Shown: one piece after another, positions 1 through 30,578 of the stretch | Layout of the letters: every line of letters starts with the position of its first letter | Position numbering within the stretch: the first letter of the stretch is position 1 | Virus record (IMG/VR): IMGVR_UViG_3300048837_002360 | Coordinates: 1-30,578 of that record | DNA length: 30,578 nucleotides | Direction: 5' to 3' (one strand) | Source of the DNA: a virus | Made by a program: the position numbers and the translations under genes | Notes under the pieces: generated by a model | What the model was told of the DNA's origin: nothing | The model's input: the letters and a program-made list of their open reading frames with translations, nothing else | Database searches by the model: none

Positions 1-651
1 GAAAATGATCAGTTCGTGGATGTCGCCGACCAGCCGGTCGACCAGATTACCGTTATAAAAGCCCGCCCCGACCGCCAGGGCGGCGATCGGCATCAGCGAG
101 CCGGCGTAGGTGTCGGTCGCCTTGATGAAGCCGTTTCGGCCAAGATCGATGCTCGAGCCGTTGTGCCGGCCCATCTGGATATAGGGGCGGCTCGCGGCCC
201 GACCGGTGGCGTATGGTAGGTACGCCCTAAAATCCGAACTGCTGCCCGTCGACGTGGTGCGGATGAACGTATTCCCAACCGACAGGCCGTACGGCTGGAA
301 ATACCAGGCGTCGTTGCCGATACCGTCCCCGGAGGGCCCCATGCCGCCGGCCCAGGTCCGCAGTGCGGCGTTATTCGCGACCTTGCCCACGATGTAGATC
401 GTCCCGCATTCGTCGGCGTATGTGCCTTGGAGGTCGTCTCCCCCGTCGAACGCGATGGCCGGCATCCCGTTCAACACGCCCGTGTTCAACTTGGGTTGCC
501 GGGCGGCGACGGACTGTGTGACATGGTTGCCATTGCCCGACTGGTCCTGCCACGTCTTAACCGCCTCGCCATGAGACGCGGGGAGGTCCGACGCGTTGAG
601 CACACCGGCATCGGCCTTGAGCCAGACTTGGGCACCGCTTACGGGCAGCAT
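1..651 (-). CDS. LamG-like phage structural (tail/fibre) protein, partial
   Basis: This is an open reading frame running off the left edge of the window, so only the N-terminal 217 codons are present. It starts MLPVSGAQVWLKADAGV and then reads VKTWQDQSGNGNHVTQ and GMPAIAFDG, the pattern of LamG/concanavalin-like jelly-roll domains in phage tail, fibre or baseplate proteins. The later part (IYIVGKV, FYNGNLVDRLVGDIHELIIF) continues the same fold and probably reaches its last strand near the edge. The start is well fixed: ATG at 651-649 overlaps the preceding stop as TAATG, with GGAGG eight bases upstream. LamG domains bind carbohydrates or proteins, so a role in host-surface contact is inferred from family and position only. 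Confidence 0.75.
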   Translation of the reverse strand, partial: MLPVSGAQVWLKADAGVLNASDLPASHGEAVKTWQDQSGNGNHVTQSVAARQPKLNTGVLNGMPAIAFDGGDDLQGTYADECGTIYIVGKVANNAALRTWAGGMGPSGDGIGNDAWYFQPYGLSVGNTFIRTTSTGSSSDFRAYLPYATGRAASRPYIQMGRHNGSSIDLGRNGFIKATDTYAGSLMPIAALAVGAGFYNGNLVDRLVGDIHELIIF

Positions 652-1037
652 TATTCGGCCTCCGCGACTTCAAAGTAGACGAGCCAGCCACCCACCGACA
701 CGGCGGACGCCAGGTGCAAGGTCAACGCTTCGCCGGGCGCAGTCATCAGCCACGCCACCCCCGGGTCGGTGGGTGCGTTGATCACGAACCCGCCGTTGGC
801 TGACAGGGCCAGCCCCCCGGAAAGTGCCGTGCCGGTATTTGCCGGGCCGGAGTAGAACGTGGCAACCACATCACCCGCCATGATCAGGCACGCGGCCAGC
901 ACAGCGATCTGCTGACCGGCCACGGCGGCGATGAGTGTGTTGCCCGCCGCCGCGTCGCTGGAAGCGTTCACCGCGACACGTTTGGCCTGCACACCGGACA
1001 CGGTGCGGACGGTTTGTGTGTAATGAGCATCAAGCAC
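651..1037 (-). CDS. Small phage structural protein (beta-rich), function unknown
   Basis: This gene encodes 128 residues and overlaps the downstream LamG-like gene by one base. The C-terminal half (GLALSANGGFVINAP, TAPGEALTLHLASAVSVGGWLVYFEV) resembles short beta-rich proteins found in phage tail or head-decoration regions. No enzymatic motif is visible. Its place between a tail-completion-like gene and a LamG-like protein supports a virion role, probably tail or adhesin associated. The ribosome binding site is weak (a GAGG about 13 bases upstream), and translation may be coupled to the gene before it, whose stop lies only a few bases away. Confidence 0.6.
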   Translation of the reverse strand: MLDAHYTQTVRTVSGVQAKRVAVNASSDAAAGNTLIAAVAGQQIAVLAACLIMAGDVVATFYSGPANTGTALSGGLALSANGGFVINAPTDPGVAWLMTAPGEALTLHLASAVSVGGWLVYFEVAEAE

Positions 1038-1040
1038 GGC

Positions 1041-1493
1041 TTACCTCGTGATCCGGTAGGTGAGTGTCAGGACGCTGGTGAACTGGCGCAGTTGGGACAG
1101 GTGCTCGGGCGCGTAGATCGGGTCGTTGGCCAGTCGGACCCACACAACAGTCGGCATGGCCTGTAGGACACGGCGCGTCAGGTAGGCGGCAATCTGATCG
1201 ACCAGCTCACACAACACCGGCACCTGCTGATCGAGTTCACCGCCTCCGGGGGCGGAGGTGAGCTTTTGCTGCACACCGATGTCGATCTGCACGTCGTACT
1301 GGCTCGCCGACCGCGTCGCGCCAGCGATGTCAATGGCACGGGGTACGACGCTGACGTGCAGGTCGGCCATCTCGGCCAGGTCGAACACCGGCAGCACGCG
1401 CCGCACCGCCGTGAAGGCCGGGTCGAACGTACCGGTTGGCGCGGCGTTCAGTTCCGCGACCACGGCATCCGCGATGTTTAGGGCCAGCGACAT
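1041..1493 (-). CDS. Putative tail terminator/completion protein
   Basis: This 150-residue protein begins MSLALNIADAVVAELNAAP and contains two basic, alternating beta segments (YDVQIDIGVQQKL, FTSVLTLTYRITR). That layout is common in tail-terminator or minor tail proteins of siphophages: a helical N-terminus, then a beta sheet, ending in a strand with a basic tail. The evidence is size, general layout and position rather than a diagnostic motif. It lies four bases before the next gene, in the same minus-strand run as the capsid genes. The function is inferred and moderately uncertain. Confidence 0.5.
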   Translation of the reverse strand: MSLALNIADAVVAELNAAPTGTFDPAFTAVRRVLPVFDLAEMADLHVSVVPRAIDIAGATRSASQYDVQIDIGVQQKLTSAPGGGELDQQVPVLCELVDQIAAYLTRRVLQAMPTVVWVRLANDPIYAPEHLSQLRQFTSVLTLTYRITR

Positions 1494-1510
1494 CCGTGTC
1501 TACTCCACGA

Positions 1511-2857
1511 TCAATAATCCGTTGCGATCTGCTTCACGGCCTGGTACTTGACAGAGCCGGGTAGTGCTTCAAGCGACGCGGCCTTCCCCCAGTAGCCGTG
1601 CTGGTTCGACCAGTCGATCCAGTCGAAGTCGATAATCAGGTCGACGCCGGCTTCCAGGGCGTGGCCGTACACGGCGTGATACATCTCGCCCATGCGCGGG
1701 TCGGTCTGGCAGTTCTGTAGCGTCCTAACCAGGGCGGGGCGCATGCCGATGTCGTGGAAGTGCTGGCCGCCCTCATAAGCGATCGCCAGTTTGCCCCGGT
1801 CCTTCGCCCACCGGATGTTCGCCTCCTGCCATTTGCGATCGTCGTTGACCCATTCTTTTTCGGCCTCGTCGAACGCGTCATCCACGCTCATCGATTCCCA
1901 ATAGCCGCCTGGCCACTTCGGCGAGAAGTAAAGTGTTCCCGCCACGGCGTCGTAGTCGCACCCCCGGAGCTGTAAACGTTTGACGATCTGCTCGGTGTAC
2001 CACGTGCCGTCGCGCGCCGTCTTCGTCTCGATCACACGGATGCACGACGGGTCCGCCTCACGTGCGGCGGTGAACGTCATGACGAGCTTGTCCGCCCACA
2101 GGTCAAAGAAGGCGTTGTCGCCCGACCCCGGATCGGTGCCCGACACTTCCTTAAGATGGTCGTAGGGGAAACGGCCGGGCAGCCAGGCCTCGTTTGCCCA
2201 AGCCACATAGATCACGCCGTCTTCAGACAGCTTCGCGCGGATGAACGCGACCGCTTCGCGCACGAACCCCGGCGTCGCCCGCACCGGCACGTTGAAGTAA
2301 AACCCCGCACCTACTGCGTTGCACACCCGGACCTGCGCGGCCAATGCGTCGCGCCAGGTCTTGCCCTCGTACAGGTGCGGATCATCGATCGAATTGACTT
2401 CGGGTCGGAAGTCGTTGATCCGGTTCCAGTTCATCGGGCGGTAAGCCGCACAGACGGGAGCCAGCAGGGTGTAGTAGTTGTCAAGGCCCGGCCGGTCGGG
2501 GTGGGTGAAGTTGGATCGCCAGACGAAGCCCGCGTTCATGCCGATCTTGCCGGTGTTCGGTGCAGCGGGGTCGGGTTCTGGGTCCGGGGCGGGGTCCGGG
2601 GATTCCGGGGGCGGGGTGGGCGATTCTTCCGAGCCGGCACCGATCGCCTCGCGGAGGTCGTCGATCTGCGATTGCAGGCCGTCGATCCGTTCGACCAACG
2701 CCGTCACGTCGGCTTGGCCCTTGATTACACCGTTGACTTCGCCTGTGACGGTGACCGTCTGGGCATGCGTGCTGGGTAGCAGGCCGATGATGGTCATCAT
2801 GACGCCGGCGAGGGCGCAGGTGCTCCACAACCCGTGTTTACGTTTCGTATGTTTCAT
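1511..2857 (-). CDS. Exported glycoside-hydrolase-like (TIM-barrel) protein
   Basis: The chosen start (ATG 2857-2855) has GGAGG six bases upstream; an ATG twelve bases further up is less well placed. The N-terminus is a clear signal peptide: basic KHTKRKHG, a hydrophobic segment, then cleavage near STHA-QT at about residue 32. It is followed by a short coiled coil (LVERIDGLQSQIDDLREAIG) and a Pro/Asp-rich linker. The catalytic part carries an Asn-Glu motif (YVAWANEAW) and a later glutamate on a strand end (LAIAYEGGQ), the arrangement of acid/base and nucleophile in clan GH-A hydrolases. The substrate is unknown. Position beside a holin-like gene suggests lysis (an exported endolysin) or polysaccharide degradation. 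A signal peptide on a phage structural-region enzyme is notable. Confidence 0.65.
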   Translation of the reverse strand: MKHTKRKHGLWSTCALAGVMMTIIGLLPSTHAQTVTVTGEVNGVIKGQADVTALVERIDGLQSQIDDLREAIGAGSEESPTPPPESPDPAPDPEPDPAAPNTGKIGMNAGFVWRSNFTHPDRPGLDNYYTLLAPVCAAYRPMNWNRINDFRPEVNSIDDPHLYEGKTWRDALAAQVRVCNAVGAGFYFNVPVRATPGFVREAVAFIRAKLSEDGVIYVAWANEAWLPGRFPYDHLKEVSGTDPGSGDNAFFDLWADKLVMTFTAAREADPSCIRVIETKTARDGTWYTEQIVKRLQLRGCDYDAVAGTLYFSPKWPGGYWESMSVDDAFDEAEKEWVNDDRKWQEANIRWAKDRGKLAIAYEGGQHFHDIGMRPALVRTLQNCQTDPRMGEMYHAVYGHALEAGVDLIIDFDWIDWSNQHGYWGKAASLEALPGSVKYQAVKQIATDY

Positions 2858-2889
2858 GATTGCCTCCATGCTTGTGGTAAATAGATGGG

Positions 2890-3120
2890 TTAGCCGGCGA
2901 CCCAGCCGGTGATCCCCGACGCCAGCGCGGTGACGGCCGCGCCGACGATCAACCAGATCAATTTGCTCTGGCGCCTGGCGTCCTGCTCCAAGCGATCCAG
3001 GCGGATCAGGATGCCGGGCTTGCCGTTGCCCCGAATGGCCACGTCGAGTCGGTCGAGCTTCTCGTGGATCGCCTCGAACTGGCGCTGGGTCGGGTCGATC
3101 TGATCGCTGTCACTACTCAT
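2890..3120 (-). CDS. Holin-like small membrane protein
   Basis: This 76-residue protein has a long amphipathic coiled-coil region (QRQFEAIHEKLDRLDVAIRG, RLDRLEQDARRQ) and one C-terminal transmembrane helix (LIWLIVGAAVTALASGITGW). A coiled coil followed by a single membrane anchor is the layout of XhlA-type and some phage holin accessory proteins. The start ATG at 3120 overlaps the stop of the upstream gene as ATGA, which favours it over a longer form reaching 3186. Lying directly upstream of the exported hydrolase in the same transcript, it fits a lysis pair, though a structural role is not excluded. Confidence 0.55.
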   Translation of the reverse strand: MSSDSDQIDPTQRQFEAIHEKLDRLDVAIRGNGKPGILIRLDRLEQDARRQSKLIWLIVGAAVTALASGITGWVAG

Positions 3121-3479
3121 GGTTCCATTCCGACATGCTTCGTGTGGATGCGGTAGGTCTGCCGGTACGGGTCGCTCCATCGCCACCCCCGGAAGTCTTG
3201 CCCCAGTGCCAAGACCTCGAATTGCCGGCCGTCCACCACAATCACGTCACCGGGTCTAGGCTCGATGCCGAATAGGTCCACCGCTAAGATCAGGAAGTCC
3301 CAGACGTGGCCGCCCGTCGTGAAGCCCGATTCGTCCACGACCTCATAGTTGGTCTTGCCGTAGGTGGCGTTCAACTGCAGGTCGGCCGCACCGGACCGCC
3401 GAAAGGTCACGGGACTCGACAGATGCGTGGTGCGCATCTGTTCGAGCCATTGCGACCCTTTGCGGAGTAGGTCAGCCAT
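3117..3479 (-). CDS. Head-completion/head-tail joining-like phage protein
   Basis: This 120-residue protein begins MADLLRKGSQWLEQMR and contains RPGDVIVVDGRQFEVLALG and a terminal WRWSDPYRQTYRIHTKHVG. Short beta-rich proteins with the PGD..V.DG..YEV pattern are common just downstream of capsid genes in siphophages, where they act as head-closure or joining proteins. No catalytic residues are evident. It overlaps the next gene by four bases, and the gene before it ends seven bases away. One exact copy of the dispersed CCCCCGGAAG motif lies in its coding sequence and encodes FRGW. The exact role is inferred from position. Confidence 0.55.
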   Translation of the reverse strand: MADLLRKGSQWLEQMRTTHLSSPVTFRRSGAADLQLNATYGKTNYEVVDESGFTTGGHVWDFLILAVDLFGIEPRPGDVIVVDGRQFEVLALGQDFRGWRWSDPYRQTYRIHTKHVGMEP

Positions 3480-3486
3480 CGTTCAA

Positions 3487-3837
3487 TTACCCGGTCGGCG
3501 TCGATCGGAGGAGCACGCGCACCTTCTGGCTGCTTGACGCGGTCGAAGGTGCGGCGGCGTATCCGATCAGTGGCCGATTACCACCGTCACTATCTGGCGA
3601 CGCTTCCAACTCGGACGCGTTCCAATACACGGCGGTCCCCAGGCCGTAGTTGGACAGTGGTTCTGACGTGAACTCAAACACGCCACGCACGGCTAACGCG
3701 CCGGCGGTGTTTGCAGGTATGTCGCGCTTGGCGATACCCAGCAGGTTCCCAGCAATCACCAGGTCGCCGGCAGATACATCACTGACCGGCGTGTAGTCGA
3801 CGGCATAGCCGTCTTGGATAAAGGTTGCGGTCGGCAT
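3487..3837 (-). CDS. DUF2190-family capsid decoration (cement) protein
   Basis: This 116-residue protein starts MPTATFIQDGYAVDYTPVSDVSAGDLVIAGNLLGIAKRDI, the pattern of DUF2190 proteins. These follow the major capsid gene in many siphophages and are thought to be head decoration or cement proteins. The central PANTAGALAVRGVFEF motif is also typical. A GGAGTG sits six bases before the ATG. It lies 53 bases downstream of the protease-capsid fusion, as expected for a high-copy head protein. Confidence in the family is good; the decoration role is from family knowledge. Confidence 0.75.
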   Translation of the reverse strand: MPTATFIQDGYAVDYTPVSDVSAGDLVIAGNLLGIAKRDIPANTAGALAVRGVFEFTSEPLSNYGLGTAVYWNASELEASPDSDGGNRPLIGYAAAPSTASSSQKVRVLLRSTPTG

Positions 3838-3890
3838 GATTCACTCCGATGCGGTTGTGGTTATGAGTTTGATGCACGATTTAGCGGGTC

Positions 3891-6116
3891 TTACGCCTCA
3901 CCCTTCGCTTTCACGCCGCCACGCGGGTCCTGCAGGGCGACGCCGAAGTCGTGGTAGCCACGCATCTGCACGCCCAGCACGTTAAAGTCCGCCTCGGTGG
4001 TCTCGATCGTGGGCGACTCCTGGCCGTTAAGGAAAGCGGTCTCGATCACCGGCAGGTCGTTGGGGTCCGACAGCAGGTACCAGGCCTTGCTGCTGCCCCC
4101 GGAATAGGTGTTGTTGGCGAGGTAGCGGCTGACCTCAACGCGGAACTTGCCCTGGTGCGGGTTGGCGACCGGATACTTCGTGCTCGCGGTGGTGTCGCGG
4201 ATCTCCAGCGACTTCCAGAGCGTGGTGGCGACGGCGCTGAGCGCCGTGGGCACCAGCAGGACCGCCGGCATGATCCCGATCGGCTTGCCGTCGGAATCGA
4301 CCTGGTCCATGAAGGCCGTCTCGCCGGAGGTCAAACCGTCGATCGACAGCGCCGTGGCCGCGCCGCTGATGTAGTTCTTGCCCCCGGAAGTAAAGAACGC
4401 AGCGTTATTCAGGAACGTGGTCCAGAACACGTCGTTGATCTTCAGGCCCGAGCCACGCCCGAGCTTCCGCGGCACCGTGGTGATGGCGCCCAAGTCATCG
4501 TTGATGATGTCACGCCGGTCGATGGATAACAGCAACCCGTACGTGTCGGCCTTGTTCGAGTACTGCTCCTCGCCGAGCGAGCCGTGCTTGAGTTCACCGC
4601 CGGGAGCGACCTTCTCGTACTGGTCCTTGCCGATCAGGCGGTAGCTGGTGACGGTCTTGAAGTCGCTGACGTTACGGATCGCGGTGATGTTCCGCCAGGT
4701 CCGCTCGACGCTGAAAAAGCCCTCGAGCAGGAACTTGTTGGCCACGTTGGACAGGATCCCGCCGACATCGACCGTCGAGAACGCCGCCTCTACGTTCCCA
4801 CCGTGGGTGCCGAACGCGTGGCGCAGCACACTCCGGGGGTCGCGGAAGTTGCGGCCGGTGTAGCCGTTGGCCCACGCCGCCTCCAGCAGCAGTTCCTGCA
4901 GGCCGATCCCGCCACGATACCGCTTGCTCGCGGCGTCGAGCGTCCGCTCATCGTAGAGCTTCTCGACGTCGCCGAGCTTGGCGGTCAGCATGCACGCGGC
5001 CTCGAGCACCTGGCCGCTGTTGCGGTCGCTGTCGTTGGAACCCCGCGTCTGGACCATCGGGGCCTTGGGCCGCGAGGCGCGCAGGACTTCCAGCTCGGTG
5101 CGCGTGGCGTCCCAGCCCGACTCGATGGCCTGGGCCTCGACCCCCGGAAACTTGCCATCGCAGATCTTGCGGACGGCCTCGATCCGCCGCGACTCGGCCG
5201 CCACACGCTGACGCATCTGCATTACAGGGTCCTCGTCAGTGTTATGCGTGGAAGCGCCCGTCGTATCAGTGGTTTGTGCCGCGACCTGCGTGTGATTCGA
5301 TTGTGTGGTGTTTGGCGTTTGCGAATCGCCGGGTTTTTCCGCCGCGGGTCGGGCAGTCACGGCCGCCGTGTTGTTGTTTGAATTACCGTGGTCACCGGCG
5401 GGCGCCTGGTTCGTTGCGCCCTGAGCGGCGTTGCCCGTGGTCGCAGGTTGATCCGTGGAACCCGCGGGGTCGGTGGTGGTCGTGTGGCTGGTATCGGTGC
5501 CGGGCGATGTGTCGCTAGACATAGAGGTCTGCTCCTGCGGGGTGTTGTGATCGGGGTTACGTTGGGCGGCGACGCGGGCGCTGGTGTTCGCATCGGCGCC
5601 GCTATCGACGAACGAGATCTCTTTGAGGACGGCCTTGCGGACCACGTGCAGCGGGCCGTCGAAGGTCCGGCCGTTGACGCTGACGCGGTGGCCGTTGGGC
5701 ACGAACTCGGCATCGACGACCGCGGCGCCGATGCTCGCCTGCCACGGGAAGCCGTTGGCCGCGCTCTTGGCCACGTCCCGCGCCCACGAGGTGTCGCGGC
5801 TGATCAGGCCCTCGGCGATGACGGCCCCGTTTTCAACGACGACGCGCTGCGTGTGCCCGACGCCCTGGCGCGCGTTATGGTCCAGCCGCACCGGGATGTC
5901 CTGCCGCTCGATCGACAGGCCCTCAAGGTCGACCACCACCGGGTGCGGGAAGCCGCTGATCCGCATCGTGCCGCCGGTGTAGGCGACCATCCGGAAGGTG
6001 GGGGTCCCCCCGGAAGATTTGTCCGACGCGCCGGTCGCCTCGAAGGTCAGCGGGCAGCGGAAGGTGAGGTAATCAGGCTGCGCGTTGTTCTTCTGCGGGT
6101 TTGCTTTCGGTGACAT
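3891..6116 (-). CDS. Prohead protease/major capsid protein fusion
   Basis: This single 741-residue protein joins two head-assembly functions. Residues 1-190 are a prohead serine protease domain with the likely catalytic His80 (RLDHN) and Ser128 (WQASIGA). Residues about 190-300 are a low-complexity Thr/Asn/Gln/Ser/Pro linker. The rest matches gpT/HK97-type major capsid proteins (LLEAAWANGYTGRNF, GGILSNVANKFLLEGF, and a C-terminal GVQMRGYHDFGVALQDPRGG). In most HK97-like phages these are separate genes, but this fusion is a recognised annotation class. The protease presumably cleaves the linker or delta region during maturation. It overlaps the end of the portal gene by 44 bases. Copies of the CCCCCGGAAG motif occur in both the protease and capsid parts. 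Confidence 0.88.
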   Translation of the reverse strand: MSPKANPQKNNAQPDYLTFRCPLTFEATGASDKSSGGTPTFRMVAYTGGTMRISGFPHPVVVDLEGLSIERQDIPVRLDHNARQGVGHTQRVVVENGAVIAEGLISRDTSWARDVAKSAANGFPWQASIGAAVVDAEFVPNGHRVSVNGRTFDGPLHVVRKAVLKEISFVDSGADANTSARVAAQRNPDHNTPQEQTSMSSDTSPGTDTSHTTTTDPAGSTDQPATTGNAAQGATNQAPAGDHGNSNNNTAAVTARPAAEKPGDSQTPNTTQSNHTQVAAQTTDTTGASTHNTDEDPVMQMRQRVAAESRRIEAVRKICDGKFPGVEAQAIESGWDATRTELEVLRASRPKAPMVQTRGSNDSDRNSGQVLEAACMLTAKLGDVEKLYDERTLDAASKRYRGGIGLQELLLEAAWANGYTGRNFRDPRSVLRHAFGTHGGNVEAAFSTVDVGGILSNVANKFLLEGFFSVERTWRNITAIRNVSDFKTVTSYRLIGKDQYEKVAPGGELKHGSLGEEQYSNKADTYGLLLSIDRRDIINDDLGAITTVPRKLGRGSGLKINDVFWTTFLNNAAFFTSGGKNYISGAATALSIDGLTSGETAFMDQVDSDGKPIGIMPAVLLVPTALSAVATTLWKSLEIRDTTASTKYPVANPHQGKFRVEVSRYLANNTYSGGSSKAWYLLSDPNDLPVIETAFLNGQESPTIETTEADFNVLGVQMRGYHDFGVALQDPRGGVKAKGEA

Positions 6117-7578
6117 CCGTGTCGGTCTCCTCGTCGTCTTCGACTTCTGGGGCTGTGGTTGGACCCTGCGTGGGCGCGGTGCTCAGGCCCAACTCTTTCA
6201 TCAACGCCTGTTCCTTGGCACGCTGGCGCAGCTCGACTTCCCAGTCCTTGCCCTGCCGCGCGTACTCAGCGGCGAGCGTGGTGGTGTTGCTTGAAAGCCG
6301 CGTGGCTTGCGCGTTGGCCTCCTTGGCCGGATCGACGTGCTCCGTCCCGTCAAAGAACCATTGGTGCGTCGGCTTGTCCGCGTTGCGCAGGGACGTGAAC
6401 CCGTTGATCAGCGCCGCTTCATCGAGCCAGGCCGTCAGTATGGGGTCGAGCACCGTCTCGGCCAGGTGCGCCTGCTCGACGCGGATCGATTTGTAGTAGG
6501 TCTGGTGGTCCAGCCGACCGGAGGCGTAGTTGTAACCGGCGCTGTTGCCGGCGGCGATATTAAAGGGCAGATTCAGGCACCGCGCGATCTCGTTTAGGAT
6601 CTCGTGCTTAAACTCCGCGTACCCGGTCGCGGGCTGCTGCGCCTCGATCTGCCCCAGCCGCCAGCCGTCGGGCAGCACCGTGGCCATGCGTTTCTCGAGC
6701 TCGACCACGTCCATCGGCTCAAGCGCCTGCGCTTCGCCGTTGGCCGGCGCGTCGGTAAAGAGCACGGCCGCGAAATCGGCGGCGGTCTCGGCGGCGGCGA
6801 TCACCGCCAGGGTGTACCGCCGCAACTGGGCGAAGAGCGGCAGGGCGGGCGTGATCTCGGGGACGCCCCGGTGCTGGCCCGGCCGGTCGGCGCGGAACCA
6901 GTGGATCACGGCTTCGGCGGGGATCGGGTCGTACGCCGATTGCCAGACGGTCCCCTGGGTGTCGCCGGGATGCTGGCGAAGCACCGTGTAAACCTGAGGG
7001 TTGCCAAAGGTGTCGAGGATCACGCCATCGACCCGGTTGGCCGAGGGGGCGATCGGTGTCCCTGCGTACCAGGGCGTCGTCACGCGGTCAGCCTCGACCA
7101 ATTGAATGTCGAGTTGGACGGGCGTGTCGAGCCGCGGATTGTCGGTGAGCAACGCGAACACTTCCCCGTCGGTCGCCTTAGCCATCCGCATAGCCCGCAG
7201 TTTTCCCGCGAGGTTGACGGCCCTGGCCCACTCGGCGAACGCCTTCTCGACGCGGTTGTTCGTCTCGTCGTCGTCGCTAAGTAGTTGCAGCCGCGGGCCG
7301 GTGCCGATGCAGTCGTTGGCGAGTGTCAGCACGATGCCCTTGGCGTAGCTGTTGTTGGCCACCTCGTAGCGGGCGCGTTCGCGGAGCTTCTTGCGGACAC
7401 TTGGTGAAGCAGCCGCGTCGGCCGACAGCGCATCGGCCATCGCCCAGTGCCGGGCGTTGTCGGCGGTTGTCTGCGCCGCGTCGTAACGGGCGCGCATCAC
7501 CCCCGGATGTGTCGGGAGAAACCACTGGGGTCGTTTGCTATTCCGATGTTTGCTATTTCGGGGGCGGAACGGCCACAT
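6073..7578 (-). CDS. Phage portal protein (lambda gpB type)
   Basis: This 501-residue protein forms the dodecameric portal at the capsid vertex through which DNA is packaged. Family signals include ERARYEVANNSYAKGIVLTLANDCIGTGP, the QLVEADRV segment with VDGVILD, AVIHWFRADRPGQHRGVPEITPAL and the C-terminal GNSAGYNYASGRLDHQ, all typical of lambda-type portals. The C-terminal tail is acidic and charged (EVEDDEETDTD). ATG 7578 overlaps the upstream stop as TGATG and has GGAGGGA seven bases before it. Position between the small head protein and the protease-capsid fusion is canonical. Confidence 0.92.
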   Translation of the reverse strand: MWPFRPRNSKHRNSKRPQWFLPTHPGVMRARYDAAQTTADNARHWAMADALSADAAASPSVRKKLRERARYEVANNSYAKGIVLTLANDCIGTGPRLQLLSDDDETNNRVEKAFAEWARAVNLAGKLRAMRMAKATDGEVFALLTDNPRLDTPVQLDIQLVEADRVTTPWYAGTPIAPSANRVDGVILDTFGNPQVYTVLRQHPGDTQGTVWQSAYDPIPAEAVIHWFRADRPGQHRGVPEITPALPLFAQLRRYTLAVIAAAETAADFAAVLFTDAPANGEAQALEPMDVVELEKRMATVLPDGWRLGQIEAQQPATGYAEFKHEILNEIARCLNLPFNIAAGNSAGYNYASGRLDHQTYYKSIRVEQAHLAETVLDPILTAWLDEAALINGFTSLRNADKPTHQWFFDGTEHVDPAKEANAQATRLSSNTTTLAAEYARQGKDWEVELRQRAKEQALMKELGLSTAPTQGPTTAPEVEDDEETDTDVTESKPAEEQRAA

Positions 7579-7775
7579 CAGGCGGTCCCTCCCGGCGCAA
7601 TCTTGGCCAGCTTGATACCGAGCCCCTTCACCCGGCTGGCCTTCTTCGATTCGAGGTACTTGTCGGCGGCGATCTGCTCGGAGAGCTTGTGCTGCTCGAC
7701 GCTGCCGGCGTCGCCACTGGCCTTGGCCGGCCCCTCGGCGTTGGTCTTGATCGAATTTTCCAGTTCCTCAGCCAA
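7578..7775 (-). CDS. Small head-module protein at the gpW position
   Basis: This 65-residue protein is charged and mostly helical (LENSIKTNAEGP, SVEQHKLSEQIAADKYLESKKAS), with a C-terminal GLGIKLAKIAPGG. Small genes at this place, between terminase and portal, often encode gpW-like head-tail joining proteins. The start is TTG at 7775 with GGAG about eight bases upstream; no in-frame ATG is available. It is the first gene of the head run after the AbiE insertion. One copy of a perfect 22-bp repeat lies 23 bases upstream and may drive its transcription. The gpW assignment rests on position only. Confidence 0.6.
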   Translation of the reverse strand: MAEELENSIKTNAEGPAKASGDAGSVEQHKLSEQIAADKYLESKKASRVKGLGIKLAKIAPGGTA

Positions 7776-7797
7776 CGGCGTCTCCGAGATTCGACTG

Positions 7798-7819
7798 TCC
7801 CCTCTCTGGTTACCTATGC
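7798..7819 (-). promoter_or_regulatory. 22-bp repeat upstream of head operon (copy 1)
   Basis: On the minus strand this reads GCATAGGTAACCAGAGAGGG followed by GA. It is identical over 22 bases to 28362-28383, and both copies face minus-strand operons. It ends 23 bases before the TTG start of the first head gene. A promoter, operator or antitermination signal is the likely role. The two copies show identity only within these 22 bases. Confidence 0.5.
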
Positions 7820-7930
7820 GGTTGCGCTGTGACCGGCCCGCAGTACAGCGGGTTCCCGATCAAAAGGGGGGTGAATGTTCCGTATCTAGAACCCGGAATT
7901 GACAGGAAAGCGAAAAACTTGACGATGGCC

Positions 7931-8044
7931 GCCGAAACACGTAGTTTAACCACGTATATCGGCGAACAAAATCAAGTATTTGGCGCAGGTTGCCGATACT
8001 TGATCCTGTGTGCCGAAATACGTGGTATGGCCATGTATTTCGGC
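7931..8044 (+). promoter_or_regulatory. Three palindromes in the AbiE promoter region
   Basis: Site 1 (7931-7963) has arms GCCGAAACACGT and ACGTATATCGGC. Site 3 (8012-8044) has arms GCCGAAATACGT and ATGTATTTCGGC. Both have nine-base spacers and share the half-site GCCGAAAYACGT. Site 2 (7971-8004) is a different palindrome with arms ATCAAGTAT and ATACTTGAT. They lie directly upstream of the antitoxin start at 8070, in a stretch visibly richer in A and T than its surroundings. AbiEi antitoxins are known to bind inverted repeats in their own promoter, so this is a probable autoregulatory operator. The rest of 7820-8069 holds no credible gene. Confidence 0.7.
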
Positions 8045-8069
8045 AACTGGGTTCAAGTGGAGACCCGAC

Positions 8070-8870
8070 ATGAAACTACAGGAACTCTACGTCAAACAGC
8101 CCGTCCTCACGCTGGACGAACTTCTGGCTCACCTGGATGAGGGCTACTCACGGAAGAAGCGATCCCGTGAAACGCTTGTCGCTTACCACCTCCGAGAAGG
8201 GAATCTGCTTCAAATCCGCCGTGGGCTCTATGCCGTCGTGCCGCCGGGTGCAACTCCGGAAGACTGCCCGGTCGATCCCTACCTGGTCGCGGCGCGGTCG
8301 GCAGACGATGCGGTCTTGGCCTACCACACGGCGCTAGAAGTACACGGCAAGGCGCATTCCATATTCGAGCGATTCTTTTATCTGAGTAGCAAGCCGCTTC
8401 GGCCGTGGACGTTCCGGACATACCGCTTCGAGTGCGTATTGTTCCCCAAGGCCCTTCGGGAGAAGCACAAGCAGACATCTGCCACGAAAACGATCGACCG
8501 CTCAGGCCTGGACGTCCGTGTTACGACCCTGGAGCGAACGCTGGTGGACCTGTTGGACCGGTCCGACCTCGGCGGCGGCTGGGAGGAGATCTGGCGGTCG
8601 CTGGAATCCGTCGAATACTTCGACCTCGATCTCGTGGTCTGCTACGTTCAACTGCTATCCAACAAAACGACGGCGGCGAAGGTGGGCTACTACCTCCAAC
8701 AGCACGCCGAGCAGCTGATGGTGGAAGGTCGTCACCTCGAATCCCTGCGGGAGCTGCGCCCCAAACAGCCGCACTACCTTCAGCGAGGCGAAAGCGGTAA
8801 GTTGGTCAGTGACTGGAATATCGTCGTGCCTCCGTCACTGGCCGAACGCTCATGGGAGGAGGTCACATGA
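8070..8870 (+). CDS. abiEi: AbiEi-family type IV antitoxin/autoregulator
   Basis: This 266-residue protein has an N-terminal winged-helix domain (VLTLDELLAHLDEG, then YHLREGNLLQIRRGLYAVVPPG) typical of the AbiEi_4 antitoxin domain. A C-terminal domain follows with VRVTTLERTLVDLLDRSDLGGGWEEIWRSL, which matches AbiEi antitoxins. The N-terminal domain binds the operon's own operator, while the C-terminal domain counters the toxin. ATG 8070 has GGAG nine bases upstream and is preferred over an in-frame ATG at 8010, because the longer form would run through operator site 3. The stop overlaps the toxin start as ATGA. It is transcribed against the phage head genes that flank it. Confidence 0.88.
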   Translation: MKLQELYVKQPVLTLDELLAHLDEGYSRKKRSRETLVAYHLREGNLLQIRRGLYAVVPPGATPEDCPVDPYLVAARSADDAVLAYHTALEVHGKAHSIFERFFYLSSKPLRPWTFRTYRFECVLFPKALREKHKQTSATKTIDRSGLDVRVTTLERTLVDLLDRSDLGGGWEEIWRSLESVEYFDLDLVVCYVQLLSNKTTAAKVGYYLQQHAEQLMVEGRHLESLRELRPKQPHYLQRGESGKLVSDWNIVVPPSLAERSWEEVT

Positions 8871-9829
8871 AAATCTCTCGCGAAAAACTCATGTCAGAAT
8901 CACAGGCCACCGGGTTCCGCCCCGAGGTTCTGGAAAAGGTGATGCAGTTATTAAACCTGCTGGAGGGATTTAATCAGCACCCATTTCTCAAGGGGCGATG
9001 GGTGCTCAAGGGCGGGACCGCCCTGAATCTGTTCCTGTTCGACGTTCCGCGCCTGTCCGTGGATATCGACCTGAACTACATCGGTGCGCTTGACCGTGAC
9101 ACGATGCTGGCCGAACGCCCCAAGATCGAACAGGCGGTGCAGGCGGTCTGTTCGCGGGAGGGCATGAGCATCACGCGCGTGCCGGACGATCACGCCGGGG
9201 GCAAGTGGCGGTTGCGCTATGACAGTGCGCTGGGTGAAGGCGGCAATCTGGAGGTCGATCTGAACTTCATGTTCCGGGTCCCGCTGTGGCCGATCGTCAT
9301 AAGCGATGCGGCCGTAGGGACCAGTTCGGCCAGGCAGATCCCCGTTCTCGACCTGCATGAGTTGGCGGCGGGCAAACTGGCGGCTCTGCTTGCCCGTCAT
9401 GCCAGCCGCGATCTGTTTGATGCCCATCACTTGTTGACACAGACGGACCTGGACCGCAGCAAGCTCCGCCTGGGCTTTGTCTTGTATGGGGGAATGAACC
9501 GTAAGGACTGGCGTACAGTGGCGATCCAAGACGTCGCGTATGAACCACACGAGCTTGAGAACCAGTTGGTACCCGTTGTTCGCGATGCCATTCTCCGCCA
9601 AAAGAAGGCGGGCGACTGGGCCGAACGCATGATCGCCGAGTGCCGCCAGGCACTCGATATCGTTCTTCCGCTGAATGACCGGGAAATCAAGTTCCTGGAT
9701 CAGCTGCTCGACCACGGCCAGATCGAACCGCAGCTTCTGACCGACGACGAGGGGATGATGGACCGGATCCGGTCACATCCGTTGCTGCAGTGGAAGGCCG
9801 TCAACGTCAGGCAACACAAGGGCAGGTAG
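8867..9829 (+). CDS. abiEii: AbiEii-family nucleotidyltransferase toxin
   Basis: This 320-residue protein carries the polymerase-beta-like nucleotidyltransferase motif WVLKGGTALNLF (Gly49, Gly50, Thr51) followed by RLSVDIDLNYIG with Asp66 and Asp68. A third acidic strand (NLEVDLNFMF) and the motif AAGKLAALLARHASRDLFDAHHLL complete the AbiEii/DUF1814 signature. The family blocks growth, reportedly by transferring nucleotides to target RNAs, and gives abortive infection against phages. ATG 8867 has GGAGGAGG directly upstream and overlaps the antitoxin stop. All key residues appear intact. Its 3' end overlaps the zinc-ribbon gene on the other strand by 57 bases. On a phage it would act as superinfection exclusion. 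Confidence 0.9.
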   Translation: MKISREKLMSESQATGFRPEVLEKVMQLLNLLEGFNQHPFLKGRWVLKGGTALNLFLFDVPRLSVDIDLNYIGALDRDTMLAERPKIEQAVQAVCSREGMSITRVPDDHAGGKWRLRYDSALGEGGNLEVDLNFMFRVPLWPIVISDAAVGTSSARQIPVLDLHELAAGKLAALLARHASRDLFDAHHLLTQTDLDRSKLRLGFVLYGGMNRKDWRTVAIQDVAYEPHELENQLVPVVRDAILRQKKAGDWAERMIAECRQALDIVLPLNDREIKFLDQLLDHGQIEPQLLTDDEGMMDRIRSHPLLQWKAVNVRQHKGR

Positions 9830-10009
9830 CTCCCCACCGGCCTGTTCGTAGGTTGTGATACGACGCCCGCAGTACCGACACGCCCTGCGTCGCAGGACGC
9901 GCCCGCCCGTTGCCGCGCGTGTGTAGAGCACACGGAAGTGCGCGCAGCCACACTTGGGGCACTCGAGGCCCCGCTTGGTCTGAAGTGATGATCTTCCGCT
10001 TGGCTGCAT
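9773..10009 (-). CDS. Zinc-ribbon protein next to terminase
   Basis: This 78-residue protein has two CxxC pairs, ECPKCGCAHFRVLYTRA and RACRYCGRRITTYEQ, spaced as in NrdR-like and Ogr/Delta-type zinc ribbons. The ATG lies four bases after the terminase stop, consistent with translational coupling. Ogr/Delta proteins are late-gene activators, but only the zinc ribbon is supported here. The last third overlaps the 3' end of the AbiEii gene on the opposite strand. That tail may have been rewritten when the toxin-antitoxin module was inserted. Confidence 0.65.
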   Translation of the reverse strand: MQPSGRSSLQTKRGLECPKCGCAHFRVLYTRAATGGRVLRRRACRYCGRRITTYEQAGGELPALVLPDVDGLPLQQRM

Positions 10010-10012
10010 CGT

Positions 10013-12325
10013 CTACGGCCTGCCCCTTTGTATCTCCGAGAGCCGCAGCCGCTGCCGGGCGGGGGCGGCCTTCACCTCAATGGCCGGCAGCGCCGCGCCC
10101 TGGATGCTGGCGGCGGCGGCACAGCCGACCAGGCAGTCAAACCAGTGGTTATCCGGCCCGCCTGCGCGCAGTTTCCACTCATCCACGACCCGCCCCCCGC
10201 CCCCGGAAGTGCCCCCGCCCCCGCCCCCGGAGGATCTTGCTTCGGTCCGCACGCGGTACTCGGCGGTCAGGTGCTCTGCGATGAGCTGATGCTCGACGGG
10301 CTTGCGCCCGAACAGCGACAAACAACCCGGATCGCCCATGGCCACCGCCAGCCGGGCATGAATAAAACTCTTCCAGTAGTTGGTGTCGATCAGCGCGTGA
10401 CGCACCTGGCGGCGACCCTGCACGTTGGGAATGCGCCAGTGATGACCGACCCGCTCACCGCGTTTGCGCCTGTACTCACTGAACGGGATACTCGACGCGC
10501 CGACGTAGCGCCCGTGGCTGGGCATGACCAGGCCGGCGTGGGCGCTCTGGCGGCAGAACTGATAGACCACGTCGGTGGATTGCCCCCAGTTCGCGTCGAT
10601 CAGGCAGCGCTCAATACGCAGTTCGGCTCCGTCGTCGCGTAGCCAGCTTCGAGAAAGGTAGTCGCCAGTGAGTTGTTCAAGGCCTGCGTAGATCGAGCCT
10701 TCCAACCCCGCGCCCGGCGCAGCTTGAGCAAGTGTCTTCTGCGCTTCCCGCAAAGTGAAGTACGAACGCTGCTGATCGGGGTAGGTTCCATAATCGAGCA
10801 CGTAACCGGTGAAGTCGTCTTCCCATGCAACCACGGCATGAAAGAGCATCTTCGCCTGTACGTCGATAAACATGGTCAGGTGGTTCGCCCCGATAGGCAC
10901 CACCTTCCGGGGGTGGCCGTTGGTCTTGGCGGCGATGGCTTCGGTGGTGAGCTGATCGCCGTCGCCCTCATCCTCGGGTATCGGCTCGTTCTGGTACTCG
11001 GCCCAGAACGCCCGTTCATCTTGCAAGCGCAGGTTCATCGCGTGCTGGATGGCCGACAACTCATCCTCGTTGTGACGCTGCGGCCACGCGATGACCGAGC
11101 CCGCGTCCATCGCCTCACGGTGCTCACGGTAGAACTCGGTGGCTTCGTGGCCGTCACCGTCGTTGCGGAAGCTATCGGCCCGCAACTGGGCGTACCGGTC
11201 CCAGAGCTTCTGGTTGGTTGGGAACGCATATACCAACTTCGTGCGCTCGCCTTGCCAGGCCGGGTGCTTGTCGCGGTCAAGAATCTGATCGGCCATGTCA
11301 CCGGGCCGGATCACGGTGCAGGGCATGATGCCCGAGATCTTCTGGCCCGGCCCGGCCAGGTTCAGGATCGCGCCGTTGAGCGTCTCCATCCGGGACCGAA
11401 CCTGCTGATCGCTGCGGGCCGATTCGTCGGTCTGCGGGTCATCGAGCACCACCAGCGACGGACGTACCGCCCGTCCATCAGATCGCTTGTACTTCATGCC
11501 GCGGATGCGGCTCTCGATGCCGGCCACACGCACGATGGCCCCCGAGGACACACTGCCGGGCGTGGTTGGCAGGACGATCTCGTCGGCCGTCCAGACGATC
11601 CGCGTATGTTTGCCGTTACAGAGCTGGCCCTTGGCCCGGTTGTGAATCCGCTCTAGCGCGTGGATCGGATAGACCGCCTCGGGGTAGTCCTCCAGCAGTT
11701 GATCGTTGGTCTCAAACTCCACCTTGATGCTCTCGAGCATGTTGCGGGCGTGCCCGGCATCGGATCCGATCAGGCAGACGAACTGCTGCGCACCGGTGAG
11801 CATCGCCCAGATGCAGGCGGTTTCGGCGAGGGTGGTCTTGCCGCTGCCGCGCGGCATGGCCATGGCGAACAGGCCGCCACGCAGAACAGCGGTCTCGATC
11901 TTGGTGATGACCTTTAGGTGATCGTCCGACCAGGGCAGGCTGAAGGTCTGCGGGAAGTACGTCTCACAGAAGAACCGAAAGTCCCCGCCCGCCCGCGCCT
12001 TGCGCTCTGGGTCGGCAACCTCGGGGATCTCGCCGATGTCCCGCCCGGTCGCCGAGAGTTCGGCGTTGCGGGCGCGGGCGGCCTCTTTGACCGCCTCGTA
12101 CCCCCGGAGTTTTTCATTGGGATCTTCCGGGGGTTCCGGGTTATGTCGCGACCAAACCAACCACGCCGCGTAGCGCAGCAGGTCGACGTGTTTCTCGTCA
12201 CCGATGCGATAGCCCGCGCGGTTACGGTGCCGGCGCAGCTGCCGCTCGCTGACCACCTCGCCCAACGGCGTGGAGTTCAGCATCCGCGTCAACACTGAGG
12301 GCCGTAACTTCCTTGGGTCAATCAT
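10013..12325 (-). CDS. Terminase large subunit
   Basis: This is the ATPase-nuclease that packages phage DNA into the prohead through the portal. From ATG 12325 it is about 770 residues. Walker A is MPRGSGKTT (157-165) and Walker B is LVVLDDPQ (291-298). The C-terminal nuclease half begins around LTMFIDVQAKMLFHAVVAWEDDF. The first 60 residues form a small helical domain ending HVDLLRYAAWLVWSR that resembles the neighbouring terminase-small-like protein. A TTG at 12337 overlapping the upstream stop is an alternative start; neither has a clear ribosome binding site. A Ser/Gly-rich stretch near the C-terminus is encoded by the G/C-run repeat at 10198-10235. Confidence 0.9.
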   Translation of the reverse strand: MIDPRKLRPSVLTRMLNSTPLGEVVSERQLRRHRNRAGYRIGDEKHVDLLRYAAWLVWSRHNPEPPEDPNEKLRGYEAVKEAARARNAELSATGRDIGEIPEVADPERKARAGGDFRFFCETYFPQTFSLPWSDDHLKVITKIETAVLRGGLFAMAMPRGSGKTTLAETACIWAMLTGAQQFVCLIGSDAGHARNMLESIKVEFETNDQLLEDYPEAVYPIHALERIHNRAKGQLCNGKHTRIVWTADEIVLPTTPGSVSSGAIVRVAGIESRIRGMKYKRSDGRAVRPSLVVLDDPQTDESARSDQQVRSRMETLNGAILNLAGPGQKISGIMPCTVIRPGDMADQILDRDKHPAWQGERTKLVYAFPTNQKLWDRYAQLRADSFRNDGDGHEATEFYREHREAMDAGSVIAWPQRHNEDELSAIQHAMNLRLQDERAFWAEYQNEPIPEDEGDGDQLTTEAIAAKTNGHPRKVVPIGANHLTMFIDVQAKMLFHAVVAWEDDFTGYVLDYGTYPDQQRSYFTLREAQKTLAQAAPGAGLEGSIYAGLEQLTGDYLSRSWLRDDGAELRIERCLIDANWGQSTDVVYQFCRQSAHAGLVMPSHGRYVGASSIPFSEYRRKRGERVGHHWRIPNVQGRRQVRHALIDTNYWKSFIHARLAVAMGDPGCLSLFGRKPVEHQLIAEHLTAEYRVRTEARSSGGGGGGTSGGGGRVVDEWKLRAGGPDNHWFDCLVGCAAAASIQGAALPAIEVKAAPARQRLRLSEIQRGRP

Positions 12326-12333
12326 TCGGGGCG

Positions 12334-12573
12334 TCAATCATTCCGGGGGCCGGGGACCGGGGACCGGGGGCCGGGGTGCGCCGCCTCCCGTACCAGCCAG
12401 GCGGCGTAATGCACCAGGTTGATCGTGGCCGGGTTCCGCGGGTTGGTCGGGGCGCCGGCGACGATGTCGGCGCGGACCATCGCCTCGGTGATGCGGCGGC
12501 TGCCGGCGGCGGCGAGGATTTTGGCGGCCTGGGCGGGCGTCAGGGCCGTGATTTTCGGCATTTCGGCGGCCAT
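12334..12573 (-). CDS. Terminase small subunit-like DNA-binding protein
   Basis: This 79-residue protein is a compact helix-turn-helix-like domain (LTPAQAAKILAAAGSRRITEAMVRADIVAG, then TINLVHYAAWLV) followed by a Pro/Arg tail. Its position directly upstream of the large subunit, with overlapping stop, fits a small subunit that recognises packaging sites. It is short for the role, and the large subunit N-terminus repeats the same module. ATG 12573 is chosen; a GTG at 12588 is possible. The tail (HPGPRSPVPGPRND) is encoded entirely by a CCCCGG-type tandem expansion at 12341-12380. Confidence 0.6.
   Translation of the reverse strand: MAAEMPKITALTPAQAAKILAAAGSRRITEAMVRADIVAGAPTNPRNPATINLVHYAAWLVREAAHPGPRSPVPGPRND
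12341..12380. repeat. G-run expansion at the terminase-small 3' end
   Basis: The plus strand reads TTCCGGGGGCCGGGG followed by repeated ACCGGGG units and a further GGGGGCCGGGG. It begins with the core of the dispersed motif and continues as four or more G-runs, so it could form a G-quadruplex. It encodes the last 14 or so codons of the terminase-small-like gene. Confidence 0.55.
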
Positions 12574-12709
12574 ATCTCTAGCCCCCACGCGAGCTTAGTA
12601 AAATCTGTAAGTTCTTTTGGCACAAGTGGTTAATTGCCTTGATGTCCGGCTCAGCATCCGGCTTAATGTGATCGTGAAGACCACGATTCCTAAGGCACGG
12701 AGAACCGCG

Positions 12710-12940
12710 ATGGCAAACGCCAAACCCACCCAACACGCCCTGAAGACCGCCGACCGGATCGCCCGGGAGGTGCTCGACCTTGAAACGCTCGAGACCCGCA
12801 AGATGGACAGCCTGGACTTCCACGACATGGCGGTCTGGAGCATTAAACAAGCGCTGCTCGACGCCTACGCCGCCGGGTTCGAGGCGGGCAAGACCCCCGG
12901 GGCCCCCGGGACCCGCCCCCGCCCCCGCCCCCGGAAGTAA
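12710..12940 (+). CDS. Small protein of unknown function, first gene of a plus-strand cassette
   Basis: This 76-residue protein reads MANAKPTQHALKTADRIAREVL and WSIKQALLDAYAAGFEAGKTPG, then ends in RPRPRPRK. The body is helical with no known catalytic motif. ATG 12710 has GGAGA seven bases upstream and is preferred over in-frame ATGs further up. The final codons derive from a CCCCCG tandem run ending in CCCCCGGAAGT, so the stop codon lies immediately after a copy of the dispersed motif. It opens an operon transcribed opposite to the phage structural genes. No function can be assigned. Confidence 0.65.
   Translation: MANAKPTQHALKTADRIAREVLDLETLETRKMDSLDFHDMAVWSIKQALLDAYAAGFEAGKTPGAPGTRPRPRPRK
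12896..12938. repeat. CCCCCG tandem run ending in the dispersed motif
   Basis: Repeated CCCCCGGG and CGCCCC units precede CCCCCGGAAGT at 12928-12938. The tract encodes the RPRPRPRK end of the first plus-strand cassette gene, and the stop codon TAA starts on the T of the motif. Confidence 0.55.
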
Positions 12941-12967
12941 CCACGCACACGCAACAGGAGACACGCC

Positions 12968-13231
12968 ATGCGAACCACACGAATCGATCTCGAAGGCGAC
13001 GCCGGCAACGGCCACTACGCCACCATCACCCGCCCATCCGGGGGCGAACACATCGAGGTCACGATCCTCACGCCCGCGCAACCCAACGGCCGGGTCCACC
13101 ACGTCCAGGCCGACAGCGAAGACGACCTCTGGTCGATGGCCGAGTGCCTCCAGCATCAGCTCGATGGGGTCCGGGGCACCAACAGCATGATCCACGACTA
13201 CCTCCGCGAGCTTCAGCGCTTCGCGGATTGA
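12968..13231 (+). CDS. Small protein of unknown function
   Basis: This 87-residue protein begins MRTTRIDLEGDAGNGHYATITRP, with alternating strands (YATITRP, HIEVTILTP, VHHVQA) and then a helical C-terminus (DDLWSMAECLQHQLDGV, YLRELQRFAD). It has an excellent ribosome binding site, AGGAGA nine bases before the ATG. A small alpha/beta fold is likely. I do not recognise a family. It sits between two other small genes with the same spacing and the same kind of ribosome binding site. Confidence 0.65.
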   Translation: MRTTRIDLEGDAGNGHYATITRPSGGEHIEVTILTPAQPNGRVHHVQADSEDDLWSMAECLQHQLDGVRGTNSMIHDYLRELQRFAD

Positions 13232-13264
13232 ACCATCGGTAACCACACGCAAAAGGAGAACGCC

Positions 13265-13540
13265 ATGTCCAAGAGCCACAAACAAACCCGATCCGACGGC
13301 ACCACTGTCCGGGTCACCGTTCCCGACGACCCTAATCCCAAAGACCTGTTGATCGACGCCATCCGCGAGAACCTCTCGCTCGAGGCCGTCTGCCTGATCG
13401 CCGCCAAACTCCAGCCTTGCTACGGCAAAGGCCAAGCGGGCCAACGGGCCGAACGCGAGTGCGACTGGTTCACCGAGATGTTGATCGATGAACTGGGAAC
13501 CAGCGAATACGAACGACTGTGCGACGAGCTGGGCCTGTGA
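13265..13540 (+). CDS. Small protein of unknown function
   Basis: This 91-residue protein begins MSKSHKQTRSDGTTVRVTVPDDPNP and continues LIDAIRENLSLEAVCLIAAKLQ and ECDWFTEMLIDELGTSEYERLCDELGL. It is acidic overall and mainly helical after a short N-terminal strand. AAAGGAGA precedes the ATG at good spacing. No recognised domain or catalytic motif is visible. Small acidic phage proteins are sometimes DNA mimics or anti-defence factors, but nothing in the sequence shows this directly. Confidence 0.65.
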   Translation: MSKSHKQTRSDGTTVRVTVPDDPNPKDLLIDAIRENLSLEAVCLIAAKLQPCYGKGQAGQRAERECDWFTEMLIDELGTSEYERLCDELGL

Positions 13541-13582
13541 GCCCGGCTCGCTTTCATTAACCCTCCCGAAAGGAGAACCACC

Positions 13583-14158
13583 ATGAAGAAGGACGAAGTC
13601 AAGATCGGCGAAACCTACACCGCCAAGGTTACGAACAAGGTCGTGCCCGTTCGGATCGACAAGGAGAACCCGCGCGGCGGCTGGGACGCCACGAACCTGG
13701 TGACAAACAAGACGGTCCGGATCAAGAGCGCCCAGCGCCTGCGCGGACGCGTGAGCGCACCCGCCACAGACGCTGACGCCGGCATGGCGAAGCCCGCCGC
13801 AAAGCCGCCGGTCAAAAAGAAGCTCACCGCCGCCGAGCGAAAGGCCCGACGGCAACAGCCACCTGCTAAGGACGGCAAGCCCACACCCGCCGCGAAGAAG
13901 GCCGGTGCCCCGAAGGAGAAGAAGCTGAGCCTGATCGACGCGGCCGTGCAGGTCCTCGGCAAGGCTAAGGAGCCAATGGGCACGAAGGAGATGGTTGCAC
14001 AGATTACCGAACAGAATCTCTGGTCGCCCCGCAGCGGCGGTAAGACGCCACACGCCACGCTCTACAGCGCCATCCTCCGCGAGCTGCAGAAGAAAGGCAC
14101 GGACGCCCGGTTCCAGAAGGCCGAGCGCGGCCGGTTCACCCTGGCGAAGGGAGCGTGA
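13583..14158 (+). CDS. KOW-like plus HARE-HTH domain DNA-binding protein
   Basis: This 191-residue protein has two parts. Residues 1-55 (VKIGETYTAKVTNKVVPVRI, TNLVTNKTVRIKSAQRLRGRV) form a small beta-barrel-like domain. A Lys/Ala/Pro-rich basic linker follows to about residue 112. Residues 113-191 (LSLIDAAVQVLGKAKEPMGT, TPHATLYSAILREL, ARFQKAERGRFTLAKGA) match the HARE-HTH winged-helix domain. HARE-HTH occurs in RNA polymerase delta, ASXL proteins and restriction endonucleases and has been proposed to sense modified DNA. AAAGGAGA precedes the ATG. It may regulate the cassette or read DNA made by the nearby methyltransferase; that link is inference. Confidence 0.8.
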   Translation: MKKDEVKIGETYTAKVTNKVVPVRIDKENPRGGWDATNLVTNKTVRIKSAQRLRGRVSAPATDADAGMAKPAAKPPVKKKLTAAERKARRQQPPAKDGKPTPAAKKAGAPKEKKLSLIDAAVQVLGKAKEPMGTKEMVAQITEQNLWSPRSGGKTPHATLYSAILRELQKKGTDARFQKAERGRFTLAKGA

Positions 14159-14161
14159 GCC

Positions 14162-14380
14162 GTGGCCGTACCCCCCGAGATCCTTAAGCATATGGCCCAC
14201 GTCGATCAAACCCGCGCGCACCTGCGCGAGGTGATCAAGCAGATTCCCCGCAGCGACCTGGTCGAAATCATCCGCACCGCCGCGTCCGGCAAGCTCAGCG
14301 AGTTCGACGAGCGCACCGCCCTCCTGGTCGGCATGCTCGCGGTGATCGCCATCCACATGCTGTTTGAAGATGGAGATTAA
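14162..14380 (+). CDS. Small helical protein, function unknown
   Basis: This 72-residue protein starts at GTG 14162, with GGGAG about seven bases upstream inside the previous gene, whose stop is only three bases away. It reads MAVPPEILKHMAHVDQTRAH, REVIKQIPRSDLVEIIRTA and ends with a hydrophobic helix (ALLVGMLAVIAIHMLF). The last helix could be a membrane segment or a buried dimer helix. No family is recognised. Tight spacing on both sides places it in the same operon as the HARE-HTH gene. Confidence 0.55.
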   Translation: MAVPPEILKHMAHVDQTRAHLREVIKQIPRSDLVEIIRTAASGKLSEFDERTALLVGMLAVIAIHMLFEDGD

Positions 14381-14383
14381 ACC

Positions 14384-14740
14384 ATGCCCACCCGCCCCCG
14401 TCCCCGGAACCGGATCGTCAACTTCGACGTGGTGGACGACCACCTCGAGATGAAGGTTTCGTTCACAGATGATCCGGAGAAGAGCTACGTCCACCGTTGC
14501 ACGCGCGACATCTTCCGCGAAGTCGCGTTCACCATCGAAGAACTCGCGGCCGGAGGTACAACGCTCGAGGAACTGGTCGCAGCGATGGACGCGCCCTTCA
14601 CACAGGTCAACGTCGCGCTCGCATTCATGAAGGAGCGCGGGTGCGTTGAGGTTCGCAGGCGGCGCACCTACCCCGCATCCGGCGCGCTCTACGAAGATGC
14701 CATGATCGAGTTCATGTACCTGGCCGAAGCGCCGTACTGA
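14384..14740 (+). CDS. Winged-helix-like small protein, function unknown
   Basis: This 118-residue protein starts with MPTRPRPRNR, a basic tail encoded by a CCCCCG-type run, followed by strands (IVNFDVVDDHLEMKVSFTDD). A region then resembles a winged helix: TTLEELVAAMDAPFTQVNVALAFMKERGCVEVRRRRTYPA. DNA binding is plausible. It is the last gene of the plus-strand cassette and is followed within 30 bases by a strong terminator. No family assignment is made. Confidence 0.6.
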   Translation: MPTRPRPRNRIVNFDVVDDHLEMKVSFTDDPEKSYVHRCTRDIFREVAFTIEELAAGGTTLEELVAAMDAPFTQVNVALAFMKERGCVEVRRRRTYPASGALYEDAMIEFMYLAEAPY

Positions 14741-14765
14741 CCGCATCACAACCCCGCCCCCTCCA

Positions 14766-14788
14766 CCCCGGCCAACGCCGGGGTTTTT
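14766..14788 (+). terminator. Rho-independent terminator after the plus-strand cassette
   Basis: A perfect seven-base-pair stem, CCCCGGC pairing with GCCGGGG, encloses the loop CAAC and is followed by five T residues. It lies 26 bases after the last cassette stop and separates that operon from the AbrB-type operon. Confidence 0.9.
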
Positions 14789-14821
14789 GACTGAAGCCGG
14801 CCCCTGTTCCGGTCGAAACCG

Positions 14822-14844
14822 CCGTATATACTGTGTGTATACGG
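14822..14844 (+). promoter_or_regulatory. Palindromic operator and -10-like box for the AbrB-HhH pair
   Basis: The arms CCGTATA and TATACGG flank a nine-base centre, with two further symmetric base pairs inside. A TATACT (14827-14832) within it resembles a -10 box; no clear -35 box is seen. It ends 16 bases before the antitoxin-like start, so binding would block transcription, as in autoregulated MazE/AbrB systems. Confidence 0.6.
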
Positions 14845-14860
14845 ACAATGGGAGCCCGCC

Positions 14861-15088
14861 ATGATCAAGACCCTAATCAAACACGGCAACAGCCTGGCCC
14901 TGGTGGTGGACAAGCCGATCCTGGAACTGCTGGGCATCACCGCCGACACCCCGTTGGAACTGACCACTAACGGCGACGCGCTGATGATTACCCCGGTCCG
15001 CGACCGCAGACGGCAGAAGCGACTTCGCGCGTCGCTGGACAAGATCAATGCTAAGTACGGCGATGACCTTAAGCGGCTTACTGACTGA
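14861..15088 (+). CDS. AbrB/MazE/SpoVT-family DNA-binding protein (antitoxin-like)
   Basis: This 75-residue protein begins MIKTLIKHGNSLALVVDKPILELLGITADTPLELTTNGDALMITP, the swapped-hairpin AbrB/MazE fold that dimerises and binds palindromic operators. A basic and acidic helical tail (RDRRRQKRLRASLDKINAKYG) follows; in MazE-like antitoxins the tail contacts the toxin. GGGAG precedes the ATG, and a strong palindrome lies just upstream. It stops two bases before the next gene, which would occupy the toxin place, but that gene is not a MazF-type protein. Confidence 0.85.
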   Translation: MIKTLIKHGNSLALVVDKPILELLGITADTPLELTTNGDALMITPVRDRRRQKRLRASLDKINAKYGDDLKRLTD

Positions 15089-15090
15089 CC

Positions 15091-15804
15091 TTGCCGCCCT
15101 TGGTGCTCGTCGGCACGCTTGCCGTGAAGCAGCCTGGCACAGACAATCCACGTATGCTCGAAGAGGATGCCGCCGCTCTCGCGGAACAGATCGAAAAGGA
15201 CTTCGGACGCATCTCCGAACCCACTCACTGGATATGGACGCAACCGCCGGCACCCAAGGTGATTGACTGTGTGTTGTCGCTCCGCCAAACGTATGAAACC
15301 GTGGTTGAGCCGCGCGTCAAGGCTTTCGTCGCTGAGAACCCAGAGGTACGCGCGTGCCTCGACCTGCGGGAACTCATTGATGCATCTGAGTCGAAGGCCA
15401 GCTTCTACGCCAAGTATTTGAACATGAAGAGCCCGAGCAAGGCGGCCACCACATCGGGCGTTGTCGACTACCTGGTCGACATCCAGAAGCGGTTCGATGG
15501 CGATACCGAAGAAGATCGCCTGGGCGCATGGGCGCGTTGGTGCCGGCCGGGAGATTACCTTTCGCTCGGCGTAAAGGGATTCGGCTTGGCGGGCTTCCAG
15601 TACCTTCGCATGCTCTTCGGTGCCGATACGGTCAAGCCAGATGTGCACATCAACCGTTACGTCGCCGATACCCTTGGTCAACCGGTTAGCGATATACGCG
15701 CGATCTATATTCTTGAACGTGCGGGGGAGATACTCCGCCAGCCCATCAAGAGCATTGATGTCGCGATATGGGGTCGTGGCGCGGGTCACGGCGCGACACC
15801 TTGA
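15091..15804 (+). CDS. HhH-GPD DNA-glycosylase-like protein paired with AbrB
   Basis: This 237-residue protein has the hallmarks of a helix-hairpin-helix GPD fold. LSLGVKGFGLAGFQYLRMLFG (about 158-177) stands for the LPGVGxxTAxxxL hairpin, and TVKPDVHINRYVADTLG provides the conserved Asp184 (usual form PVDTHVxR). The upstream LSLRQTYETVVEPRVKAF matches the first glycosylase helix. The lysine used by bifunctional glycosylase-lyases is not present in the hairpin, so it would be monofunctional, repurposed or inactive. The start is taken as TTG 15091, coupled to the AbrB stop; ATG 15154 is the alternative. Its end overlaps the methyltransferase end by 19 bases. It may be a base-targeting toxin or a repair or defence enzyme. 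Confidence 0.6.
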   Translation: MPPLVLVGTLAVKQPGTDNPRMLEEDAAALAEQIEKDFGRISEPTHWIWTQPPAPKVIDCVLSLRQTYETVVEPRVKAFVAENPEVRACLDLRELIDASESKASFYAKYLNMKSPSKAATTSGVVDYLVDIQKRFDGDTEEDRLGAWARWCRPGDYLSLGVKGFGLAGFQYLRMLFGADTVKPDVHINRYVADTLGQPVSDIRAIYILERAGEILRQPIKSIDVAIWGRGAGHGATP

Positions 15805-17216
15805 GGTGTTTTGGGTGCTGATCGGTCGGGCGCGTCGTTAGTAAAGTTTTCTTGACTTGTGCCGTTCGCTGGTAAAGCATCCTTTACTAGCCGCTCGGCC
15901 TTCCGCCCGGTGAACTTTTCCCACCGTTCGACGATCACGTCACAGTACGCCGGGTCCAACTCCATCAGGAACGCCCGACGCCCGGTCTGCTCGCAGCCGA
16001 TCAGTGTCGAACCGCTACCGCCGAAAAGGTCCAGCACGTTATCCCCCGGAAGTGATGAGTACTGAATCGAGCGCGCCGCCAACTCCACGGGTTTCTCGGT
16101 GAGGTGGACCATCGCCTGCGGGTTGACCTTCTTGACGTGCCAGAGATCGGTCGCGTTGTTCGGCCCGTAGAAATGGTGGCCTGCGCCCTCCTTCCAACCA
16201 TAAAACGCGATCTCAAAGGCGCCCATGAAGTCCTTGCGCGTCAGCACCGGGTGCTGCTTGTCCCAGACGATGCCCTGGCTGAAGTACAGGCCGGCCGCTT
16301 TGAGCGGGGCGGGGTAGTTGCCGAGGTTGGCGTACCCGCCCCAGATGTAGAACGAGCCGCCGGGCTTGAGGACGCGCGAGGCGTTGGCGAACCAGGCCAG
16401 CAGCATCTCGTCGAACGCGTCGTCGGTAACGAAGTCGTTGGCCAGCGGCCGGTCCTTGGCGCGCATCTGTTTGTGCGTGCCCTTGGCCTTGCCCGGGTGG
16501 CGGGCCAGGTCCAACTTCTGATGGTGGCCGCCCGAGCCTTTACGCTTGCTGTCGGCCTTGGCGAACGAGGAGTTACCGGCCGCGATGGCGTTGTTGCTGC
16601 GCGGCTCGACCTTCACGTTGTAGGGCGGGTCCATATTAACCAGATCAATCCCCGCACCATCCAGCAGCCGATCCAAGTCTCCGGGGCTGCCGCTGTCGCC
16701 GCACATCAGGCGGTGGTTGCCGAGAACCCAGATGTCGCCGGGTTGTGTGATCGGATCGTCCGGCGGTTCGGGCACCGAATCGGGATCGGTCAGACCCTCG
16801 GCCAGGTCGCCGTCGAGCATCTTGGCCAGTTCGGTCTCGTCGAAGCCCAACAGGTTCAGGTCGTACTCCGCCTGCTGCAGGTCTTTTAGTTCGATCGGCA
16901 GCAGGTCCATGTCCCACTCGGCCAGCGTCGCCGTCTGATTGTCGGCGATGCGGTACGCCTTGACCTTCTCAGGCGGCAGGTCGGTGGCGACGTGGACCGG
17001 CACCTTAGCCAGGCCGAGTTTCTTCGCCGCCTTCCAGCGGGTATGCCCGACGATGATCACGCCGTCGGCGTCGATCACGATGGGTTGGCGGAAGCCGAAT
17101 TCCTTCAGGCTGGCCGCCACGGCGTCCACGGCGTCGTCATTGATGCGAGGGTTGGCCTCGTAGGGCTTGATGGCGTCGATGGGCCGCAGTTCTACGTCAA
17201 ACGTCTTGGTCGTCAT
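15786..17216 (-). CDS. ParB-like/DNA methyltransferase fusion (N6-adenine or N4-cytosine)
   Basis: This 476-residue protein has an N-terminal ParB/Srx-like domain, residues about 5-100, with IKPYEANPRIND and GHTRWKAAKKLG. A class beta amino-methyltransferase follows: motif IV DPPY at 196-199 and the SAM-binding motif FGGSGST at 398-404, in the order typical of N6-adenine or N4-cytosine enzymes. A basic insert (about 207-255) lies after DPPY. ATG 17216 has GGAGG just upstream. No restriction enzyme partner is next to it, so it is probably an orphan phage methyltransferase that protects DNA from host restriction or alters regulation. This ParB-methylase architecture is common in phages. Confidence 0.9.
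   Translation of the reverse strand: MTTKTFDVELRPIDAIKPYEANPRINDDAVDAVAASLKEFGFRQPIVIDADGVIIVGHTRWKAAKKLGLAKVPVHVATDLPPEKVKAYRIADNQTATLAEWDMDLLPIELKDLQQAEYDLNLLGFDETELAKMLDGDLAEGLTDPDSVPEPPDDPITQPGDIWVLGNHRLMCGDSGSPGDLDRLLDGAGIDLVNMDPPYNVKVEPRSNNAIAAGNSSFAKADSKRKGSGGHHQKLDLARHPGKAKGTHKQMRAKDRPLANDFVTDDAFDEMLLAWFANASRVLKPGGSFYIWGGYANLGNYPAPLKAAGLYFSQGIVWDKQHPVLTRKDFMGAFEIAFYGWKEGAGHHFYGPNNATDLWHVKKVNPQAMVHLTEKPVELAARSIQYSSLPGDNVLDLFGGSGSTLIGCEQTGRRAFLMELDPAYCDVIVERWEKFTGRKAERLVKDALPANGTSQENFTNDAPDRSAPKTPQGVAP
15796..15812 (+). terminator. Weak terminator at the end of the HhH gene
   Basis: The stem ACACC with GGTGT encloses TTGA and is followed by TTT. It spans the stop codon of the glycosylase-like gene, where the convergent methyltransferase gene also ends. 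The stem is short, so termination may be partial. Confidence 0.35.
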
Positions 17217-17341
17217 GTTACACCTCCGTGTGTTTGGGCTCGTGAGAAAAAACCGGACACGCACAACTAACTCTGCCTATGCTGGCGACCGTTCCCGCCG
17301 GCATCAGGAAGACCGGGCGCCGGGAAGTACCTATTCGCCGC

Positions 17342-17378
17342 AGTTACCCACTGCCACACTGGCAGATTGTGGGTAACT
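17342..17378. repeat. Two-part hairpin in the putative origin
   Basis: The outer arms AGTTACCCAC and GTGGGTAACT pair perfectly over ten bases. An inner TGCC/GGCA stem with loop ACACT lies between them, with a four-base bulge (GATT). No gene covers this hairpin. It could be a replication or regulatory protein site, or a terminator-like structure without a T-tract. Confidence 0.7.
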
Positions 17379-17417
17379 CGCGACCTTGGCCCACGTTCGC
17401 CCGTGTTCGCGAGGGCG

Positions 17418-17443
17418 GCGGGTGGTAGGGACGTACCACCCGC
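17418..17443. repeat. Perfect 10-bp hairpin in the putative origin
   Basis: The arms GCGGGTGGTA and TACCACCCGC are perfectly complementary around a six-base loop (GGGACG). A copy of the dispersed CTTCCGGGGG motif starts on its last base. No gene is credible here. Confidence 0.7.
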
Positions 17444-17507
17444 TTCCGGGGGCGCAACACGGGCCAACGTCGGCGGCCGGGTCCGCACCGGGGATTCCTT
17501 CCCCTAA

Positions 17508-17735
17508 CTTCCTTCACCCACCCCCCTCGCGCGCACATGCGAGCCAAAATCGGTAGCGCGCAAATGTATGGGTGATAGGGTGAAGGAAGTAGAGTAGTAG
17601 TAGTTTTTCCCTGTATTTATGGGCCAAACTTCCTTCACCCCCGACGGGTGAAGGAAGGGTGCGGTATGGTGAAGGATGTTCGGGTCGCGGGGGGTCTTTG
17701 AGTGCATCTTTCACCTTCCTTCACCTTCCTTCACG
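17508..17735. repeat. Iteron-like repeats CTTCCTTCACC in both orientations (candidate origin)
   Basis: Exact copies of CTTCCTTCACC begin at 17508, 17629 and 17715, and one copy with a last-base change begins at 17725. Exact inverse copies (GGTGAAGGAAG) begin at 17579 and 17647, and a degenerate one begins at 17668. The 17629 and 17647 copies form a perfect 12-bp hairpin with loop CCGAC. The two rightmost copies encode the last residues of the primase-helicase. The whole interval 17217-17710 has no believable gene; two short overlapping frames in it are only repeat readthrough. Iteron arrays beside a replication gene are typical of phage and plasmid origins. Confidence 0.6.
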
Positions 17736-19981
17736 CCTTCGTTTAGCTGATAAACCACCCCGGTCCGCCCGGCGGTCTGGACCGGCGCGGCGGCAACCTC
17801 ATCTCGCTGGACCAGCGTCTCGATCAGTTCCTTGAATTCCTTGGCTTTCATCTTCATGCGTTTAAGCAGAACCTGGTGTGAGAGCGTGTGCCCTGGCGCC
17901 TCCTTGAGCTTGCGTACCAGCTTCAGGCACTCGGCGTGGAACGGGTTCTCCGCCACGTAGCTACCCGCGAGATACAGCTGTCTCCGCGTCTGGTGCGTGG
18001 CGAACGCCCGCGCCCATTCCACCGCGGGAAGGCCGATGACCGGGTCCTCGTGGTTCTCGCTGCAGGCGTAGATCAGCGCCAGCTTCTTGGCGTTCTCCAG
18101 CGTGCGCGACCAAGCCACGCGCGCGACCTCGTCGTTGCGCTCGTGCGCGGCGTCGTACTGAAGCTCGGTCTGGCGCTGTAGCGCCGCGACCGCCTCCTGC
18201 GCCTCGGGCGTTGCGGGCACGACCCGGGGCTCGGGGTGGACCTCCAGCAGGTTCGCGCGGCGTGAGCCCGGCTGGAACTCCGCCCACCACCGCGCTGCCT
18301 GGAGGACCGGCTCGGGGAGGTTGCGGGCGCTTCCGGGGGCCTGGCCCTCGCCGCGCTTGCCGATGTCCACGATGATCAACCTGGCGAAGAAGCCGTTGGT
18401 GAGCATGCGCTGGCTCAGCGACTCGTAGAAGTACTGCGGCGTGGCCGTACCGAACAGCGTCAGGTGCGGCTGGTCGATGTGCGCCGCTTCTTTCTGCCCG
18501 GCCTTGACGCGCATCGGGTACACGTCGGCGGCGGAGGTGTAGAGGGTTAAGAGCACGTTCGGGATCGACTCGCGCTTGTTCTCGCGGTCGAGGTTGATCT
18601 GCCGCAGCACGCCGTCCATCTCGTCGTTCTGGAAGAGCATGGCGCTGGTGCGGGCCAGCGCGTCCTGGATGCCCTCGCCCGAGGCGAACTTATCGCCCAG
18701 CGCCGCGACGTGGCCGATCTCGAAGAGTACGCGGGCGTTGACCTTACGCGGGAAGTCCTTACCCGTGCCCGAGCTGGCCAGCGCCAGCAGGTAGAGGTTC
18801 GGGCGCAGGTCGCCGCCGTCGCAGACCTTGCGTCCGCAGAGGTAGGACTGCAGCGCCATCGCGCCGCAGAACGCCAGGCCGGCGTTCGGGTAGGGGGCGT
18901 TGGCCAGCGTGAAGTCCATCACCCGCGCAACGAGGCCGGGCACGTGGAACAGGGATTCCGGGATCGGGCCCGGGTCGGCGATGTCGCGATTACTTTCCCC
19001 GCAGCCGGGGTGATCTTTATCACCGCCGTTGGCCTGGCCGAGGATGCCGGAGATGTCCACGCCCGGGTGGCAATCAGCGAGGGAATCGCCGCCGTACCCG
19101 CTCGCCCGTAGCGACCGCGCCGCCTGTTCGTAGTTTCCGCCGTGGTTGAGTAGCGCGTACACAGAAAATGGCGAGTAGGCGCGGTTGGATTCGAACGGCG
19201 CGGCGTTCGAGCTGAATACATAGAAAACACGATCTTTCAGCGACGCCGACCAGCCCGAAGCCTTGCCCGGACGCCGCCAGTATTCGTTGTCACCATTACT
19301 AACTTGCACCCAGCCGTGGTGTTCGAGCACGGCCCGAACGTCGCCGCGGACACTGAAATCGTCGCCGGGCCTGTCGGCGTTTGTTACGTGCGCAGTAGTC
19401 GTCGGCGGGGCTGAGCCATTCACGACCGGCGGTACGTACTCGTTAAGTTCCCATGCCGCCTGCAGCAGCGTATCGCGCTCCGCTTCGGTGAGCACGGGCA
19501 GTTCGCACAGGTCGCCGTGGGCGAGGATGTACCCTTGTGTCGGCGCGCAGAGGAACAGCCCGCCCTCGCCGCGGGTCTCAATGAGCGTCTCAACCTGGCC
19601 ACCGGCCTTGCGCTGCGCCAGCTTCAGGTTACCGCATACCGGCGCCACGCAGCGGTAGATCACATGCATGCCGCCAGAGGGCGTGGTCTCGACGATAAGA
19701 TTGTCGCGTAGAGCGGCGGGGACGCGGTCCCACCACTCGCGGAAGCGTTCGCCGCCGGCGTCGAAGTCGAGGATCTCAAGATTACCGGAGATGTGCCCGC
19801 AAAGAACGCAGATCGCATCAGGGTCGTTCGCCAGCCACGCCGACAGTTCAGCCTGCGTCGGCTGGCGCTGCTGGTATTGCCGCCAGCGACCGACGGCGGG
19901 ACGTTTCTCGGCGCGTCGCGCCGGCAGCACACACAGACCTTCGGCAAGATAGCGCTGTGCGGCTCTGCTCAGTTCAGACAT
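17711..19981 (-). CDS. Bifunctional prim-pol and DUF3987-type helicase replication protein
   Basis: This 756-residue protein starts MSELSRAAQRYLAEGLCVLP at ATG 19981. The prim-pol domain has catalytic Asp72 and Asp74 (ILDFD) and SGGMHVIYR with His106. A later domain is helicase-like: Walker A SSGTGKD (403-409, with Asp in the usual Ser/Thr position) and a Walker B-like MLFQNDEMD (448-456). The order fits replicative primase-helicases of phages and plasmids. The C-terminus (VKEGEGR) is encoded by the iteron-like repeats, linking gene and origin. A start further up at 20101 is possible but would overlap the divergent nuclease gene. It would initiate replication at the adjacent repeats. Confidence 0.85.
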   Translation of the reverse strand: MSELSRAAQRYLAEGLCVLPARRAEKRPAVGRWRQYQQRQPTQAELSAWLANDPDAICVLCGHISGNLEILDFDAGGERFREWWDRVPAALRDNLIVETTPSGGMHVIYRCVAPVCGNLKLAQRKAGGQVETLIETRGEGGLFLCAPTQGYILAHGDLCELPVLTEAERDTLLQAAWELNEYVPPVVNGSAPPTTTAHVTNADRPGDDFSVRGDVRAVLEHHGWVQVSNGDNEYWRRPGKASGWSASLKDRVFYVFSSNAAPFESNRAYSPFSVYALLNHGGNYEQAARSLRASGYGGDSLADCHPGVDISGILGQANGGDKDHPGCGESNRDIADPGPIPESLFHVPGLVARVMDFTLANAPYPNAGLAFCGAMALQSYLCGRKVCDGGDLRPNLYLLALASSGTGKDFPRKVNARVLFEIGHVAALGDKFASGEGIQDALARTSAMLFQNDEMDGVLRQINLDRENKRESIPNVLLTLYTSAADVYPMRVKAGQKEAAHIDQPHLTLFGTATPQYFYESLSQRMLTNGFFARLIIVDIGKRGEGQAPGSARNLPEPVLQAARWWAEFQPGSRRANLLEVHPEPRVVPATPEAQEAVAALQRQTELQYDAAHERNDEVARVAWSRTLENAKKLALIYACSENHEDPVIGLPAVEWARAFATHQTRRQLYLAGSYVAENPFHAECLKLVRKLKEAPGHTLSHQVLLKRMKMKAKEFKELIETLVQRDEVAAAPVQTAGRTGVVYQLNEGVKEGEGR

Positions 19982-20048
19982 GGACCACCGCCCGTTCTGG
20001 CTGGCAGTAGTTGTGCTCGCACCGCAGGTCGCGATTACTATGGGTTCC

Positions 20049-20983
20049 ATGTTGACCCCAGACAGATATGGACCGCTGCCTAAGGATGCGAATCGATTCA
20101 AACGACGGTGCCGGCTGCTTCAAAGCTGGTACCGTGTAGAGATCCTCAAGATTGCGCAGTGCGGCCCTTGGCGGCCAGGTGGCCAGGTAGTCGGCAGCTC
20201 GCTCGTCGACGGCGAAGTATCGGGCGCCAACTTCATCAGTCCCGAAGCCTTTGCTTATGCCAAGCAGCGCGTGGAGGACAAGAAGGACAACCCAGACCTG
20301 ACGATCGAAGAGTTCAGGCTCTTCAACAACATGCTCTCCAGCATGCCCATGTGCTTCAACCTGTTCGCTGACTTCCGAGTGGCGATCCAGAAAAGAGTCG
20401 CCGCCGCGCGGGACGTTCTGGCTTCGATGTTCAGCAGTTCCCCGATTCACGCCATCGACGAAGTTGTCGTGGAGATGATCCCCCGTCCGACCCACCTGTA
20501 CATCGACGACAAGACCGCTTGGGACGCCGCGATCTTCTATGCCGACCCCGCAGGCAAGCCGGGGCTCGTCAGTATTGAGACCAAGTACACCGACAAGTTG
20601 GGCGGCAACAAGGCCTCGAAGCAAGACCGCAAGTTCGAGCTCGCCCGCCAACTCGAAGTGTTTACCCCCGATGGCCTGAGCTGGCATCGAGACAACGGAT
20701 TCGATCAGGTCGCCAGGAATCTTCTGTTGACACTCGCGTATGCAGACAGACACGCCCTGGCCCACGCCAAGAACTACGTTATGGCCCCAAAGGATGACAC
20801 GGAGGCCCCCAAGGCCGTATCGCAGTTGAGGGCACGGCTTGCACCGCGGTACCGTGACTGCATCGAGACACTGCCCTTGGAAACCGCTGTCGAGCGGGGC
20901 CTCAAGCGCGCGGATGATGCACTCGGCAGCCACTTGCAGCGCTTCCGCCAGCGGTACCTGGATTTCAGTCAGATCGCTCATCT

Positions 20984-20987
<4 letters not shown>
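20049..20987 (+). CDS. PGN_0703-like PD-(D/E)XK nuclease on the opposite strand
   Basis: This roughly 312-residue protein contains FKRRCRLLQSWYRVEILKI, NFISPEAFAYAKQRVEDKKDNPDLTIEEFRLFNNMLSSMPMCFNLF and a nuclease core WDAAIFYADPAGKPGLVSIETKY. The core gives the D...ExK triad Asp159, Glu177 and Lys179, counted from the ATG at 20049. This matches my knowledge of PGN_0703-like putative restriction endonucleases. No strong ribosome binding site marks the start; ATG 20040 and 19980 are alternatives. It is the only plus-strand gene in the replication region. It is divergent from the primase and its stop overlaps the helicase stop by four bases, so it looks like a later insertion, probably a defence gene or moron. 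Confidence 0.65.
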
Positions 20988-23733
<2,746 letters not shown>

Positions 23734-23737
<4 letters not shown>

Positions 23738-24516
23738 GCGGCCACCTCCGTCCCGTCGGGCAGGATGCAGCGATCGTCTAGGATCGGGATGGTGTAGAGC
23801 GTGTCGCTGCGCCGGCCGAGGTAGCCGAGGATGAAGCCGTTGACCCACTCGACCGGACGGCCGGTGCCGTACAGCGGGATCGGCTTACAAAGACAGCCGC
23901 CGCTACGGGCCTGGACGACCTGGCCCGGGGACCAAATGTTCTGGATGATGCTCGAGTCGGCGCGGTGGGTGTGCCCGTGGATGACGCTCTTGCCCTGGCT
24001 GATCTGTAGGTGGTTCTTGGTGGCGTGGCGGGCATACGACCAGCCGTGCACGGCGATGATGCGCGAATTGACCGCGTAGTGCGGGTAGCGCGCCGTGGCC
24101 GAGCCGTAGGGCACGTAGGTGAACTTCGACCGGCCCTTGCTCAGTTGGATGCGCGGCGCCAGCAACGAGTACGCGCCACGCCCCTCGCTGGTCAGCGCCG
24201 CCCAGCGGTCCAGGCGGTACTCGTGATTACCTTCGACCATGACGAGCCTGTCGCAGCAGGCCTGCACGCGGTCGAGCAGCGCGTTGGCCGTCTTGAGGTC
24301 GTCCTGGTAGTCGGTCTCGGGCACGCCGTACGTGGGCGGGTGCGAGGAGAACTGCCCGCAGTCCAGCAGGTCGCCCAGGCACACGATCAGGTCGGGCTTG
24401 ATCCGTTCGGCCGCGCGGCAGAACACCTCCACCGCCTGAGGGTTCTGGTGCGGGATGTGCACGTCGCCGAAGGCCAGCATGGTCCTGGCCTTGGTTGGTT
24501 TCGAGCGATTGGCCAT
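23734..24516 (-). CDS. Calcineurin-like metallophosphoesterase
   Basis: This 260-residue protein carries the dinuclear-metal motifs GDVH (17-20), GDLLD (48-52), GNHE (96-99) and, near the C-terminus, HGHTH. The family comprises DNA exonucleases, phosphatases and phosphodiesterases; Mre11/SbcD-like or phage-type substrates are possible. The start is ATG 24516, overlapping the upstream stop as TGATG, with GGGGGAAG upstream. The downstream helicase start overlaps its stop as GTGA, so the two are translationally coupled. The nuclease or phosphatase role is not decided by sequence alone. Confidence 0.88.
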
Positions 24517-25151
24517 CACTCTTCCCCCGCGATCATGGCGGCGGTGCGCGCGTAGCCGGCGATGTCGACCAGGTTGTCGCGCTTGTGCCGGTGGGCCTGG
24601 CGGGCGAGCTTGACCGCGATCATGCATAGCGGCACGTCATCGGCGGTGATCTGCGCACAATCGCGCAGCTTGCCCGCGAGGATGCCGGACCACATCTGCG
24701 CCGTGCGCGCAAAATCATTCCGGGGGTGTCCGTAGTCGTTGTGGCGCACCGTGGCGGTGATACGCATCGCTTCGTCGAGGATCGATTCGGCGGTATGGGC
24801 CACGCCCAGCACCACCGATGCGTCGGGTAGCAGCTCCAAGCGCCTCAGCGTCTCGGCGTCGAAGACGGGTAGGTTAAGTTCACGGGCGAGCAGGTATTCG
24901 AGCCCAGCGCCGCTGGAGGCTTCCCATTCCGGTAGCAGGGCCAGCGCGTCGCATTGCAGCAACAGCGCCACGTCCACGCGGAGGTAGCTGGCCCGCGGCA
25001 GGTCCGTGCGGCCGCCGAAGTTGTCGGCGGGGTTCACGACCTCCCAGCCCGCCTTCTCCAGCCGCCGCGCGGCTTGGTCAAAAGCCGGGAAGTTGTGGTT
25101 GGGCAGGCCGGTCATCGGGCCGGCGAGGTAGATGCGTCCGCGATTACTCAT
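24516..25151 (-). CDS. DUF4406-DUF6378 two-domain phage protein
   Basis: This 211-residue protein has an N-terminal half, IYLAGPMTGLPNHNFPAFDQAARRLEKAGWEVVNPAD, that matches DUF4406, a fold related to nucleoside 2-deoxyribosyltransferases. The C-terminal half (ILDEAMRITATVRHNDYGHPRNDF, KLARQAHRHKRDNLVDIAGY) matches DUF6378, a helical phage domain. DUF4406 proteins may bind nucleosides, so a role in nucleotide metabolism or base handling is possible. GGAGG lies eleven bases before the ATG. Its function is not experimentally known to me. Confidence 0.75.
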   Translation of the reverse strand: MSNRGRIYLAGPMTGLPNHNFPAFDQAARRLEKAGWEVVNPADNFGGRTDLPRASYLRVDVALLLQCDALALLPEWEASSGAGLEYLLARELNLPVFDAETLRRLELLPDASVVLGVAHTAESILDEAMRITATVRHNDYGHPRNDFARTAQMWSGILAGKLRDCAQITADDVPLCMIAVKLARQAHRHKRDNLVDIAGYARTAAMIAGEE

Positions 25152-25154
25152 CGG

Positions 25155-25589
25155 TCAGTTGTCCTCCGGGCGGAACGGATCGGTAGGGGGGTACGGCCCG
25201 TGGCACAGCGGGCAGCGCGAAAGCGGGAACTCGTCGATCTGGACCTCGATGCGCCCGGGCTTAGTGACCTCACGACGGCGTGCGAACAGCAGGTCGATCT
25301 GGCTGTCGTCCTCGTACACGCCCGCGTGCTCAAGCGCATCGAGAGCGCCCTTTTGCAGGTTGTCGAGGTCGCGCCTGCGCCGGTCCGGCGGGAAAGCGTC
25401 CATACCCAGGGCGATCCGCCCGCCCGACGGCGGCTTACGCGGGCCGTTGCCGCCCAAGGCGGGGGCGGTGGCCAGCAGGTCGCAGACGTCCTTGCGGAAG
25501 GCGCGGCCATCGGCGCTGAGCACCACGCGGCCCCGGTAGCTACGCCAGTAGTGGTTCACCGACGGCGGGTACGGCAGGACGAGCCTCAC
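25155..25589 (-). CDS. rusA: RusA-family Holliday junction resolvase
   Basis: This 144-residue protein opens VRLVLPYPPSVNHYWR, the typical RusA start, and carries the catalytic acidic cluster DLDNLQK (74-80) and VYEDDSQID (acidic residues at 93-95). RusA resolves four-way junctions during phage recombination and replication. It starts at GTG 25589, in a GTGA overlap with the membrane-protein gene. A short C-terminal extension contains CPLCHG. Standing between the SSB/ATPase genes and the helicase, it is part of the recombination set. Confidence 0.88.
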   Translation of the reverse strand: MRLVLPYPPSVNHYWRSYRGRVVLSADGRAFRKDVCDLLATAPALGGNGPRKPPSGGRIALGMDAFPPDRRRRDLDNLQKGALDALEHAGVYEDDSQIDLLFARRREVTKPGRIEVQIDEFPLSRCPLCHGPYPPTDPFRPEDN

Positions 25590-25819
25590 CAGCGGGCCTC
25601 GCGCTGGCCCCACTTCGAAGCATTCAGCCTGTTGAACACCGAGACGCCGATTAGAGCGATGAGCATCACCGGGCCGTATACCAGGGAGATGCTCAGCCAA
25701 AAGACCCGATCGATCTGCTTCCACCGGCCTTGCGTCGCGATGTGGTCCTCGCGCAGGAGCAGATAACACGCCGGCGCGCAGATGATCCAGATCAGCAATA
25801 GCGAGAATAACAGTGTCAT
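25586..25819 (-). CDS. Small two-helix membrane protein, unknown function
   Basis: This 77-residue protein has two hydrophobic segments: LLFSLLLIWIICAPACYLLL near the N-terminus and SLVYGPVMLIALIGVSVF later, separated by a charged loop. No family is recognised. Its stop overlaps the RusA start, so it is translated with the resolvase. The ribosome binding site is poor. A small membrane protein in a replication operon could anchor DNA or be a superinfection factor, but nothing further is supported. Confidence 0.55.
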   Translation of the reverse strand: MTLLFSLLLIWIICAPACYLLLREDHIATQGRWKQIDRVFWLSISLVYGPVMLIALIGVSVFNRLNASKWGQREARW

Positions 25820-25858
25820 GGTTCGTGCCTGTGGGGTGTTTGAATCAGAGCGAGTTGG

Positions 25859-26356
25859 TCACCGCTTCCAGGGCGGTGTGTTGTCAGTAGCTGGTGCCTG
25901 GGTACCGCCCCCGGAAGACACTCCGGTACTCGCCGTTGCCTGCGCCCGACCTCCGGGGGCCGACTTGGCCTCGAAGCCCTTGATCTCGTTGATCAGCTCG
26001 TCGTTGTCGCTGCGCTTCTTGACCTTGACGTTGATGACCAGCGGCAGGTTGTGCAGCTCGACGCTGTCGCGCGGCTGCATCACACCGACCGCGTGACAGA
26101 TCGCCGACAGTTCGCCCCGGGCGATCTTGACCGCCGTGGCGTTCGGGTTATTCAGATTGAGCCGGGCCCAGAGCGTGCGCCCTTGGTACTCGCCTTCAAG
26201 AACCGTGAACGTCAGCTCGAGGTAGCTACCCTGACCGTTCTTGGTCGGCTTCATCTCAGAGGCGGTGATCGCCGCCAGGTAATTGCCCGCGGGGATAGGA
26301 TCGAAGCCGGTGTTCGGGTCCACGTCGTGCGCATTGAATCCGTTGAGATTCGCCAT
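25859..26356 (-). CDS. DUF669-family single-stranded DNA-binding protein
   Basis: This 165-residue protein starts MANLNGFNAHDVDPNTGFDPIPAGNYLAAI and continues SEMKPTKNGQGSYLELTFTVLEGEYQGRTLWARLNL, the DUF669 pattern. The family includes phage SSB-like proteins. The C-terminus is a flexible Gly/Ala/Ser tail ending NTPPWKR. AGGAG lies upstream, inside the end of the ATPase gene. The nucleotides for SSGGG in the tail contain an exact CTTCCGGGGG copy (minus strand). It pairs functionally with the recombinase-type ATPase next to it. Confidence 0.85.
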   Translation of the reverse strand: MANLNGFNAHDVDPNTGFDPIPAGNYLAAITASEMKPTKNGQGSYLELTFTVLEGEYQGRTLWARLNLNNPNATAVKIARGELSAICHAVGVMQPRDSVELHNLPLVINVKVKKRSDNDELINEIKGFEAKSAPGGRAQATASTGVSSGGGTQAPATDNTPPWKR

Positions 26357-26359
26357 GAC

Positions 26360-27187
26360 TCAGTTCTCCTGGTTGGTTGCTTTGGGGCCGACGAAGCCGA
26401 TGACGGCCGGCGGTTCGATTTTCTTCTCGGGCTCAGGCTTGGAGTTGGAAGGGGTCGGGTGGGTTCGGCTCTTCGAGAAGTTCAGGCCCTCTACGAGTGC
26501 GGGCCAGGACAGCGGCACCTCCGTGGGCAGGCCGTAGCGGTTCTTCGCCAGAATGACGTTGGTGCCCTCGGTAAGCAGCACACGCTGGTTGCCGTCGCGG
26601 CGCGCGTACAGTACGCAGTCGGCCCATTCGATAAACGGCGGCGCGATCCAGTGCGGCAGGTCGGGGGACGCGAGATACTGATCGAACCCCTCGGGCGTCG
26701 TCAGTTTGGTGTTGGCCGCGTGGGCCAGGAGGATGATGGCTGCGCCCGTGTCGGCGATGGCATTGAGCATCGGCAGCAGATCGCGGTAGACGATGTTGGC
26801 GACGATTTCTCGTGCTTTGAAGTACCCGCCGTGGGCGGTGCCCAGCGTGTTGGTGATGTCGTTGGGCGATTTACCATCAAGGTCCAGGACCACGTGCTCG
26901 ACGATTCGCTGGACCATCCAGTCGATGGTGTCGATGGCCAGGGCCTGGGGCGCGTCGGACTTGTCCAGGCTCGCTAACTCGCTGAGCCACTGGCGTATCT
27001 GCGGCCAGGACTTCAGGTACGGCGTGCGGATGAGCCCCGGCACGGCGCCGGCGCCGTTCTCACAGTCAAGCAACACCGCGTTGGCCGAGGCCGCGAAGGT
27101 TGTCTTCCCGACACCCGGCTGGCCGTAGACGATCATCTTGGGCGGTGCGGGGGAGGTGCTCTTGATCAGCGAGTTCATCAGGGCCAT
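26360..27187 (-). CDS. RecA-like ATPase (Sak4/AAA_24-type)
   Basis: This 275-residue protein has Walker A GQPGVGKTT (22-30), a Walker B-like strand near residue 85 (ALAIDTID) and a downstream AAIILLAHA strand. This fits the phage Sak4/AAA_24 single-domain recombinase or ATPase group, which cooperates with SSB proteins in annealing or strand exchange. ATG 27187 has AAGGAA eight bases upstream; longer forms toward 27379 run through the tRNA-like element. A Pro/Lys/Glu-rich tail follows the core. The next gene encodes the DUF669 SSB. Confidence 0.82.
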   Translation of the reverse strand: MALMNSLIKSTSPAPPKMIVYGQPGVGKTTFAASANAVLLDCENGAGAVPGLIRTPYLKSWPQIRQWLSELASLDKSDAPQALAIDTIDWMVQRIVEHVVLDLDGKSPNDITNTLGTAHGGYFKAREIVANIVYRDLLPMLNAIADTGAAIILLAHAANTKLTTPEGFDQYLASPDLPHWIAPPFIEWADCVLYARRDGNQRVLLTEGTNVILAKNRYGLPTEVPLSWPALVEGLNFSKSRTHPTPSNSKPEPEKKIEPPAVIGFVGPKATNQEN

Positions 27188-27242
27188 GGGTTTGTTCCTT
27201 CGTGCGGCCTCGTAGGCCTGTTGTTCGTTGCCGACGGTCAAA

Positions 27243-27334
27243 GGCAGCCGCGGGAGTCGAACCCGCACCCCCCCGGAAGTTCGCGCAAGTGGCGATTCTC
27301 GAGGGGGCCCCACTCCGGGGGCGGGGGGGCTGCC
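27243..27334 (-). pseudogene. Degenerate tRNA-Ser(CGA)-like element
   Basis: Read on the minus strand, 92 bases are bounded by the complementary acceptor arms GGCAGCC and GGCTGCC. A perfect T-arm (GCGGG, TTCGACT, CCCGC) lies directly before the 3' arm. The length fits a class II tRNA. A CTCGAGA loop (anticodon CGA) is followed by ATCGCC, but the 5' stem strand that should read GGCGAT is GGCCCC, so the anticodon arm does not form. The D-arm is a poor C-run. Two dispersed-motif-like stretches, CCCCCGGA and TCCGGGGG, pair with each other and disrupt the cloverleaf. It is probably a pseudo-tRNA altered by G/C expansion. The rest of 27188-27408 holds no gene. Confidence 0.5.
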
Positions 27335-27408
27335 GAGGTGCGCCCGGGGGGTGGCCGTCGCGTGTGGTGGACCCGCCACAAGCCGCCCGGGCGCGAAGAG
27401 ATGCTTAT

Positions 27409-28218
27409 TCAGGCCACTTCGAGCACACGGACCCCCTTAAAGCCGGTGGGCCAGTGGTCGTTTGCCCAGCAGTCGCGTAGCCGACGGATCGCCGATTCGT
27501 TTTCACGCTGAGCGATGTCGAGCGTGTCGTCGCCGACGCGCCAGACACCGCAGCGGAAGGGTTCTTTCTTCTCAACGGCGACGAGGTGGACCGGGACCCT
27601 CTCGCCGGCCAGGACTTCACCCAGCACCGCACGATAAAAAGCCATCTGTCGGTGGTAGCCGTACCGCCGGGCATCGGCTTCAAACCAGGTCAGGTCGTCG
27701 CAGGTCTTAAAGTCCACGATGCCGCGGTGCGGATGGACCCAGTCGATCCGGATCTGGCACGGCGTCTGGCAATAGTCGGTGCGGATCACGCCTTCGGAAC
27801 GGCCGTAAAGAAGCAGGTCGACGGCCTCGTCGTTCATGGCCACGCCGCTGGCCATCTGCTCGATCAGGTCTACTTGGTCATGCGACAAGACAGGCTTGCC
27901 CTGCGCATATGCCCACTCGGCGAAGGCCTTCGTGTTCGAACCGAACGGCTTGTTGGTCTTTGGGTTGATCGGGCCGCCGAGAGAGAACTGGGTTTCGTAG
28001 GCGTCGCGGCCTTCGAGGATGCGAACGTGCGCGGCACGGCCGATCAAGTAACTGGGCGAGTCGGTGTCCGCGATTAGGCCAAGCGACTTCTTGCGGTACA
28101 GCCACGGACACTTGATGAAGTCCAGCAACTGGTGACTGCTTAGGTAGCGGCCGGCCTTGCTGTGGTACTCGTCGGCCGGCTCGGCCTCGAAGATATTCAG
28201 GTCAATGCTCAGTTCCAT
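27409..28218 (-). CDS. PD-(D/E)XK exonuclease (RecB/lambda-exonuclease-like)
   Basis: This 269-residue protein has the RecB-type features YLSSHQLLDFIKCPWLYRKK, GRAAHVRILEG (the conserved histidine) and IDWVHPHRGIVDFKTCDD, giving the D...D-x-K core. It resembles PDDEXK-like exonucleases found beside SSB and Sak4-type proteins in phages. It would resect double-strand ends to single strands for annealing. GGACGA precedes the ATG. The 22-bp repeat and a G-run tract lie upstream and may control it. It is the first gene of the recombination-replication run. Confidence 0.85.
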   Translation of the reverse strand: MELSIDLNIFEAEPADEYHSKAGRYLSSHQLLDFIKCPWLYRKKSLGLIADTDSPSYLIGRAAHVRILEGRDAYETQFSLGGPINPKTNKPFGSNTKAFAEWAYAQGKPVLSHDQVDLIEQMASGVAMNDEAVDLLLYGRSEGVIRTDYCQTPCQIRIDWVHPHRGIVDFKTCDDLTWFEADARRYGYHRQMAFYRAVLGEVLAGERVPVHLVAVEKKEPFRCGVWRVGDDTLDIAQRENESAIRRLRDCWANDHWPTGFKGVRVLEVA

Positions 28219-28265
28219 CGTGTGCTTCGTCCTATGTGGCGTTGCCGTGTGCAGTGATCTTCGCG

Positions 28266-28300
28266 ACCCCGGCCCCCGGCCCCCGGCCCCCGCCCCCGTC
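28266..28300. repeat. G/C-run tract upstream of the exonuclease gene
   Basis: The plus strand is a chain of GACCCCGGCCCCCGGCCCCC units ending CGTCCCCGGAG, so the minus strand has at least six G-runs in about 35 bases. It could form a G-quadruplex in the transcript leader of the exonuclease operon. A tiny minus-strand frame of about 31 codons crosses it but is not supported as a gene. Confidence 0.55.
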
Positions 28301-28361
28301 CCCGGAGAGCCTCGAAGGCTTCGGCATCCTTGCCTTGGCCTCCGAGGCCCTCAACGCGTCT

Positions 28362-28383
28362 TCCCCTCTCTGGTTACCTATGC
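28362..28383 (-). promoter_or_regulatory. 22-bp repeat upstream of recombination operon (copy 2)
   Basis: This is identical to 7798-7819. It lies 144 bases before the exonuclease start and 23 bases after the sigma-like gene stop, oriented toward the exonuclease operon. A promoter read by the adjacent sigma-like protein is one possible reading. Confidence 0.5.
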
Positions 28384-28405
28384 AAACCGGCGCAGGCCGT
28401 CCCGA

Positions 28406-28987
28406 TTAAGCGCGTCCGAGGCCGGCTTTCTCGAACTCTCTGCGCAGGCGGTCACGGGCGTTGGTGACCTGCCGCCACGAGACGCCTCGCATGCGCGCGG
28501 TCGCCTTCAGGCCGTGTTTGGCGATGCTCAGGAGCAGGTCGCGGTCGTCGGGATCGAGCTTGGACATCACGAACTCGACCGCTTCACGCAGTTCGAGCAG
28601 CTCTGTGTCAGACTTGTGGTACGTCTGAGTGCGGCGCTGGCCGTCGTCTTCTAGCAGCACGTGGCCGAGGTGGGTGGTCTCGTCCTCGTGCTCGACCATC
28701 GTGCGTTCAAGAGAGACAGCTTTTTTGTCTTCGCGCCGCTTGAGGCAGTCATGGTGGCGCAGCTGCATCGCCACCCAGGTGTTGACCAACTGGGTGACGA
28801 ACGCTTCGAGGTTGCCGCGCTGCGGGTCGAACAGGTGCGCCTTCTCCAGCAGGTGCAGGCGCATACCCTGCCGCATATCGTCGTAGTCTGAGTACGAGAA
28901 ATCCGTCCGCCGGCAGAGCTGGCGGGCTTTGATGTGGATGAGGGTTTGTGTATAGGTGGCGGCAAGCAGGTCGTGGTTTTGCGTCAT
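28406..28987 (-). CDS. Sigma-70-like (region 2/region 4) transcription factor
   Basis: This 193-residue protein has a helical first part, SYSDYDDMRQGMRLHLLEKAHLFDPQRGNLEAFVTQLVNTWV, resembling sigma region 2. The C-terminal helix-turn-helix (DRDLLLSIAKHGLKATARMRGVSWRQVTNARDRLRREF) resembles region 4. ATG 28987 has GGAGA at the right spacing. The two 22-bp repeats upstream of other phage operons could be its targets, but no experiment supports this. Phage-encoded sigma-like factors often switch on late or middle genes. Confidence 0.68.
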   Translation of the reverse strand: MTQNHDLLAATYTQTLIHIKARQLCRRTDFSYSDYDDMRQGMRLHLLEKAHLFDPQRGNLEAFVTQLVNTWVAMQLRHHDCLKRREDKKAVSLERTMVEHEDETTHLGHVLLEDDGQRRTQTYHKSDTELLELREAVEFVMSKLDPDDRDLLLSIAKHGLKATARMRGVSWRQVTNARDRLRREFEKAGLGRA

Positions 28988-29061
28988 GGCGTGTCTCCGT
29001 GCCGTGGGCGGAGACCGCGATGGGTGCAGACCAGATGCGCAAACCGATAACACCGACACAA

Positions 29062-29125
29062 AAGCGGAGCGTTGTGTTGCGCCTTGCCCCGATGGGGCTG
29101 GCTGCACCCACAACGACCTCCGCTT
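29062..29125. repeat. Long imperfect inverted repeat with nested hairpin
   Basis: The arms AAGCGGAGCGTTGTG (29062-29076) and CACAACG-AC-CTCCGCTT (29109-29125) pair over 15 bases with one two-base bulge. Inside lies a second hairpin, GCCCC (29086-29090) with GGGGC (29094-29098) around GAT. No gene covers the interval 28988-29165. It could be a regulator site or a structured leader for the sigma-like gene. Confidence 0.65.
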
Positions 29126-29165
29126 GGCGGTCAGTGCGTTATCTGGTGAATGAAAAAGTTGTTCG

Positions 29166-29582
29166 TTACGGCATACGGGGCGTCAGCCCGGCTTCGACGG
29201 TTGGGTGCTCTACTAATCCGGGGTAATCCAGGGGTATCCGGGTATTCCGGGGGGGGCAGGGTGTGGTGATGCTCATCCGAGTCGGCAGGCCGTGGGCAAC
29301 GACGATGGACTCGACACGGCCGTGTCCGAGCTGACCCATGCGGCGTAGCAGGCAACGCACCTGCGCCTTAAGCGCGTAGTCCGTGGCGATCGCGATCCCG
29401 CCATCCTCGGCGTCCTCGTGTTCGAGCTTGAACTCGCGGACGACCCGGGGCGGCGGCGAAAAGACCGGCTGGCCGGCCTGAACGATTAACTGCTCGATCC
29501 GCCCGAAGCCGATCTCGCTCATCAGGTCCACCAGCTCACGCTGGGCCCGCCGCAGTTGCCGGTACCGCAGTTCAGTGCCCAC
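29166..29582 (-). CDS. Phage protein with an internal duplicated motif, function unknown
   Basis: This roughly 138-residue protein starts at GTG 29582, overlapping the HTH gene by 11 bases, with AAGGGG upstream. Two related segments occur: MSEIGFGRIEQLIVQAGQPVF and MGQLGHGRVESIVVAHGLPTRM, sharing the pattern GxGRxExxVxxGxP. Each is preceded by a helix (RAQRELVDL, KAQVRCLLRR), so the protein seems built from two copies of one unit. The C-terminal tail (PRNTRIPLDYPGLVEHPT) is encoded by TATCCGGGG-like tandem repeats. No family is recognised. Confidence 0.6.
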   Translation of the reverse strand: MGTELRYRQLRRAQRELVDLMSEIGFGRIEQLIVQAGQPVFSPPPRVVREFKLEHEDAEDGGIAIATDYALKAQVRCLLRRMGQLGHGRVESIVVAHGLPTRMSITTPCPPRNTRIPLDYPGLVEHPTVEAGLTPRMP

Positions 29583-29790
29583 CCCGCACCCCCTTGGCCT
29601 GCCCGGCCAGTTCGGGCTTACCGCCGTTGGCCACAAACTGCTGCACATCGCCGACCGGGATCCGCCACCGTCCGCCGGTGCGGAACGCCCGCGGGAAGCA
29701 GCCCTTACTGAGCAGTCGGGTGACGGTATTGCGGTGCAGTTGGAGGGTGACCTCCACGTCGGTCTTGGTCAGGAATCGCTCCACTCGCAT
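29572..29790 (-). CDS. Excisionase/AlpA-like helix-turn-helix protein
   Basis: This 72-residue protein reads MRVERFLTKTDVEVTLQLHRNTVTRLLSKGCFPRAFRTGGRWRIPVGDVQQFVANG, the HTH_17/MerR-type DNA-binding domain of excisionases and small phage regulators. GGAG lies nine bases upstream of the ATG. It faces away from the repressor gene across a shared control region, as in many lysis-lysogeny switches, so a Cro-, Cox- or Xis-like role is plausible. No integrase is seen nearby. Confidence 0.75.
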   Translation of the reverse strand: MRVERFLTKTDVEVTLQLHRNTVTRLLSKGCFPRAFRTGGRWRIPVGDVQQFVANGGKPELAGQAKGVRGGH

Positions 29791-29807
29791 TTTTGCTTAC
29801 TCCGCGG

Positions 29808-29914
29808 TTGACTTGTTTGGTATATGTTCGGTATCATAATGCGAGAATGTGCGGACGCAAGGGGCCTAATCGATAAAAATGAATGACTTGTGCAGGCACG
29901 TGCACTCTGGTGCA
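29808..29914 (+). promoter_or_regulatory. Repressor promoter and operator candidates
   Basis: TTGACT (29808-29813) and TATCAT (29832-29837) form a -35/-10 pair with an 18-base spacer, facing the repressor gene. The direct repeats GGTAT flank the spacer. Downstream, GTGCA (29890-29894) and TGCAC (29901-29905) form an inverted repeat with a six-base spacer, and a further GTGCA is at 29910-29914. These may be operator half-sites for autoregulation. The opposite strand presumably carries the HTH gene promoter. Confidence 0.55.
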
Positions 29915-29930
29915 GAAAGGGGCAAAGAAA

Positions 29931-30578
29931 ATGTCACCGATCGGCGAGACCATCAAACGCCTCCGCGAGGAACGGGGCTGGACGCAGGCCGAACTCGGTC
30001 AGCGCGTGGGTGTTGATGGCACCAACATCGCGCGCCGGGAGACCGGCCGAACACGTGTGAAAGCCGACGAACGTTTCCGTTTCGCCAATGCGTTCGGGAT
30101 GAGCGTGGTCGAGTTCGACGAACACTGGCGAACTTGGGGGATTACCCGTACGCGGGGCGATGCCGGCATCCCGATCATCAACCGGGCACCGGCCGGCGAA
30201 GTGATCGACTACGAAGAATACGGCGTCGATTCCGGCCAGGGATTTGAGTACGTCGACCGGGGTGATATTCAGGACGAGCTGGCGTTCGGCGTGATCGTGG
30301 TGGGGGACTCGATGGAGCCCCGGCTAACCGAGGGCGACTATCTGATCCTCAGCTACTGCGACCCGTACCGTGACGACGGGAAGCTGACCCCGGGCAAGAT
30401 CGTCTTTGTGCGATTCGCCGAAGACTGGCGCGGCGGGTGTACGCTGGCGAGGTTCTTCCTGGAGGAGGATGGGCGGATCCGGCTTCAGAAGGATAATCCC
30501 GCGTATGCGCCGATCGTTTGCGATCGTAGAGAACTTCAGAGCGTCGCGGTGGCTATTGAACGTCGGGAAAAGCTGTAA
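29931..30578 (+). CDS. XRE-S24 (CI/LexA-type) phage repressor, apparently lacking the catalytic lysine
   Basis: This 215-residue protein has an N-terminal XRE helix-turn-helix (IGETIKRLREERGWTQAELGQRVGVDGTNIARRETGR) and a C-terminal S24 peptidase-like domain. The nucleophile is Ser127 (VVGDSMEP) and the likely cleavage pair is Ala88-Gly89 (RAPAGE). At the place of the catalytic lysine, where LexA has VTVKRL, the sequence reads CTLARF, so residue 173 is alanine. This predicts impaired RecA-assisted autocleavage. ATG 29931 has AAGGGG upstream. It is the only plus-strand gene of the right end and would maintain lysogeny by blocking the divergent HTH gene. The stop codon coincides with the end of the window. 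Confidence 0.85.
   Translation: MSPIGETIKRLREERGWTQAELGQRVGVDGTNIARRETGRTRVKADERFRFANAFGMSVVEFDEHWRTWGITRTRGDAGIPIINRAPAGEVIDYEEYGVDSGQGFEYVDRGDIQDELAFGVIVVGDSMEPRLTEGDYLILSYCDPYRDDGKLTPGKIVFVRFAEDWRGGCTLARFFLEEDGRIRLQKDNPAYAPIVCDRRELQSVAVAIERREKL

Follow-up and report, generated by a model that had tools for sequence, protein, structure and literature searches.

Positions 17494-17735 of the window most probably serve as the origin of replication, or as a cis element essential to it, in a temperate phage of Planctomycetota, and would work together with the C-terminal winged helix of the PrimPol encoded beside them. The window, the whole stretch of DNA analysed here, is a single linear virus record of 30,578 bases and contains genes for a lambda-type portal, a capsid, a terminase and an S24 repressor in addition to a leftward early operon. 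Because the PrimPol relatives in bacterial genomes are nearly all from Planctomycetota, chiefly Phycisphaerae and Pirellulales, the window most likely represents a phage of this group that is temperate or present as a prophage. Only distant PrimPol matches are found in plasmids, no close DNA relatives are present among named phages, and Rfam and tRNA searches of the window found nothing.

An examination of the intergenic region reveals an array of the word CTTCCTTCACC, which reads GGTGAAGGAAG on the PrimPol strand, with five exact copies, two one-mismatch copies and two two-mismatch copies (Table 1); the exact and one-mismatch copies are the seven copies or near copies in two orientations described in the earlier note. 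No exact or one-mismatch copy occurs elsewhere in the window. The exact 11-mer is never obtained five times, as observed, or even once in 1000 dinucleotide shuffles of 17217-17740, and at up to two mismatches the window contains 18 matches compared with 6.8 expected, a number reached in 0 of 100 shuffles. Such a cluster of several short repeats beyond chance in one intergenic region is typical of an iteron origin. One inverted pair indeed forms the perfect 12-bp stem that had been noticed (17629-17640/17646-17657). The interval of approximately 500 bases described as gene-free contains no convincing gene in 17217-17710, and the iterons occupy only 17494-17735 of it. The copies that come first along the direction of PrimPol are located inside the gene and encode its tail GVKEGEGR*, in agreement with the suggestion that the last copies code for the C-terminus of the primase-helicase. 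This peptide was rejected as a functional feature and is judged to be a by-product, because it is predicted to be disordered and is absent from the RQH-type relatives, in which the PrimPol gene stops before the array.

Table 1. Features of the array, the adjacent genes and the intervening region; the last column but one gives the orientation of CTTCCTTCACC.
Feature	Position	Strand	CTTCCTTCACC orientation	Remark
ParB_N + N6_N4 DNA methyltransferase	15786-17216	-		neighbour, not iteron partner; partial Mantel r=0.07
10-bp hairpin with nested stem CTGCCA/TGGCAG, perfect	17342-17378	.		keeps distance to methyltransferase gene
10-bp hairpin, perfect	17418-17443	.		assigned to methyltransferase upstream region, not origin
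Degenerate iteron, 2 mismatches	17494-17504	-	+	
Iteron GGTGAAGGAAG, exact	17508-17518	-	+	
Iteron GGTGAAGGAAG, exact	17579-17589	+	-	
AT-rich gap that separates iterons, putative unwinding element	17590-17628			local AT maximum and conserved core
Iteron GGTGAAGGAAG, exact	17629-17639	-	+	other half of inverted pair
Iteron GGTGAAGGAAG, exact	17647-17657	+	-	half of inverted pair
Iteron, 1 mismatch, GGTGAAGGATG	17668-17678	+	-	
Degenerate iteron, 2 mismatches	17705-17715	-	+	spans PrimPol stop codon
PrimPol-DUF3987 replication initiator, 796 aa	17711-20101	-		Pfam and AlphaFold2; TTG start assumed
Iteron GGTGAAGGAAG, exact	17715-17725	-	+	inside PrimPol 3' end
Iteron, 1 mismatch	17725-17735	-	+	inside PrimPol coding sequence
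C-terminal winged-helix domain, about residues 715-788, proposed iteron reader	17738-17959	-		models, fold search, covariation
Q743 codon, candidate specificity residue	17873-17875	-		best of 728 columns; held-out test

A comparison with 65 viral relatives of the window PrimPol reveals that the window's own repeat word is common to close relatives only, and when the PrimPol 3' end was searched for repeats de novo, nearly all relatives proved to have an array, with words that differ by lineage. These words include GGTGAAGGAAG, GGTGAAAGAAG, GGTGAAACG, GGTGAATCTT, CGTGAAGGATT, GGGAAGGATT and GTGACGGATT, in addition to unrelated words such as AGAAAACCGC and CAAAAAGTC. In 42 of 44 viral loci and in 58 of 73 bacterial loci, a few phages being present in both sets, the 380-base tile at the PrimPol 3' end scores higher for repeats than any other tile of its contig; it is not the top tile in the other 2 viral and 15 bacterial loci. 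In phage P4, which served as the positive control of the scan, the annotated ori and crr are the two top tiles. Although the word changes, the positions and orientations of the copies are similar between relatives: reverse copies come first, next a single forward copy and the AT-rich gap, and beyond the gap one or two reverse copies precede the remaining forward copies. This layout, including the gap, is largely kept. The gap is a local AT maximum (about 60% in a genome of 36% AT) at the corresponding place in most relatives, as is characteristic of the unwinding element adjacent to the repeats of an iteron origin, and its core in close relatives is conserved and close to TATAGNAATAACAACACTCTCTC. 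Conservation of the array among relatives, which had been put forward as a check of the origin, therefore exists mostly in place and layout, and the word changes by lineage. In L072, L104, L107 and L118, the winged helix of PrimPol is intact and no array is found directly downstream, as in moved, lost or domesticated cases. Among the named distant phages, no array was found directly 3' of the DUF3987 genes of H188 and PaMx42, and the repeats of Ssp-JY40 and CRP-902 are located farther downstream of the DUF3987 gene.

The window PrimPol matches PF09250 (Prim-Pol, 1.3e-13) and PF13148 (DUF3987, 2.3e-12) in Pfam, and its AlphaFold2 model has a pLDDT of 81.8. In Foldseek searches, the PrimPol domain model matches pRN1 ORF904 (1rni), and the model of the helicase region exhibits weak matches to MCM/ORC, NrS-1 and the SaPI5 primase-helicase. 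That DUF3987 is a helicase domain was proposed because it is associated with primases (PMC5862659). At the C-terminus, two models predict a winged helix composed of helices 720-734, 742-749 and 753-765 and a two-stranded wing, and a fold search with this small domain places winged-helix proteins (MarR, PadR and Zalpha domains) on top; the winged helix of P4 alpha is not among the listed matches, which is evidence neither way. The Pfam match to DUF3987, the models and the Foldseek results thus point to an AAA+ helicase with a C-terminal winged helix, the architecture of P4 alpha, SaPI Rep and Cch2-like initiators, which likewise have iterons directly 3' of the initiator gene.

The likeness to P4 extends to several features. 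P4 alpha is also a fused primase-helicase with a C-terminal winged helix (PMC4234260), the type I iterons of P4 crr lie directly 3' of the initiator gene, and P4 ori contains three tandem copies, one inverted copy, an AT-rich gap and further copies. The P4 ori repeats GGTGAACAG have the core GGTGAA in common with the window iteron, which may be a coincidence. However, the primase of P4 alpha is of the TOPRIM type (PMC4234260), the C-terminus of P4 alpha looks unrelated in sequence by eye, and P4 has two separated arrays; with only PF09250 and PF13148 matched in Pfam, membership of the P4 alpha family proper (D5_N helicase and TOPRIM-type primase) was rejected. Since P4 has its repeats at two sites, crr immediately after the alpha gene and ori approximately 4.5 kb away, and the position of the window array is that of crr, the array may instead be a PrimPol binding site that acts mainly in an auxiliary or copy-control role (as P4 crr and plasmid inc repeats) or as an autoregulation operator, with initiation elsewhere. 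We consider this unlikely: a second array with the same repeat is absent from the window, which as a linear, possibly incomplete record may miss one, and the array follows the PrimPol gene and is not located at its promoter. In SaPI Rep and SCCmec Cch2, the C-terminal domain binds short iterons located immediately after the gene (PMC7581432), as proposed for the window; these systems differ in their iterons and hosts, and Cch2 works with a separate polymerase-primase.

In 33 phages, the distance between iterons was compared with the distances between proteins. The divergence of the iteron follows that of the winged helix, that is, the last ~75 residues (Spearman 0.69), and the values for the helicase (0.20), the primase (0.19) and the methyltransferase encoded nearby (0.24) are low. 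With the others held constant, the partial Mantel r is 0.67 for the winged helix (0 of 2000 permutations) and 0.07 for the methyltransferase (332 of 2000), and the winged helix is the only part of PrimPol whose divergence follows the iteron. Natural chimeras display the same relationship. The window and L018 are 94% identical in the helicase and differ in both the winged helix and the iteron, whereas L004 and L052, as well as L003 and L020, have identical iterons with helicases of only ~53% identity. The earlier proposal that the array and the gene have evolved together is supported for the C-terminal winged helix, and this pattern suggests that the repeat may be bound by its cognate initiator.

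Within the winged helix, residue 743 ranks first of 728 PrimPol columns and explains all variation in iteron bases 5-6 (numbered in GTGAAGGAAG) in 45 dereplicated phages, a set that is biased toward the rule because its loci all have a clear dinucleotide class. Q743 is accompanied by AG (13/13), S743 by AA (22/22) and N743 or R743 by CG (10/10), counts that are not independent events given that the phages are related; the best column outside the winged helix reaches 0.30 versus 0.93 for residue 743. The same pairing is observed in two backgrounds, in that HQ and RQ both have AG and HS and RS both have AA (RS in one locus, L127). Three further viral scans yielded 67 new non-redundant relatives as a held-out set, whose counts are likewise not independent. 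Among those whose array scores 43 or more, whose residue 743 is Q, S, N or R and whose class is clear, agreement is observed in 29/29 loci (Q with AG, 5/5; N with CG, 1/1; R with CG, 1/1; S with AA, 22/22). Two new residues occur in one held-out locus each, G with AG and H with AA, and one K743 locus is without a clear class. Another 14 held-out S743 loci have no clear class by the 50% rule, and most of them read GTGAAA or GTGAATC. Judged by the words, S at position 743 is permissive, or leaky, because the exceptions L219 and L222 (both held-out, class not clear) and partly L170 read GTGAAG and L015 is mixed.

In all, the spelling of the word varies with this residue over about a hundred phages. 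Located where helix 2 begins, residue 743 is proposed to be the main determinant of iteron bases 5-6 and may contact these bases directly, although further winged-helix positions also covary with the iteron. The mutation Q743S would then switch the preference between GGTGAAGG and GGTGAAAG, and with the words GGTGAAGGAAG, GGTGAAAGAAG and GTGACGGATTC the wild type would prefer AG, Q743S AA and an R mutant, perhaps together with H742R, CG. Iteron words also differ within hosts: the prophages L040, L046 and L047 of one IMG genome represent three iteron types, several types are present in Planctomycetes bacterium syqfu, and the CP087563 prophages (L089, L096, L099-L101 and L141) have different words, though some share one. 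Differing words in co-resident prophages are as expected if shared iterons cause incompatibility. We lean slightly toward a readable protein-DNA recognition code in a natural family of orthogonal origins: two iteron bases would depend mainly on a single residue where helix 2 begins, an array would change in most of its iterons at once, and prophages that share a host would diverge in the code so as to remain compatible.

The array adjoins the winged-helix coding sequence, and in discordant pairs the identity falls from about residue 716, so the covariation could be passive, the two having been swapped together by recombination without functional contact. The whole region can, however, be aligned in register between the window, L016 or L035 on one side and L004 or L033 on the other. 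The inter-iteron DNA differs by 22-26% between L016 or L035 and L004 or L033 and by 41% between the window and L033, whereas only 3-8% of the iteron bases other than base 6 have changed; base 6 itself (here counted in G[GT]GAA[AG]NA, as the first variable base) is altered in 6-8 of 9 copies. The majority of the copies of one word were altered together and in place, in parallel with Q743S, as would be expected of sites that are all read by a single protein. Additionally, the methyltransferase on the other flank does not covary, and passive linkage is very unlikely.

This gene, which encodes a ParB_N-methyltransferase, lies downstream in nearly all loci with enough flank, and the repeats might accordingly be a parS-like site for its product. 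There is little reason to credit this explanation, since the divergence of the methyltransferase is unlinked to the iteron once the winged helix is taken into account, the methyltransferase of L003 is 88% identical and yet goes with a different iteron, and the distance between array and methyltransferase gene ranges from 0.24 to 4.7 kb with other ORFs between them. The protein was rejected as iteron partner.

The two 10-bp hairpins that the earlier note had included in the origin are present and perfect, and few hairpins of this kind occur elsewhere (0.18 per 760 b). The hairpin at 17342-17378 is conserved in L003, L069 and L005 and partly in L052 and L061, and L003 and L069 carry a compensatory paired change (GTTACCCAC to GTTCCCCAC and partner). 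The two hairpins, which are separated by 76 bases, are located near the methyltransferase start in L003 and L005, and one of them also in L069 and L052. Replication of pRN1 needs a stem-loop of 100 nt that lies downstream of orf904, stem-loops were also proposed as the start sites of pRN1-like PrimPol phages, and ORF904, which has the same PrimPol-domain fold, also has a C-terminal winged helix with a replication element 3' of its gene (PMC4234260). The element of pRN1 is nevertheless a stem-loop without iterons, and its helicase is SF3 instead of DUF3987. That the hairpins are the origin here is hardly credible, although both lie in the same gap: they are missing from most array-bearing relatives, and in L005, where the gap between array and methyltransferase gene is about 300 bases longer, both remain near the methyltransferase gene, so their distance is kept to that gene and not to PrimPol. 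For these reasons, a pRN1-type stem-loop origin and a role of the hairpins as part of the origin were both rejected. The hairpins look like an element of their own that lies upstream of the ParB-methyltransferase gene and probably acts as its operator or leader.

The iteron origin read by a neighbouring initiator, as first proposed, is thus retained on the basis of the place and layout of the array and its covariation with the winged helix, and the hairpins are apparently not part of it. Several PrimPol monomers would bind the GGTGAAGGAAG iterons that flank the ~40-bp AT-rich gap through their C-terminal winged helices; the DUF3987 AAA+ helicase domains would assemble at the iterons, open the gap and unwind outward, and the N-terminal PrimPol domain would prime. 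The physical binding, the helicase assembly, the melting of the gap and the priming are inferred from P4 alpha, SaPI Rep and Cch2 (PMC4234260, PMC7581432), and the origin activity is likewise an inference. GC skew, which had been suggested as a means to place the origin, does not shift at the array, to either side of which the skew at third positions is about +0.1; total and third-position skew are uninformative because the phage is temperate and mostly integrated.

An iteron origin 3' of its own helicase-initiator is of a kind already known. Judging from the papers searched, three points are new: the probable presence of such an origin in Planctomycetota phages with PrimPol-DUF3987, the variety of its words despite a conserved layout, and the residue-to-base rule, which holds in unseen relatives. 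A large family of PrimPol-DUF3987 phages thereby gains a probable origin with a predicted reader, the co-evolution of initiator and origin becomes directly testable, and small natural origins that differ from one another become available as a set. In a comparison with Arthrobacter phages (loci L153, L334, L333 and L332), the cultured phages ChuckDuck and Peas resemble the window in that seven copies of AGTGACACA, with both orientations represented, immediately follow the 3' end of the PrimPol gene, but their helicase is of the D5_N/DUF5906 type and their C-terminus is different. RootBeer has four AGTGACACC-like copies, and Eileen has the PrimPol C-terminal sequence of ChuckDuck and Peas but no array at the PrimPol 3' end. 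Elsewhere in the window, the RadD-like helicase (20984-23848, minus strand) contains an intein at residues about 80-350, with Hint and LAGLIDADG matches. A 756-aa protein (12578-14848, minus strand) is without a Pfam or PHROG match; its AT skew is strong, and divergent relatives over parts of its length are present in many loci.

Follow-up and report, generated by a model that had tools for sequence, protein, structure and literature searches.

A conserved tRNA-like RNA family in the recombination operons of phages, proposed to mimic substrates of RNase P and RNase Z

A 92-nt tRNA-like element, defined by a covariance-model match and a predicted fold, is encoded on the minus strand (27334-27243) of a 30,578-base virus record (the whole stretch analysed, hereafter the window). 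It belongs to an RNA family of phages and prophages, mostly of Planctomycetota, that lies between the genes for a RecE-like exonuclease and a Sak4-like single-strand annealing protein. The family is conserved and covarying, keeps its place and strand, and varies freely in its middle arm. Because the parts that are kept are those read by RNase P and RNase Z, we propose, at a probability of roughly 55%, that these RNAs are phage tRNA mimics recognised by both enzymes and excised from the messenger RNA of the recombination operon.

All parts of the element lie on the minus strand. The 5′ acceptor arm GGCAGCC (27328-27334) forms 7 bp with the 3′ acceptor arm GGCTGCC (27243-27249) at pair probabilities of 0.98-1.0, and a discriminator base, T, follows at 27242. 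The T arm, GCGGG TTCGACT CCCGC (27250-27266), has 5 bp with pair probabilities of 1.0 and is also matched by model R2, described below. Both arms had been recognised in the original prediction, and a 7-bp acceptor combined with a 5-bp T arm and a TTCRA loop occurs once in the window and in 0 of 200 dinucleotide shuffles; chance does not explain the element, and it is real. The anticodon and D arms, which had been taken as unpaired, both pair in another register. A 6-bp D-like hairpin at 27308-27326 (pair probabilities 0.70-0.91, with alignments to relatives) carries a GG doublet at 27316-27315, matching one kept in all 45 members compared, and a long hairpin at 27268-27307 (probabilities mostly >0.9, with an alignment to loci L015 and L165) replaces the anticodon arm. 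The window copy is thus predicted to be a full cloverleaf, with a middle hairpin lengthened by paired runs of C and G and without a 7-nt anticodon loop. The CTCGAGA once read as a CGA-type anticodon loop falls inside the paired middle stem, and L015 and L165 likewise have no 7-nt loop there. The window copy also forms pair 7:66, which is mismatched in most members. The folding energy (z −1.29 alone, −2.37 with flanks) is ordinary for such G+C-rich sequence, so the evidence for the element is comparative.

Two specific tRNA identities were considered and rejected. A decoding class II tRNA-Ser would carry its Ser anticodon in a 7-nt loop closed by a 5-bp stem. This is absent here, and no gene finder called such a tRNA; the original assignment to serine also disagrees with the anticodon-like loops of relatives, which are mostly CAU. 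Among the weak Rfam matches the best was tRNA-Sec (17.1 bits, threshold 47), but its 13-bp acceptor plus T domain differs from the 7 + 5 bp found here, and the UCA loop is absent.

The genes around the element, all on the minus strand, run in the order exonuclease, a second structured RNA (element A), tRNA-like RNA, Sak4 and a single-strand DNA-binding-like (SSB-like) protein. The RecE-like exonuclease (27409-28218) has a DUF3799 domain (Pfam PF12684; PHROG 412, exonuclease VIII), the Sak4-like protein (26360-27187) matches PF13479 and PHROG 124, and the SSB-like DUF669 protein (25859-26356) matches PF05037 and PHROG 6015. The Sak4-like gene starts with ATG at 27187-27185, 54 bases past the discriminator base of the element, with AAGGA at 27200-27196. 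A scan for sigma-70-like promoters found none in 26300-29300. Divergent from the operon, a LexA/CI-like regulator with HTH and peptidase S24 domains occupies 29883-30578 on the plus strand, and a minus-strand helicase gene (20984-23848) has internal Hint and LAGLIDADG matches and is likely to carry an intein with a homing endonuclease. Five nucleotides upstream of the tRNA-like element, element A (27340-27394) has a variable core enclosed by a stem, GCGCCCGGG/CCCGGGCGC, and relatives have one at the same position; it has no meaningful match in Rfam. In distant relatives (L226, L234, L240, L241-L303) the core reads GATGGCGTG, a hairpin and GGGACTCCCTGTGCC within a G+C stem, and the copy in the window is a candidate homologue of that form. 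The core pattern occurs in 63 viral stretches, 45 of them adjoining an exonuclease and/or Sak4-like gene and 18 not.

Scanning with the proteins encoded on either side of the element yielded 73 viral loci for one and 46 for the other, and an exonuclease profile gave 80 bacterial-genome loci that were kept, with titles mostly from Planctomycetota and many from Phycisphaerae; blastn of the region against phages and plasmids returned no match. The scans overlap and repeat contigs, and the repeats were dropped for the locus count and the tree. The element is present in the exonuclease-Sak4 gap of 46 of the 141 distinct loci. It is missing from the other 95, including the nearest exonuclease relative, L161 (Planctomycetales bacterium ZRK34), so it is dispensable. 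Where the element occurs its place is nearly invariant: among 58 listed elements, a count in which repeats partly remain, 54 lie downstream of the exonuclease on the same strand, three are at loci without an exonuclease and one is an artefact (L011, value −31, from reading past the true stop codon). At L159 (on the same contig as L107) and L139, which have no exonuclease, the elements are flanked by a sigma-like gene and the Sak4-like gene, indicating that they go with Sak4 and not with the exonuclease.

The same gap holds other structures. A different tRNA-like element, GCGACGG...CCGTCGC, is found there in L030, L031, L091-L094, L181, L183 and L206; it is roughly 115 nt long and combines a T arm with an extended middle region. 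L039 has a tandem pair of tRNA-like elements (5818-5955), the upstream one replacing element A. Downstream of the element, for example in L010, L017, L028 and L082, there is a palindrome or hairpin with a GGCC centre (GCTGGCCAGC) whose arms vary in step from locus to locus. One planctomycete chromosome, CP087563.1, accounts for ten of the 80 kept exonuclease loci (L181, L183, L184, L188, L190, L192, L193, L195, L197 and L199).

Family members take three forms. The commonest, of 64 nt, has no D arm and consists of the acceptor, a short GG linker, a 7-bp stem with a CTCATAA loop, and the T arm. The second has a longer hairpin instead of the loop, and the third, nearest to the window, has a three-pair mini D arm whose loop contains GG. 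Features were counted in 45 distinct members hand-picked from the elements of relatives, the window included; L041, L115, L190, L198, L203, L211 and the upstream L039 element were omitted as weaker or odd. Of the 45, 44 have a full T stem, 43 have acceptor pairs 1-6, 44 have the TTCGA loop and all have the YGG doublet. Unlike in ordinary tRNAs, the 7:66 pair is non-standard in 41. The middle hairpin is variable, and a TCAT loop (CAU) is found in 22.

The stems of the family covary. In the D-armless form (n = 19), 98.5% of cells are paired and 7 of 18 pairs have changed on both sides; the covariation score is 0.252 compared with 0.142 after shuffling, and none of 500 shuffles was as high. Covariation is weaker in the third form (n = 6), in which the score was matched by 6 of 500 shuffles and the number of two-sided pair changes by 107 of 500. 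In pairwise comparisons of canonical members, identity is 86-94% in the element, compared with 46-63% at fourfold-degenerate sites of the exonuclease and 58-69% in the 32 downstream bases, a comparison that is biased toward high identity by its restriction to canonical members. On a 91-row tree of the exonuclease, with types labelled by reading of the sequences and with L041 and L198 kept as carriers, there are at least 16 type changes among carriers and 14 presence changes; sister groups combine the extended form of L143 with the CAU form of L150, and the CAU form of L017 with the D-armed L015 and L165.

A covariance model made from six third-form relatives, with the window held out (R1), scored 40.9 bits at 27334-27242 of the window (E 7e-8, the E-values of both models being rough because of short calibration), and the next best match scored 13.5. 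As controls, ordinary tRNAs scored 13 to 30 bits and the family member L314 scored 36.8. The original prediction had staked the element on homologues in relatives and a covariance score better than random; homologues exist, and this score comes from a model that never contained the window, an outcome that goes against refutation. Model R2, built from the D-armless (canonical) form, matched only a fragment of the window (18.8 bits). Applied to a set of relatives in which repeats partly remain, it gave a full match to the near-identical contig L003, with 27.9 bits. Ordinary tRNAs score about 21-42 bits with R2, so 27.9 bits is within or below their range and R2 alone is insufficient to place the window. 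ARAGORN called no genes in the window, and Rfam gave no matches above gathering in the window or in 14 related loci. In a short-stretch search, L017 scored a borderline 29.4 bits against the Rfam tRNA model, whose threshold is 29.

The original prediction also pointed to a dispersed motif, and CCCCCGGAAG is indeed over-represented, with 12 copies in the window, on both strands, against 0.15 expected; one copy, at 27270-27279 on the plus strand, forms one side of the middle stem. The motif also occurs in several prophage-like loci of CP087563. The suggestion that the element marks a site of motif insertion is weak: L165 already carries the related ACCCGGAAGTT at this position, which makes insertion unnecessary, and the copy could derive from lengthening of a C run instead. 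The element had further been called broken by G/C expansion, which is right about the expansion and wrong about the breakage. Relative to L015 and L165, the gains in the window are of C in one strand of the middle stem and of G in the strand opposite, so that the stem grows on both sides and stays paired.

In the proposed excision, the element would use the retained top half of a tRNA, namely the acceptor stem, the T arm with its TTCGA loop and a GG doublet placed for an elbow, and the decoding half would have been reduced or swapped for a free hairpin. Across the 45 members the anatomy is of the type read by RNase P and RNase Z: acceptor stem, T arm, GG doublet and a free anticodon arm. From a transcript that would span both genes, host RNase P would cut the 5′ end and host RNase Z the 3′ end by tRNA mimicry. 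Cleavage would split the exonuclease message from the Sak4 message, with a possible effect on their expression, and a small stable RNA may be freed. A further reading, possible but less likely than not, is that phages of Planctomycetota evolved a viral counterpart of the human RNA mascRNA, in which a D-armless mimic would use host RNase P and RNase Z to split the operon. The freed RNA, a rapidly varying hairpin on a constant tRNA top half, would then have a role besides, for example as a decoy for enzymes attacking tRNAs.

Phages already provide one RNA of related processing. C4 RNA is an antisense regulator of a phage antirepressor and is not known to be a T-arm cloverleaf within a recombination operon. 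Its precursor, in phages P1 and P7, is reported to be an RNase P substrate in the title of a study cited by PMC4919922. In excerpts on mascRNA and menRNA, both RNase P and RNase Z cut these RNAs, and a reduced D stem-loop carrying two conserved guanosines makes an elbow with the T arm (PMC11693755). As far as those excerpts go, an acceptor stem, a T arm, a reduced D stem-loop with two guanosines and a longer stem replacing the anticodon arm are common to these RNAs and the phage family, and by analogy the GG doublet and T arm of the latter may form an elbow as well. However, mascRNA and menRNA come from the human long noncoding RNAs MALAT1 and MEN beta, whereas the family lies between two genes in phage operons, and homology is not detectable with the Rfam mascRNA model (14-15 bits against a threshold of 42.5). 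Model hairpins of an acceptor stem, T stem and T loop are also cleaved by RNase P, in the part of that study available to us (PMC11143913). D-armless mitochondrial tRNAs, such as nematode tRNA-Ser, resemble the family in lacking the D arm, according to an extract (PMC7609411), but they decode, whereas the family has an unconserved anticodon loop on a viral scaffold. Ordinary phage tRNA(CAU) has the same T arm and acceptor 3′ strand, and the 3′ pattern of the family was found in 44 family stretches and in nine outside the gap that we read as CAU-type tRNAs. These ordinary tRNAs have D arms and normal anticodon stems, unlike the family, and are its likely ancestor.

Several other readings of the same features were weighed. 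That the family represents decaying, functionless phage tRNAs, as the original prediction had offered, would fit the lack of an ARAGORN call in the window, the sub-threshold Rfam matches and the absence of the element from L161. Yet the half read by processing enzymes is kept while the decoding half varies, so that decay is probably not the right account of the element: almost all members have intact stems, the window copy retains its 7-bp acceptor and T arm and forms pair 7:66, and covariation, a fixed place and conservation far above that of fourfold-degenerate sites all speak for function. We regard decay as improbable, and a tRNA pseudogene is rejected on the same retained stem constraint. 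The other option that had been raised, a tRNA-like RNA with a new role, agrees with a family that is conserved, covaries and keeps its place. A working minimal tRNA, D-armless, Met-like with a CAU anticodon, charged and used in translation, from which the window copy has diverged, is slightly less improbable. ARAGORN calls tRNA-Met in many relatives, L017 narrowly passes the Rfam tRNA threshold, and G1-G2-C3 with A73 are Met-type identity bases. The CAU loop is well kept in the members that have it, which may point to a function as an anticodon there. Against translation stand the 23 of 45 members that have no TCAT loop though the rest of the scaffold is kept, the missing D arm, an anticodon stem of 7 bp or longer, the repeated switches of type on the tree and the window copy itself, with no 7-nt anticodon loop.

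A freed RNA might also present a tRNA elbow, or a loop resembling an anticodon, to host enzymes such as anticodon nucleases that attack tRNAs or modify them, and so spare real tRNAs during infection. The differences in loop sequence and stem length between close relatives (L143/L150, L084/L126) on a constant scaffold resemble an arms race, but such a decoy needs no position inside a single operon, and we consider it unlikely, if marginally less so than the two tRNA readings. Least probable by far is that the element acts at the level of DNA, for instance as an attachment site with a piece of a host tRNA gene. Phage att sites often hold 3′ pieces of tRNA genes, in the excerpt consulted (PMC9897764), but the 5′ half of the element is present and covaries. 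Moreover, its 3′ 23-mer (at most two mismatches), sought in 11 host genomes, occurred only at the element itself, in seven of them; with no 3′ identity to a host tRNA gene in these 11 genomes, an attachment site was rejected.

Most tRNA-like RNAs known to act outside translation come from eukaryotes and plant viruses. In titles and abstract openings, with few subscription journals covered, the literature gave no description of a phage or D-armless family like this one. We rate the family as a new addition to a known kind, the tRNA-like RNAs; at gathering, Rfam offers no matching family for the window or the 14 relatives searched, apart from the borderline tRNA match of L017. Low-scoring 'tRNA-Met' calls in such phages may accordingly not be tRNAs and should be treated with caution. 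A covarying, single-place family of bacterial viruses in which the half recognised by enzymes is fixed and the decoding half is free offers simple targets for tests. If the proposed excision is true, it would mean that phages use tRNA-processing enzymes to organise their own messages.
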